From NCBI GenBank assembly GCA_934045075.1, contig OW203749.1:2585304-2649303 (forward strand): a stretch of 64,000 bases of DNA. The letters run 5' to 3'. Position 1 is the stretch's first letter. Each line of letters opens with the position of its first letter. A program made the translations under genes and the position numbers. Of this stretch, positions 1 through 64,000 are shown one piece after another. The notes under the pieces are model-generated. The model saw only the letters and a list, made by a program, of their open reading frames with translations. It was not told the DNA's origin and searched no databases. The stretch comes from Yponomeuta sedellus (lineage: Eukaryota; Arthropoda; Insecta; Lepidoptera; Yponomeutidae).

Positions 1-188
1 GTCCGCGTAATAGTGCTAACCCTTTTTACTACGACTGGGTTACGCGCGCGACGCTATACTCGCAGGCGAGTATATTTGAAAATCCTGGCAAAAGTTAAGT
101 ACAATGGCCCCGTAAAGCAAAAAGTAAGTATGTGATTAATAACTTCCCTGAAGATGTTAAAAATATATAAAAGCACACTGCAAAAAGA

Positions 189-470
189 AATATTATAGTA
201 TTTTCTAAGGTTAACACGAGCAGTAGACATAATTAAAACTGTTTTTATACGGATTTATGCTCGTTTATTACATTTTTTACAATTTTCCAACGTTTCGGCA
301 CTTTTTCAGGTGCCGTGGTCCCCGATGACGTCACCTGGGTGACGTGACCGGGATGACGTCGCCCGTCACCTCAGTCATCCGGGACCACGGCACCTGAAAA
401 AGTGCCGAAACGTTGGAAAATTGTAAAAAATGTAATAAACGAGCATAAATCCGTATAAAAACAGTTTTAA
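189..470. mobile_element. Palindromic MITE with 90-bp perfect-looking arms
   Basis: Arms at 233-322 and 381-470 are inverted copies that I find identical throughout. The 58-bp spacer is GC-rich and contains repeated TGACGTCA/TGACGTCG-like motifs. Related partial copies lie at 3185-3315 and 42520-42890. No transposase is encoded. Each arm contains AACGTTTCGGCACTTTTTCA. Confidence 0.8.
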
Positions 471-1657
471 GAAATATTTTGTTGATATAGCATAAAAGCC
501 AGTTTAATGAAGATTCATTAAATTGGCTTTACTATTTTCAAATCTATAACAGATGTTTAAGATTTGAGAATAGAATATTAAAACTTAATAAACAACCTAA
601 CCTTCTAACCATCTGATGGTAAGATAAGAATATTCTTTATTGTACACACTAGAAAATTATGATTATGGGTGGTGTTATTTGTGAAAACACAATCCTCTAG
701 AAAACTCTTTATAAGAAGTTTATAAGTCTCAAAATAGTCTGGGGTTGTCTATTGAAGAGTATTTTTAGTGTAGAGTGGGCTTCGTGTTTCTTACACATAG
801 CACCTTGTTATGTTTTTGTGTGTTTTTTTTATATTGTAGTGTTTGTGTTTTTTTTCTTCACATAGTGTTTTTTTTTCTTCACAACGATCTTGCTTGAAAT
901 GGACACCATGTTTAATTTATAACGTTAAACGAAATGACATTGTGCTTCATTGAATACTGTTTATACTTTAATGCTACCGCTTCACTTGGCGCATATTTGC
1001 CGATTACGCGCAGAAAGGGCACGTTTCCTGGTGGAGCGGACGCAGCGCGTAACCCGTTGTGGTGTGAACCAGGCCTAATGTAAATTTTTACCTCGTTTCA
1101 TGAACCTACAATATAGTTACTTAGGATAACTCTATGTAACAGTAAGTAGCCGAGTCTTCCTATTTTTGATTCTGTTGTTTTCCGGTCATGCAAAGTACCG
1201 TGATTATAAAACTGGAGTATAAATCATTACGGGAAATAAGAAAGAAAGAAAACATTTATAAATAAGGTGATTACGTTTTGCCTAATAAATAATCGTTATG
1301 TTATGACTATCGCGAATCATTAAGAAATAAAATAAATATAAATTAAAGTAGTAAGAAATACGTGCAAAATTGTTTTTGTCACTACTATTTTTATTTATAC
1401 CAGTGAGTGATCCGCAGTGTGCGCCTCGCGAAAAATATTAGGTTTTGCGAAAAAATAACGTTAAATCTTGTACCGCGTTTTTAGCTCCAGGTTAGGTATA
1501 CAGATTCTAAAAATATCTAGGGCTTTTATTGAGATTTTCAGTGACAAATCAAATTGATTTTTTCCGACAGTAGGTACAAAATTATGTAGAAAAAAAATGG
1601 TTTGGGTAGGTGCCTACCTCTGACATTTCCAAATTTCGCAGGTGTAGGTACCTCCAA
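471..1657. other. AT-rich interval without recognisable gene
   Basis: No long open frame or splice-bounded exon was seen. The interval holds simple T-rich runs (800-880), a short piece of the GGCGGCC-type dispersed repeat tail near 615-650, and a repeat tail near 1265-1330 (TTACGTTTTGCCTAATAAAT) that recurs at 13300 and 15220. Confidence 0.5.
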
Positions 1658-1833
1658 GCCACGTCAGAGGCCTTGTGGGCGGCTCGATAACTTCTGACAG
1701 TAAGGCCCGCCACTGTCTCACAATCCTCCACCAACCCGGACTTGGCCCCCGGTTGGAGTATGGCCTAACCTTCCTGCGACGCAGGAAGGGACCCGTGCCC
1801 CAGCAGTGGGGGAAATACAAAAAGGGTTAATAC
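1658..1833 (+). mobile_element. 5S-rRNA-derived SINE, 3' half
   Basis: 5'-truncated copy beginning at the body sequence GTCAGAGGCCTT and running through CAACCCGGACTTGGCCCCCG and CAGCAGTGGGGG to the GGGTTAATAC-type tail. Same family as the fuller copies at 10270, 41724 and 52402. Confidence 0.75.
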
Positions 1834-2040
1834 AGGTACCTCGATCAAAAACGTTCGCGGAACACTGATTTACACTACAGTTTCTAGTCACCCCCGTGTC
1901 ACTCTGTACATGATATTGTCATCGGATACCATGAACAGGTCTACGATATAAGGTCCATTTTGTCACTAAAACATTAAAATATAGAGAGTGACGAATTGCG
2001 AGCGGGGTCATTGCGAAATTGACTCTAAAAGGAATAATCT

Positions 2041-2290
2041 CCTACTACAGGCTATTTCTCTTTACTTGTCCAATTTAGTAAACAAAATCTAACCTCAAAA
2101 TTTATATTCGATGCCAAAATTACATGGTTACAAAATCGCAATGTCGTAAACTTTGTTTATAAAATTGACAGCGCGTTACCTAAAACAGTGTCCCAGGTTG
2201 TATAATTGATGGGAATACGGCAGTTTTCGACTAAAAAGTCACACTTTTCCGGTAGAAAATTGTTTACTAAAATGGATAAAATAAATAGGC
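2041..2290. mobile_element. Diverged MITE copy (family at 44552-45102)
   Basis: Ends carry CTTGTCCAATTTAGTAAACA and, inverted, TTGTTTACTAAAATGGATAA. The interior matches the two copies at 44.55-45.10 kb with many substitutions, so this copy is older. Confidence 0.65.
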
Positions 2291-2689
2291 TTTAGTAGGA
2301 CCTCCTAAAGAATTTCCTACTAGATGGACACGTTAATTCATACAATTAGAGACTAGTTTTAAAATTCGGTCCCGCCGCTTATTAAACAAGATTTCTTTAG
2401 TAGACTGTGGACGTGACCCGGTGTAGTTCGTTGAGATCTGAAAAGAGAAATTTAACATAAGAGTAGATGCCACACGACGGACATCGAAATCGAGGCCGGT
2501 CTTATTATGACGGTGGAGAGATGAACTCGACAACCATCTGCCGGAGTGGTCTGAGGTGGCCCAGGACTGAAAACTCTGGACTGAATTCGGGGAAAAGCTA
2601 CGTAGAAAAAAAAGATAAGATAAAATAAAATCCTGGAGATGTTAGATTATGTAGTTGTCAATTGACAACATTTAAATTATCCTATTTTT

Positions 2690-2975
2690 TTTAATGCACT
2701 AACCCGTGCTAAGGACAATTTTAAAATTCTATTTAGAGGCTAAAAATTCCACCCATGCCGGGATTCGAACTCGCGACCTCTGGCTATCCGTGCCAGCGCT
2801 CTTTCCAACTGAGCTAATGGGCGACTCACCGGCATCAGTGAAATTTCGTACCTCTTTACACTATTCTCTGTATTACGTACAGGCAGCGACATCTGGCTGA
2901 AGTAAATACGTAATACAGAGAATAGTATAAAGAGGTTCGAAATTTCACTGATGCCGGTGAGTCGCCCATTCGCTC
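2690..2975 (-). mobile_element. tRNA-derived SINE composite
   Basis: Minus-strand tRNA-like head with B-box type GGTTCGAATCC relative (here GAGTTCGAATCCCGG), preceded by the family tail TTAGAGGCTAAAAATT. A short inverted repeat around CTGTATTACGTA (2860-2930) gives it a hairpin. It looks like a tRNA gene in its internal promoter but lacks a paired acceptor stem, so it is a SINE. Confidence 0.65.
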
Positions 2976-3006
2976 ATTTATAACGTGTCAAATTATACCT
3001 ATGAAA

Positions 3007-3152
3007 GCAACCCTTGTAAGCACCCACTGCTGGGACACGGGTCTATTCCTGCGTCGCAGGAAGGTTAGGGCATACTCCACCACGGGGCCAAGTCCGGGTT
3101 GGTGGAGGATTGTAAGACAGTGGCGGGCCTTACCGTCAGAAGTTATCAAGCA
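3007..3152 (-). mobile_element. 5S-rRNA-derived SINE, 3' half
   Basis: Antisense body fragment: CCACTGCTGGGACACGGGTC through GGTTGGTGGAGGATTGTAAG to the CAGAAGTTATCAAG motif. The head is missing. Confidence 0.7.
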
Positions 3153-3184
3153 ATTCTGCCTTACATAAGTACACTTATAGGCAC

Positions 3185-3315
3185 AGTATTTTCTAAGGTT
3201 AAAAAGACGCCTACCACCTCAGTCATCCGAGACCACGGCACCTGTAAAAGTGCCGAAACGTCGGAAAATTGTAAAAATGTAATAAACGAGCATAAATAGA
3301 AACAGTTTTAATTTA
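3185..3315. mobile_element. Half of the palindromic MITE
   Basis: Starts with AGTATTTTCTAAGGTTAA and contains one arm (GTGCCGAAACGTCGGAAAAT to AACAGTTTTAA). The other arm is deleted. Confidence 0.65.
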
Positions 3316-3321
3316 CTTATA

Positions 3322-3445
3322 GGCACGTTAAGCCGTCGGTGCCGGCTGTCACGCAATGGCAGTCGTTGAGCCATGTCAGAGGCCTTATGGGTGGCTTGAT
3401 AAGTTCTGACAGTAAGGCACCTCACTGTCTTACGAGGCCCTGTGC
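3322..3445 (+). mobile_element. 5S-rRNA-derived SINE, middle fragment
   Basis: Contains GGCACGTTAAGCCGTCGGTG through GCCATGTCAGAGGCCTTATG and a degraded tail. Confidence 0.65.
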
Positions 3446-3739
3446 TCTGCAGTAAGACAAATAAAAAGTGAAAATTATATCCGATTTTTTTATTAGGTAT
3501 AATTATTTAAAATTGTCACTTCTAAGAAGTGGGTTTATTTTCATTACAAGTTTTAAAGGCTCATTAATCTACCCTATGTAAATTTAAATTGAAGGAAAAC
3601 ATCGTGACGGAACCTGAGTGTTTGAGTCCTAGTGGACGTGATGCTCCGTACTATTTGGATTTGAAGGAAACTCGTTATTAATTTACATTTTTTTATACGT
3701 AACCAGGGACACGCCTTCTTACAGATACAGAGTATGGGC

Positions 3740-4690
3740 TTTATCATCACGCGTACCCACCGCGCACTGGCAATTTTCCGGCAGTTGGGATTCCTATATG
3801 AGTGCCCATCTCACGCGAGTTTCCGGCAGTTGGGGCGTGCTTATTCCCATAAAAGAACCCACCTCACGCGAGTTGCGGGCAGCAAGGGCGGGTGCGCCTC
3901 TCATTCTTATTTGAGTACCCACCTCACGCGAGTTTCCGGCCGTTGGCGCGGATGCGCTGCTAATTCCTATGAGTACACACCTCACGCGAGTTTCCGGCAT
4001 CCGGGCCTACCTATTCCCATGAAAGAACCCACCTCACTCGAGTTTCCGGCATTCGAGGCGGGTGCGCTTTTCATTCCTATATAAGTTCCCACCTCACGCG
4101 AATTTCCGGCGGTTAGTGCTCATTCCTATTTGAGACCCACCTCACGCGAGTTTCGGGCAGTTGGAGCGTGCTTATTCCCATAAGAGAACCCACCTCACGC
4201 GAGTTTCCGGAATTGGAGGCGGGTGTGCTGCTCATTCCTACATGAGTACCCACCTTACGTAAGTTTCCGGCAGCTGGGGCGTGCTTAATCCCCACCTCCC
4301 GCGAGTTTCCGGCAGTTGGGCAGGTGCGCTGCTCATTACTATATTAGAACCCAACTCACGCGAGTTTCGGGCAGTTGGGGCGAGCTTATTCCCATAAAAG
4401 AACCCACCTCACGCGAGTTTCCGGCATTCGAGGCGGGTGCGCTGCTCATTCCTATATGAGTACCCCCGCCTCACGCGAGTTTCCGGAAGTTGGAGCGTGC
4501 TTATTCCTATATGAGAACACACCTCACCCGAGTTTCCAGCATTAGGGGCGGGTGCGCCGCTCATTCCTACATAAGTACCCACCTTACGCAAGTTTCCGGC
4601 CGTCGCAGCAGGTGCGCTACTCAATCCTATATGAGAACCTACCTCACGCGAGTTTCCGGCAGTTGGGGCAGGTGCGCTGCTCATTCAGCC
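3740..4690 (-). repeat. Tandem array of the 3' edge of the gene 1 RING exon (about 16 units of 50-60 bp)
   Basis: About sixteen imperfect units, each with the plus-strand core CCTCACGCGAGTTTCCGG. Spacing is 60 bp for one form and about 48-53 bp for a second that carries CGTGCTTATTCCCAT. On the minus strand each unit reads as the end of exon 3: codons for NEQR-CxxC-RKLA-stop followed by 18 bp of downstream sequence. The first unit (about 4627-4686) is the exon end itself. Units diverge from one another by substitutions and small deletions. Open frames across the array come from the 60-bp (20-codon) period and are not independent genes. Confidence 0.85.
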
Positions 4691-4809
4691 AGGGCCGGAC
4701 GCAGGCGGCGTGGAAGCTGTGCGCGCACGGCAGCTCCTCCAACTCCTGGTCCTTCAGCATCACCTCGCAGCATATGGAGCACTCCTCCAGCGACCACGAG
4801 CGCTGACGG
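4644..4809 (-). CDS. Gene 1, exon 3 (terminal): C-terminal RING-H2 finger of a membrane E3 ubiquitin ligase
   Basis: Last coding exon of a three-exon gene on the minus strand. It runs from a 3' splice site CCTATCCCCAG at 4810-4820 to a TGA at 4644-4646 and encodes 54 residues. It reads RQRSWSLEECSICCEVM near its start and contains all eight ligands of a C3H2C3 RING: CSIC, CAHSFHAAC, and CPNC close to the end, with the conserved P-W-L between. RING-H2 fingers recruit a ubiquitin-loaded E2, so the product is inferred to be an E3 ligase; DZIP3/TTC3-type RINGs are the nearest pattern I know. The exon begins in phase 2, matching the end of exon 2. Its 3' edge (RKLA plus stop) is repeated in the tandem array downstream, and its acceptor is repeated in the array upstream. 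The stop falls directly after the last zinc ligands, so the protein ends with the finger. Confidence 0.82.
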
Positions 4810-6471
4810 CTGGGGATAGGACCCGCGTGAGACTTCTACCCAGCTGTGGGCACCATTTACGACTGGGGAGAGGACCCGCCTGAGACATCTGCCCAGCTGT
4901 GGGTACCATTTACGGCTGGGGAGAGGACCCGCGTGAGACTTCTGCCCAGCTGTGGGCACCATTTACGGCTCGGGAGAGGACCCGCGTGAGACTCCTGCCC
5001 AGCTGTGGGCCCCATTTACGGCTGGGGAGAGGGCCGGCGTGAGACTTCTGCCCAGCTGTGGGCACCATTTACGGCTAGGTAGAGGACCCGCGTGAGACTT
5101 CTGCCCAGCTGTGGGCACCATTTACGGCTGGGGAGAGGATCCGCGTGAGACTTCTGCCCAGCTGTGGGCACCACTTGCGGCTGGGGAGAGGACCCGCGTG
5201 ATACATCCGCCCAGCTGTGGGCACCATTTACGTCTGGGGAGAGGACCCGCCTGAGACTTCTGCCCAGCTGTGGGCACCATTTACGGCTGGGGAGAGGACC
5301 CGCCTGAGACTTCTGTCCAGCTGTGGGCACCATTTACAGCTGGGGAGAGGACCCGCGTGAGACTTCTGCCCAGCTGTGGGCACCATTTACGGCTGGGGAG
5401 AGGACCCGCGTGAGACTTCTGCCCAGCTGTGGGCACCATTTACGGCTGGGGAGAGGACCCGCGTGAGACTTCTGCCCAGCTGTGGGCACCATTTACGGCT
5501 GGGGAGAGGACCCGCGTGAGACTTCTGCCCAGCTGTGGGCACCATTTACGGCTAGGGAGAGGACCCGCGTGAGACTTCTGCCCAGCTGTGGGCACCATTT
5601 ACGGCTGGGGAGAGGACCCGCGTGAGACTACTGCCCAGCTGTGGGCACCATTTACGGCTGGGGAGAGGACCCGCGTGAGACTTCTGCCTAGCTGCTGGCA
5701 CCATTTACGGCTGGGGAGAGGACCCGTGTGAGACTTCTGGCCAGCTGTGGGCACCATTTACGGCTGGGGTGAGGACCCGCGTGAGACTTCTGCCCAGCTG
5801 TGGGCACCATTTACGGCTGGGGAGAGGACCCGCCTGAGACTCCTGCCCAGCTGTGGGCCCCATTTACGGCTGGGGAGAGGGCCGGCGTGAGACTTCTGCC
5901 CAGCTGTGGGCACCATTTACGGCTAGGGAGAGGACCCGCGTGAGACTTCTGCCCAGCTGCTGGCACCATTTACGGCTGGGGAGAGGCCATTTACGGCTGG
6001 GGAGAGGACCCGCCTGAGACTTCTGCCCAGCTGTGGGCACGATTTACGGCTGGGGAGAGGACCCGCGTGAGACTTCTGCCCAGCTGTGGGCACCATTTAA
6101 GGCTGGGGAGAGGACCCGCGTGAGACTTCTGCCCAGCTGTGGGCACCATTTACGGCTGGGGAGAGGACCCGCGTGAGACTTCTGCCCAGCTGTGGGCACC
6201 ATTTACGGCTGGGGAGAGGACCCGCGTGAGACTTCTGCCCAGCTGTGGGCACCATTTACGGCTGGGGAGAGGACCCGCGTGAGACTTCTGCCCAGCTGTG
6301 GGCACCATTTACGGCTGGGGAGAGGACCCGCGTGAGACTACTGCCCAGCTGTGGGCACCATTTACGGCTGGGGAGAGGACCCGCGTGAGACTACTACCCA
6401 GCTGTGGGCACCATTTACGGCTGGGGAGAGGACCCGCGTGAGACTTCTGCCCAGCTGTGGGCACCATTTCA
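4810..6471 (-). repeat. Tandem array of a 53-bp unit carrying the gene 1 intron 2 splice acceptor (about 31 copies)
   Basis: About thirty-one near-identical copies of a 53-bp unit, whose plus-strand core is GGCTGGGGAGAGGACCCGCG followed by TGAGACTTCTGCCCAGCTG. On the minus strand every unit contains a pyrimidine tract and AG (TCCTCTCCCCAG) followed by CCGT, the same sequence that forms the intron 2/exon 3 boundary at 4809/4810. The array therefore lies at the end of intron 2 and places roughly thirty copies of the acceptor upstream of the real one. Partial units occur near 5980-5995. Identity between neighbouring units is high, so expansion looks recent. Confidence 0.9.
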
Positions 6472-6534
6472 TGGAACTACAGCGCTGTAGGGCGGAGCCC
6501 TGTAATAGCTACGGCTACTGCGACGACCTCTGTG

Positions 6535-6715
6535 ATGTAGCGGTAGCGCATCTGCCTACCATGCAAGAGGTCCCGGGTTCGAATCCCGGCTGGGGACAAA
6601 AAAAAACCTCAGGTCTTGGATGTTTACATGTTCGTGATGTCGCTGTTTCTGGTTCCCGCAACACAGGGTGTGGGGCCAGAAGCAATGTATGTGTCTGTAT
6701 GTAAATGTTATTTTA
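6535..6715 (+). mobile_element. tRNA-derived SINE (family Y)
   Basis: tRNA-like head with A-box region GTAGCGGTAGCGC and B box GGTTCGAATCCC, then an A run and the body ending GGGGCCAGAAGCAATGTATG. Other copies: 6965-7105, 47140-47300 and 48675-48855, all antisense. The head resembles an insect tRNA-Gly, but the lack of a paired acceptor stem and the constant 3' body mark a SINE. Confidence 0.7.
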
Positions 6716-6719
6716 TATT

Positions 6720-6960
6720 AGAGGCTAAAAATTTCACCCATGCGAGGACTCGAACCCGCGACCTCTGGCTAACCGTGCTAGCGCTCTCCCAACTGAGCTA
6801 ATAGGCAAGTACCGGCATCAGTAAAATATCGAACCTCTTTACAATATTCTCTGTATTATTTACAGGCAGCGACATCTGGCTGAAGTAATTTGCATCACTT
6901 GCAGCCCCGAGATTCCGATGTAAAACCTCGTTTTACTCGCCTCGCCTGTAAATAATACAG
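6720..6960 (-). mobile_element. tRNA-derived SINE (family X)
   Basis: Antisense copy: TTAGAGGCTAAAAATTTCAC, then tRNA-like GAACCCGCGACCTCTGGCTA and the body with GCAGCGACATCTGGCTGAAG. Confidence 0.65.
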
Positions 6961-6964
6961 AGAT

Positions 6965-7105
6965 ACACTGTGTCGTGGGAACCAGAAACAACGACATCAC
7001 AAACATGTAAGACCTGGGGTTGTTTTTGTTCCCAGCCGGGATTCGAACCCGGGACCTCTTGCATGGTAGGTAGATGCGCTACCGCTACGCCACAGAGGTC
7101 GTCAA
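6965..7105 (-). mobile_element. tRNA-derived SINE (family Y)
   Basis: Antisense copy with CCGGGATTCGAACCCGGGAC and TGCGCTACCGCTACGCCACA. Inverted relative to the copy at 6535-6715, so the pair could fold. Confidence 0.7.
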
Positions 7106-7499
7106 TAGGTTTTTAAAATTGGAAAGTTCACGCAATTAACTTCTTAAAGGACCCCACCTCTGGGCAACCCTTCGATGGAACCGGGCAAGGACGCCACAAA
7201 CATGTAAAAACATAAAAACACGCGCACTCCTCAGACCATTCATGCAAATTGTTAATGACCCTTCATCATCAGTCCCTGTCATGGCTTATTTATAATCTTA
7301 CCAGCTGTGCCCCGCTGTGTATACTATAGTTTATACATTTTACCATGGGAATAAGATACGCCGGGTTTTCACGGTCTTGTTGCGCTCGGACCGAGTTTAC
7401 TAAGATGACTACTAAGATGCTACTCTGATCGTGTGGTCAGAAAGAGTGTCAGAAAGAGATAATTAGCAGTTTAATTTACGAAGGTGAAGAAGTATTGTG

Positions 7500-8245
7500 G
7501 AATGTGCGTTTGGCATCATATAAAAATAAAGACTCAAATTGTTCGCTTGTTAACCGCAAAAGGTTCTTAAACTTGGCTGTTTCTTCCATTTTATAATTCT
7601 CGAAGAATATATTCGAAATTTCGAAGCACCTAAAGGTCAATGAGACGATATAAAGAATGTAAACAAAGTTTCAGGGGTTCAAAACATTTTTATTTGAATA
7701 AATTATAGTTATACAAATTTCGGATTCCCTGTTCTAATCGCTGTCGCCTGTATTAGTCAAACATGATTCACCGGAAGAGTACGAATCAACCCTATTTATG
7801 ACAAAATTATCCGTAGCATTATCAATCATGTTATCAATATGGCTATAAAAATTGTCCTCGTATCACATCGAACGCAATCTAAACAGGAATGAACTATTAT
7901 AGTTCACAAAATGGCGGATAACACCAAATGTTGACAACTGCCGTACTGAAAGTTTTCCTGTACCACGAAATACGCAACGACAGGTGTCGTCGATCAAATG
8001 ACGCCATTACCGCATACGTGTGACAAGGACAGAGATAATAATCGCTCACTATCGCAATGTAACTCAGTAACGGTCCTTTTGTTTACATTCTTTATCTCGT
8101 CTCATTGGCCTTCCTTTAGTCTGTCACGGATTAAAATCCATTTACGTGTCCAGATTTTTCTTCTTTTTTCATCCTGCTGCTGTTGCAGCTCGACGATAAC
8201 CATATCTGCCATCACTTCTATGCCTTTCAGCAGTAAATCGGTCAT
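7500..8245 (-). pseudogene. Broken N-terminal part of a Harbinger-type transposase
   Basis: From ATG 8245-8243 the frame reads MTDLLLKGIEVMAD and then KRRKIWTRKWILIRDRLKEG, stopping at 8102 just inside an inserted MITE. Beyond the MITE (below 7635) the same orientation continues with a frame containing MEETAKFKNLLRLTSEQFES. The basic WxRxWIxxRxxLG and xNLLRLTxExFExL patterns are typical of PIF/Harbinger transposase N-termini (family knowledge). The gene is disrupted by the insertion and a frame change and lacks DDE residues. Confidence 0.55.
7635..8110. mobile_element. MITE nested in the Harbinger remnant
   Basis: Inverted ends of about 33 bp: left GGTCAATGAGACGATATAAA then GAATGTAAAC; right (inverted) GGCCAATGAGACGAGATAAA then GAATGTAAAC. 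No coding capacity. It splits the transposase remnant between RDRLKE and the following segment. Confidence 0.65.
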
Positions 8246-8554
8246 TTCAAAGCCACTGCAAAGCTGGTTCAAAGTTTTTCAAGTTTTCACAGAGTTTTGC
8301 TTTTATAACAGTAGACGCTGACCAGACAACAAAGCGCGTTCAAAAATGAATAAAAATCCATATCCACTAAAATGTGTGTAGACTAGTATCCGAGTTGCTG
8401 TTTTAGTTGACTAAGAAGACACGCTCGGTCCGAGTCCACTAAGACCGTGAAAACGCGGCTATATTTTACCTCAATAAAACTTAGCCTAAATTATTATGTT
8501 AATCCAGGGTGTCAGCTAACTCCATACCAAATTATACTATTTTTATTTTTAATG

Positions 8555-8935
8555 CACTAACCCGTGCTAAGGACAAATTTAAAAACCTATTTAGAGGCTA
8601 AAAATTTAAGCCTCTAAATAGGTTTTTAAATTTGTCCTTAGCACGGGTTAGTGCATTAAAAATAAAAATAGTATAATCATGTGCGTACAGTGATATCGTT
8701 CCGATGTAAAAACCTAACTGCAAAGTAGGTAGTCGGGGCTGTAAGTGATGCAATTTGCTTAAGCCAGATGTCGCTGCCTGTACGTAATACAGAGAATAGT
8801 ATAAAGAGGTTCGAAATTTCACTGATGCCCATTGGCTGAATTGGTAGAGCGCTGGCACGGATAGCCAGAGGTTGCGGGTTCGAATCCCGGCATGGGTGAA
8901 ATTTTTAGCCTCTAAATAGGTTTTTAAATCCATAC
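8555..8935 (+). mobile_element. tRNA-derived SINE (family X) with inverted leader
   Basis: A perfect hairpin at about 8555-8660 (CACTAACCCGTGCTAAGGAC on both strands, centre near AAAAATTTAAGCC) precedes a sense copy whose tRNA-like head is at 8826-8899 (GGTTGCGGGTTCGAATCCCG) and which ends TTTTTAGCCTCTAAATAGGT. Among the best-preserved copies in the window. Confidence 0.65.
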
Positions 8936-9049
8936 CAAATGTTATTAAAAACGCTCCAGCCGTTTAGACGTGAATAAGTAACAAACATTGGCTATGATGG
9001 CATAAACATAAGATATAGAATGTGGCGGTCATTTTTGTAGGACTATTTA

Positions 9050-9390
9050 AGACTAGCTATTGCCCGCGACTCCGTCCGCGTGGACTTTAGTTTTTGCAAT
9101 CCCTTTCACTCCCTTAAGGGTTAAATATTAAAAAAAACGCCGAAACACGTGTTCAATCAGTTGTGTTGAAGAGTATTTATTTTAAGTTTCAAGAAAATTA
9201 TATTATACCTCCCATACAAATTTTGGCAACCCTTTTGGGGCTTAGAGGTAGAATTTAAAAAAATCCGGTCTTATTCCTCGCCTACATTATTTACTGTGCA
9301 AAATTTCAGCTTCCTAGGTCCAACGGCTTGGGCTAGGCGTTGATGAGTGCGTCAGTCAGTCAAGACTTTGAATTTTATTTATATAGATTT
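9050..9390 (+). mobile_element. Non-LTR retrotransposon 3' tail remnant
   Basis: Begins near CTAGCTATTGCCCGCGACTC and runs through a sequence resembling the untranslated tail of insect LINEs (AAATTTCAGCTTCCTAGGTC, then GCGTCAGTCAGTCAAGACTT). No reverse transcriptase coding remains. Confidence 0.45.
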
Positions 9391-9687
9391 AAGAGTGTTA
9401 TTCTTAATAAGATTGTAGATGTATAGGATGCCAAACCTACGTCTAAAAAAACCAACACAAGTAATATGTTAACTAATGAATGCATTGTACACTTCTTATA
9501 TTATTTCAAGCAAATAACTTGAAAATCACCCGCAAACACCTCACATGCAAGTGGCCGATCAGACCAAACGAATGCTCTTACAAATTCTGTTGTCTTGGAT
9601 TTCCAATGTATTCTAATTCGGCTGTTTCATTCCTGTAAGACGAAGATTGGATTCCATTGAGTAAATCAGAAATAAGTATGGCTAAGA

Positions 9688-10130
9688 CAGGGCAGGATCT
9701 ACCTAAGGGCTGCTTGGGCTGCAGCCCAGGGCCCCGAGGTTACAAGGGGCCCCCAGATTCCGCTAAACACAGTAGGCGATAATTTTAATTTAACCTGTCA
9801 ATTTCTTTTACTAATTCATAATAAATAAATGAAACTATTTTATTGTTTTTTTTTTATATAATAATATGTATATATATCACCATTTTGATTTCTCTCTCAC
9901 CCAAAAGTTGCCTGGAAGAGATTGCTACCACAAAAATAAGGTCGCCTTTTGTACTACTACTTGAGTAGATTTAATGAATATTTCTGTTTTTTTGTGCAAT
10001 AAAGAATATTTAATAATAATAATAATAATGATTATAGAAACAATTTTTTGACATGGCTATTAGTTGAGTACCTAGATAGGCCCCTAAGTAGTTTCAGCCC
10101 AGGGCCCCACAAACTCAAGATCCGCCCATG
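9688..10130. mobile_element. hAT-type MITE with 8-bp target duplication
   Basis: The 443-bp element starts CAGGGCAGGATCTACC and ends (inverted) CATGGGCGGATCTTGAG, with further inverted similarity around GGGCCCTGGGCTG. It is flanked on both sides by GGCTAAGA (9680-9687 and 10131-10138). An 8-bp duplication with CA...TG ends is the hAT signature. The interior is AT-rich and non-coding. Confidence 0.8.
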
Positions 10131-10269
10131 GGCTAAGACCATGAGGCCTTAACCTATGGTGATAAAAATTATTCAGAATCTTCTAAAACAGCGTAGAAAT
10201 CTTACCCTAAAGTCCCTTAGCCACTCCTAATGAGATGAGTCTTTCCGATGTATGTCCTCCCTAATCGTT

Positions 10270-10620
10270 ATCAACCCTTGTATGTCCCCATTGCTGGGGC
10301 ACGGGTCTCTTCCTGCACCGCAGGAAGGTTAGGCCATACTCCACCACGGGGGCCAAGTCCGGGTTGGTGGAAGATTGTAAGACAGTGGCGGGCCTTACCG
10401 TGAAGCCGCCAATAAGGCCTCTGACATGGCTTAACGACTGCCATTACATGACAGCCGGCACCAACGGCTTAACGTGCCTTGCGAAGCGCGGAAGCGCTCG
10501 GAAAAAATGCCACTAGCGGTAGTCACGGAACGGTCTGCGTCTGACCGCGCCTGTGGTTGCTTAACTCAAGCGATTGATTCCAATCACTCGGTTCGGCTAG
10601 GCCACGAGCGCTTCAAGAAG
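10270..10620 (-). mobile_element. 5S-rRNA-derived SINE, near full length
   Basis: Antisense copy. The 3' end is at 10270 (CAACCCTTGTATGTCCCC) and the head at about 10485-10620. The head includes the inverse of GAGTTAAGCAACAACAGGCG-type sequence, here partly deleted. Both ends of the head carry the inverted pair GAAGCGCTCG / CGAGCGCTTC. Confidence 0.8.
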
Positions 10621-11412
10621 GGTCATGAAGAATTTTTTATGGAACAGAAAGCACATCGCGGCGCTGTCTGATTGGGAGCCACTTAAGCCTAGAGCGATAT
10701 TCATAGCGATGGCATTAGACGTTAGCCTACTAACTCCTAGTGATAAAAAAATTACAAAATCTTCTAAAACAGCGTAGAAGTGTTATCCTAAAGTCCCTTA
10801 GCCACTCCTAATGAGAAGACTCTTTACTATGTATGCCCCTATTCATTACATATAGTTTTCATATGTATGGTAAATTATATGGTTTCCCTTGCTTCTTAAG
10901 CCCGCAGTACACAGTGGCCCATGCTGGCCCACTGCTCGCCATTGCCAATTGTAGGCCACGATCACTTGCTGTTCCCACAATGGCGCGTGGCTCATTTCTG
11001 TCTGGCAAACCACTTGCGATGGACGTGGAAGTAGTTGCGGCCACAGCTATTTATTTATTTACTATTTATTTATTTCATTTATTTACAAGTTAGTATTACA
11101 GAAGTTATTTAAAACAAAGTTTACAACAAAGTTATTTAAAAAAAAATGGCGCAAAATTACGGGCACAGATTGATATAAATAAGAAAAACTTGAATTTCAA
11201 TTGACTGAACGATGGGCCACTGTGTAATCAGGGATGATGGATTTGAAGTGTGCCCAAAAAACCGACAACTGTCCGATTGCGCGCGATAGGCAATTGTCCG
11301 CCACTGCACACCATTACCCCGAGTACACAGTGGCAATGGCGAGCAGTGGGCCATCATGGGCCACTGTGTACTGCGGGCTTTATGAGTGTACATATTGTAT
11401 TTTGTAGTGATA

Positions 11413-12276
11413 TATACAGGGCGTCGCAAAGTTATGGGCCATGAAGGGAAGGTACCTTAAATATTGTAGATAGGGTATTCTTCTGAAAGAAGACTTTATG
11501 TTATTTTTAAAAGTTAGTAATTCTGCATTCAAAGATTTCCTAAAAATACTTGACTTGTCTGGGAATCGAACAGACTTTAAATTAAAAGAAAAACACCCCT
11601 ACTTTTATGATGCCAATCGAAATAATGGCCAAAAACTAATAACTCTTCTTAAGTAACATAGTATTTTAAAAGAAAGGAACACCGTGAAATTAATCATTTT
11701 AATCAAATTAAAAACAAACATGAAACTGCCGCAGTCAATTAAGTTGAAAATGAAAAATGAAAATCAACAGACAGCGGACTCATTAAAAGATTGGCGATTT
11801 GCGTAACACAAGAGGGATCACATTTTGAGCATTTAATTAATTAATTTACAAAAAAATACTCACTTAATTGACTACGGCAGTTTCATGTATGTTTTTAATT
11901 TGATTAAAATTATTAATTTCACGCTGTTCCTTTTTTTTAAATACTATGTTAATTAAGAAGATATGTTTTTAATTTGATTAAAATTATTAATTTCACGCTG
12001 TTCCTTTTTTTTTAAATACTATGTTAATTAAGAAGAGTTACTATTTTTTGGTCATTCTTTCGATTGGCATCATAAAAGTAGAAGTGTTTTTTTTTTTTAC
12101 ATTTAAGTGCGTTCGATTCCCAGACAAGGCAAGTAATTTTTAGAAAATCTTTGAATGCAGAATTACTAACTTTTAAAAATAACATAAAGTCTTCTTTCAG
12201 CAAAATAAATCCTATCTACGATATTTAAGGTACTTTCCCTTCATGGCCCATAACTTTGGGACGCCCTGTATAATTA
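11413..12276. mobile_element. Long-inverted-repeat mariner-type MITE
   Basis: Ends CAGGGCGTCGCAAAGTTATG and (inverted) CAGGGCGTCCCAAAGTTATG, flanked by TA on each side. The arms extend for roughly 350-400 bp each, so the element is almost wholly palindromic. The right arm has an internal duplication near 11905-12025. The TACAGGGYGTCCCAAAG-like end is typical of mariner-type elements. No transposase. Confidence 0.75.
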
Positions 12277-12344
12277 TGGGCTATGTCCAGCAGTGGACTA
12301 CATAATATAGCCTGAAGAAGAAGAATACATAATTATTTTAATAT

Positions 12345-12505
12345 AGATAGAAAACACTTTATTACATAAAAAAGGAAATTGCACAGACATTCCTTCAACT
12401 TAGGAGTACCTACAGATGGCGGCCTCATCACTAAAAGTGATCTCTTCCAGACAACCTTCGGATGGACTGGAGCAACATATTGGAGAAGGAAGTAGATGTA
12501 CAAAT
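12345..12505 (+). repeat. Dispersed repeat of the GGCGGCC family
   Basis: Contains a relative of ACAATTGGCGGCCTTAT...TTCCAGACAACCTT. Related copies lie at 14446, 47495, 53640 (inverted), 57358 and 60560. The shared AAGAATATTCTTTATTGTAC segment suggests a LINE or SINE 3' region, not identified further. Confidence 0.5.
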
Positions 12506-12834
12506 AAATAAAAATATTTCAGATACATTTGAATAACATAATGTATAGTGTATTATAATATGTGTAAGTCTAAGTATATATATATATATATTAATTAATG
12601 GGTAAGTTTATTTAATTACACCACATAACTATACCGTTTTTCTTTTTTTTTTGCACGCCTACCAACTTTTTCGTCTACCTCCTGCGGTTGAATGGTAGAA
12701 AGTGCTTATGTCATTAAGTTTGCCGCATTGTACGGTTTTAGTGTTAAAACTTAAGTGGAATAAAAGTATTAATAACAATTTTGTATAAAAAAAATGTACG
12801 ATAAGTAATGAATAAACATATTTTATACTATTTT

Positions 12835-13012
12835 TATTTTTAATGCACTAACTCGTGCTAAGGACAATTTAAAAACCTATTTAGAGGCTAAAAATTCCAC
12901 CCATGCCCATTAGCTTAGTTGGAAAGAGCGCTGGCACGGGTAGCCAGAGGTCGCGAATTCGAATCCCGGCATGGGTGGAATTTTTAGCCTCTAAATAGGT
13001 TTTTAAAAATAT
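12835..13012 (+). mobile_element. tRNA-derived SINE (family X)
   Basis: tRNA-like head at 12902-12977 (GCTTAGTTGGAAAGAGCGCT; AATTCGAATCCCGGCATGGG) and the family tail TTTTTAGCCTCTAAATAGGT. Confidence 0.65.
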
Positions 13013-13059
13013 TTTACCTAGAACAGAAAGTTTTCTAGACACTTAAGGTCCAAGGGGTA

Positions 13060-13160
13060 AAAATTGAGTAAAAATTTACGTTTATTAAACTGAAATTTAC
13101 ATATATTAAATTTACGTTTATTAAACTAAAGTAAAAATTTACGTTTATTAAACTGTAAAT
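13060..13160 (+). repeat. Short direct repeats of TTTACGTTTATTAAACT
   Basis: Three copies of AAATTTACGTTTATTAAACT-like sequence within 100 bp, AT-rich, non-coding. Confidence 0.6.
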
Positions 13161-13314
13161 CAGAAATAATATTTCTTAATGATTCGCGGTAGGTACTAAT
13201 ACATAGTTATATAATAAACGGGTCAAATCGCGATTATTTATTAGATAAAACGTCTACCCGTGACCACGCAACCGCAACGCTGCCGAAACATCGCGAATTA
13301 AGGTAATTACGTTT

Positions 13315-13415
13315 TACCAACCCGGACTTGGCCCCCGTGGTGAAGTATGGCCTAACCTTCCTGCCATGCAGGAAGAGACCCTGTATGAGTGGGGGCATAC
13401 AGGGTTGAAATCGAA
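13315..13415 (+). mobile_element. 5S-rRNA-derived SINE, 3' end fragment
   Basis: Contains CAACCCGGACTTGGCCCCCG and the tail with ATACAGGGTTGA. 5'-truncated. Confidence 0.65.
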
Positions 13416-13464
13416 TCGAATCGACGTTTTACCTAATAAATCATCGCGATTAGACCCCGTTTCT

Positions 13465-13760
13465 TCTTCAGGCTATATTAGTCCACTGCTGGACATAGCC
13501 CTCCCCTAATGAGCGCAAGGTTGTGCCATCATTGGGGGGTAATGCCCATAATCCCCACGCTGGGCATGCGGGTTGGGGATCGCAGTTTGGTAGAATTGTA
13601 CTGCAGGGGGCGCTGCTGCCCACCCCCCGGTTGGTGTCCCTTAGTCGCCTTTGCGACACCCGCGGGAAGAATTGGGTTGGTGCTATTCTCTAGGCCGACG
13701 CCACACAGAAACGACTTCATCAAAGAGTATTCTCAATTTCTCTTTGATAAGTTAATTAAA
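13465..13760 (-). mobile_element. RTE-like LINE 3' end fragment
   Basis: Minus-oriented tail sharing TCCACTGCTGGACATAGCCC and TCCCCTAATGAGCGC with the LINE at 51704-52330, followed by a GC-rich segment. No conserved reverse transcriptase motif here. The same tail in plus orientation ends near 12284-12330. Confidence 0.5.
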
Positions 13761-13957
13761 TTCCAATTCTAGGCACAATCAAAAGGATTAAACGATAACC
13801 AATCAAGAATTTGTGCCGTTAAAACGTATTATTGGCAAAGTTTCATTGCGACCAAGGTGTGGATTGTAAAACCTTAATCATTTTGAAGCAGTTGTACTAG
13901 CCCCACTTAGATAAGATAATTGTTTATTTGAACACAAATAAATTGAATTGGTTTACA

Positions 13958-14319
13958 GAAGCGTTCGTGGCCTAGTGCAACCGAGTGATTGGACTCAATC
14001 ACTCGAGATAAGTAACAGGCGCGGTCAGGTACTAGATGGGTGACCAACCTGTGACTACCGCTAGTGGCATTTTTCCGTGCGGTTCCGTGCATCGCAAGGC
14101 TTGCAACGCCGTTGGTGCTGGCTGTCATATAATGGCAGTCGTTAAGCCAAGTCAGAGGCCTTAGGGCGGCTTGAAAACTTCTGACAGTGACACCAGCCAC
14201 TAGTCTTGCAAGACTCCACCAATCCGGACTTGGCCCCCGTGGTGGAGTATGGCCTATACCTTCCTCAGGAAAGAGACCCGTGCCCCGCGGTCGGGACATA
14301 ATGGGTTGATGATGATGAG
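13958..14319 (+). mobile_element. 5S-rRNA-derived SINE (GATGATGA tail form)
   Basis: Sense copy with head from 13960 (GAAGCGTTCGTGGCCTAG), a shortened 5S-like core (ACAGGCGCGGTCAGGTACTAG then ATGGGTGACC), the body and the tail GGTTGATGATGATGA. The body variant (AGTCTTGCAAGACTCCACCA, CCTTCCTCAGG) matches the second subfamily. Confidence 0.8.
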
Positions 14320-14445
14320 TATACCATGCCACCCCACAGGAAAGACAAGTCAATACGTGCGGAATTAACCGAGCTGCGGGTTTCCCCACAATTTTTCCTT
14401 AGTGATAGTAGGACTAATTCACAAAGTTAAGACCTCTCAGCATTA

Positions 14446-14640
14446 AGATAAGATAAGAATATTCTTTATTGTACACCAGGCAAAGACAAACATAAAATCA
14501 TTACATAGATACAGTACAATTGGCGGCCTTATAGCTCAGAGCAATTTCTTCCAGACAAGCTACGATGGAGAGTTGCTGAAGGAACAGTGTTTTATATAAA
14601 AGGGGAGTGAATGTTTATGAGAATGATTCCTTGAGGGAGC
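14446..14640 (+). repeat. Dispersed repeat of the GGCGGCC family
   Basis: GATAAGATAAGAATATTCTT, then ACAATTGGCGGCCTTATAGC, then TTCCAGACAAGCTACGATGG. Non-coding. Confidence 0.55.
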
Positions 14641-14705
14641 CTTAGTGCACTGTTTTGTTATAGAACAAGTATTTATTAATGATTCGCGATGCTCATACAC
14701 AGTTA

Positions 14706-15076
14706 TACAGGGCGTCCCAAAGTTATGGGCCATGAAGGGAAAGTACCTTAAATATACTACGGCAGTTTCATGTATGTTTTTAATTTCATTAAAATGATTA
14801 ATTTCACGCTGTTCCTTCCTTTTAAAATACTATATTACTTAAGAAGAGTTATTAGTTTTTAGCCATTATTTCGATTGGCATCATAAAAGTAGGGGTGTTT
14901 TTTTTTTTTAATTTAAGTCGGTTCGATTCCCAGACAAGGCAAGTAATTTTTAGAAAATCTTTGAAAGCAGAATTACTAACTTTAAAAAATAACATAAAGT
15001 CTTCTTTCAGCAAAATACCCTATCTACAATATTTAAGGTACTTTCCCTTCATGGCCCATAACTTTGGGACGCCCAT
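14706..15076. mobile_element. Shortened copy of the long-inverted-repeat mariner MITE
   Basis: Left end ACAGGGCGTCCCAAAGTTAT; right end ATAACTTTGGGACGCCC. The left arm is cut to about 55 bp while the right arm is nearly full, so it is a deletion derivative of the element at 11413-12276. Confidence 0.7.
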
Positions 15077-15366
15077 TGAACGGGTCTAAACGCGATTATT
15101 TATTAGGCCCGCTGCGAAAAACTTAAAGTAACTATCCACAATAATTGACTGTACTCGCCACTTCAGTCTACCCGTGACCACGGCAACTGCAACGTTGCTG
15201 AAACGTCGTGAATTAACGCAATTACGTTTTACCTAATAAACAATCGCCAATTAGACCCGTTTAATATGCAACTTTGTTATAGACCTGTTAATTCTACATA
15301 GATAAGATTAACACTTGATGTCGGTGTCCTACAAACAAGGTTCAGTTAAAAAAAAAATGCACTTAC

Positions 15367-15780
15367 AATCTACTTCTTGTATAGTCTGACGCAGGACTTA
15401 ACAACTCTATAATGTCATTGAACAATCTATACACCGGTGAACGCTCCATCGTATCCATTGGTACATCAACCGAGTCGCTCGTTATGTCCCAACTGTCATT
15501 TGATTCCGAACCGGAGCTTATAGTCTGTGCGTAAACTGAATCTAGTGAAAAGGACTCTTCACTCTCCGTTCTGGATGAGGAGACAGTGCTATCGGATATG
15601 CCGGACTCTCTGGAATCATCCGATATGGTTAACTCGCTCAGGGAGTCTGCGGATATGATACTTGTATCCGTGGTGCTATGTTCTGATATAGTCTCATATT
15701 CGTCCTCGTTTACATAGGAGTAGTCCATGATGGATTCGTTAGCGGACATAGTGATTGGATGCTCAAGACCAACTTTACTT
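15367..15780 (-). CDS. Gene 1, exon 2: Ser/Asp/Glu-rich linker
   Basis: Internal exon of 414 nt. It begins after CATCCAATAG and ends at the strong donor TT|GTAAGTG (15366-15361). The reading frame is open throughout. It encodes about 137 residues very rich in Ser, Asp, Glu and Thr (for example ISADSLSELTISDDSRESG), with a short hydrophobic helix-like stretch near its end (YRLFNDIIELLSPAS). No catalytic domain is recognised; the composition suggests a disordered cytosolic linker with many possible phosphosites. Phases fit both neighbours: exon 1 leaves TT and exon 2 supplies A (Leu); exon 2 leaves TT and exon 3 supplies C (Phe). The apparent stop in the open frame is the TAA inside the donor site, not a real terminator. 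Internal Met codons would allow a start here, but the phase fit argues for an internal exon. Confidence 0.7.
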
Positions 15781-16188
15781 CTATTGGATGTTTGAGATGA
15801 ACCGTGAGTGAGTATGAAAAACAAAAGTGACAAAAGAATATTGGTGAGTGAAATATGAATAAATTTATGAATGAATAAATGAATAACCGTTATAGATGAC
15901 TTTGTATGAATATGAGATATCTAATCGGACACTAAAAAAATACATTAGATTATTTCACAAAATTCAATTGAATTCAATAGAATTTTGTAGGCTTCTAATA
16001 GGATTCATCGAATGTCTGACTTACATAAGATTAATAAAGTTGCAAAATGCATGAATCTACCCATAAAGGCTATCAAAGACGGGTGCTGTACTATCAAGTG
16101 TTAACACACTAATGTACTTCTAAACACCTACATTTTCACTGCATCAAAACAAACAATTTTTTACATAACAGCTTAGGCCATGCACATT

Positions 16189-16502
16189 GAAGCGCTCATG
16201 GCCTAGGGGAAAAGAGTGATTGGAATCAATCACTTGAGTTAAGCAACAACAGGTGCTGGATGGGTAACCGTCCCATGACTACAGCTAGTGGCATTTTTTC
16301 CGAGCGCTTCCCTGCTTTGCAAGGCACGCTATGCCGGCCGTCATGTAATAGCAGTCATTAAGCCATGTCAGAGGTCTCATGGGCGGCTTGATCACTTCTA
16401 ACAGTAAGGCCTTTGGCACCCGTGGTGGAGTATGGCCTAATCTTCCTGCGATGCAGGAATAGACCCATGCCCTAGCAGTATGCACAAACAAGGGTTGATA
16501 TT
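16189..16502 (+). mobile_element. 5S-rRNA-derived SINE in intron 1 of gene 1
   Basis: Head GAAGCGCTCATGGCCTAGG, 5S-like core with GAGTTAAGCAACAACAGG (part of the GGCGCGGTCAG region deleted), body, and tail AAGGGTTGATATTGA. It is antisense to the host gene. Confidence 0.8.
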
Positions 16503-17173
16503 GAAGATGCATCCAGAATACATATTTCTTCCAAAGGAACTGAAACAACTTTTCTTTAAATTGAATTTGAAAATTTTCATTACTCTAAACATTGAGACAA
16601 GTGTAATGCATGCTGGTTTACATTTCACATGTGCAACGGAAAGCACATCCATCCCAGTCACAGCGGCCAAAATTGGTCCACATCAAAAGGCAACTGAAAG
16701 TTGCACATCCATTCCATATTTTACTTGTTTACTTGGCTTTTAGATGTTGTGTTGGAGCTGCAATGTGTTGCTATAATTATAGCCCTTTCAGTGGTATTCA
16801 TACACAGCAGTCGGAAAGAAATGTTAACTGTAGTCTGTTATGGTACCACTGGAAGCAATAGTATAGCATCCATCTGCGGTGCATTTATGAGAAAAGTGAG
16901 CTTCATGTGTGTGCAAGTATTTACGTTTATGGCGTCTTTTACGAATGTCATGAATAATACAGGCATTTAACATTCTTAACTACCTACTTATAAAATTACA
17001 ATTTTGTAAAAAAAGGAATGACGATTTTTAACGGTCACTTCAATAACACGCTCAGCGGAAGTCAATGTGCTTTCTAATCAACCTTTCATTGAAAATCTAC
17101 TTGGTCGTTACCAAGTAGAATTATGAAGTATCGAATTTCTTGAAAGACAAAACATAGAAAAGTGAGTACTTAC

Positions 17174-17358
17174 AAAGCCTGCGGTTCTTCGCAAGCCCAA
17201 TTTGAAGATGTGGAGCCTTCGTTGTCAGGATTTTCCGGCCGTTTGTTGAAAAAGTAGTACAAGGCTGCCCCAACGCCTACGCCGATCGCAGCCGCCGCCA
17301 AGCCGAGCCCTCTACTCGGGCAGCTATTTTTCTGTCGTTCTTCCTCGCGAACACTCAT
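17174..17358 (-). CDS. Gene 1, exon 1: start and transmembrane segment
   Basis: First coding exon, 185 nt, starting at ATG 17358-17356 in the good context CCGCCATGAG and ending at donor TT|GTAAGTA. It encodes 61 residues: a charged start (MSVREEERQ), a Gly/Ala-rich hydrophobic stretch at about residues 17-37 (GLGLAAAAIGVGVGAALYYF), then basic NKRPENP and an acidic/Ser tail. The hydrophobic block with following positive charges looks like a signal-anchor for the ER or mitochondrial outer membrane, leaving the C-terminal RING in the cytosol (inference). Intron 1 (about 1.4 kb) holds a 5S-derived SINE. The 5' flank is interrupted 125 bp upstream of the ATG by a hAT element, so the promoter lies in or beyond that insertion, or in the short remaining segment 17359-17482. 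Confidence 0.72.
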
Positions 17359-17710
17359 GGCGGTTTACTAGAGATCGGTTTTTGAAATTATTGCGTCGCG
17401 ATTTATCAATTTTCTACCTTCGTTTGTTGTGAAAATATTTCGTGTGATTTCGTGCATTTGACAGAATTTTGACACTGTTGACCAGGGATGTTAGATGCCA
17501 ACTTTTTAATTATGGCACCAGACGCTCAAAATTATGGTATTTTTGAAAAAATAAGGTACGGGTAGGAAAACTCTTACGGATTTAATAAATTAGGTAGGTA
17601 CCATTAATTAAAGTATTAAAATTTCTTCGATTTTCATAAATTCTTAAAACAAACACTACTCGCTTTTTTCGCTTTTTTCTTTTTAGTCTGTGCTAATCGC
17701 TACTTCTATA

Positions 17711-18842
17711 GTCTGTAAAATATAGCTTGAGCTCCACGACAGCTGTCACACTGACAGAGCTAGGAATGGGACAATGACGACATCAAATGTCACTTAGAGC
17801 GTATGTGATAACATGTATGGAACTTTCGAGAACTTGGAAACATGAAATCAAACACGAGAAATATTATTTTACAAAGTTTTATTCAAGTAGAGGTGTATAG
17901 TAATATCCCTAAATAAGTTTCTGATTACAATTTTACGCTCTTTTTATATGAAAATCCAATATTTCTTAGAATTTTAGCCAATGATGGTAATTTGCCTCTT
18001 TAAGTGACGCTCCCAATTTTCTTAATGCTGGTAATTGTCCTCTTGAGTAATATGTGGTTGTAGATTGCGGCGGCGTCAAAACTATCAACCTCTGTGACGG
18101 AAGAAGTTTTTATTCTCTTTCTCTCCGTACTTTTCTTTGCTAATACGGACCACCGTAGATCGTCCAATACCAAGAGCATCCGCAACTCTGTCACACACTC
18201 GCTCTAATGGCAAAAGCGGACCACGGTTTTGGTTTTCGCGCCTGAAATACTCGCGCAAACGAATTACAAACTTACGGCATTCACTGTTCAAACTGTTTTC
18301 TTTGATATTTTTGGCATCATGCAAACTAAACGGAACAACTTTAACTCAACTAATCAACTTCACCATAGCAACTATATATTTAAAGCATGAAATACGTCAA
18401 TAGAAAATAATTTGAAAAATTCATCGAATACCAACAAACATTTGGTCGTCAGGATAAACAAGAACGTCACTCAATATAAAACAAAACTTGTCCATAGAGC
18501 ACGCAGCTGACCAGAACCCAGAAGCATGGAGGTTCGGAGCAAACACCAGTGTTTTGTTAGATAGGTATTAATTAAAACAATATTCATTATTTTAATTCTA
18601 ATGAAATTTGATAATAGTTTTCAAACAAATAAAGTTCAATTCCAATACTAAACCTGCAGTTTGGATCATCCATCACCAAATCATCGCAAGTTTGAAACTT
18701 GCATACTACAATGGTTAGACATCACTAACTATGCAGTAAGTACGGAGTTTTCGCAGTACAAATATTCTATGAAATAATTCAAAACTTCATGGACTCAATT
18801 TCGATGACAGCTGTCGCGGAGCTCAAGCTATATTTTACAGAC
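17711..18842 (-). mobile_element. Tc1/mariner-superfamily element nested in the hAT element
   Basis: Inverted ends of about 40 bp: GTCTGTAAAATATAGCTTGA then GCTCCACGACAGCTGTC on the left; the right end inverted reads the same apart from one base (GCTCCGCGACAGCTGTC). TATA flanks each side, as expected for a TA target duplication. It carries an N-terminal transposase fragment (18000-18324, minus) but no DDE domain. Confidence 0.75.
18000..18324 (-). pseudogene. N-terminal fragment of an IS630/Tc1/mariner-type transposase
   Basis: The frame from 18324 reads a helix-turn-helix like region (PLLPLERVCDRVADALGIGR then STVVRISKEKYG). A frameshift near 18125 then leads to RKRIKTSSVTEVDSFDAAAI. Both parts align by eye with the N-terminus of the transposase at 57975 (PFERVNERVAAATGISLRTV; then RKDKIVMDNFDIGV). 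Here the codons around ALG-IGR are contiguous, whereas the 57975 gene has an intron at the equivalent Gly. No catalytic residues remain. Confidence 0.65.
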
Positions 18843-19922
18843 TATAAGTTCAACTTTATGAAGATTCACCTGTTGTAAAGTTCACTTACAATCCACAGAC
18901 TACAAAAACTATCAAAGATATGAACGTTCTTATCAACTTACTGAACGAAATGAATGAATGATTTTTTAGTGTTGCTAGATATCGGTATATAAAAAAACTC
19001 GTCAACAGCAAAAGCGAAAGATGAAAATATGTGATGCAAAAGTGCTTGTGATCAAAAAAATGGCAAAATTATGGTACTTTTGCGTACCATAATGGATGTA
19101 TCATGGTACATGGTACGAACAACTGAATTATGGTACATGTACCATAATTATGACACGTATAACATCCCTGCTGTTGACACATATAATTTTTTTTTGAAGT
19201 GTTGGGAAATAATAGGTCGACTTAGAATGAAACACAACATTGAAACAATTTTTCTTTTTGCTCAAAAGGACATGCATTTTGAATAATAATTAATAATATC
19301 GTGTTTTTGGTATCTTTTACAAGACCGTGTTGAAAACTTCGCTTCGCACGGAAAGCCGCTCTATTCGTGACTCAGTGATATGGTACTCTGTGCTCAGTGG
19401 CATAGATAAGTATATGGTATGAGGCTTAAGGACTCTGTATCCAATAGCCAATAAACGTTTAAAAAAAAATAGATAAGTATACATAGAGGGAGTAAAACTA
19501 TAGAGCAAGCCACAACGCAACATACAAGTTTTTAAATGAAACAAACTGCGTGTAGCGATCATGAGTGAGAAAGAGACAGAATAAGCGGCAAAAGTGTAAC
19601 TACTTTGTTGCCCCCAGTCAGTGTTAAGTTGACGTTTATATACTCTGTGAAGTTGACGTTTCTGGGGGCAAACAAACCAGCCTAGCGCAAGTAGGAACTT
19701 TGAAATTTTTGTTCGCATTTAGCCCCGTTTTAATGGCGGACATATTTTTGTCTCACTCTTTAATACTTACTCTTTCTTTGCTGTCAATGTCAAACTGAAA
19801 ACATAACAAATATGGCGGAACGCGGCACATATTAGAAAGTTTTCTAGTTAAGTGTTTTAAGTTTTTTCAATATCTAGCTGTGTGTATCTTGTTGTACAGT
19901 GTTTGGTGATTTTCTTTTAATA

Positions 19923-20723
19923 ATGGCACTGATCGGATGGTGTCGAACTTGTGCCATTTGTAAAATAAGATGCAGCCGGTCAAAGGGTACCAAAAGAAAG
20001 TTTATGAGTAAATTTCCTAGGGATGAAGACCGGTAAGTATTTCTGGCTACAGTTTTTGTCATCTTGCACAAGAGCAAGATCATAAATTATGTTATTTAAC
20101 GTAATTAATACCTATATTAAGAGAAAAATATTGAGTTATTTCAATGTCATAGTGATGTGCCATACACATGTTCAATATCGATAAAAAGTAGCTGATGAGT
20201 ACCTTGGTCAGAATTACTACTCAGTGTACGACGGGTGAATTGCTATAAGCCATAACAATGTTTCAACGATGCACAATTAGTGGCTGCATTGAATGTGTTT
20301 TTTTTTTTAGATGCAGACAATGGGTGAAAATTGTGGAAGATCTTGCGTATATCCCCATTGAAAAACTCCACCAACATAAATATGTATGTGGAGATCATTT
20401 CAGGCCGAAAGATTTTAACAAAAAAGGAAGCCGATTAAAGAAATGGCGAGTTGTGTTATAAATTTATAATGTAACACTACATTTCATGAACAATTTATTA
20501 TTTAATAAAAAACAAAATACGCCTTGCTTTACGTCGAACATTTGAATGTATTTTGCTCCGTCATTTAGAACGCAATATTATTATTACGTCTTAATACATA
20601 CATGACATTACTTAGATAAACATTTTTTTACAGGGCTGTACCTTCTCTACTTATAAATGCGCCTCCTGTTCCTGATTACTTACTAGCTGAGTTTCCTTAC
20701 CACGAGCCACGTCGCATCACTTG
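19923..20723 (+). pseudogene. P-element (THAP9-like) 5' exons: THAP DNA-binding domain
   Basis: Exon 1 (19923-20032) begins ATG and includes CAIC and KFMSKFPRDEDR, ending CG|GTAAGTAT. Exon 2 (20311-20445) continues CRQWVKIVEDLAYIP and KYVCGDHFRPKDF, completing a C2CH THAP domain (CxxC...C-G-D-H-F). Exon 3 (20634-20723) reads AVPSLLINAPPVPDYLLAEF and meets a TGA. THAP domains bind DNA and form the N-terminus of P-element and THAP9 transposases. The exon 2/3 join needs a GC donor (ATG|GCGAGT), either a true GC-AG intron or a decayed GT. The catalytic part lies at 27305-29049 beyond an inserted BEL element. Confidence 0.75.
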
Positions 20724-20814
20724 AAACTGGTTAGTGATTGGAATTTCTAAAATGTTTTTTTGTACTAATTTTAACTCAAAATCTTTTTTTATAAAAATGT
20801 ATTTATACAAATTT

Positions 20815-21440
20815 TATTTTTGATGCACTAACCCGTGCTAAGGACAATTTTAAAAACCTATTTAGAGGCTAAAAATTCCACCTATGCCGGGATTCGAACC
20901 CGCGACCTCTGGCTATCCGTGCCAGCGCTCTATCCAACTGAGCCAATGGGCGACTCGCCGGCATCTATTCTCTGTATTACGTACAGGCAGCGACATCTGG
21001 CTGAAGTAGATTGCATCACTTACAGCCCCGACTACCTACTTTGCAGAGTGCTTAGTGCGAGTTTTTTAACTACTCGATCGCGTTAACGTTAACTCGTATT
21101 TCTATGGCATCGAGGAAGCGCGATCTAGCGACAAGTATGGAAATTAAAATTGCTGAGTGCGAGTTGTAATGGTTTACGTTGAGAAGTGAACACGTTTACC
21201 AGCCAAAACACGAATAAACGCGAGTGCGAGTTGTACTGTGACAGCGTTTTACCAGTTCTAACGGTTAACTTACTCATACTCACTACTCAATGCTAGACTA
21301 ACGCGGTAGTAAAGTAATTCGATTGGATCTGTCAAACTCGCACTAAGCACTCAGGTTTTACATCGGAATGATATCGCTGTACCCACATGATTATACTATT
21401 TTTATTTTTAATGCACTAACCCGTGCTAAGAATAGTATAA
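20815..21440 (-). mobile_element. tRNA-derived SINE (family X) composite inside the P element
   Basis: Starts ATGCACTAACCCGTGCTAAG, tRNA-like head at about 20885-20950 (antisense), body with GCAGCGACATCTGGCTGAAG, and ends with a second ATGCACTAACCCGTGCTAAG at 21411. Interrupted by the MITE at 21046-21353. Confidence 0.6.
21046..21353. mobile_element. MITE nested in the SINE composite
   Basis: Perfect 18-bp ends GAGTGCTTAGTGCGAGTT / AACTCGCACTAAGCACTC. The interior repeats GAGTGCGAGTTGTA-like motifs. The flanking SINE sequence (CTACTTTGCA ... GGTTTTACATCGG) is that of other copies with about four bases changed at the join; no clear target duplication. Confidence 0.7.
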
Positions 21441-21565
21441 TCATTTATTAATCATAGTATTTGATAGTTACCTATTGACTATGTAACTGTATTATGAAGT
21501 TAAGTGGTAAACAGGAATAAACTATTTAATTTTCTTCGGACTATTCTTGCAATTGTTTATTTTCA

Positions 21566-22115
21566 GATTCAGCTATACAAAAACATATTAGTTGTCGAGC
21601 TTCACAAAAGAACTCTGGTACGTAGACTTTTCATGTATCGCTGAAGTTTTTTGTAACTAGTGTTTGTTTACTTTGATAAATTACAAAGTGTTATCATTTT
21701 CAGCACCTTGTACAGCAGCCAAAATATCAGCAGTTGCTATTGGTCCAGCAGGATTTGACGACAATTATTGTGGCCTGGAATCTCAAAATATCAGAACTAT
21801 CCCGGTAAGTAGCATAGTTTACAAACATATTAATAATCAATGACGAATCAACTTTTTTTTACGATTTCAGCACCTGAATCCAAATCACCGATTGATGAAG
21901 TTCGTTCAGATTGGACACCTCTAAAGAAAACCCAAATAGCTGCTGAAATAAATTCAATAGACCTTGACCACAATTATTGTGATTTGATAATAAATAATAA
22001 AATACTAATTTCATTTGTCGTTTTATTGAAAACATTGATTTGTATTAATTTTATTTGGCTGACTGCGAAGCCCCTGGATGATAATTTATCGGTATCGATA
22101 AATGTAGTAATGTAA
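21566..22115 (+). pseudogene. Candidate further P-element exons (linker region)
   Basis: Three segments are bounded by good splice sites: TTATTTTCAG|ATTCAG to CTG|GTACGT; CATTTTCAG|CACC to CCCG|GTAAGT (21703 to about 21804); ACGATTTCAG|CACC onward (from about 21871). Possible reading includes SAIQKHISCRASQKNS then APCTAAKISAVAIGPAGF. Codon phases do not all agree, so the exon chain is uncertain and decayed. The final segment runs open to 22115 without a donor. Confidence 0.4.
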
Positions 22116-22119
22116 GTGT

Positions 22120-22257
22120 TCCCAACTCCTTGCGATAACATTATTATTTTTTTACATTTTGATCTTGTCATGAAAATTACTTATAACAAGAATGTCAGAT
22201 TACAAAGAAGTGAAAAATGTTAAAATATTGGTTTTATTGATAAACCACTTGAAATAA
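22120..22257 (+). repeat. Presumed remains of the 5' LTR of the first BEL/Pao element
   Basis: Inferred from the primer-binding site that follows. The sequence from about TGTTCCCAACTCC (22117) to TTGAAATA is AT-rich and has no second copy in the window because the 3' end of the element is missing. The left boundary is a guess. Confidence 0.3.
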
Positions 22258-22259
22258 GC

Positions 22260-22271
22260 TGGTCCTTCGAG
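22260..22271 (+). promoter_or_regulatory. Primer-binding site of the first BEL/Pao element
   Basis: TGGTCCTTCGAG, about 40 bp upstream of the gag start codon, identical to the candidate PBS of the second BEL element (35920-35931, minus). The shared motif at the same location in two diverged elements supports it as the tRNA primer site. The tRNA is not identified. Confidence 0.65.
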
Positions 22272-22312
22272 AATGAAAAATTATATGATGTAAACATCGA
22301 AAGAAAATTGCA

Positions 22313-25300
22313 ATGAAAAACGCACATTCGCATGATAAAACCATGCCCAAGTCTACGCATACTACTTCGGAGATGTCCTTTACCAGTTCTGCGTCGTCAC
22401 AAAGACGTATTATTGAAGCGCGTGCTGCACGAGAGATGGCTGAACTTCAACGGCAAGAGGTTGAGGTCAAGCGAAAGGAAATCGAGGCAGAGAAAGCCTT
22501 AGTACAAGCTCGTTTGCAGGAGGAATTAGCAAGTTTGCATAGTGGGAGTTCTGCGTCTCGAAGAAGAACTGAGCTCTGGGTGGAGAGTACAGATCCTCAC
22601 CATGACGTTGACGTTCACATGAGAGAAGAGAAGTGCGACGAAAAGGGCGATCTTGATGCGCGCCACGATGTGCCCGAAGGCACGGGTGTACGGATCGGCC
22701 ATCGCAACGTAGAAGATCAACGACATGAAAAGGACTGTGATGCTGTTCTACACTTGACGAATTCACTTGCTAAGGCTTTAACTTTAGCGCAGGGCAATAA
22801 TGAAAAACTGTTGGGCCGACTCACTAGCAATAACCTGCCTACTTTTTCAGGCGATGCACTTGATTGGTTGCGTTTCAAGAACGCGTACGATGTCACGACC
22901 AGAGTAGGCCGTTATTCTGAGGAGGAGAACCTTGCCCGATTACAGAGATGTCTCCAGGGCGAGGCGTGGGAGGCGGTTGCTGCACGATTGATTGCGACCA
23001 CCTCCGCCTCGCATGTTATGAAGATTCTTGAAATGAGGTTTGGTAGATCCGATCTAGTATTAGGTAGGCTAATAGCTGAAATGAAAAGAGTTCCTAAACT
23101 GACAGGCATGAGGTCTGAGGTAGTTATTCTGGCAACTAAGGTTGACAATTGCGTAGCGTCTATTCAGTCAGCTGGAAACATAGGTTATTTACATAGCCCC
23201 GAGTTGGTGTCTGAAATTTTGAAAAAACTGACTGAACCGATGTTTTTTCGCTGGCTGGATTTCAGCAAGGGTATTGGCCCTACTCAACCACAACTAACGT
23301 GGCTTTCTAAATACCTCATGTCGGAAGCTCAAGAGATATGCAAGCGTGCTATGATTGAACCACCACTAAAGGGTAATAAGCATGTCAGTTCTTTTAAACC
23401 GCGTACCCTTTTAACTACGAACGAGATGGAGGAGTGTGACACGACTGATAGTGGCACGATGTTGCGTGATACTTGCTTGACGACGAACGCTATACCGTCC
23501 CACAAGAGAGACGAAATATTATGTGTATTTTGCTCAGAGGTAAGTAACACGATTAAGACTTGTCCTAAATTCAAAGCTGAGCTTATAGATAAGCGTTGGG
23601 AATGGGTAATCAGGCACAGATTATGTTTTAGGTGCCTGAGTTCTGCACATCGCCGCGATCGCTGTAAATCGAAGAAAAAGTGTTCTGTCTGCAATATGTC
23701 CGGACACCACGCTCTATTGCATCAGGATAAGCCCAAGACGGAAAATCGGGTTCCTGAAAGAGAGGAAGGGGAAACTTCAGCGAATGTCTGGTCGACACTG
23801 AAGAAGAAGGTGCATTTGAAGGTGCTTCCGGTGAAAATAGAAGGTCTTGCCGGCACTTTGAGTACTTACGCTCTCCTCGACGAAGGTTCGACGGTTACTT
23901 TGATAGAAAAAAAGATGGCCGATCAAATAGGAGCAACTGGACCGGAGGTTGGATTAAGCTTGCAAGGGGCAGTTAGTGGAGGTAATGAGATGTCTAGCAG
24001 AGTAGTGTCTCTGATGGTGCGAACGAGCGAAGGGGTTCACCGATTAGATAGAGTTTGCACAGTGGAGAAATTGACACTTCCTTCGTGTAGGGTCTCGAAG
24101 ACAGAGCTGTCCTATGAGCACTTTAAAGACATACCTTTGGTTGAGTTTGAGGGTAAGCCAACTTTGCTGATTGGTCAGGATAACTGGCACCTTATTGTTA
24201 GCCGTGAAGTGAGAGAAAGAAAGAAAAATGAGCCAGTTGCATCACGTACATTACTAGGCTGGGTGTTACATGGATTTTCGTCATCGATAACAGAACGCAA
24301 GTTTGAAACCTCATGTCATTTGTACGATGATGACGAGATGCATACTTATATTCAGGATTACTTCAGACTTGACAGTATAGGGATAAAGTACCAGGACGTC
24401 CAACGTTACTCCCCTGATGAACATCGTGCTTTGCACATCTTAGATACCAAGTCCAAGAAGATTGGAGACAGGTGGGAAACTGGCTTGCTGTGGAAATCAG
24501 ACGACGTAGAGTTTCCCAATAATAGAAGAAACGCGGAAATTCGCTTACGGACAATAGAGAAGATAATGGACTCTGATGCTAGCTTTGCTGTAGATTATAC
24601 GAAGCAAGTCCAGAACATGCTTGAAAAGAATTATGCTGAAGAGGTTCCAGGGAATCCGTCAGGTCGAGTATGGTTTATTCCACATTTTGGGGTGAGAAAT
24701 CTCAACAAGCCTGGAAAATTACGACTTGTTCACGACGCTAAAGCAGAAACGAAAGGAGTTTCTCTAAATACTGAACTTCTTGCTGGTCCTGATTTACTAA
24801 ATTCTCTCGTTGGCGTTTTAATGCGATTTAGGGAGCATGAAGTGGCGATAACAGGAGATATTCGAGAAATGTTTATGCAAGTGAAGATAGCCAAGGAAGA
24901 TCAGAATGCCCAGTGTTTCTTGTGGCGTGGCATGGATAGGATTAACCCTCCACGTATCTTTCGCATGACATCGATGATTTTTGGCGCGAAATCGTCCCCT
25001 TGTACGGCTACATATATTTTGAGACGGAATGCTGAAGATTTTGCCGTCATTCATCCCCGAGCCGTAGAAGCTGTCAATAGACGCCATTACGTAGACGATT
25101 ATCTGGATTCTGTAAAAACCGAGGAGGAGGCTGCCCAGCTCTTAAAAGACGTATCGGTGATTCACAAAGCAGGAGGATTTGAAATTCGAGGTTGGGTATC
25201 CAATAGACCTTCAATATTACCACAGTCAACTAAAAATGATACTGTCAGCCTATTGCAGCACTCCAGTGAAGTGGAGAGGACTCTTGGTATGAACTGGAAA

Positions 25301-25486
25301 CCAGAAAGTGACACGTTGGGATTCAACTTAAGTTTGAAGAAAGTAGATAAAAGGGTTGTTGATTGCTTGACAAATCCAACCAAACGAGAAATCCTAAAGG
25401 TAGTGATGTCAGTTTTTGATCCACTTGGCTTGATATGTCCCTTTATTATAAGATATGTCTCCTTTGAAAGCCGCCACGATACCTAG
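22313..25486 (+). pseudogene. BEL/Pao retrotransposon gag-protease-reverse transcriptase (first element)
   Basis: Open frame of 1057 codons. Order: coiled coil about residues 30-75 (AREMAELQRQEVEVKRKEIE); DUF1759-type gag around 165-330 (FSGDALDWLRFKNAY); zinc knuckles about 400-465 (CFRCLSSAHRRDRC); aspartic protease (YALLDEGSTVTLIEKK); reverse transcriptase with RVWFIPHFGVRNLNKPGKLR and catalytic YVDD in HYVDDYLDSV. After VFDPLGLICPFIIR the normal connection and early RNase H codons, about 330 bp by comparison with the second element, are missing and the frame shifts, so translation stops 10 codons later. Plus strand, lying between the two halves of the P element. Confidence 0.85.
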
Positions 25487-27300
25487 GCTAGAGCTACAGG
25501 CAGCTTTGATGGGAGCTCGACTTGGAAATACTGTAGTCAAGGAACAGTCACTTGTGGTTCAGAAAAGATATTTTTGGACGGATTCTAAGATTGTCTGGTA
25601 TTGGATCAATAACAACCCTCGGAAAAACAAAGTTTTCATATCCAACCGTCTGTCCGAAATTGATGAACTCACTAAGCCACATGAATGGAGATGGTTACCC
25701 GGGAAAATCAATGTTGCTGATGAAGCGACCAGGGCTAAAGATAATGTAAGTGACAGGTGGCTCAGTGGTCCTGATTTCCTTCGCCTCCCGGAAGAAAACT
25801 GGCCCCAAATGATGCCAGAACCCGAAATGGAAGCTTCAAAAATGGAACAGGAAGATGTGGCGCAAATTAATGAGGAACAGAAGTTGATATCCGTTGAGCG
25901 ATTCTCAAACTGGCGACGCCTCGTGAGGAGCTTATGTTACGTCTTACTGTTCATCGAAAAATATTGTCGTAAGAAATCTATTGAGTTGATAGTGACACCA
26001 GACCTGGAACAACTAGCAGAAAAGTTAGTTATAAAGCAAGCTCAGCAGGAGATGTTCCAACATGAGATTACCGCGCTAAAAAGGAAGGAAAATTTGAAGT
26101 CCCATAGCAAGTTGTTAAAGCTAAATCCGGAACTGAATGTTGACGGCTTGTTGGTGGCAAAAAGTCGGTTGGAGTTTAGTACAGATCTTCCCGAAGAAAT
26201 CAGAAGGCCTATAGTATTAGACGCACGTCACATTGTTGCGCGTCTAATTATCGAGTACTATCACAGGAAATTAGGACACAATAATGTGGAAACTTTATAC
26301 AATGAACTCCGCCAGCGATTTTACATGTTCGGACTAAGAACCACCGTGAGAGCTATGATTAACAGCTGTGTGACCTGTAAAGCCAAACGTTGCAAACCTG
26401 CTCAACCAAAGATGGGCGCTCTTCCAGAATTCCGACTACAGCAGCGTTGCAGACCCTTTACTTATTGCGGCCTTGATCTTTTTGGCCCCATGATGGTCGC
26501 TATTGGTCGGAGGAGAGAGAAACGTTGGGGCGTAATCTTCACGTGTTTTAGTACTCGGGCGGTACATCTCGAATTGGCTGCGTCGCTATCGATGGATTCT
26601 GCTATTTTGGCTATTAGAAGGATGGCAGCTCGTCGTGGATTTCCGAGACAGATCCATTCGGACAATGGAACGAACTTCCGGAGTGCTGACAAGGAATTGA
26701 GGAAGGCTATTCGAGACCTCTTAAGTGATAGACAAATGGCGCAGAATGTAAATGGTCTTGGAGTTAAATGGACTTTCAATCCACCCGAAGCTCCTCATAT
26801 GGGTGGAGTGTGGGAAAGATTAGTTCGATCGGTAAAAACGGCTCTTTCTTCCACTTTGCTGACCCAAACCCCTAGAGAAGAAGTTCTGCTCACACTTCTA
26901 ATTGAAGCCGAAAATATTGTAAATAGCAGACCGTTAATCCATGTTTCGTTGGATATTAGCGATGAAGAAGGTCTCACACCAAATCATTTTTTAATCTGTT
27001 CATCGAACCCTTTACCTTGTCCTGGAGTATTCTCTGACGAAGATCTACACCTTCGAAAGCAGTGGAGACTTGCGCAACGGCTGGTAGATAGATTCTGGTC
27101 TCGCTGGGTGCGCGAATACCTCCCAAGCCTTCAAGCTCGTTCCCGATGGACAAACGATGTTGGGAGCCCGGTGCGCGTAGGGGATATAGTTTTAGTAGCG
27201 GATAAAGGTTCTCCTAGAAACGTATGGCCGAGAGGCAAGGTAGTGACGGTCTGTCCTGGTCGTGACGGGCGAGTGCGTTCGGCAGAGATTGTAAAATATA
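25455..27300 (+). pseudogene. BEL/Pao RNase H remnant and integrase (first element)
   Basis: Second frame of the same element, resuming at SPLKAATIPRLELQAALMGA (end of RNase H). Integrase follows: an HHCC zinc-binding region (YYHRKLGHNN ... CVTCKAKRC) and the DDE core with GLDLFGPMMV, IHSDNGTNFR and PPEAPHMGGVWERLVR. The C-terminal region ends at GRDGRVRSAEIV. Near 27300 the sequence changes to P-element codons; the last integrase codons, 3' LTR and PPT are absent. The extension of the open frame past 27300 is read-through into the P element. Confidence 0.82.
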
Positions 27301-27302
27301 AA

Positions 27303-29049
27303 AATATCATATTGACGAAATGTCAATTCATAAAGATACAGATTTTGACGGGTTCAATAGTCTGGGTGTGGTCAATTTTGGCCCAAATGCAGATGGAGAT
27401 GATGTAAGCCTTGCCAAGCAGGTGCTTGTATTTATGGTAAATGCAATAAACGATACATGGAAAATGCCGGTAGGATATTTTGTTATAAATAGCTTGACTG
27501 GAGAACAAAAAGCGGAACTACTCAAAACGTGTTTGACACAATTATTTCATAGTGGTGTCGAGGTTGTGTCGGTCACATGTGATGGATGCCCATCGAACTT
27601 TGCTATGGCCAAACTTTTCGGCTGTGAATTAGATATTGTTGTAAAACCATATTTCTGTATCGATATTGGCAATACTAAAAAAGAAATTTGCTTTTTTCCG
27701 GATCCACCCCATATGTTTAAATTAGTTCGAAACACATTGGGTGATAAAAAAAAATTAAAAAACATGAACGACGAGCATATCTTGGAGGTACATTACTTAC
27801 TTACACGAAATGCAGGAAAATGAAGGTCTTCGTATGGCAAACAAACTAACGAGAGCTCATATTAATTATAGAAAACAGATAATGAAGGTTAAATTAGCAG
27901 CTCAAACATTAAGCGAATCCGTGGCTGACGCCATTGAATACTGTGAAGAAAACTTTCACTGTGTCAGCGGATCCGCAGGCACTGTGTATTTCATTCGACG
28001 ATTTAATAACCTATTCGATATACTTAATAGTCGAAACATAAATGCTTATGGATATAAAAAACCAATAAACCGAGAAAACTTCGACTTTATCAACGATTTT
28101 TTGAACGACATGTACGATTACATTTCTAATATTAAATTGGGTGATGGGATGAGCATATTGAAGACTGTGAGATACAAAGGCTTTTAGGGTTTTTATGTTG
28201 CATTAGAGCCCTACAAAAACTATATCAAATCGTCGTGCTATCGAGCAGTTTAATATTTTTGCCAACGTACAAGTTGTCTCAAGACCACCTTGAGTGTTTC
28301 TTTAGCGCTATAAGGGCCAAAGGTGGCTACAACAATAATCCAACGGCGGCGCAGTTTAAAGCAGCATATAAAAGATTAATTGGTCACGGTGAATTAAAAC
28401 ACATAACGTCTGGAAACTGTTCCCCTCTAGAAAATATTCACATTTTGACATATACAAACTCAAGGTATGAAAGAGCCATAAATGCAACGTTAAGAAAACT
28501 AGAAAACCGTGACAATTTTACGGACAATGAGGATCGTTCCCTGGCTCTCGATTGTGATCACGACTATCTTTCAGACAGATCCAACGAGGCTCGCAGAATA
28601 CTCAAAAGAAATCGTGAAGTATATAGCTGGTTTTGTGACGACAAAAATATCAAAAATTGTGAAATGTGAAAATTGCCTTATCTTGCTAATATGTGAGGAA
28701 AGGGTTCAAAGTTTAATATTAAAAAAAGACTTAATGTTTATATGCGAAAAAGCAGAAAAAATCTTAAGAACTAAAATTGCTGAGGAGGGTTGCAAAATTT
28801 TCACAATAAAAAATTGTATTTTACGTTTAGTTAATGATTGTTTAAAATGTTGTCAAGGGGTCCAACTGTTTGAAACCCATGGAGAATTATTTAACCAATC
28901 TCCTCTGGATAATCATGTCGTTTTACTTATTAAAGCAGTGGCTTTTAAATATCTCCAAGTTAGGTTACATTGACCAAAAAGACATGTGAACCTGCCGAAA
29001 AAATTAGAAACTACTACCATAAATTAATGTTGTTCAAAAATCAATAGCT
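27303..29049 (+). pseudogene. P-element (THAP9-like) transposase, catalytic and C-terminal parts
   Basis: Starts IDEMSIHKDTDFDG, the first catalytic Asp region, directly after the BEL junction. It continues through VVSVTCDGCPSNFAMAKLFG and FPDPPHMFKLVRNTLGD (RNase H-like core), MQENEGLRMANKLTRAHINY, then LPTYKLSQDHLECFFSAIRA and GGYNNNPTAAQFKAAYKRL, and ends with KYIAGFVTTKISKIVKCENC and a terminal LMLFKNQ-stop at about 29047. The reading frame changes at about 27795, 28230, 28595 and 28972, and there is an in-frame TAG at 28185. These breaks make it a dead copy. Its THAP half is at 19923-20723. The segment between the linker and the first catalytic Asp is absent. Confidence 0.82.
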
Positions 29050-29354
29050 GTGTGTGTGTATAAATATCATTTACTATTATAATTCGCCTTTATTGTGAAT
29101 CCGCTATTTCTCTCTCTTTGCAAGTAAGTCCTAAATGGTAAATATCTCTTCAATTAGACCAAAACATATTTTAGTATATTTTTTGAGGGCCTAAAAGCAA
29201 CCAAAAAATATATTTTGAAACTTTGCTTTGCTAAGCAGCCAAAAACGCGGTCAGCCATTTTTGTCTATGGTTTGAAGACCTGAAGTCTTGTAAACAAAGT
29301 TTGACATTCAACAACTGAGTGGTTTGTGAGCAAAGTGAAATAACAACGACGAAA
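29050..29354. other. Probable P-element 3' non-coding end
   Basis: AT-rich, with the direct near-repeat AGCAACCAAAAAATATATTTTG / AGCAGCCAAAAACG and no open frame of note. It ends where the DIRS-like sequence begins. I could not match it to a terminal inverted repeat at the 5' side. Confidence 0.35.
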
Positions 29355-30195
29355 CTATGATTTCATTTGACTGTCGACCCATCTTCTGGACGTTAATGTT
29401 CCGTTGAGGCAAGCACCCCAGCCCCAGTCTGATGCATCGGTTGTCAAAAAATTTGTTTGACCATTCGTCCATATTTCTGAGGTGCCCTGTAAATTCTTGA
29501 GCCACCACCTTAGATCTTGCAGAGCTTGCTCTGGAACGACATATCTCTTTCGTGAAAATTGGGGCAGCCGATTGCAAGCTCTCTGGACCATACGATAGTT
29601 GAGGCGGCCTAAAGGAACTACGAAAGCTGCAAACGACATTTTTTCTATCAGAGATTTGGCCTCGTACCAGTTCCAGCGATTCTCTGACAGGATCAGATGA
29701 ATTTGTCTTCGTAATGCTATCACTTTTTTCTGTGGTAACGATTTCTGGTTCTTTTGAGAGTCCCAAAGAATACCCAGGTACTCTATAGACTTTTTTGGGT
29801 GTGATGAAGTCTTTTCCGAGTTCACGTAGAACCCCAACTCTTTCAGAGTTTTGATGGTCAGGTTGGCATGATCTTTCACAACTGTCTGATCTTGGTTCGC
29901 TAAAAGGAAGTCGTCTAAATAGACAACTATTCTGATGCCCTTTGATCGTAGATGTTCTGCAATCCAGTTGGTTATTCGAGAAAATACTAATGGGGCCGTG
30001 GCGATGCCGAAAGGGAGACATGTCATCTGGAACACCTTTCCTCTGTACACGAGTGATAGGAATCTACTGTGGTTTTTGTTGATTGGGACATGAAAGTAAG
30101 CGTTCTTCAAGTCTACCTTCATAAGGAAGTCTTGCTTCTGGATAAAACTCGGAACCCTCTGATGGTTTATTAGACGAAATGGTTTTGGATTCAGA
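29355..30195 (-). pseudogene. DIRS-like reverse transcriptase/RNase H, downstream part
   Basis: Resumes directly after the inserted BEL element with NPKPFRLINHQRVPSF, then MKVDLKNAYFHVPINKNHSR, CLPFGIATAPLVFSRI and the catalytic YLDD in IVVYLDDFLLANQD, then an RNase H start TTDASDWGWGACLNG. These are features of the DIRS/Ngaro RT lineage rather than Gypsy or BEL. The coding ends near 29355 in mid RNase H; no tyrosine recombinase is present, so the element is truncated. Upstream part: 36150-36701. Confidence 0.8.
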
Positions 30196-30200
30196 TACGT
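30196..30200. repeat. 5-bp target-site duplication (left)
   Basis: TACGT directly before the LTR; its partner is at 36136-36140. Removing the element and one copy restores the DIRS RT codons (Asn-Thr-Tyr-Leu-Asn across the join). Confidence 0.9.
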
Positions 30201-30397
30201 TGTACGGTCGTACAGGTTTGTCTGTCTGTTCGTCAGCAGCGGAGCGTTGTCGTCCGCTACGTTTGGAAGTCTGTCGTGAACTGTTTCGTAGTCTCTTGTT
30301 CGGTCTGGTCAGTCATTCTAATTTCGAAGTCGTTTCAAAAGAGAATCAGCCAGTCTTACGTCAGCCTGTCAGCAAGGAGGCGTTGGTCGCCCCAACA
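30201..30397 (-). repeat. 3' LTR of the second BEL/Pao element (plus-strand left)
   Basis: 197 bp, starting TGTACGGTCGTACAGGTTTG and ending CGCCCCAACA in plus orientation. It matches the other LTR (35934-36135) along its length, except that it lacks a 5-bp GTCAG duplication near its right end. Confidence 0.92.
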
Positions 30398-30408
30398 TCC
30401 CCACCTCC
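30398..30408 (-). promoter_or_regulatory. Polypurine tract of the second BEL/Pao element
   Basis: On the minus strand GGAGGTGGGGA directly abuts the 3' LTR, the expected position for plus-strand priming. Confidence 0.75.
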
Positions 30409-30569
30409 AGTATTGACAGTCTGCCAATACTCAAGCAGGCAGGGGCAGCCAACCACCGTCAGTCTGTAGAGTGCCTGATCCAGTAGGGTGTAGTCGAACA
30501 CAGAACAGGTCAGGACTCAGGCCCGATCACGTTAGGTCAGTCCGGTTAAGTTAGTCAGGTCACGTCGGT

Positions 30570-31166
30570 TCAGTTAGGTCGTCTAACGTCGAGTTTGCAC
30601 AGCTTTGTCACCGGGCATTGGTATAGTCCGTGGTCGGTTCGGATGTCTGCTACGCGAACCTGTCCGTCTCGGCCCGGGTAGGTCTTGTCAACAATACCTC
30701 GAGGCCACAGGTCGCGAGGCAGTTGGCCGTCCGTAATCACGACGACGTCGTCCACAGCGAGAGGCTGAGAGGATCGGTACCACTTGTCGCGTCTTGTCAG
30801 AGTGGGCAAGTACTCCTTAACCCACCGCTTCCACAGTAGATCGGCCAACCTCTGTGACTCACGCCACGATCGTCGCAGTAGGTCTCCGTCTGTAAAGGTC
30901 CCTAGCGTCGTAGTCATGTCTGTTCTGTCTGTCTTGGGGTGTAGGAAGTCGTTCGGCGTTAGGGGTAGGTCGTCCGTGTGGTCAAGTGGGACGTAGGTGA
31001 GCGGTCTGCCGTTTACTATGGCTTCTGCCTCGGCTAGCAAGGTGGCCAGTGTGTCCTCCCTCGGGACCCTCGTCTTGAGGGTGGCTTTTAGCGCAGTCTT
31101 CACAGACCTTACCATTCGTTCCCAACAGCCTCCCATGTGTGGGGAGACGGGGGAATAAATGACCAC
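30570..31166 (-). pseudogene. BEL/Pao integrase, C-terminal part (second element)
   Basis: Contains SPHMGGCWERMVRSVKTALK (catalytic Glu region), then AEAIVNGRPLTYVPLD and a C-terminal SH3-like segment (LAVDDVVVITDG, LWPRGIVDKTYPGRDGQVR). It is in a different frame from the preceding integrase segment, with the break near 31150 at the codons for IPPxSPH. It ends 173 bp before the LTR. Confidence 0.85.
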
Positions 31167-31906
31167 TCGAAGCGGTTTACAACGCCGTACCTAACTAGCT
31201 CATCCCTGTCAATAGCCGCTACTGCCCGTCTCAATTCGCGGTCGGCGCCTCTAAATGTTGTCGCGTTATCGCTCCATATTGTCTTCGGGCAGCCTCGTCG
31301 AGCGATCAATCGCCTGAGTGCCATTATAGCGCTCGTGGTACTCAGGTCACTTACGAGTTCGATATGGATCGCTCTCACGGTTAGGCACGTGAAAAGGGCT
31401 CCGTATCGCTTCTCTTGACGTCGTCCTACTTTTACGGTCATCGGGCCGAAGTAGTCGACCCCAGTATGTACAAAAGCCCTGCCAGTTGGCGTTACCCTTA
31501 CGTCCGGTAGCTGACCCATTAGCGGGGGGCACGGCTTGGCGCGGTTGTTCTTACAAACCTGGCAGTCGTTCCATGCCGCCTTCACTGCGTTCCGCCCGTC
31601 GATAATCCAGAACCGTCGCCTTAGGTTCAGATGGGCTTGCTCCCTGTTCATGTGCGCTTGGTCCCGGTGCTGTTGGGCGATCAGCAGCAGTGTATATCGA
31701 TCCTTGGGGTGCAGGATGGTGGGGTGCTTGGTGCCGTCCGGCAAGTCTCCAGCAGCCTCCATTCTTCCACCGGCACGCAGGAGTCCGTCAGCATCTAGAT
31801 AGGGGGTCAGCTGACGTAGTCGGCTGATCTTGTCGACCCACTGATTCCGTCGTAACGAGTCAATGTCACTGGCGAAGCTACGGTCCTGAGAACTTATGGC
31901 ACACAA
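31109..31906 (-). pseudogene. BEL/Pao integrase, N-terminal and core part (second element)
   Basis: HHCC region (HRDQAHMNREQAHLNLRRRF ... DCQVCKNN), then core motifs HTGVDYFGPMTVKVGRR and IWSDNATTFRGADRELRRA carrying the first two catalytic Asp. A frame change separates it from the polyprotein upstream (about 31900) and from the C-terminal part (about 31150). With LTRs nearly identical, the two frameshifts should be recent, or sequencing errors. Confidence 0.85.
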
Positions 31907-34900
31907 GGTTTCGGCAGATTCAATTTCCTGTGGAATAAGCTCACCTCTGCGCGACTGTTCTTGTACCTTAGCAGCCAGGCCACGCTACGCACATACCTCC
32001 AGTAGCTGGAGAACCTGTATATGTCTGGGAGAGCCAGCTTCTCGTGGCTGGTTAGTTGACATACGACTTTAACCTCGACGTCATTAGGGTCTACGGCTGC
32101 TTCGGTCTCCGGTCTGGGCCACAACTCTTCTGATTGCTTCAGGAAGTCTGGCCCGTTCAGCCATCTCAGGCGGTCAGAGGCGGTTACGTTCCGTGTGGCG
32201 TCGTCGGCTGGGTTCAGGTCTGTCGGCACCCACCTCCAATCACGAGGGTCAGTCAACTCGGCGATCTCTGAAATGCGATGAGCAACGAAAGGCTTGAAGC
32301 GTCCTGTCTCAGACTTAATCCAGGCAATGACCGTCTTTGAGTCAGTCCAAAAGGTCATTTTTGCTGAGGATGCGTCCACATACTCCCTCAAACCCTGGGA
32401 GAGACGAGCGCCCATGACAGCGGCCTGTAGTTCGAGTCGAGGTATACTAAGAGTCTTTAGTGGGGCTACTCGCCCGCGTGCAATCACGAAAGCTAGGTGC
32501 CAGCTTCCGTCCATGAGTGGGCTTCGGAGGTAAACGACGGCTGAGAACGCTCTTGAGCTGGCGTCACAGAAAATATGGAACTCCACCTTTCCGTCTTTTA
32601 TGCAGTCGTCTGACATCATCCAGCGGTGGATTCGCGTGCACCTTGCCTGCTCCAGCTCATTTAGCCATCCCTTCCACTTGTCGTAGTGCCCAGAACCGAT
32701 TTCGTCGTCCCAGCCAATCGAGTCCCTCCAGACGTCTTGAAGAATTAGTCTCCCTTTGATTGTCGTGGTCAGAAGGAAACCCAACGGGTCGAAGACACTC
32801 ATTATCAAGCGTAATGTTTCTCGTTTGGTCGGTCGCTTGGCTCCAGATTGAAGGGTCTTATCAATCTTATGAAACTTCATTGTGAAAACGAAATTGTCCG
32901 ATTCCGGTTCCCAATTCAGGCCTAGGACTCGTTCCAGCTGCTTTTCTTTGCAGTCCGACAGGAATTTCATGCCACCGGGTGCTAAACGCTCTTCAGGCAG
33001 GCTTCGCAGGAGTTCCTTTGAGTTTGACATAAAGTTTCGCATGTTGAACCCTCCTGCTGCGTGGATACGAACTACGTCGTTGACGGTCTTGACAGCCTCC
33101 TCTGCATCGTCTATCGAGTGGATGTAGTCATCGACATAATGATGATTGACGATAGCGTCGACAGCTTTTGGGTGGGAGTTCGTGAAGCGGCGGGCATTTA
33201 GGTTCTTGACATATTGAGCCGATGCTGGAGAACAGATGGCGCCAAAGTTCATTACGTTCATAATGTATTCTCCGTCTATCCACAGAAGGCGTTGAGCTTG
33301 TCGGTCTTCCTCAGTAATTACTACTCTGTGGAACATCTCCTCGATGTCGCCCACTACTGCCACCTTTCGGTTGCGGAACGCAATAAGTACACCAGGGAGA
33401 GACGTCAGGAAGTCGGGTCCGCTCAGAAGATGGTCGTTTAGCGACTTGCCGTGAGACTTAGCAGCGCAGTCTAGTACTATGCGCAGTTTGTTCGGTTTGT
33501 TCGGATTAAAAACCGCAAAGTGTGGCAGAAACCAGGTTTTACCTGTCCTGACGGCTGTGTCTTTGTCGTCAATTTTCGAAATATAACCTTTTTCTAGGTT
33601 TTCGTGTATTTTCGCAGAGTAGCGTGCCGCTAGATCTGGCATCTTATCAAACTTTCTTTTAATTCCGTCTAGCCTCTTTCGTGCCATACCGTAGCTGTCA
33701 GGCAGGTTAGGTAAGTCATCCTTCCATAGAAGGCCTGTCTCCCACCTGTCACCTACTAATTTAGACGTTTTCTCTAAAATATCTATAGCCCTAAGGTCCT
33801 CTTTGGAGCGAGGCATGTCGGAATAAGGCCTAGTCCCGAACCCGTCGGTTGAGAAAGAACGCCGAACGGCGTCATTCAGTTCATCACAGGCACATAAATG
33901 CAGGACTGACACGTCGGTCGGTACGGTATTTGGGGTCTTACCGTGTACGATGTGTCCTAAGAGCGTAAAGGAAACGTAGAGAGAGTCTCTGCTTTTATGT
34001 CCTGTGTAGAGCTGTCTCGTTACGATAAGGTCTATATTGTCAGTCCCCAAGAGCAATAACGGTCGTTCGTCTATGTCGTCGGTCGTCCCTAAGTCGTTGA
34101 TAAATCTTTTAATCAATTCGTTATTACAGGATAGCCTACCTAGGTTATGTCTATACATAGGCAGCGCTAAATTATGTACAGTATGAACATTAGAAATATT
34201 GAAAGTTTCTTCGGACTTCTTCCCGCGGATGTTGAAGGAGACTCGCTGCGACGCGTTGGCTGTCGACTGCATCCCGGAGACTCCCTGGATGCGCAGGTCT
34301 GAGGTAGCTCCGGAGACTCCGATGCGTCGCGCGAGGTCTTCGTCGATGAGGCTTATCGTCGCACCTTCATCCAGCAAAGCAAGCACCTCCTCCGACTGCC
34401 GCGGCCCGCTGACTACCACTCTGGCCACCTTGAGTAGCACCTGGCTAGTCCGTTTGCTATTCGTGTGCGTGATGATAGCGTCGGCTTCAGACGGCTCAGG
34501 CTCGGGCTTCGCAGACGGCTTCGGCTCCGCGTGCAGCTCAAGATGGTGAGGTCTGTCACAGTGCTTGCACTTTCTCTTGCTTTTGCACTGGGATATTTGG
34601 TGACCAGGAGACAGGCAGGAAAAGCACAGCTTCTTGTCCGTCACGTATTCCCAGCGGGCGTCAATGGTGAGTCGGAGAAAGTCTTGGCAGTCTTCTAGGG
34701 CGTGGCTCCGTTGACACATCGCGCACAGATGTGTTGCGGGCTTGCTGTGTGCGGACTTATTGTTTGCGGGCTTGTTTACTGCAAGAACTGCGTGTTTCCG
34801 CGTCGTCCAACGGCTCTGTGGGCGTTGTTCTGCGGACGCTATTTGCACGGGTGCGATATGCGTAGCGGCGTTCGCTGTCTTGATAAGCCAGTCGGAAAGA

Positions 34901-35904
34901 GTCTGTAGCGTGGCTTGTTTGTAATTTCGGTCGTAGATATAGAAACTCCATTGATATTTCAATATTGATGGCAGTTTTTCGATGATTTCGCGAATAAGCG
35001 ATGTATTAGATAGATGGCCCGTCTCATTTGTCAAAGTCATTGCCGCGACTACGTTCTGTACTGACGTCGCGAACTCTATGAGTCCATTTATGTCGTCATG
35101 ACGTATACAATTTATAGCACGAATCTTTGCCAACATCGCTTCTATAAGATGGTCTTGTCTTCCAAATCTTAGTTTCAGCGTCGAAATAATCTTTTCTAAG
35201 CCGGTCGCGCTCACAAGAAGCGCCGATACAGAGTCACGGGCCTTGCCTTTTAGGCACTTCATTAGCCGGGCGATGTTTTCCTCCTCACTATAGTTACACA
35301 GTCGAGTCGTAGTTTTGAACTGACTATAGAAAATCGGCCATTCTGTGACATCGCCAGCAAACGGAGGAAGCTCTTTGACCGACTGTCTTGCCAAGAGCTT
35401 GTTCAGCGTGCGCTCGATGGGAGGCGACTTGGCGTCTTGTCGCATTTCTTCTCTAATTAGCTTCACTCTGAGTTCGAGTCGTTCCGCTTCTCGTTCGAGC
35501 TCTGCTACGCGTCTCTCCGCGTTCTCCCCCGCGGTCGGCTGTCGCTGTCGGCGACTTGCAGAAGAAGAGGCGACGGAGGCGCGTGACAGGGCGGGCGACG
35601 GCGCGCGTGTCGTGCGCGTCGATCGCAGCGGGGATGGGCTCCTGCTCAGAGCGGAGTGCATGCGCGACGGTGCGCGACTACTGCGTGCGGAGCGCGGTGA
35701 GGGCGCGCGACTGGTGCGCGTTGAGCGCGGCGAGGGCGCGCGACTGTTGCGTGTTGAGCGCGGTGAGGGCGCGCGACTGCCGCACGCTGAGAGTGGTGAG
35801 GGGGCGCGGCTACTGGGTCCGGGCCGCGCCCGGCCGATCGGGTTGTCGTTTCCCTGGCTGGACGAGTCGGGCGCAGCCAGTTTTTTACGATTTCGCGTTT
35901 CCAT
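31894..35904 (-). CDS. BEL/Pao gag-protease-RT-RNase H polyprotein (second element)
   Basis: Open frame of 1336 codons, ATG at 35904, about 30 bp inside the 5' LTR. Residues about 25-110 hold repeated SRAPSPRS-type units, unlike the coiled coil of the first element. Then DUF1759 gag (FAGDVTEWPIFYSQFKTT), zinc knuckles (CFSCLSPGHQISQC), protease (VLALLDEGATISLIDEDLA), RT (KTWFLPHFAVFNPNKPNKLR; YVDD in HYVDDYIHSI), RNase H (FHIFCDASSRAFSAVVYL; VAPLKTLSIPRLELQ). The frame ends near 31894 by a shift before integrase. It encodes the proteins of a retrotransposon that acts in cytoplasmic particles. Confidence 0.9.
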   Translation of the reverse strand: METRNRKKLAAPDSSSQGNDNPIGRARPGPSSRAPSPLSACGSRAPSPRSTRNSRAPSPRSTRTSRAPSPRSARSSRAPSRMHSALSRSPSPLRSTRTTRAPSPALSRASVASSSASRRQRQPTAGENAERRVAELEREAERLELRVKLIREEMRQDAKSPPIERTLNKLLARQSVKELPPFAGDVTEWPIFYSQFKTTTRLCNYSEEENIARLMKCLKGKARDSVSALLVSATGLEKIISTLKLRFGRQDHLIEAMLAKIRAINCIRHDDINGLIEFATSVQNVVAAMTLTNETGHLSNTSLIREIIEKLPSILKYQWSFYIYDRNYKQATLQTLSDWLIKTANAATHIAPVQIASAEQRPQSRWTTRKHAVLAVNKPANNKSAHSKPATHLCAMCQRSHALEDCQDFLRLTIDARWEYVTDKKLCFSCLSPGHQISQCKSKRKCKHCDRPHHLELHAEPKPSAKPEPEPSEADAIITHTNSKRTSQVLLKVARVVVSGPRQSEEVLALLDEGATISLIDEDLARRIGVSGATSDLRIQGVSGMQSTANASQRVSFNIRGKKSEETFNISNVHTVHNLALPMYRHNLGRLSCNNELIKRFINDLGTTDDIDERPLLLLGTDNIDLIVTRQLYTGHKSRDSLYVSFTLLGHIVHGKTPNTVPTDVSVLHLCACDELNDAVRRSFSTDGFGTRPYSDMPRSKEDLRAIDILEKTSKLVGDRWETGLLWKDDLPNLPDSYGMARKRLDGIKRKFDKMPDLAARYSAKIHENLEKGYISKIDDKDTAVRTGKTWFLPHFAVFNPNKPNKLRIVLDCAAKSHGKSLNDHLLSGPDFLTSLPGVLIAFRNRKVAVVGDIEEMFHRVVITEEDRQAQRLLWIDGEYIMNVMNFGAICSPASAQYVKNLNARRFTNSHPKAVDAIVNHHYVDDYIHSIDDAEEAVKTVNDVVRIHAAGGFNMRNFMSNSKELLRSLPEERLAPGGMKFLSDCKEKQLERVLGLNWEPESDNFVFTMKFHKIDKTLQSGAKRPTKRETLRLIMSVFDPLGFLLTTTIKGRLILQDVWRDSIGWDDEIGSGHYDKWKGWLNELEQARCTRIHRWMMSDDCIKDGKVEFHIFCDASSRAFSAVVYLRSPLMDGSWHLAFVIARGRVAPLKTLSIPRLELQAAVMGARLSQGLREYVDASSAKMTFWTDSKTVIAWIKSETGRFKPFVAHRISEIAELTDPRDWRWVPTDLNPADDATRNVTASDRLRWLNGPDFLKQSEELWPRPETEAAVDPNDVEVKVVCQLTSHEKLALPDIYRFSSYWRYVRSVAWLLRYKNSRAEVSLFHRKLNLPKPCVP

Positions 35905-35919
35905 TTTTGGTTCAGTTAC

Positions 35920-35931
35920 TCGAAGGACCAG
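35920..35931 (-). promoter_or_regulatory. Primer-binding site of the second BEL/Pao element
   Basis: TGGTCCTTCGAG on the minus strand, two bases inside the 5' LTR. The same 12 bases precede gag of the first BEL element. Confidence 0.75.
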
Positions 35932-35933
35932 CT

Positions 35934-36135
35934 TGTACGGTCGTACAGGTTTGTCTGTCTGTTCGTCAGCAGCGGAGCGTTGTCGTCCGCTACGTTTGGA
36001 AGTCTGTCGTGAACTGTTTCGTAGTCTCTTGTTCGGTCTGGTCAGTCATTCTAATTTCGAAGTCGTTTCAAAAGAGAATCAGCCAGTCTTACGTCAGGTC
36101 AGCCTGTCAGCAAGGAGGCGTTGGTCGCCCCAACA
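35934..36135 (-). repeat. 5' LTR of the second BEL/Pao element (plus-strand right)
   Basis: 202 bp with TG...CA ends in plus orientation (TGTACGG...CCCAACA). It matches the LTR at 30201-30397 apart from one extra GTCAG. Promoter and polyadenylation signals would lie here, but I cannot point to a clear TATA box. Confidence 0.92.
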
Positions 36136-36140
36136 TACGT
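36136..36140. repeat. 5-bp target-site duplication (right)
   Basis: TACGT, identical to 30196-30200. Confidence 0.9.
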
Positions 36141-36149
36141 GTTTAGTTG

Positions 36150-36701
36150 TTATAAGTTGAACACCGGTTTTATCTTTCCCTCTTCTTTTGGAACCAAAAA
36201 CATTGTGGACACGAAGCCCGAGTCGTGTGACGATAGCTTTATCGAGCCCTCCGCTAACATTTGTTTGATTTGGCTGTCCATTGCTTCGGAGGGTTGTGTC
36301 TGGAATGACTTTAGCACTTGGCGGGACAATCTTGACAAAGGCGGTTTTGCTATAAAGGGTATTCTGTAGCCTTGAGTTATTGTCTGCAGGATATGCTCTG
36401 GAGCTCCCAAGTCCTGCCACGCGATCGCAAAAAGCTTTAACTGTCCCGCTCGAAATGTGGAGTCAGAATGGTCTCTTACTATCTTTTTTGGCAGACTGAT
36501 TTCCAGCTTTCGGTTTGTAGGTAGAGCTTTTGTTTTGACGGAATGACAGCTGCTTATTACCATGGGGGCGTGAAGATGGGGTTTGACCCTTACCAGAGTT
36601 TGATGTGCAAGGTTTTGGGGTATTAAACTTGGTTTTATCAAAGTATGTGGTAGGATGTGAAATGGCGGACCTGGTAGGAAAAAACTTAAGCAGCCCACCA
36701 T
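36150..36701 (-). pseudogene. DIRS-like reverse transcriptase, upstream part
   Basis: N-terminal region of the RT ORF, overlapping the end of gag in another frame by about 240 bp. It includes SRQVLKSFQTQPSEAMDSQI and FVSTMFLVPKEEGKIKPVFN (RT motif 1). An in-frame TAA at 36150-36152 interrupts it just before the BEL insertion. The remainder is at 29355-30195. Confidence 0.78.
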
Positions 36702-37578
36702 GCTCTTTTAAAGCGTCCGCTAAAAGAGTTTCGTCAAAAAGATGTGTGGTAGATGGGGGAATATTCTTTAGAATTCCATCAAGGTGGCCTTGAGCTTCTA
36801 CCAAGTCACGCCTGCAACTTATGATGTCTGGTCGCCTACCACAAACGAACTGTAGAAGGTCGTCAGATACGTTCTTAAATTCGCTGTCAGGTCCCAGGTG
36901 CTTTTTACATGTCTCTCGTAGCGACTGAGACTCACTCTCTTTCATTATGCACTCCACACCCTTGCTTAAAGCCCTAAGTTGCCTAAGAAGGCCCCACGAT
37001 ATGGCTGCGAGAGCATGTTCAAACTTATTCAAATAATCGCTAGAACACCATTTAGTCTCCTTAGCCTTCAGCACATCATTCGTCTTTAACACGCTAAAAA
37101 CCGGCGTGGCGTGCAATTTCTTCTGGGAATCTGCATAGCGGATTCTGTTCCAGTCCTGGGTGCCCAACCTCTGACACTTCGCCCCCTGCTGGGCTAGTTC
37201 AGCATCCGCTTCTGGAATAATTGGATCAACTTCCTTGACAGAAGGGGAAAAATCAAAGGCCTCGCTTGCTGCATCACTTTGGGAGAAGTTTGGCGTAGGC
37301 ACAGTCCCTTCGAAGTCACTCAATTCATGATCGGAATCAGCTGGAGGTTCCTCGTCCGATAAACTTTGATTTTTGTCTGGGTCTAGGCGGTTTAGTACTT
37401 GTTGCAATAGAGTCTCAATATTATGAGTTCTACCAGCCAGGTCCGAAAGTTCCCTTTCGGCCACGTCGAGCCGACGCGACTTTGATACTGTAGCTTCTGT
37501 TTTTACTGATGTAGATCTCCGTTTTCTTGTTACCTCTTCTCCTCTCAACATCCTGTTGGCATCCTCTCTAGATACCAT
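36463..37578 (-). CDS. DIRS-like gag
   Basis: 371 codons from ATG 37578. N-terminal basic region (VTRKRRSTSVK), a coiled coil (HNIETLLQQVLNRLD), an acidic stretch, then a globular region with WNRIRYADSQKKL and HLGPDSEFKNVSDDLLQFVC, and a Ser/Lys-rich tail. No zinc knuckle. Assigned as gag by position before the DIRS RT, the overlap with it, and resemblance to DIRS gag style; direct homology not checked. Confidence 0.65.
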   Translation of the reverse strand: MVSREDANRMLRGEEVTRKRRSTSVKTEATVSKSRRLDVAERELSDLAGRTHNIETLLQQVLNRLDPDKNQSLSDEEPPADSDHELSDFEGTVPTPNFSQSDAASEAFDFSPSVKEVDPIIPEADAELAQQGAKCQRLGTQDWNRIRYADSQKKLHATPVFSVLKTNDVLKAKETKWCSSDYLNKFEHALAAISWGLLRQLRALSKGVECIMKESESQSLRETCKKHLGPDSEFKNVSDDLLQFVCGRRPDIISCRRDLVEAQGHLDGILKNIPPSTTHLFDETLLADALKEHGGLLKFFPTRSAISHPTTYFDKTKFNTPKPCTSNSGKGQTPSSRPHGNKQLSFRQNKSSTYKPKAGNQSAKKDSKRPF

Positions 37579-37586
37579 CGAGTCCT

Positions 37587-37997
37587 TTAGATGATCAATT
37601 GCGTTGGCAATAGATCGTAGTTGCTAGCTGACCCTCTTGTTCTTGTGCCTACAGTGACAGGATGTAGAATAAGAGCCCTGCAGAAAGGCAAGTCAAGGAG
37701 CGAGAGCTTTAGGTTTTTAAACACTTTTTCGGAGATGCTAAGAGCCTCCGGGTCATAAGCTTTAATGACGTCGACTGTTGGAAGGGCAAACCTCAACTTA
37801 TTTAGGATAGTAGGATCCGGTTTCTTTCCTATGATCTCGTCTTTGGACACCTCGATGACTTTCCAGTTCTCCCAACCCGTAGGGTAGTATTTTTCGACGA
37901 TGGAAATGATGTTCTGCAACAACTCATCGTCCTCCTCCTCTTCCGAGCGAAGCGTTGCCAGCTCGCCCATTGTAATAAACGTTGTCGGGAGTGCCAT
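37587..37997 (-). CDS. Unidentified 136-aa ORF upstream of DIRS gag
   Basis: ATG at 37997 (MALPTTFITMGELATL), then an acidic block (RSEEEEDDELLQ), YYPTGWENWKVIEVSKDEII and VDVIKAYDPEALSISEKVFK. Stop at 37587-37589, nine bases before the gag ATG and in a different frame. No family recognised. Composition is that of a real protein. It could be a first ORF of the DIRS element, an exon of it, or host sequence next to the insertion. Confidence 0.5.
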   Translation of the reverse strand: MALPTTFITMGELATLRSEEEEDDELLQNIISIVEKYYPTGWENWKVIEVSKDEIIGKKPDPTILNKLRFALPTVDVIKAYDPEALSISEKVFKNLKLSLLDLPFCRALILHPVTVGTRTRGSASNYDLLPTQLII

Positions 37998-38034
37998 CTT
38001 CCTACAACCAACAAAAGTCAAACTGTAGATATGT

Positions 38035-38275
38035 AGGTATGTAGTAAAGCTACAGCCGACGGCTGTGGGTTCGCAGCCGAAGCACCCGAAAGTGCGTCCG
38101 ACGGCTCCAAGTGTTTGCCCGACGGCTCTTGTGCACCCGACGGCTACAATTTTCTGTCCGACGGCCGTAATTGGGCCGACGGCCGCAATCGGGTCGCGCA
38201 TCGCAAAGTTGCGCGGTCGCAAAGTCGCGCACGCAGCGCGGCGACCGTGAGTGGTATGCTCGACGGTCGTCACTG
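38035..38275. repeat. Array of CCGACGGC motifs
   Basis: About eight copies of CCGACGGC or a one-base variant at 15-30 bp spacing between 38053 and 38190, then GC-rich TCGCGCACGCAGCGCGGCG. The neighbours are AT-rich. It lies upstream of the 136-aa ORF on its coding strand, so it may be the 5' region of the DIRS element or a regulatory array. Confidence 0.55.
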
Positions 38276-38749
38276 CATGACTGTGGGTAGGTGCCCGACA
38301 GTTATGACAAAGAGGATATCAAACAGGAACTTTCCATCACATTAATCTGCACCTATCGAAAAAGATTTGGTAAACTAATTTAACTTACCTCCAATCCAAA
38401 ATAAAATCCTTTAATCTTTGCACAAGCGAAACACCTTAAGTGAATCTCGAACAGTACACACTGTTTAGAAACGTACAACTTATTTACTTTCGATATTACG
38501 TAAGTAGATATTAATTTCTCTATGCGTGCGGCGCGAAGCAAAAGTGTAAGCGAACTAATAAAGAGCGCTCGCGCGTCTAGCGGCTCGGCAGCGCGGTCGC
38601 GGCCCCCGCGCCCCTCTTCCGGAGGGAGCGGGATGGCCGTATTTAGATTCTCTATGTGTGTGAGCGAGACAAAAGGTAAGGGTAGTCTCCGAGGGTCAAG
38701 CCTTGGCTAGACCCAAAATGATCGTTTTTTGCCCTTCGGGGGAAAAACG

Positions 38750-38892
38750 GTTCAAATAAAAAACCCCGAGAAGTTGTGGATTCGCGTACCCAGTGAAATA
38801 AACACACGAAAAAATTGGCTCAAACTTGCCAAAAGAGACCCCGAAACTTTATCGACTGAAACTCGGGTGTATTTACGTGAAGATCACTTTGA
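38750..38892 (+). pseudogene. THAP-domain fragment with a splice donor
   Basis: Reads KNPEKLWIRVPSEINTRKNW, then LKLAKRDPETLSTETR and REDHFDV, followed by the good donor GAT|GTAAGTCC. The W...P...W...HF spacing is that of a THAP domain, but the expected Cys before EDHF is Arg, so one zinc ligand is lost. No in-frame ATG start is visible; the upstream exon is missing. Separate from the P element at 19.9 kb. Confidence 0.55.
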
Positions 38893-38911
38893 TGTAAGTC
38901 CTATAACATAA

Positions 38912-40230
38912 TGTCCACTGGTTCCGGCTGAGAGATGTTTGTTTACAAACGAAAGATGTTTTCAACATGGCTGATAGCGTTTTCACCGTTCCGAATTAAA
39001 AGCGGTAAATATTTTTTTACTTTGCGAATTTTGCAGCCATCCTACATACTTACTTAGTAAAGTCAATATATTTCAGTTTCTTAAGTTAAATACTACAGGA
39101 AATATTGATTTATCGCGTCAAATTTGATACGAGTCAAGTAGCGGATTAGTTCGACTAATGCTATCAATCAATACATTTATTTGTTCTAACAGGCAAAATT
39201 CCTTATTATATTTAAATATAATATTTGTAATATTAATATGTGTCGTATAGTGAGATGTTTATACATCGTTTGTGCTCTATGTTTTGCCAGGTGGCATTTA
39301 CTCCCTCTACGCGGCATACAAATCATAAACCAGAACGTGAAGTTAGTTAACATTATTTTACAGTGTTTGTAGAAAAATTAAATGTTTCTCTTAAAATAAA
39401 AATGTTTCTTTCTGTTTCTTGTACCCACAAAAATAATTTAGACTGAAGTTTTCACCAAATACAGTTAAGGCGCTTAGGGGCGTCAACTAGTGCCACCAAT
39501 GGAATCAAAACCTGTTTTATAACTCGTTTTTATCTAAAAATGAGAAATCTTAACAACTGATAAATATTTTTAGGACCTACAGTCTACAACCTACGATCAA
39601 CATCTAGGACTTTAATCGGTTTCCGCCAAAAATGGCCGTTTTTAGCAGCAATCCATTAAACTCCTAGGATATTTATACTACATTCTATACTGTATGTTCT
39701 AAAAATAGTTAACACAGATATAAAGATTTCTCATGTTTACTTTTTGAAAAAACCTTATAATAGTACATTTTCAAATAAAAACAATACATCGAAAAGAAAA
39801 AGCGCGCGGATTTATTTTTACTTGTCCACAAATAAGCGATGCGCGCGCATCAACTTTTTTTTAGGCAACGGTACAAAAACAGCCAGTATTACTAATAAAG
39901 TAAATTAAAATTTTTGTGTTTTTGTTACAGGTAAATGGAAATTTATTGTCAAAATTAATTAAATTAAAGAATTAAATGTTTATTTGTTATATTTTATTTC
40001 CCAAAGTTAATTTTATTCATAAAATGTTGACCACTTTCTTGACATAAATAAAACCTCTTTGCTAAGATTTTTAAAAGTATCGTTCATTTTTAGACGGAGT
40101 ATCTTAAAACTTTATTTTAAAAAAAACACGTGCCTTTTACATTACATTATCGCACAAGTACGTAATGAGATACATTATGATATTGAAATTGGTGTAATTA
40201 CAACCACTTTACGAGCAAATATGTTATAAT
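38912..40230. other. AT-rich interval without recognisable gene
   Basis: No exon-like open frame. Some sequence resembles decayed repeats, but I can assign none with confidence. Confidence 0.5.
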
Positions 40231-40232
40231 AG

Positions 40233-40402
40233 TAAGTACATTACACAACTAGGGTGGTAATACAAAGAAAGGCCGAGATCGCAGAAGTTTGCGGCCGAGC
40301 TGCAAGCGAGGGACGTAAATATGCGATCGAGAGTTTTCTTTTTTACCTCCCGTGTTGTGTACATCTTTTTATGTCTACACTTGGCCAGAATTGCCAGGTG
40401 TG
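40233..40402. mobile_element. MITE-like repeat, copy 1
   Basis: Shared almost base for base with 55947-56160: GCCGAGATCGCAGAAGTTTG, then GAGGGACGTAAATATGCGAT. The ends are imperfect inverted matches (TTACACAACTAGGGTGGTAA; inverted TGTACACAACACGGGAGGTA). Confidence 0.65.
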
Positions 40403-41484
40403 TATGATTAGTTTATTATAAAATTCAAAACAATCTGCATTTTTATTCACGTCCTATGAACGACTGAAATATTTTACCCCACATTATGGCAAATACACTT
40501 ATTGTGGCAACATTCACGCAAACAAACATTTAATATTCACCGACGTAAAATCGGTTACACTGTGCCTCGATCTGTGCTCAGATTATGGACTTATTCTGAG
40601 GATCTATGGTTCTACTCTATCTTCTGGCGTCTCATCAAACTGACTGCCAAGAATAAGGACTAAAGCATAGAAGGAACCTTATAATAAAAAGTAATTATTG
40701 AATAGCTTTCCTTGTTACTCTTACGATGATTCTTTGTGCCAGAAAGGGACAACTCGTACACTCGAAATTTTACAATAGGTTACGGTTATTCTCACAGAAC
40801 ATAATGTTCTGTGGTTATTCTGCCAGTCAGGCAAAAACAAATCACAACGTTTCGTTACACGACGAGTCTTTGTTCCTTCCTCTTGTGATATCTATTCTGC
40901 CTCTCATAGCAACCAAGTTCCTAACTTTTAAAATATACATTCCTATTGATGAAACTTTTGCAGTACCTACCTATCTACCTAACTTTCGTGCATTTGACTT
41001 TCCAAGCAGTAGCAATACATTCTAAGAAACGTATTTTCGGAACATACGGAACGCTCGAACCTGTCAAAAATCTCAAGGTAGGAGTAACCGAGTAAAACGT
41101 AGTGTTTATATGCTCTGTGGAGTAACCTTTTTGGTCGGGGAACCCCTGGTTGGGGTGCCGTATAAACAAGAAGGCACAGAGCATCAAGAAGGAAAAGAAT
41201 TGAATATCAAGCAAGAGCAATACTTTTTAATTAGCACGCTTATTACTCAATTTACTCAGTAAGTACAAGTTTTGGCTGACTGAAAATTCTTCGGTTTCTC
41301 CACTACCAAATCATATTTCTAAGTTGGAATTCATTAGCCAAATTAGGGTAGTCCAGTCTTAAGAGTGACTACATGTTCGTTACCTCGTGCACTGATACTA
41401 AAACAGAGTCGACTTGAGTCGAGCCTCCCTTCAAATTGACCATAGAATTTGTGTTATTTATATCTGTGTTAAGCTACGGAAGCA
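40403..41484. other. Interval without recognisable gene
   Basis: A 99-codon plus-strand frame (40726-41025) has no domain, no splice context and no conserved pattern; I do not count it as a gene. No known repeat recognised. Confidence 0.45.
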
Positions 41485-41690
41485 TGCTAAGACTGACTTT
41501 ACACGTTCAGTCTGGCGTCAGTCAATTCCATCAGTCTGGTTAGACTGACGGCAGACTGATTCAGTTTACTGGTGGACCAGACTGACGGATATTCGAATAT
41601 TTTGATGCTTCATCGGGCTGGCATTAATCTGAACTTGATCACGATCACGGACTGAAATGACGCCAGCCAGACTAAACCTTAGAGTATCAA
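41485..41690. repeat. Cluster of AGTCTG/CAGACT motifs
   Basis: About ten copies of AGTCTGRC or its inverse in 200 bp, with partly inverted ends (TTCAGTCTGGCGTCAG; inverted TTTAGTCTGGCTGGCGTC). Possibly a MITE; no target duplication defined. Confidence 0.4.
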
Positions 41691-41723
41691 GTAGTAGTTT
41701 ATACTCTGTATATACTCTCTGTT

Positions 41724-42085
41724 GAAGCACTCGTGGCCTAGGCAAACCGAGAGAGAATCAATCACTTGAGTTAAGCAATAACAGGCGCGGTCAGGTGCAG
41801 GATGGGTGACCGTCCCGTGACTACCGCTAGTGGCATTTTTCCGAGCGCGTCCGTGCTTCGCAAGGCACGTTAAGCCGTTGGTGCCGGCTGTCATGCAATG
41901 GCAGTCGTTAAGCCATGTCAGAGGCCTTATGGGTGACTTGATAACTTCTGATGGTAAGGCCCACCACTGTCTTACAATCCTCCACCAACCCGAACTTGGC
42001 CCCCATGGTGGAGTATGGCCTAACCTTCCTGCGATGCAGGAAGAGACCCATGCCCCAGCAGTGGGGACATACAAGAGTTGATAAA
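41724..42085 (+). mobile_element. 5S-rRNA-derived SINE, full length
   Basis: Best full copy. Head GAAGCACTCGTGGCCTAGG, 5S-like core (GAGTTAAGCAATAACAGGCG then CGGTCAGGTGCAGGATGGGT then GACC), junction CCGAGCGCGTCCGTG, body and GTTGATAAAGAT tail. The core keeps the order of the 5S internal promoter (box A, intermediate element, box C) compared with insect 5S rRNA as I know it. Confidence 0.85.
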
Positions 42086-42369
42086 GATATACTCTCCGTC
42101 TATAAGGACTGAATGTGTACACTCCATCTACATATGTCATAGAGGGATCTACAGTGTAAGCTTTTTACATCTCCCTATCCCTTCACACCATGATAGAGGC
42201 GCCATGCTGTTTACAAGATTTATTGCAAAAATGCCCCGACTCCCCCTAAAGGAAATCCCGAAAATTGCCGCTTCCCTTAACAAAATCCCCATAATTGCCC
42301 CGTGCATAAACAAATTCGATATCTGCATTGCAGTAAGTAGTATTGAATTTCATCCACAGTTATCCAGCG

Positions 42370-42510
42370 ATGGAGTTTCTGGCCAAGGGTTTGATCATTG
42401 GCACAGCTGTGGTTGTGGCTGCTGTGACAGTAGCCTGGGAGTGGTGGCAGTATAGCCGTGTTCCTCAGCAGTATTCCACACACGGCCAGAGGAGGCCTAG
42501 GGCCGCATGA
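42370..42510 (+). CDS. 46-aa membrane micro-ORF, possible orphan first exon of a TM-RING paralogue
   Basis: ATG at 42370 to TGA at 42508-42510. It encodes MEFLAKGLIIGTAVVVAAVT then AWEWWQYSRVP and a basic tail QRRPRAA: one hydrophobic segment at about residues 4-22 followed by positive charges. The layout resembles exon 1 of gene 1. A palindromic MITE begins about 10 bp after the stop, so any downstream exon boundary may have been lost. It could be a chance ORF; no partner exon was found on the plus strand. Confidence 0.35.
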   Translation: MEFLAKGLIIGTAVVVAAVTVAWEWWQYSRVPQQYSTHGQRRPRAA

Positions 42511-42519
42511 GTAACGTAT

Positions 42520-42890
42520 AGTATTTTCTAAGGTTAACACAAGCACTAGACATAAATAAGACTGTTTAATACGGATTTCACTCGTTTATTTTTACAATTT
42601 TCCGACGTTTCGGCACTTTTACAGGTGCCTTAACTAAGTTAACTTCAATTGCTAATAATCAATATTGTTGACTTTATATAAAATAATTGGTTTACTTATT
42701 TTGGAACGAAACTTCATAATTAACTTTTGTAATTTTTGCCGAGGGTAGTAAACTAACAGTTAATGCTTTCAAAAAGACGCCTGTCACCTCAGTCATCCGA
42801 GACCATGGCACCTGTAAAAGTGCCGAAACGTCGGAAAATTGTAAATAATATAATAAACGAGTGAAATCCGTATAAAAACAGTTTTAATTG
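42520..42890. mobile_element. Palindromic MITE, expanded copy
   Basis: Arms of the 189-470 family (GACGTTTCGGCACTTTTACA; inverse GTGCCGAAACGTCGGAAAAT) separated by about 150 bp of unrelated AT-rich sequence in place of the GC-rich spacer. It starts 10 bp after the stop of the 46-aa ORF. Confidence 0.7.
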
Positions 42891-42944
42891 AGTAACATAT
42901 ACCTATTTAATATACAAAATTCCTTCATTCCAAAATTCAATTCA

Positions 42945-43175
42945 AAATTCCAAAAGCCTCATAGTTGGGCCATTGTACGTAGCAAGCACTGAGGTACGTT
43001 AACACTTCAAACACTAGGGTTTCCTTACGGTGTTTTCCTTTACCGTCAGCGAGTGGTATGGCTACTGTAACTTCACAAAATAATGTACATAACTAAGAAA
43101 CCAAAGACATTGGTTAAAGCCGGTGTTCAAATCCACACCTACCGATTGAGAATCAGATGTACAGTCTGTTAGTTT
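42945..43175 (-). mobile_element. tRNA-related SINE (family Z)
   Basis: Shares CATAGTTGGGCCATTGTACG, GGGTTTCCTT and the tRNA-like region with the copy at 60885-61125. The head here is decayed (GTGTTCAAATCCACACC). Confidence 0.6.
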
Positions 43176-43196
43176 TAGAATACACCTTGGCCTCGA

Positions 43197-43305
43197 TTAT
43201 GTTGCAATAAGGTAAATAAACCTTACCTTATTGCAACATAATGGGTTCTATCCGATAGTGGGATAAAACCAATTATGTTGCAATAAGGTAAGGTTTATTT
43301 TGTAT
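43197..43305. repeat. Hairpin of ATTATGTTGCAATAAGGTAA, with a third copy
   Basis: Inverted copies at about 43197-43217 and 43225-43245 with a 7-bp loop, plus a third direct copy at about 43273-43293. Non-coding. Confidence 0.7.
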
Positions 43306-43344
43306 TGTTATTTATAACTTTTCAAAATCGTGAAGAAAAGTTTT

Positions 43345-43445
43345 ATACAGAGCAGGAAGTAGTATTACACTCGTGCGCTTTCGGCGAAAACCAAGCCTAC
43401 TCTAGAGCCCGAGGTATGTTCTAAAAGGTAACAGACTGTATTCCA
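43345..43445. repeat. Dispersed repeat (TCTAGAGCCCGAGG family)
   Basis: Shares TAGTATTACACTCGTGCGCT and CTACTCTAGAGCCCGAGGTA with 46505-46600 and, inverted, 61560-61700. Usually next to family Z SINE sequence. Confidence 0.55.
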
Positions 43446-43671
43446 CTGCTCTGCTATCACCGCTTTTATCCCAAAAGGATGGGCTAAGACCAAAGCGTGC
43501 AATCCTGACAGACTCTTCCTTTGTTCCCCGTTTGTCACACCACCTTCTGTTAAACTGTTACAAACTGGATTTTTTTTCCCAGTTGGTCACCCAACTGCAA
43601 TACTGTTACATAGTGGGATTTCTAAAAGAATAGAATCCCTGTTAGTGACATCCTTCATGTCACACAGTTAC

Positions 43672-43860
43672 AAACCTATTTAGAGGCTAAAAATTCCATC
43701 CATCCCGGGACTCGAACCCGCAACCTCTGGCTAACCGTGCCAGCGCTCTCCCAACTGAGCTAATGGGCGGGTAGCCGGCATTAGTGAAATTTCGAACCTC
43801 TTTACTCTCTGTATTACGTACAGGCAGCAACATCTGAAGTAATTTGCATCACTTGTATTG
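43672..43860 (-). mobile_element. tRNA-derived SINE (family X)
   Basis: Antisense copy: AACCTATTTAGAGGCTAAAA, tRNA-like GACTCGAACCCGCAACCTCT, body with GTACAGGCAGCAACATCTG. Confidence 0.65.
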
Positions 43861-44551
43861 TGCGTTCACGTTAACTTGACGCGTGAGAGAATTGGTAACA
43901 CTGAGATGTTTACTGTTATCATGTTAAATAAGAAATCATTCCCGTTACTTGGGGAAAATAAAAGGATTGAGGGCTTGTTTAACCATCTTCCGATTAGGTC
44001 CAAAAGCTAATTCACATGTTATGTCCTTGTTACCAATTCTCTCACGCGTCAAGTTAATGTGAACGCACTGTAGGCATTTAATTTAAAGAAAAATCCCAGC
44101 TAGCAAGTTTTACTAATCGCTGTTATGTTTTTTTTCGTTTAGTAATACCTACCTTTGTTGGTAGCTACAGGAACTCTTGATTTGGCGGAAATTTTTAGAA
44201 GTCTAATTCTAAATTAATAAAATTAGGTACCTACCCAATATTAATTTGTCATCAAAATAAATTAATTTTTTTTTTCTCTTTAACCCCTACGTTGATCGAT
44301 TAACCAATGCACGCCAGTTTAGTTTAACTTTATTGCACACGAAAAACCAGTGTCTTTTTATTTATTCAAGTTATTTTTTATCTTTGCAGATAACTGTACC
44401 TATACAGCATGCAGGAATGGATGTAACAATCTATCAGCAATAATAATCTATGCAATAGTTAATAATGTAAAAGTTTGAATAAGAATGGTATATTGTATTA
44501 TATTTTTAATTTATTGTCAAGTTTTCATGTCGGATATAAAGTAATGTTATG

Positions 44552-44810
44552 TAGTCTATTTATTCTTACTTGTCCAATTTAGTAAACAAGATTCTAACCT
44601 TAAAATTGAGATTAGATGCCTAAACTAGACATTTTCTCGCAAATTCATGAACTATCATGAACTATGTTTATAAAATTGGCAGCGTGTTATCTTATAGAGT
44701 GTTCCAGGTTACTTCATTTACGGAAGTATGGCAGTTTTGGACTAAAAAGTCACAGTTTAAGGGTAGAATCTTGTTTACTAAATTGGACAAGTAAGAATAA
44801 ATAGACTGTA
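44552..44810. mobile_element. MITE, tandem copy 1
   Basis: About 40-bp ends: AGTCTATTTATTCTTACTTG then TCCAATTTAGTAAACAAGAT, inverted at the right end. TA flanks. Interior shared with copy 2. Confidence 0.75.
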
Positions 44811-44831
44811 CCTATCCAATTTGGCGGGATA

Positions 44832-45102
44832 CTTACAGTCTATTTATTCTTACTTCTCCAATTTAGTAAACAAGATTCTGACCTTTAAATTGAGATTAGA
44901 TGCCTAAACTAGACATTTTCTCGCAAATTCATGAACTATCATGAACTATATATGTTTATAAAATTGGCAGCGTGTTATCTAAAAGAGTGTTCCAAGTTAC
45001 TTCATTTATGGAAATATGGCAGTTTTGGACTAAAAAGTTACGGTTTACGGGTAGAATCTTGTTTACTAAATTAGACAAGTAAGAATAAATAGACTGTACC
45101 AG
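44832..45102. mobile_element. MITE, tandem copy 2
   Basis: Same element as 44552-44810 in the same orientation, separated by about 20 bp, with a handful of differences (for example a TATA insertion near 44947). Confidence 0.75.
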
Positions 45103-45144
45103 TACCAACTGTATGGTGATAACTTGCAGTAAACTTACTATGAA

Positions 45145-45565
45145 AGAGAACTGCAGTCTCCAAAGCTTTATATTTACACACGGTAATTAAAGAATTAAAA
45201 CCTTTTAAGTAAGCAATAAATACACTGTAAAAAAGTGTTATTATTTAAACAAAGTTAGCAGAGCACCATCACACGTAGATCTGTATGAAAGGCAACTGCA
45301 CAGTTTCCAAAGCTTTATATTCACACAAGGTAATTAAGGAATTAACCACTTTTAAGTAAGCAATAAATACAATTTAAAAATTTATTATGATTAATTAAAA
45401 GTGTAAACCAAAGGCATCACTATCGTAGGTTTATGACATTTGAATTTGTATAAAAGGGAACTGCACAAACTGCAAAGCTTTATATTAACGCAGGGTAGTT
45501 AAGGAATTAAAAACTGTTAAGTAACCAATAAATACAAATAAAGAAATTATAACAATTTATTAAAA
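45145..45565 (+). repeat. Three-copy tandem repeat (about 143 and 172 bp apart)
   Basis: Each copy contains GGAACTGCA-like, CAAAGCTTTATATT and AAGTAAGCAATAAATACA segments, at about 45163, 45306 and 45478. AT-rich, no coding. Confidence 0.6.
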
Positions 45566-45837
45566 CTTCGCAGGGTACCAACATAACACTTAAATTTAAC
45601 ACTGTGTTTCTGACATTTAAATTTTGTATTTGAGTATGTCAGATCACAACTTACATGCTAAAACTAATATATGTATTTTTATATTTAAGTAGATACGTAC
45701 CTACTCTTTTTATTTGTTAAAACAGCCTTAGTGCCTAGACCTCGTAGCCCGAAATAAATTAAAGTTACGTAAAAAAAATACCTATTTTATTTTATTCGTA
45801 TTTGGAAAGTAAAATTGTTTTTATATTTAAGGCCCAA

Positions 45838-45928
45838 CTTAAATTCTGACAGTAAGGCTTCCTGCGATGCAGGAAGAGACCCGTGTCCCAGCAGTGGGGA
45901 CATACAAGGGTTGATAACGATATTTAAG
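45838..45928 (+). mobile_element. 5S-rRNA-derived SINE, 3' end fragment
   Basis: TTCCTGCGATGCAGGAAGAG then AGCAGTGGGGACATACAAGG and tail GTTGATAACGAT; an internal deletion joins GACAGTAAGG to CTTCCTGCG. Confidence 0.7.
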
Positions 45929-46504
45929 GCAATTTAGTCTTATAAAAATATGATTCCCCCAACCACTCCTCATGCGTTGCTTTCAAAACTATACGCGTTT
46001 AACAAAAACAAGATTCCTTAAAACCCTACCTAAAATAGTCTGTGGTCGAAATGTTACAAGCAAAACGCGTTACCACAGATTAAATAATAAACTGCCTCTG
46101 AGGATTGTCTGTACTATAGACAGACAGAGTACGAGAAACCGAAGTTATGACTAAATTAATATACTTACAGTTTGTCAAAAAATTCAAGAAACCGGGAAGA
46201 GAAACTTTATTATTGGTATTATCGAAAATTAAGACCATTTACTGCCTTTGATTAAGCACAATTCATCCTTTTAATGTAATGAATATAGGTAGTTTTTATT
46301 TATATAATGCTTTTAAGTGCAAGAAATATGTAACACAGACAAAAAGTCTGAGCGAAACCTTGCTCTTTAAATTCTACACTTTTTTGACAAAGTATAAGTA
46401 CGTCTGTTATCTTTTAGAATATACCTCGGCTACTATCGGATATATTCGTGTAATAGAAATATCGGAACTCATGCGATGCGACACGAACTAATATGACACT
46501 TAAA

Positions 46505-46600
46505 CAGAGCAGGAAGTAGTATTACACTCGTGTGCTTTCGGCGAAAACCGAAGCCTACTCTAGAGCCCGAGGTATGTTCTAAAAGCTAACCGACTGTAAC
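46505..46600. repeat. Dispersed repeat (TCTAGAGCCCGAGG family)
   Basis: Near-identical to 43345-43445 over GAGCAGGAAGTAGTATTACA and CTACTCTAGAGCCCGAGGTA. Confidence 0.55.
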
Positions 46601-47139
46601 GTTCTGTCACGCTCTTCGCTGAGAAATTTGAAGAGACAGCACTATGTACAGTTGAATATCTACTTAGAATTCTCAATCCAGAAACTGGTCTTGTGTAAAC
46701 ATTATCTTTCTTTTTTTTCCTGATGTGATGACGATCTACGTAATGAGATGATTTATACAGCGTCCAGTGGTATCCTCAGATGGGTGATTTCCTGATGTAC
46801 AATAAAGAATATTATTATCAGGCTCAGCCAAAACCTCAGAACTAAATTCTTAGAAAATCCTATTACCTACTAAAAGTGGTATCAAATACCTGAGAAATTA
46901 TTTATTCACGTTTCACGTTATTTGTCAGCAAACACGGTATAAGTAGGTTTTACAAAATACATTATTATTAGGGACAAGCGTGTAGCACCATAATATGGTA
47001 GGTATACAAATATTATAATAAAAATTAGAAAGGCTTTATACATTAACTTAGACCTACAAGGGAAGGGGGGGGGGGGGGCTGCAAAACCTACACAAACGAT
47101 AATACATAGAATTATTGAAGAATAACATAACATTTATAT

Positions 47140-47300
47140 ACAGGCACATACATTGCTTCTGGCCCCACACTAGGATACCCTGTGTCGTGGGAACCAGAAA
47201 CAGCGACATCACAAACATGTAAACATCCAAGACCTGGGGTTTTTGCTGTCCCCAGCCGGGGTTCGAACCCGGGACCTCTCGCATGGCAGGCAGATGCCAT
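47140..47300 (-). mobile_element. tRNA-derived SINE (family Y)
   Basis: Antisense copy with GGGGTTCGAACCCGGGACCT and GGCCCCACACTAGGATACCC; head end truncated. Confidence 0.7.
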
Positions 47301-47494
47301 GCGAGATTGAACTAAAGCGGCACTTGATGCTAAGTGTAATGTATCATCTTAATAAATAATTAATATTACTTATTATTAACTTTCAATCGTAAGTAATGTT
47401 GTCTGGAAGAAATTGTGTTTAGCAATAAGACCGCCAATTGTACCATGAACATTTGTAATTATTTTGTATTTGTTATTTCCCAGTGTACACTGAA

Positions 47495-47660
47495 TAAGAT
47501 AAGAATATTCTTTATTGTACACCAAAGCACATACCTATCATAAAACATGTAAGGATACAAAGTAGAATTGGCGGCCTTATTGTTAATAGCAATTTCCTAT
47601 CTTACCCTAAGCATATTCTTATCTTATCTTAAGAATATTCTTATCGTATCTTATTTATTT
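47495..47660 (+). repeat. Dispersed repeat of the GGCGGCC family
   Basis: AAGATAAGAATATTCTTTAT, AATTGGCGGCCTTATTGTTA, ending in repeated AAGAATATTCTTATC. Confidence 0.55.
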
Positions 47661-47726
47661 TAATACATCACACAGAGGTCGTCAATGGAATTATACTTTC
47701 GCTGTTTTTCCAGGTCGGCTTAGCCA

Positions 47727-47898
47727 CTAGTCTTCAAGGGGCGTCCTGCAGTAGGGGCAGGCGGAATGCTGGTCGAGCCACGCCTCTATGCAGGGCTTGT
47801 GGAAGCGGTGTCCGCAATCTAATGTATTCAGTCCGGAGTCATCTTTGAGGAGTTCCATGCAGATGGAGCATTCCTCAAGGCACCACGGCCGCTGGCGT
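47727..47898 (-). CDS. Gene 2, exon 4 (probable terminal exon): RING-H2 finger
   Basis: Exon of 172 nt after acceptor TTTACTCCATTACAG, ending at TAG 47727-47729, encoding 56 residues. All C3H2C3 ligands are present: CSIC, CGHRFHKPC, CPYC, with IEAWL between. It starts RQRPWCLEECSIC, nearly the same as exon 3 of gene 1 (RQRSWSLEECSIC), and the intron interrupts the same codon phase, so the two exons are homologous. It joins exon 3 of gene 2 in phase (AG plus A gives Arg), giving a LisH-like plus RING protein of about 157 aa. The assignment to gene 2 rests on phase and proximity; it could instead be the end of a separate gene whose other exons are lost or outside the visible set. Confidence 0.68.
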
Positions 47899-48009
47899 CT
47901 GTAATGGAGTAAACTTCGTGGCTGAGACTTTTTAAATCATCGACCCTCAACTAGGAAATGGTGTAATAGTGGCCACATTAAATTTAAGTGAATGTAAAGG
48001 AAAAATATT

Positions 48010-48540
48010 TTAAAGCCCTATTTAGAGGCTAAAAATTCCATGCATTAAGCTTCTGGCCCCACACTAGGATACCCTGTGTCGTTGGAATTCCTAACGTTTT
48101 ACAACTTCAGCCAGATGTCGCTGCCTGTACGTAATACAGAGAGTATTTAAAAACCTATTTAGAGGCTAAAAATTTCACCCATGCCGGGATTCGAACCCGC
48201 AACCTCTGGCTATCCGTGCCAGCGCTCTACCAATTAAGCCAATGGGCGACTCACGGCATCAGTGAAATTTCGAACCTCTTTACAATATTCTCTGTATTAC
48301 GTACAGGCAGCGACATCTGACTTAAGCAAATCGCATTACTTACCTACTTTGCAGTTAGGTTTAACATCGGAACGATATCACTGTACCCACATGATAAAAG
48401 AGGTTCGAAATTTCACTGATGCCGTGAGTCGCCCATTGGCTCAATTGGTAGAGCGCTGGCACGGACAGCCAGAGGTTGCGGGTTCGAATCCCGGCATGGG
48501 TGGAATTTTTAGCCTCTAAATAGGTTTTTAAAACTTCCAA
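48010..48540. mobile_element. Two tRNA-derived SINEs (family X) in inverted orientation
   Basis: Antisense copy with tRNA-like head at about 48180-48250, then a sense copy with head at about 48430-48505. The outer tails (TTTAGAGGCTAAAAAT / inverse) and heads can pair, giving a long hairpin. A short piece of family Y (CTTCTGGCCCCACACTAGGA) is embedded at 48049-48090. The whole lies in intron 3 of gene 2. Confidence 0.6.
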
Positions 48541-48674
48541 TCTAATCAAGCGCGGATTCACCGTTGTGGGCGTGATCGTTATGCCCACAACTATGATAGA
48601 CTTGTGGCGTTACATTTTCATGGTCTCTTGAGATATCGATCTCGATTGATGATATTACAATAACATAACACATA

Positions 48675-48855
48675 CACATACTGGCATTTACATACAGGCA
48701 CATACATTGCTTCTGGCCCCACACTAGGATACCCTGTGTGATGTAAACACAAACATGTAAACATCCAAGACCTGGGGTTTTTTTTTCCCAGCCGGGGATC
48801 GAACCCGGGACCTCTTGCATGCAGATGCGCTACCGCTGCGCCACAGAAGCCGTCA
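48675..48855 (-). mobile_element. tRNA-derived SINE (family Y)
   Basis: Antisense copy: GGCCCCACACTAGGATACCC, CCCAGCCGGGGATCGAACCC and TGCGCTACCGCTGCGCCACA. Confidence 0.7.
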
Positions 48856-48948
48856 TGCATGCATGCACTAATTCGATCACGAGCCAGGTCGTATTACGAC
48901 TCGATCATTGGCGATTTCATCTTTTAATTTCTACCTGATACTAATTAT

Positions 48949-49320
48949 CGAAGCACCGAAGCGCTCGGTAAAAATGTCACTAGCGGTAGTCACGGGACGG
49001 TCACTTATCCTGCACCTGACAGCGCCTGTTGTTGCTTAACTCAAGCGATTCCAATCACTCGGTTCGGCTAGGCCACGAGCGCTTCTGTGCTTCGCAAGGC
49101 AGGTTAAGCCGTCAGTGCCGGCTGACATGCAATGGCAGTCATTAAGCCATGTCAGAGGCCTTATGGGCGGCTTGATAACTTTTGACAGTAAGGCCCGCCA
49201 CTGTCTTACAATCCTCCACCAACTCGGACTTGGCTAACGTGGTGGAGTATGGCCTAACCTTTCTGCGATGCAGCAAGAGACCCGTGCCCCAGCAGTGGGG
49301 GCATACAAGGGTTGATATCA
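48949..49320. mobile_element. 5S-rRNA-derived SINE with inverted 5' part
   Basis: 48949-49085 is the 5S-like head in antisense; 49087-49320 is the body and 3' tail in sense. They meet at GAGCGCTTCT|GTGCTTCGC, and GTGCTTCG occurs in both segments, once per orientation. A 5' inversion with a short overlap is the product expected of twin priming during target-primed reverse transcription. Lies in intron 3 of gene 2. Confidence 0.7.
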
Positions 49321-49338
49321 GTGACAAACGTGACCCAC

Positions 49339-49444
49339 CTGACTTTTTCCATGTCCACATTGCTGACGAGAAACTTGACCATCTCCAGTAGGTTCCCGCA
49401 CTGAGAAAGCGTCTTGCGAAGTTCCGGTGGCTTGCAGGTGCTAG
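49339..49444 (-). CDS. Gene 2, exon 3
   Basis: Exon of 106 nt between acceptor CCTTTTCAAATTCCAG and donor AG|GTGGGTC. It encodes ASTCKPPELRKTLSQCGNL followed by LEMVKFLVSNVDMEKV, a soluble amphipathic helical segment with no recognised domain. It joins exon 2 in phase (G plus CT gives Ala) and leaves AG for exon 4. A 5S-derived SINE ends about 20 bp beyond the donor, inside the next intron. Confidence 0.62.
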
Positions 49445-49574
49445 CTGGAATTTGAAAAGGAGGTGGTATTACGTTTAGGTGTATAGGTATCTATTTTTGG
49501 GATGTCCTTGCTTGGTTCCCACAGCATAAAGTAGGTACCCAAGTTTGAGACCACTGCTGTGTGGAAGTTATTAT

Positions 49575-49900
49575 TTTCTGTGGAATTTTTAGCCTCTAAA
49601 TAGTTTTTTATAAAATTGGCCTTAGCACGGGTTAGTGCAACAAACAGAATATAATCATCTGGGTACAGCAATATCATTCCGACGTAAAAACCTAACCGCA
49701 AAGTAGGTACTCGGGGCTGCATGTGATGCAAATTACTTCAGCCAGATGTCGCTGCCTGTAAATAATACAGAGAATATTGTAGAGATTCGACATTTCGGTG
49801 ATGCCGGTACTGGCCCAGTTGGGAGAGTGCTAGCACGGTTAGCCAGAGGTCGCGGGTTCGAGTCCCGGCATGGGTGGAATTTTTAGCCAGTAAATAAATA
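49575..49900 (+). mobile_element. tRNA-derived SINE (family X)
   Basis: Sense copy with tRNA-like head at 49806-49880 (GGTCGCGGGTTCGAGTCCCG) and inverted leader TTTTTAGCCTCTAAATAG near 49590. Confidence 0.6.
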
Positions 49901-50021
49901 ATATTTTAATTAAATTAGTTTTTAAAATTGCCCTTAGCAAGGGTTAGTGCAACAAAAAGGATATACTTATTATTATATTACTACTTGAGTCATGAATATC
50001 TGCAATTTATAAAATTCATTG

Positions 50022-50163
50022 TTAAGGAGCTTCTAAACGGGCTATATTTTTACTGCAATACTTGGCCGACAACTATTGGCGTCTTTCTCCAACATATGAG
50101 TAGGAGAGGGACACATATAGTTGCCGGCCACTTAATGCAGTAAAAATATAGCCCGTTTAGAAA
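50022..50163. mobile_element. 142-bp MITE
   Basis: Perfect 27-bp ends TTCTAAACGGGCTATATTTT then TACTGCA and the inverse, extendable to about 34 bp with two mismatches. TA on both flanks. Non-coding. Confidence 0.7.
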
Positions 50164-50269
50164 CCCCTTTATAATAGTACAAGTCCGTTTATTGCTTCAT
50201 GTGGTACAGAATAGGTCTTAACATATAGGTATAATGGTGCGCAACAGTTAATGTAAATGGTTTTTTATG

Positions 50270-50655
50270 ATAAAACTAGCTGACCCAGCGAACTTCGTAC
50301 CGCCGAACAGTCGATTCTTATTTTATTTTTTTTCTCTCCGTAAGAACCATCCTCGTACTTTAAGGAATATTCTAAAAAAGAATCAGCAAAATCGGTTCAG
50401 CTGCTCTCGAGATTTGCGCTTACCAACACATTCAGCGATTCATTTTTATATTATAGAAGACTAGCTGACTCAGCGTACTTCGAACCGCTTAAAATTTGAT
50501 TCTTTAATTTTATTTATTTTTTCTCTCCGTAAGAACCATCCTCGTACTTCAAGGAATATTCTAAAAAAAGAATTAGCGAAATCGGTTCAGCTGCTCTCGA
50601 GATTTGCGCTTACCAACACATTCAGTGATTCATTTTTATAGTATAGAAGATAAAC
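50270..50655 (+). mobile_element. Two tandem LINE 3' tails
   Basis: Two direct copies (about 50273-50462 and 50465-50655) of CTCTCCGTAAGAACCATCCT, GGTTCAGCTGCTCTCGAGAT and TTCAGYGATTCATTTTTATA. Others at 61788-61930 and, inverted, 62205-62380. This is the untranslated tail of a non-LTR element; the coding part is not present. Confidence 0.6.
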
Positions 50656-50787
50656 AAAAAATATAAAAATAAAACTAATTTAAATAAAATATTTGAGCCA
50701 GTTCGCTGTCGGTCGGTAGAGTACCGAGAAGAATGGCGGCAAAAAAAAAATCTCTACCAATTCGTTCTGAAATTTAATGTTATCGTT

Positions 50788-51110
50788 ATCAACCCTTGTA
50801 TGTCCCCACTGCTGGGGCACGGGTCTCTTCCTGCATCGTAGGAAGGTTAGGCCATACTCCACCACGGGGGCCAAGTCCGGGTTGGTGGAGGATTGTAAGA
50901 CTGTGGCGGGCCTGTCAGAAGTTATCAAGCCGCCCATAAGGCCTCTGACATGGCTTAACGACTGCCATTATATGACAGCCGGCACCAACGGCTTTACGTG
51001 CCTTGCGAAGCACGGAAGCGCTCGGAAAAATGCCACTAGCGGTAGTCACGGGACTCTCACCCATCCCGATTGATTCCAATCACTCGGTTCGCCTAGGCCA
51101 CGAGCGCTTT
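50788..51110 (-). mobile_element. 5S-rRNA-derived SINE with deleted core
   Basis: Antisense, near full length. About 40 bp covering the GCGCGGTCAG/TTAAGCAAC part of the 5S-like core is missing between CACCCATCC and CGATTGATTCC. Confidence 0.8.
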
Positions 51111-51242
51111 TAATGTAATTTTAAATTTAATGTAATTTTAAATTTAATGTAATTTTAAATTTAATGTAATTTTAAATTTAATGTAATTTTAAATTTAATG
51201 TAATTTTAAATTTAATGTAATTTTAAATTTAATGTAATTTCA
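51110..51242 (+). repeat. 18-bp tandem repeat
   Basis: About seven copies of TAATGTAATTTTAAATTT. It directly abuts the 5' end of the antisense SINE copy. Confidence 0.85.
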
Positions 51243-51294
51243 TGAAATTCAAGCAAAATGTAAATATTTTTATTTATAAATATTCAATAGTCAA

Positions 51295-51455
51295 GTCAGA
51301 GGCCTTAGGTCTTGATAACTTCTGACACTAATACCAGCCACTAGTCTTGCAAGCCTCTACCAATCCGGACTTGGCCCCCGTGGTGGAGTACGGCCTATAC
51401 CTTCCTCAGGGCAGAGACCCGTGCCCCTCGGTGGGGACATAGTGGGTTGATGATG
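51295..51455 (+). mobile_element. 5S-rRNA-derived SINE, 3' half (GATGATGA form)
   Basis: AGTCAAGTCAGAGGCCTTAG through CAATCCGGACTTGGCCCCCG to GGGTTGATGATGAT. Confidence 0.75.
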
Positions 51456-51703
51456 ATACAGTGTACATGTCAATAGAAAGACTAATTAAGATTGTTTACA
51501 TTTATTTAGTTAATTAAATAAATGGACCACAGGAAGAATTCGATTAGATTCTTTCGATGAATGTATTCTTTCGACGAATCTAACCTATCTTCTTCTTCTA
51601 TTGTAGGGAGCAATAGATAGAATATTCTTATTTGTACACAGTAATAGAAATTATATAAAAAATACAGTACAAATGCATTTATTTTTACATTTACTTTATC
51701 TTC

Positions 51704-52330
51704 TCCTTCTTCTTAAGGCTATTTTAGTCCACTGCTGGACATAGCCCTCCCCTAATGAGCGCCATAGCGCCCTGTCTTCAGCGTGCCGCATCCAGTAGCT
51801 GCCGGCAGTTTTTCGCAGATTTCCTCCAACGGTTGTCGATCCTTCGCGAGATATGGCCAGCCCACTGCCACTTCAGCTTGCTGATTCTCTGAGCTATGTC
51901 GATAACTTTGGTTCTCTGTCGGATGCATTCGTTACGAATCCTATCCTTCAGAAAACTCCAAGCGACTTTGAACTGGTGGACCAGCCCTTTCGTGAGTGCC
52001 CATGTCCCGGCTCCGTAGGTCATCACAGGTAGGAAGCACTCGTTGAAAACTTCCGTTTTCAAACATTGCGGTATGATGACAAGAAGACCCGGCGTAGTTT
52101 CTCAAACGCTGCCCAGCCCAGCTGGATCCTCCTCTTGGTCTCCTTCTCGAAATTGTTTTTACCTAACTGCAAAATCTGCCCGAGGTAAGTGTATTCAGAA
52201 ACAATTTCGGGAAGGTGACCATGTACGACGACCGGTCCCGGAACAATGTGGCTATTGATCATGACTTTGGTTTTATCCAAATTCATGCCAAGACCGTCGC
52301 GAGGCTGAATCTAGGCCGGTCAGCATCTGG
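51704..52330 (-). pseudogene. RTE-like LINE reverse transcriptase, C-terminal part
   Basis: Two frames joined by a shift near 52060: MNLDKTKVMINSHIVPGP, YTYLGQILQLGKNNFEKE, IQLGWAAFEKLRRVF, then VFNECFLPVMTYGAGTWALT and DRIRNECIRQRTKVIDIAQR, SKLKWQWAGHISRR. These are the late RT motifs of RTE-clade elements (family knowledge). Frameshifted and 5'-truncated; the tail TCCACTGCTGGACATAGCCC lies at its 3' end. It sits in an intron of gene 2, same strand. Confidence 0.75.
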
Positions 52331-52401
52331 TTCAGCCGAGCTCCCCTAGCGACTCCGCCATTACATTTACTTAATAATGTATAATGCGTAATTTAAACAA
52401 A

Positions 52402-52733
52402 TCAATCACTTGAGTAAAGCAACAACAGGCGCGGTCAGGTACAGGATGGGTGACCCCTTCCCATGACTACCACTAGTGGCATTTTTTCCGAGCGCTTCCG
52501 TGCTTTACAAGGCACGTTTATCCGTTGGTGCCGGCTGTCTTTGTGATGGCAGTCGTTAAGCCATGTCAGAGGCTTTATGGGCGGCTTGGTAACTTTTGAC
52601 AGTAAGGCTCGCCACGGTCTTACAATCCTCCACCAACCCGGACTTGGCCCCGGTGGTGGAGTATGGCCTAACCTTCCTGCGATGCAGGAAAAGACCCGTG
52701 CCCCAGCAGTGGGACATACAAGGGTTGATATCG
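52402..52733 (+). mobile_element. 5S-rRNA-derived SINE, near full length
   Basis: Core with GAGTAAAGCAACAACAGGCG and CGGTCAGGTACAGGATGGGT then GACC, body, tail GTTGATATCG. The first about 35 bp of the head are missing. Confidence 0.8.
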
Positions 52734-52780
52734 CAAAAAATCGAATCATATTATTTAAAATAGAATTGATTGGAGCTTAC

Positions 52781-52927
52781 CAAAGACCTTGGCCGCTCTG
52801 TACTCCCGGGCCATGTTCCGCAGTGACGTCATGAAGATGGCGTCGCTCTCATTTTGTTGGTTCACATACGGACTCTCCCTGAAGAACTTCTCCTGGGTAA
52901 ATGTAAGTTGTTCCTCCTCTAGGTAGC
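52781..52927 (-). CDS. Gene 2, exon 2: LisH-like helix pair
   Basis: Exon of 147 nt between acceptor TTATTTCAG and donor G|GTAAGC, fully open. It encodes GYLEEEQLTFTQEKFFRESP in continuation of exon 1, then a polar stretch and a helix (SLRNMAREYRAAKVF). The GYL...F..ES pattern is the core of a LisH motif, a short dimerisation element. Intron 1 contains the mirrored tetranucleotide microsatellite at 53033-53225. Exact family not identified; NPAT is the nearest I recall, but other LisH proteins are possible. Confidence 0.65.
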
Positions 52928-53032
52928 CTGAAATAATGATTCAGGGCGTCAGTTATTATAAAAATTACTTCTATTCAGTTACAAAAGTTACAGTCTGTTA
53001 GCTTCGTTCGTTCGTTCGTGCTTGCTTGTACA

Positions 53033-53225
53033 TACATGTATGTATGTATGTATGTATGTATGTATGTATGTATGTATGTATGTATGTATGTATGTATAAT
53101 ACATACATACACACATACATACATACATACATACATACATACATACATACATACATACATACATACATACATACATACATACATACATACATACATACAT
53201 ACATACATACATACATACATACATA
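53033..53225. repeat. Mirrored tetranucleotide microsatellite
   Basis: (GTAT)n from about 53033 to 53098, then (ATAC)n from about 53100 to 53225, turning at TATAATACATAC. The two blocks are inverted complements, so the 65-bp left arm can fold onto the right. Open frames here (MYVC repeats) are artefacts. Confidence 0.9.
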
Positions 53226-53556
53226 CCCTTACGCCTGTATCCCAGAGGGGTAGGCAAAGACCAGGGACTGCCACTTGCCACGATCCTGACAGATCACCTT
53301 CGCTTCATCAACGTTCATAAGTCGTTGCGTGCACGCAAGCCGGTTCCGGGTACTTTTTATCTTCCCCTTTGCTAATATATCCCCTGTTTATTACCAGCCT
53401 TCCACTCACATTCGCAGTATACATACCTATATTTGTTTCGTCAACAAATATTTAGCAACAATAAGTTGTAAATTAACACACAAAACAGAATGCTTTTCAA
53501 CTGCAACTAACGTTAGTCACTGTTTACCCATCCATGCACTGAACGGGCCCTGTGGT

Positions 53557-53615
53557 GCTTAACCATCGTGGTCGTTTAATATCACTCAGGCAGCCGGGGC
53601 TACGAGCGATTCAAG
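53557..53615 (-). mobile_element. 5S-rRNA-derived SINE head fragment (second subfamily)
   Basis: Inverse of GAATCGCTCGTAGCCCCGGC then TGCCTGAGTGATATTAAACG; matches the heads at 54373 and 55422. Confidence 0.65.
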
Positions 53616-53634
53616 ATTAACGAATGAAAAGCTA

Positions 53635-53760
53635 TTATTATTATTGCTTTTAGCAATAAGGCCGCCAATTGTACATACTTCGTTTCTTTACATGTTTTCT
53701 AATATGTGCTCTGGTGTACAATAAATAATATTCTTATCTTATATTATCTTAAAAAATAGA
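53635..53760 (-). repeat. Dispersed repeat of the GGCGGCC family
   Basis: Inverted: TTAGCAATAAGGCCGCCAAT ... GGTGTACAATAAATAATATT. Confidence 0.5.
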
Positions 53761-53770
53761 TACAACTTAC

Positions 53771-53819
53771 CACTGACCATCTTGGCTAGGACTTCTGAAG
53801 GCATCTGCGGGAGCGACAT
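53771..53819 (-). CDS. Gene 2, exon 1: start of LisH-like segment
   Basis: Short first exon: ATG at 53819-53817, 16 codons (MSLPQMPSEVLAKMVS) plus one base, ending at donor G|GTAAGTT. The pattern PSEVLxxMVxGYL, completed by exon 2, resembles the LisH dimerisation motif at the N-terminus of NPAT-type proteins. Phase 1 matches exon 2 exactly, giving Gly at the join. The upstream flank is AT-rich; no TATA box or initiator is distinctive. Confidence 0.65.
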
Positions 53820-54144
53820 TTTTGCTTATTTTAGGCGAAACTAAATATAGTTACTCAGAAGAAACAAACAGAGCTGCACTCCTAGCGGTGTAGCGTTCCA
53901 CAGAAGATTAATTTATAAAAGAAAACTAGATTACCGGGCGGATGTATCCCTATATCGTCTGTGATGTACAACACTGGCCCATTGTTTTGGAATTCCCCGT
54001 TCTATTATTTTTGCTGCAGCAGTCTCGGCCTTTTGGCGGGAAAAATAGTGTTGTGCGTCACAAAAATTAATCGATTGACTACGACTATTAAAAGTATTAC
54101 AACTATTTAATACAGTCGGTTCTACTCTACCTACTGTATGTATG

Positions 54145-54285
54145 TGGTATGTATGTATAGTCGAGAGCACATCAACCACTACTTGACTATTCTTGACTTT
54201 TATTATTTAGTTGCCAAGTCGCTCGTAATAGAACTGCGCAGAATGCATGGATGCATAATTGATGTGCTCTCCACTATACAACAAA
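54145..54285. repeat. Short inverted repeat
   Basis: TATAGTCGAGAGCACATCA near 54153 and its inverse TGATGTGCTCTCCACTATA near 54262; possible small MITE. Confidence 0.45.
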
Positions 54286-54372
54286 ATCACAAGAAAAATA
54301 TCAATGATATTAATTACCAATTACCTACCTATGTAAAGTCGACAGCTGATTTTTGTGTTTTGATTTTTGTTT

Positions 54373-54720
54373 GAATCGCTCGTAGCCCTTGCTGCTTGCG
54401 TGGTCTTAAACGATCACGAAGGTTAAGCTACGTAGGGCGCGTCTATGACTGACGCTAGTGGCATGTTTCCGAGCGGTTTCGTGCTTCGCAAGGCACGCTA
54501 AGCATTTGGTGCCGGCTGCCGTCAACAGATGGCAGTTAAGCCAATTTAGAGGCCTTAGGCTTGCTTGAAAACTTCTGACAGTAAAACCAGTCACGAGTGT
54601 TGCAAGCCTCTACCAATCTGGACTTGGCCCCCGTGGTGGAGTATGGCCTATCCATTCCTCAGGGTAGAGACCCGTGCCCCACGGTGGGGACATAATGGGT
54701 TGATGATGATGATGATTTTT
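54373..54720 (+). mobile_element. 5S-rRNA-derived SINE (second subfamily)
   Basis: Head AATCGCTCGTAGCCCTTGCT, core AAACGATCACGAAGGTTAAG, partly deleted after GGGCGCGTC, body and GGTTGATGATGATGATGA tail. Confidence 0.8.
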
Positions 54721-55421
54721 GTAGCAAAATTACCCATAACCTTACCGAGTAGAGCGCAATATAGGTACTCCTTGGTCACACTCATAGCTCACAGAGCAAG
54801 GACGTAATCTGTGACTCTAAGCGCCGCGCCCACTGACAAAATAAAGATATTCGCGCCTTCTTCGCGCTCTCGATCTGTCGTCGACATACCCTACCCTATT
54901 CGACTTTGTAATTTTATTTTTATTAAAACATGGTACGGCCGAGGATAAAATAAACGTACTTACTTGTGCCTATTAGTTCAGTTCAGTAATAATTCTCATC
55001 ATTTATTCACTGTCAACAACAAATATAATGCTTTCTTAGCCAATTTCAGGTTACATCACTAATTATTACGCTGCGGGCATGTAGTCTTCGGCTACGCGGG
55101 AATTCCCGGGCGACGAAGGAGGCAATATCCACAATTCCACTCTCCATGGAAAATTGGGAATAGTCTAGACATGGCGAATGTGCAATCTGCATCCAACCAA
55201 ACCAAAGGTTAAAAAAATATATTTTTAGCGTCCATCATCCATCAATCATGCTCTGCTCCTTCCTCCACCCTCGAAGTTATTTGTGTTGTGCAAATTCTTT
55301 CGCAAGCAAAATGCAATACCTACCTATGCCAATAATTGTGCTAGGGACACACGACGCTGCGCTAAAAAACAAAAATTGCTGATGTCGGAGTAGCCCGGTC
55401 TCACTTTATCGCCGCTCCGAA

Positions 55422-55780
55422 TCTCTCGTAGCCCCGGCTGCTTAAGTGATCTTAAACGATCACGAAGGTAAAGCAACACAGGGCGCGTTCAGTGCATGGA
55501 TGGGTAAACGGTCTACGGCTAACGCTAGTGGCATTTTTCCGAGCGGTTGCGTTCGTGCCTCGCAAGGCACGTTGCAGTTGCTGCCGTCGATAGATGGGAG
55601 TCGTTAAGCCAAGTCAGAGGCCTCAGGGCGGCTTGAAAACTTCTGACAGTAAGACCAGCCACTAGTCTCGCAAGCCTCCACCAATCCGGACTTGGCCCGC
55701 ATGGTGGAGCACGGCTTATACCTTCAGGGAAGAGACCCGTATCCCTCGGTGGGGCATAATGGTTTGATGATGATGACGAC
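55422..55780 (+). mobile_element. 5S-rRNA-derived SINE (second subfamily), best 5S match
   Basis: Core reads CGATCACGAAGGTAAAGCAA then CACAGGGCGCGTTCAGTGCA then TGGATGGGTAAACG. This follows the order of the central part of insect 5S rRNA (GATCACCGAAGTTAAGCAAC..., GGGCGCGGTCAG..., GGATGGGTGACC as I recall it) more closely than the first subfamily. Tail GATGATGATGACGA. Confidence 0.82.
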
Positions 55781-55834
55781 TTTATCCAGGAACTGGGCTG
55801 CTGGCCATGTCTGCTGAATGATCACTGAATAGAG

Positions 55835-55942
55835 ACATGCTACGTATCATGAGCACAAACAAATGGCTCAAAATTGCGACCGACTGGGTTCCGCAATATG
55901 GACACCGACGTCGCGGCAGACAAAGATGGCAGGACTTGACCT
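55835..55942 (+). pseudogene. LINE reverse transcriptase C-terminal fragment
   Basis: Reads KWLKIATDWVPQYGHRRRGR then QRWQDLT and a stop, the TDWxPxxGxRxRGRxxxRW pattern at the end of many insect LINE ORF2 proteins. Confidence 0.55.
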
Positions 55943-55946
55943 AAGC

Positions 55947-56160
55947 TAATAGTACATTACACAGCTAGGGTGGTAATACAAAGAAAGGCCGAGATCGCAG
56001 AAGTTTGCGGCCCGAGCTGCAAGCGAGGGACGTAAATATGCGATCGAGAGCTTTCTTTATTACCTCCCGTGTTGTGTACATCTTTTTATGTCTACACTTG
56101 GCCAGAAAGCTTTTACCGTACGCGCAGCGTGCGGAAAAAGCCACTTTATTGCCAGGTGTG
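55947..56160. mobile_element. MITE-like repeat, copy 2
   Basis: Same as 40233-40402 (GCCGAGATCGCAGAAGTTTG; CTCCCGTGTTGTGTACATCT), longer at the right end. Confidence 0.65.
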
Positions 56161-56564
56161 GCATAAATACATTTACCTAACAGAGATGGAAAGGAGTGGA
56201 GGCCTTTGCCCAGCAGCAGTGTTCTCGAACCTACCGATTTTTCGGTATTTCTACCGACGATTTCTCTGCCAATTCGTTACTTTTTTGTTTGCAACGATAC
56301 GCTTGTACGTTAGGGTAAATCCCTAAATAGTAAGTATGAAATGAACATAGAGAATGAGAAGTCAGTTGTTTGCAGATGGTTCCTCAAGTATAATTTGGGG
56401 AATAACCGTGAGTTCTAGAAATTGTTTTGACTTCAAAATTCATTCAAACAAAACGCTGCGGCTATGACCAAAAATATTGGTATGATCCTAAAAGATGTGT
56501 TTATTCGTGTATGATGTAAATTATACTTGAAGCACTACTTAAGAGGAAATAAGGAAGGAGTAGT

Positions 56565-56778
56565 ACTAACGTGGTTTTCCTACTTAGTAGTAGGAGAACC
56601 ACGTAGGAAAGTAGGAAAGTAGGTAAAGTAGGAAAACCACGTATGAGATGGATTGACGAGCTAAGAAATTTCGAGCCATTGTGGTGGAGACACGCCAGAG
56701 ATAGACACACATGGAATGAGATGTCGAGGGCATTTATTGCTATTAAAAGCCAAGAAGAAGAAACAGTACTGTAATCAC
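56565..56778 (+). pseudogene. LINE C-terminal fragment after a palindrome
   Basis: An inverted pair ACGTGGTTTTCCTACTT / AGTAGGAAAACCACGT (56567-56583, 56627-56642) is followed by RWIDELRNFEPLWWRHARDR then HTWNEMSRAFIAIKSQEEE and a stop, the R-W-x-D ... A-x-D-R-x-x-W signature of LINE ORF2 C-termini. Confidence 0.55.
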
Positions 56779-56799
56779 CCAGACAAGCCCGGTCAGCTG

Positions 56800-57357
56800 G
56801 GGTGTATTAGACTAAACCTTACCTATCCTGGTGAGAGGCCTACCATGTCCCTAAACGGACCAATTATCTAAATGTCAGAGACAGTAGAAAAAAAAAAAAA
56901 TCTAGTGATATTGTAAATTGTTTTTATGAATCGATAATTTTGATAATACGATATTTTATTAAATGAAAAAATTATATTGCTTATTAGCATCTTTATTATA
57001 TTCTGTCTGTGATATTTAAATAATGATTTGTAATTTAAAGATTAATGATTAATGAGTTAATACAATTACAATTTTAAAAAAATTTTTAATTTAGAGAGAA
57101 ATAAATAATACGAAATCAAAAGTAAAATCTAACAATTAGTAACAAAAGAGCTGTGTCTTATAAAATTTAAAATATTATCGTAAGTATGTATTCAAAGTTA
57201 TTAAAACCAAAACACTCTAAATTTTAATTTATGTTATAACGTGCGTGAAATGTAATAATCTATGTTAACTCTGCATGTTAATAAAGGCTTTATTATTATT
57301 ATTATTAGTACTAACGTGGACTAACTGTTGAACCACCAGACTGTCGGAGTATGATAT
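56800..57357. other. AT-rich interval without gene
   Basis: Low-complexity AT-rich sequence, ending with (ATT)n near 57290. Nothing coding seen. Confidence 0.5.
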
Positions 57358-57510
57358 GATAAGATAAGAATATTCTTTATTGTACACTGGAAAAACAACA
57401 AATACAAAACAATTGCAAATATACATAGTACAATTGGCGGCCTTATTGCTAAAAGCAATTTCTTCCAGACAACCTTACTATGGAAAGTTGCTGAAGGAAA
57501 TTAGAAAGAC
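57358..57510 (+). repeat. Dispersed repeat of the GGCGGCC family
   Basis: GATAAGATAAGAATATTCTT, ACAATTGGCGGCCTTATTGC, TTCCAGACAACCTTACTATG. Confidence 0.55.
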
Positions 57511-57974
57511 GGGTAGCCAGTGCAAATTTGAATATTGATACATACTTATACTTAATAATAATACACTTACATACCGTTACTTATAATTTATTATAAACAT
57601 ACATATATCTTATAATAAAGATTATGATAAAAGTATGATTTTGAAGTTAAAGTAGGTAGGTACGTCTAGAAGCTATACCGTTCTATGATTGAAATACTAC
57701 AATTCGGTGCTGAAAGTCTGGGACCGTGTTACGCAGAAACGGTCCAAGCTACAAAATGCAAATGACAAGAAAAACGCTTGTGGCTGTTTTGCAGTATTGA
57801 TTGAGTCACTTTCGATAAAATTACTTTGAATGTGCCGCTATATAGTGCGACAAGGATTTTTTGGCACGTGGTCAAAATCGGAACTAACGCCGCCATTTTC
57901 TAAGCGTCACTTTTTGACAGACGGCTGAGGTTGATGTTTGTTGAGAAATTTTCGTGCTTTATTTTACTAAAAAT

Positions 57975-59835
57975 ATGCCAAAAATTATAAGAAGTGGTGT
58001 TAGAGAGATGGTGCTAAAAGTGAAGGACTTTTTTATGAAAGAAAAGCAATCTAGTGGCCCGATCATTCCATTTGAAAGGGTTAATGAGCGCGTTGCAGCT
58101 GCAACAGGTAAGTGTTAACCTAATTGTCATATTTTATTTCCCCGTTCATACCAAATTAATTAATAAGTAGGTATGTGTTTTGTACGTTTGATAAATTTGT
58201 TTTCTCGTTCAAATTATTTAAAGAAAATTCGTTTTCAGGTATATCTTTACGTACAGTTGCAAGAATTCGAAATTAAGGAAGACTGGCTGAAGCATCATCC
58301 AGTTCACCAGGGAAAAGTAGAAGAACTAGAAAGGATAAAATTGTCATGGACAATTTCGATATTGGTGTTCTTCGACGAAAGATCCACGAATTTTATGCCT
58401 TGAAAAAAGAAATACCAACGGTGAACAAGTTGCTTCATTTGCTTAAAGAAGAGATTGGATTCACAGGCAGTCGAGAAATTCTCAGACAGCATATAAAAAT
58501 GATTGGTTTTAGATTAAAAAAAACTAAAAGCAACAGAAAGGTCCTGATGGAACGTAACGATATAACTGCTTGGCGCGCTCGCTATCTGCAGGTATATTAT
58601 GTGCATTTTAATAGTCTTTAAATTACTATCTATTCAAAAATAATTGCAATATTAATTCAACTGCCACACGAATCCACAAATTAACTGTAGATTTATTTCC
58701 TTTCAGACTATAAAACATAATGATGAGACGGAAAAATTACCAGTAGTCTACTTAGATGAGACCTATATTCACTCCGGTCATACAGCTAGGAAATGTTGGC
58801 AAAATGATGATGATGAGGGTATTGACTAGTTAATTATTTTGCAATATCAATAAGTCTAAGCAATGTTATATCTTATTGTATACTGCCAGTTTTAATAATA
58901 ATTTTATAATTTAAAAATTCAATTTCAGATGGAGTATTGGGGCCCATCTCTAAAGGACAAAGATTTATAATTGTTCATGCCGGAGATAATGAAGGCTTTG
59001 TGAAGAATGCTTGCTTAGTTTTCAAGTCACAAACAAAGAGTGGTGACTACCACGATGATATGAACAGCAGCAATTTTCAGAAATGGGTTCTAGAAAAATT
59101 GGCTCCAAATTTGAAGCAACCCAGTCTAATTGTAATGGACAACGCTCCATATCACAACACGAGTGTCAACAAGCCACCAAACACAGGCAATATAAAAAAT
59201 TAAACTATCGAATGGTTACGAGTAAATAACTTAGAATATTCTGAAGAATACACAAGACCACAGCTGTTAGAAATCGTTAACAGAAACAAACCCGAACCAG
59301 TGTATGCTGTTGATGCTATTTTAAAAGGACTGGGTCACAAGGTAATTGTAGCTTGAATGTCTCTTGAACCGTTTTACGCTTTTATTATATTTTAAAGACA
59401 ATATTTTACTTTCGGTATTGAGGAAGTATTATCTACCAACATTTAATTTTGATTATCTTTTCTCAGATAACCCGTACACCACCATATCATTGTGATTTAA
59501 ATCCCATCGAAATGGTCTGGGCATCTATGAAGCAAAAAGTAGCTGCTGTTAATATTGGGAAGCCACCCAATCAAATGCCGGAAATGGTCGAAAATGCTTT
59601 CAATTCCATTTCTGTTGATGAATGGCGCAATCACTGTGCCCACGTCAAAAAACTCGAAGAAGAGTATCGGCAAAAATATTTTTATATGGATGAACCATTC
59701 ATCATCCTTATATGCTCCGAGAGTGAAGAGAGCAGTGACGATGAAATTACTGTAAGTGAAGATGACGAAGAATTTAACATTTTGCGACCTCTTGATATAG
59801 TTAATGCAGAACATAATTATAGTAAACAGATTTAA
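57975..59835 (+). pseudogene. Five-exon IS630/Tc1/mariner-superfamily DDE transposase with two nonsense codons
   Basis: Exons 57975-58107, 58239-58591, 58707-58818, 58929-59341 and 59467-59835, all with GT-AG sites and consistent phases. Order: helix-turn-helix (PFERVNERVAAATGISLRTV), linker, catalytic core. The three catalytic positions are intact: first Asp in VVYLDETYIHSGH, second in LIVMDNAPYHNTS, Glu in HCDLNPIEMVWASM. An acidic tail (SESEESSDDEITVSEDDEEF) ends the protein. In-frame TAA codons at 58274-58276 and 59201-59203 interrupt an otherwise open frame; splice sites and all other codons are preserved. It could be a recently dead transposon gene or a decaying domesticated one. No flanking inverted repeat was found. 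Confidence 0.8.
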
Positions 59836-60884
59836 AAAAATAAATATTTTATTTTCCAATAATTACCTATATCCTGTCTATCACCTAATCCTTGCTATTT
59901 TGCAAATATTGCAAGTTAGGCTAATTGAATTACAAACAATTAACGTACAAATATGCAGTTACAATTCCTTAAAAATAAGGAAGTTTTCGATTACTGGCAG
60001 CCCCACTTTCACACCCACGCCCTCCTGTCAATGTCATCCAAGTGCCAAATGATCCGTGTAGACGTGTACGTCACAACCGATCAAACCTTGGTTGTTCGCC
60101 GGCACTAACGATTCTTTATGCCTAACCTAGCTATGCGTGATCCCCCTACGTGGTATGGGCCAGCTATCCTAGATACAATTAGATACCTAGCACTCAATTC
60201 TAGTTCAAATAAAGCAAATATCTGTATCTATTTTTGCGGTATACCACAAAAAATATTCTTATCTTATCATATATCTTTAAGAAAGGGTGAATAATAAATA
60301 ATAATACATCAACAAATAAAACGACAAACTAAATCCATATGTTGTCTAAATCTTTATTATTTTTCAAGTACTCGCTTTTTACACACGGTCGCAGTTCAAA
60401 CAACCTCGACGCAATAACCTATGCTTTAAAAATACCTTACAATCTAGAAAAAGTTCTCTGTCTGATGCTGTCTACAGAAAATACAGAGAATAACTTCCTA
60501 CCCAGAAAACATTACATATTGCACACCATAACTTTTGAAAGCTCACGAAAAACTTAAATAAATGACACAGTACACAACTGGCGGTTTTATAGCTAAACGC
60601 GATCTCTTAGATACACCCTTAGGATGGATAGGACTGAAAGATGAAGTAATTAAGTAGGTGGATTGAGTTGGACGATTGTATTTTAAATACAGAGAAAAAG
60701 CGATGCCAAATTTGTACATATTCCATACATTAAACCACCTTAATAAACAAAAAAATAATATGTCTTTTTTTTCATACAATCTATAATGTTTTAAGCAATA
60801 AATTTTCAAGAAAAAAAACTAGACATTTTGCAACTGGTCTTATACAGTTTAACGGTAAATTACAGTTAGACCTGAGATTTTCGC

Positions 60885-61125
60885 ACTTAGCCTCATAGTT
60901 GGGCCATTGTACGTAGCAAGCGCTGAGGTACGCTAACACCTCAGACACTAGGGTTTCCTTTCGATGTTTTCCTTCACCGTCAGAGAGTACTATTGCTACT
61001 ATAATTTCACAAATGTACATAACTTAGAAAACAAAGTCATTGGTACATGCTGGGGTTCGAACCCAAGATCTCCCGATTGAGAAGCCGGAGTTCTACACCG
61101 CTCCGCTACCACCGCTCTAAAAAAA
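60885..61125 (-). mobile_element. tRNA-related SINE (family Z)
   Basis: Antisense: CTGGGGTTCGAACCCAAGAT and CTCCGCTACCACCGCTC form the tRNA-like head; the body has CATAGTTGGGCCATTGTACG. The B box is intact here, unlike at 42945-43175. Confidence 0.65.
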
Positions 61126-61559
61126 TTACAGTTTTAAACAGCCTTTCTGTTTTCTGAGGGTAGAGCAAAGCTGCAATCATTTATTTACTTGTGTCCGATA
61201 TTAAAATGACCACATTTTATGCACAGACCTTAATTCCAACCAAATCTTTGCTAAGAGCCGTTTTCAGCGCACAAATGACACTGACATTTCTGTAGACTGC
61301 ACCTTACAGGCGTAATAAAAAAGAAAACATAAAATTTCCAACAAATTCTCTGTTAATTTAAAGTTTACAATGGCAATTGTCGGTTTATCAATATTATTTT
61401 TTTACGAGTGCGTGCACGGTGCACCTTTAACGGTAAAACACAAACATTATACGCAGCTTTTAAATACCTAATAGAGTTAAAAACAAAACGCACTCAGTTT
61501 CTGTATTGACTAAAGCGTTGACGCCTGCGCTTGCTTTTTGTGAATACAAATCCCAATAC

Positions 61560-61780
61560 ACCTCTGCTGAGGCCCAGTTTACAGTCTGTCAGCTTTTAGA
61601 ATATACGAGTACCTCGGGCTCTAGAGTAGGCTTCGGTTTTCGCCGACAGCACGCGAGTGTAATACTACTTCCGGCTCTGTATAAAGTTTTCTTCACTATC
61701 CTGAAAAGTTATTTCGAAACTAGGTGTCATATTAGGTCTTATACTTCTATTACACGAATATATCCGATTCTATTACTACC
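61560..61780. repeat. Dispersed repeat (TCTAGAGCCCGAGG family, inverted)
   Basis: Contains CTCGGGCTCTAGAGTAGGCT and AGTGTAATACTACTT. The distal part ACACGAATATATCCGAT also occurs inverted near 46437-46460. Confidence 0.55.
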
Positions 61781-61787
61781 AGTACTA

Positions 61788-61930
61788 GCTGACCCAGCGA
61801 ACTTCGTACCGCCTACCATCGATTCTTTAAATTTTTATTTTTTTCTCTACGTAAGAAACTCGTACTTAAAGCTGCTCTCGAGATTTGCGCTTACCAACAC
61901 ATTCAGCGATTCATTTTTATTATTATAGAT
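61788..61930 (+). mobile_element. LINE 3' tail fragment
   Basis: AGCTGACCCAGCGAACTTCG, then GCTGCTCTCGAGATTTGCGC and TTCAGCGATTCATTTTTAT; internal deletion relative to 50270-50462. Confidence 0.6.
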
Positions 61931-62204
61931 TTCATTAAACCCTCAGACCACGTTTATCAAAAATATACTAATATTTTTATGATCATGAGACACGTATCTG
62001 TTAATTGAGGTCTTTGAAAAGACAAAGTTTGGAGTTTTTGTTCCCCTTTTCTTTCTCCAAAACGATCTAGATTTTGAAATGGACACCTGTTTAACTTGTA
62101 CCGTTCAATAAGTCACAATTTCTGTTGTAATTTTGAATAAAATACTCTGTTTTGTTTCCAACACGCCAGACGAAATATCAGCCTCAAAGAACAATGATCT
62201 TTAA

Positions 62205-62380
62205 TATAAAAATGAATCGCTGAATGTGTTGGTAAGCGCAAATCTCGAGAGCAGCTGAACCGATTTCGTTAATTCTTATTTAAGAATATTCCTTGAAGTA
62301 CGAGGATGGTTTTTACGGAAGAAAAAAAAAATGAATCGACTGTTAGGCGGTACGAAGTTGACTGTGTCAGCTAGTTAATA
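62205..62380 (-). mobile_element. LINE 3' tail fragment
   Basis: Inverse orientation: AAATGAATCGCTGAATGTGT, GCGCAAATCTCGAGAGCAGC, ending GTACGAAGTTGACTGTGTCA. Confidence 0.6.
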
Positions 62381-62574
62381 AATAATGATCAAACTGGTTT
62401 ATAATCAAGCACGCCAGACGTCAATACAGATGTGAGTGCAATTTACAATTTCGCGTCTAACATATTATCCGGCTACACATCAATTTGATCTGCAGTGTGA
62501 TCCAACTTAAATGCATCGAATTCTATGTGTTACAGGAATTATAGTTTTTTATTTTATTGTACATGTTAAAAGAA

Positions 62575-62811
62575 CAGACCGTATTACGCAGAAACATTCC
62601 AACCCACAATACGTAAGAAAAGACAAACGCTTTTTTAGGTTGTTGATTGTTTGTCACATATCTTTGTTCAGACGTTTTATATTTGTAACCACTATACTGC
62701 TAATAAACACGTCTGAAAAGTTACATGAATAAAAATCATTGTTACACATAACAAGAGTATATCTCGAAATTTCTTATCGTGGGTTGGAATATTTTTGCGT
62801 AACATGGTCCA
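62575..62811. mobile_element. MITE
   Basis: Imperfect about 32-bp ends: GACCGTATTACGCAGAAACA then TTCCAACCCAC, and at the right GTGGGTTGGAATATTTTTGC then GTAACATGGTCC. A related end occurs at 57723-57750 (GACCGTGTTACGCAGAAACG). Confidence 0.65.
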
Positions 62812-63045
62812 ATGGTATGAAAAAAAGAATTTGGTCGTATTTATAAAAACACGATTATGCAAGGTCCATAAACGCTGTAGAATTGTCTGTGGCGGAGACT
62901 TTACGAAGGAAATGGTTTGCCACAACTACTGCGTGTCTTCACAGAATCGTAAGTTTATAAATAACGGGCGCATGCTGAGACGCAGCTCAGTTCAGTACAG
63001 GGCAGTTGAAACAGACATAGGCCCCCATCGCATGCTGCGACGCAA

Positions 63046-63174
63046 CTATTCACTCCATTCCTTGGCAATTCTCACCCATGATAACTCTTTCAATGTCTTT
63101 TTTGAATAGTCTGGATGATTTGTATCATACAAACAAGGTTCACAGCGAACTAATTCAATAAAATGTGCTGTCAT
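63046..63174 (-). pseudogene. MADF-domain fragment
   Basis: From ATG 63174-63172: MTAHFIELVRCEPCLYDTNH, then PDYSKKTLKELSWVRIAKEW and a TAG two codons later. I-x-L-V-x...P-x-L-Y-D...H-x-D-Y...W-x-x-I-A-x-E is the first half of a MADF domain, a DNA-binding fold found in insect transcription factors and in accessory proteins of some transposons. The second half (K-K-R-W-K-x-L-R-D) is not found; GC-rich repeat sequence (GCATGCTGCGACGCAAC) follows, so it appears interrupted. Confidence 0.55.
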
Positions 63175-63224
63175 TGCAACGAAATTGTCACTTAACACGC
63201 CTCGACGTGCACGCATCGCGCAGA

Positions 63225-63470
63225 AATCTGTGCCGGCACTACAACGAGACGCAGAGCAGGGCAGACACATGTCTGCGTCGCACGTGCCTGCGCCGCAGCG
63301 TACGTAGCTCGATGACGTTCCATGCTTTACAAAATCTGCGCTGCACTGTGCTGCGCTATGCTGCGTCGTCTGTGTCTCAGCCTGCGCTCAGCCTAAGCTT
63401 CAGTCCTCGTAATCGCGAGAATGATAGATCGCTGACAATGTCATCACACGGCTAATTCTCAGCGGCGCTG
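63225..63470. repeat. GC-rich CTGCG-repeat segment
   Basis: Repeated CTGCGYYG motifs (CTGCGCTGCACTGTGCTGCG), contrasting with AT-rich surroundings. Similar motifs at 62970-63045 on the other side of the MADF fragment suggest both belong to one transposon. Confidence 0.4.
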
Positions 63471-64000
63471 GACGCTTTCTTTGTACTCACATTATGTGTT
63501 ACAGTTATAAAGTTACATTACATAATTATCATAAAAAAACTCATTGTCAGCGTTAAATGTATAAAGAAATTTAGCTTCCTGTTAGCTTCCAGTGACCGAC
63601 CGGTCCACGGTATTTAATTGTTATTTTCAAGGTCAAAATCTAACAGGTTAAAAACACTAGATAGAATTTTCTTAGTAAAAAAAAACTTCGCCTCCCATGG
63701 TAGTTTCCTACGATCATAAACGATCCGTGGCCGTTGACAGTTCTTCCGTACAAATAATGTCAAAAAATTGCTGTCAACAGGTGTACGTTGAATATAAGAA
63801 ACGAACTTAAATCTACACATGTGACGTCACAGTTTTAAAATCACCGCCTATCTTTCAAACGCCCACCCCCGCCAGTGACTATTATAATATATATTTTATT
63901 AACAAAGTCGTTCAGCTATTTCTTGCAAAGGAATTAACAGTAGGTAACCAATACCAGAACCTCTGTGAGCTCGTTATTTTTGCGTTCGATCACTGAAAAA

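Follow-up and report, generated by a model that had tools for sequence, protein, structure and literature searches.

Repeats that lie on splice borders are already known, and the two-sided, high-copy form around a catalytic exon described here is a variant of them. Two described cases come from the human CBS gene: going by the titles, a paper by Lievers of 2001 is said to treat the effect of the CBS 31-bp VNTR on activity, and one by Romano of 2002 reportedly deals with a 3′ splice site for CBS 844ins68. In the extract of PMC2630376, the VNTR is written as c.1444_1467+7(16_21), a notation by which the 31-bp repeat spans an exon–intron border, and it has 16–21 units differing by single substitutions; the same extract describes 844ins68 as a 68-bp duplication of an intron 7/exon 8 junction, with a strong preference for the more distal site, and calls the competing site a “donor”. 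Variable repeats at exon–intron boundaries can alter splicing in human segmental-duplication genes (extract of PMC2812944), a tandem duplication that spans an intron/exon structure carries along the branch site, the pyrimidine tract, and the acceptor and is a route to new introns (extract of PMC4974935), and CeRep25B is an intronic minisatellite of C. elegans that is over-represented near alternative splicing regions (extract of PMC4039745). An earlier sequence-only reading of the present DNA had held that no described locus has this design, which is too strong given the CBS VNTR and 844ins68 as the PMC2630376 extract presents them. Among the open-licence papers listed, no title points to a locus in which a single exon has an array on either side.

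The locus is a three-exon gene on the minus strand of the window (the whole 64-kb stretch of DNA that was analyzed), and its third exon, which encodes a RING domain, has a tandem array at either edge. The features are given below, with a slash marking the exon border in splice-site motifs.

17358-17174, minus strand: exon 1, coding from the ATG at 17358, with donor GCTTT/GTAAGT, in the spliced frame
15780-15367, minus strand: exon 2, acidic and serine-rich, with donor TT/GTAAGT, in the spliced frame
15366-6470, minus strand: array-free part of intron 2, AT-rich with 39% GC
6469-4806, minus strand: upstream array, a 53-bp unit in 31 copies plus one 21-bp remnant
4858-4806, minus strand: upstream unit 31, carrying the real acceptor, i.e., the real intron end
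4809-4644, minus strand: exon 3, 166 nt, RING-H2 with eight zinc ligands, stop TGA at 4646-4644
4696-3805, minus strand: downstream array in its alignment layout, 16 copies including the real exon end
4643-4627, minus strand: post-stop flank within the downstream unit, 17 nt, with donor-like GAG/GTAGGT (GT at 4642-4641)
3539 and 3494 (3539-3489), minus strand: two AATAAA matches to the poly(A) signal, the first ones beyond the downstream array
47898-47727, minus strand: paralogous RING-H2 exon of matching phase (1 nt, then CGC CAG), 59% GC, with AT-rich flanks

Predicted splicing of the window sequence yields a 254-codon open frame with fitting exon phases, and full-length homologs in named lepidopterans span all three exons at 34–49% identity (for P0001, 47% across 100% of the spliced protein used as query), which together support the gene model. 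Exon 1 encodes the conserved N-terminus (tblastn with P0006, 85% identity, E 4e-31) and, by eye, looks like it encodes a membrane segment. Exon 3 holds an intact RING-H2 domain (Pfam zf-RING_2, E 9.9e-14, above the cut-off) with the eight-ligand pattern CxxC..CxHxxHxxC..CxxC, and its nearest solved structures in the PDB are those of ZNRF3, RLIM, RNF126, and others. Of 50 homologs, none of them identical, 42 carry the eight-ligand motif and 34 the exon 2/3 junction residues F-R-E/Q/T-R; 47 are named, and by their genera we take all 47 to be moths or butterflies. The best protein match is from Heliothis virescens, and Eumeta japonica is another of the relatives. By family, the gene is a lepidopteran RLIM-like RING-H2 E3 ligase with putative ligase activity, and it resembles such genes in the gene as a whole, in its C-terminal RING, and in the exon 2/3 junction residues. 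With the RING exon alone as query, no candidate sharing three words was found among proteins of similar length. A tblastn search of intron 2 (6470-15366) for the small extra exons of relatives, with all 50 homologs as queries and the best match kept per 200-base bin, gave no convincing match. Because the exon 2 donor reads TTG TAA, retention of intron 2 would lead to an immediate stop. Judged by eye, the annotated homologs P0046, from Colias eurytheme, and P0048, from Brenthis ino, seemingly translate the RING exon in another frame, perhaps through a shifted acceptor or an annotation error, and in P0035 exon 1 appears to be joined straight to the RING exon, with exon 2 skipped.

The upstream array bears out the proposal of about 31 copies of a 53-bp acceptor unit before the exon: there are 31 units, the acceptor AG is kept in 31/31, and unit 9 is separated from unit 10 by a remnant of 21 bp (5992-5972) that lacks 32 bp through an internal deletion. 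The acceptor positions run from 6420 to 4862 for the spare copies, and the true acceptor is at 4809. Each unit follows the order AAATGG...CTCAC...TCCTCTCCCCAG/CCGT, with a branch-like CTCAC, a pyrimidine tract, a CAG acceptor, and the four exon bases CCGT; these first four bases of exon 3 are the only part of the exon in the unit. The array is recovered by Tandem Repeats Finder in two pieces (scores 2082 and 924). Differences from the consensus amount to 46 in 1643 positions and increase exon-ward (Spearman 0.38, p 0.036), with a mean pairwise difference among units of 5.4%. Units 11 and 12 share variants with units 27 and 28, two each, and so this array probably also grew in blocks. The suggestion that the upstream copies are decoy acceptors fits to the extent that every copy is acceptor-like in sequence. 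Nothing in the pattern of changes points to selection on these spare acceptors, as the AGs were changed in 0/62 cells vs ~1.7 expected (from 46/1643) and the ten pyrimidine-tract positions had 9 changes vs ~8.7 expected. Candidate recursive splicing within the units (CC/GTAAAT) was dropped, since no donor there scored above 0 with a weight matrix that is rough.

Downstream, about 16 copies of a 50–60-bp unit had been proposed; the count of 16, which includes the exon end, stands, and the spacing is corrected to 42–62 bp, with two subtypes of ~60 and ~53 bp (Tandem Repeats Finder scores up to 624; copy 1 enters the alignment with 59 nt). The unit consists of the last 43 nt of exon 3 and 17 bp of flank and starts, by eye, at ~4686, so that arrays starting exactly at the exon edges, as had been claimed, describes this side only loosely: the unit begins 43 nt inside exon 3 and ends 17 nt past the stop. 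A degenerate 17th piece is visible by eye near 3785-3750, and the mean pairwise difference among copies is 21.6%. Serial alternative ends, the function once suggested for this array, are not supported: translation would halt at the first TGA, and the copies behind it could supply further protein ends only through splicing into them. The downstream AGs are also poor acceptors, with 0/55 AGs in 3740-4690 scoring at or above the true acceptor and 1/55 at or above the exon 2 acceptor by a rough matrix.

Newly noticed here is a match to a 5′ splice donor directly behind the stop, a good match although a predicted donor only. Its GT, and likewise AGGT, is kept in 13/16 downstream copies; beside the GAG/GTAGGT at the end of exon 3, the other 12 GT-keeping copies comprise 6 with GAG/GTGGGT and 6 variants by one or two bases. 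By a rough matrix, GAG/GTAGGT scores 5.67, vs 0.68 for the exon 1 donor and 2.35 for the exon 2 donor, and beyond the locus a donor score of this height turns up at a rate of ~0.15 per kb of strand. Given this match and its retention, what the downstream array repeats may be donors and not ends. Stop and donor lie in a 21-nt stretch that has changed less than the remainder of the unit (20/336 cells changed vs 93/554 elsewhere); the stretch was chosen after viewing the alignment and takes third place among 60 circular windows. Within subtypes the contrast shrinks to 18/294 vs 64/489 (p 0.0017) and reaches significance in one subtype of the two; this comparison used 14/16 copies, since copies 1 and 11 were unassigned. 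As a lead, this better-kept stretch could hint at function.

Compared with the CBS VNTR as the PMC2630376 extract describes it, the locus is alike in that a tandem array lies over an exon–intron border, here with the acceptor AG in every upstream unit and the predicted donor GT in most downstream copies. It differs in that the VNTR occupies one border, on the donor side, whereas here both borders are repeated and the upstream acceptors come as 53 bp x 31. Similarly, 844ins68 in that extract sets two competing junction sites against each other through a single duplication, in contrast to an array of 31. The repeats of human segmental-duplication genes, in their extract, lie in duplicated paralogs and are transcript-supported, whereas the present arrays are known from sequence alone. 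Intron gain through tandem duplication of AGGT, again as extracted, has the AGGT of the downstream copies as a shared feature, but here the downstream acceptors are poor. Finally, CeRep25B is a dispersed 24-base family in its extract, whereas the arrays here are made from the exon’s own borders.

The two units are the exon’s own borders, are unrelated to each other, and have diverged to different degrees (upstream ~5%, downstream ~22%), and the gene frame is intact. Hence the borders were apparently amplified independently on each side, as the sequence-only reading had proposed. The longest run shared by the two consensuses is at most 8 bases (CTCACGCG, inverted), a length reached by 197/2000 shuffled pairs and thus within chance, and a common origin of the two arrays was rejected on this ground. 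For two unrelated arrays to end at the edges of one exon by chance has a probability of ~4e-6 even allowing 40 tries, as computed from a uniform null that is crude. GC content is 66% in exon 3, 64% in the upstream array, and 55% in the downstream array, vs 39% in the intron and 41.5% in the window, and slippage in GC-rich edges amid AT-rich surroundings is a plausible origin. Overall, the locus is probably best read as two independent tandem-duplication minisatellites at the edges of a GC-rich RING exon, mostly neutral and tolerated.

When a segment that crosses an exon edge is duplicated, one exon is still complete, which is why the edges would tolerate duplication and the middle cannot. The arrays could thus persist while each edge-crossing duplication leaves exon 3 complete, with growth outward on either side. 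Exon 2 would be joined mainly to the exon-proximal 31st acceptor, and the other 30 would be removed with the intron; use of the exon-adjacent copy has a precedent in the two-copy CBS case, where the distal site is favored (extract of PMC2630376). The downstream array would either belong to the 3′ UTR or form the first part of an intron that follows the stop codon. More tentatively, a small fraction of transcripts might use other copies and give RING-less protein. If the reading as tolerated minisatellites is right, GC-rich exon edges amid AT-rich DNA may be sites where genes tolerate tandem duplication.

Compatible with this neutral reading, and plausible though not what we expect, is that the RING exon is not the last one, so that the donor behind the stop is used, a 3′ UTR intron follows, and the downstream array is a true array of 5′ splice sites. 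The donor’s score above those of both other exons of the gene, and the rarity of such scores in the background, as ranked by a rough matrix, point this way. So does P0035, a single cluster whose protein extends 47 residues beyond RKVAE, an extension that might come from a donor overlapping the stop. The two AATAAA just past the downstream array are instead as one would have for a terminal exon, and 40/42 RING-bearing homologs end 4–6 residues past the last cysteine, which counts against this reading but is silent on a 3′ UTR intron.

A functional reading would make the arrays a splice dial, in which spare acceptors compete, copy number sets the ratio of RING-bearing to RING-less and perhaps dominant-negative protein, and the donor array modulates exon recognition. 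We regard this as unlikely. The predicted products do give it something to act on: splicing to the spare upstream acceptors keeps the RING in 0/30 cases, with a predicted RING-less tail of 37 residues in 22/30 and of 25 to 90 residues in the remainder, and in 20/30 the tail ends at the repeat’s TAA (CCG-TAA). This stop sits in the same enlarged exon, and if that exon is the last, junction-dependent decay would not be expected. Among relatives, the motif is absent in 8/50 homologs, so RING-less products are annotated in the family, although some may be annotation errors; of these eight, P0041 and P0044 appear, by eye, to end at the exon border, and P0046 and P0048 are the two with the RING exon seemingly in another frame. 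Retention of the donor GT in 13/16 downstream copies would also suit a dial, whereas the acceptor signals of the upstream array show no excess conservation.

Whether the 31st copy is marked out by its own sequence bears on the same question. The acceptor and donor weight matrices rank sites only roughly, as is apparent from the exon 2 acceptor, which scores only -2.13, below the true exon 3 acceptor. By this matrix, 26/30 spare upstream acceptors score at or above the true one (0.39), the only weaker ones being copies 13, 26, 28, and 30, and the acceptor itself hence does not explain the choice. In intron 2 outside the array, 40/458 AGs also score at or above the true acceptor by the same rough matrix, so it is not strong by itself. 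In predicted folds at four pairing spans, copy 31 has one of the more open pyrimidine tracts (rank 2, 2, 2, and 3 of 31), and a consensus unit in place of copy 31 lowers openness from 0.41 to 0.27 and from 0.38 to 0.27 at two spans, as the dial reading would have it. Against this, the AG of copy 31 is at no span more open than the mean of the other 30, its branch region ranks erratically (6, 1, 16, and 30 of 31 across the four spans), and single-unit hairpins are ordinary relative to shuffles (z -0.79, 0.33, and 0.70), although two perfect units folded together reach z -2.61. Hairpins that hide all acceptors but the last were rejected as an explanation on the same ordinary AG, scattered branch ranks, and ordinary single-unit folds. 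The predicted tract openness of copy 31 is thus a lead only.

The strongest form of the dial reading is that an exon bearing ~30 copies of its 3′ splice site on one side and more than 12 of its 5′ splice site on the other constitutes a heritable, copy-number-tunable dial of RING vs RING-less E3 ligase. This we consider very improbable, while tuning by copy number as such is possible. Choice among near-identical acceptors is usually studied with engineered duplications of few copies. Here, 31 natural acceptors stand in series before a conserved catalytic exon and every wrong choice would delete the RING, so that the locus could be a natural test of splice-site choice among near-identical copies.

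Tandem arrays are often misassembled, and copy numbers that were collapsed, inflated, or wrongly joined would make the locus partly an assembly artefact. We give this little credence: many copies carry their own substitutions, the remnant lacks 32 bp, signatures of block duplication are present, the gene frame is intact, and a wrong copy count would leave the border structure in place. Equally improbable is a chance landing here of fragments from a genome-wide satellite or transposon as the source of one unit or both, for which eight tRNA-like stretches in the window, one of them ~55 bp from the upstream array, could be adduced. Against it, the units extend into coding sequence of the exon itself, the rest of the 64-kb window contains no 14-mer from either consensus, and none of 26 candidate proteins matches the array translation at E <= 1. 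Viral contigs gave no match to a 21-base array pattern, in a search from which records of the window’s own genome were possibly left out.

The tRNA-like stretches lie at 2748-2824, 6525-6598, 7031-7097, 8826-8899, 20877-20953, 43696-43769, 48174-48249, and 48429-48504. ARAGORN assigns a type to seven of them, of which five are Ser (GGA), and they are probably tRNA-derived short interspersed elements.

Beside the paralogous RING exon at 47898-47727, no comparable array was found on either side, which indicates that the arrays are not a fixed feature of the RING domain. A 22-bp repeat of 2.7 copies lies ~75 bp behind this exon. Elsewhere in the window, a GC-rich tandem repeat at 35664-35822 has a 33-bp unit, a multiple of three, in ~4.4 copies and is possibly coding.
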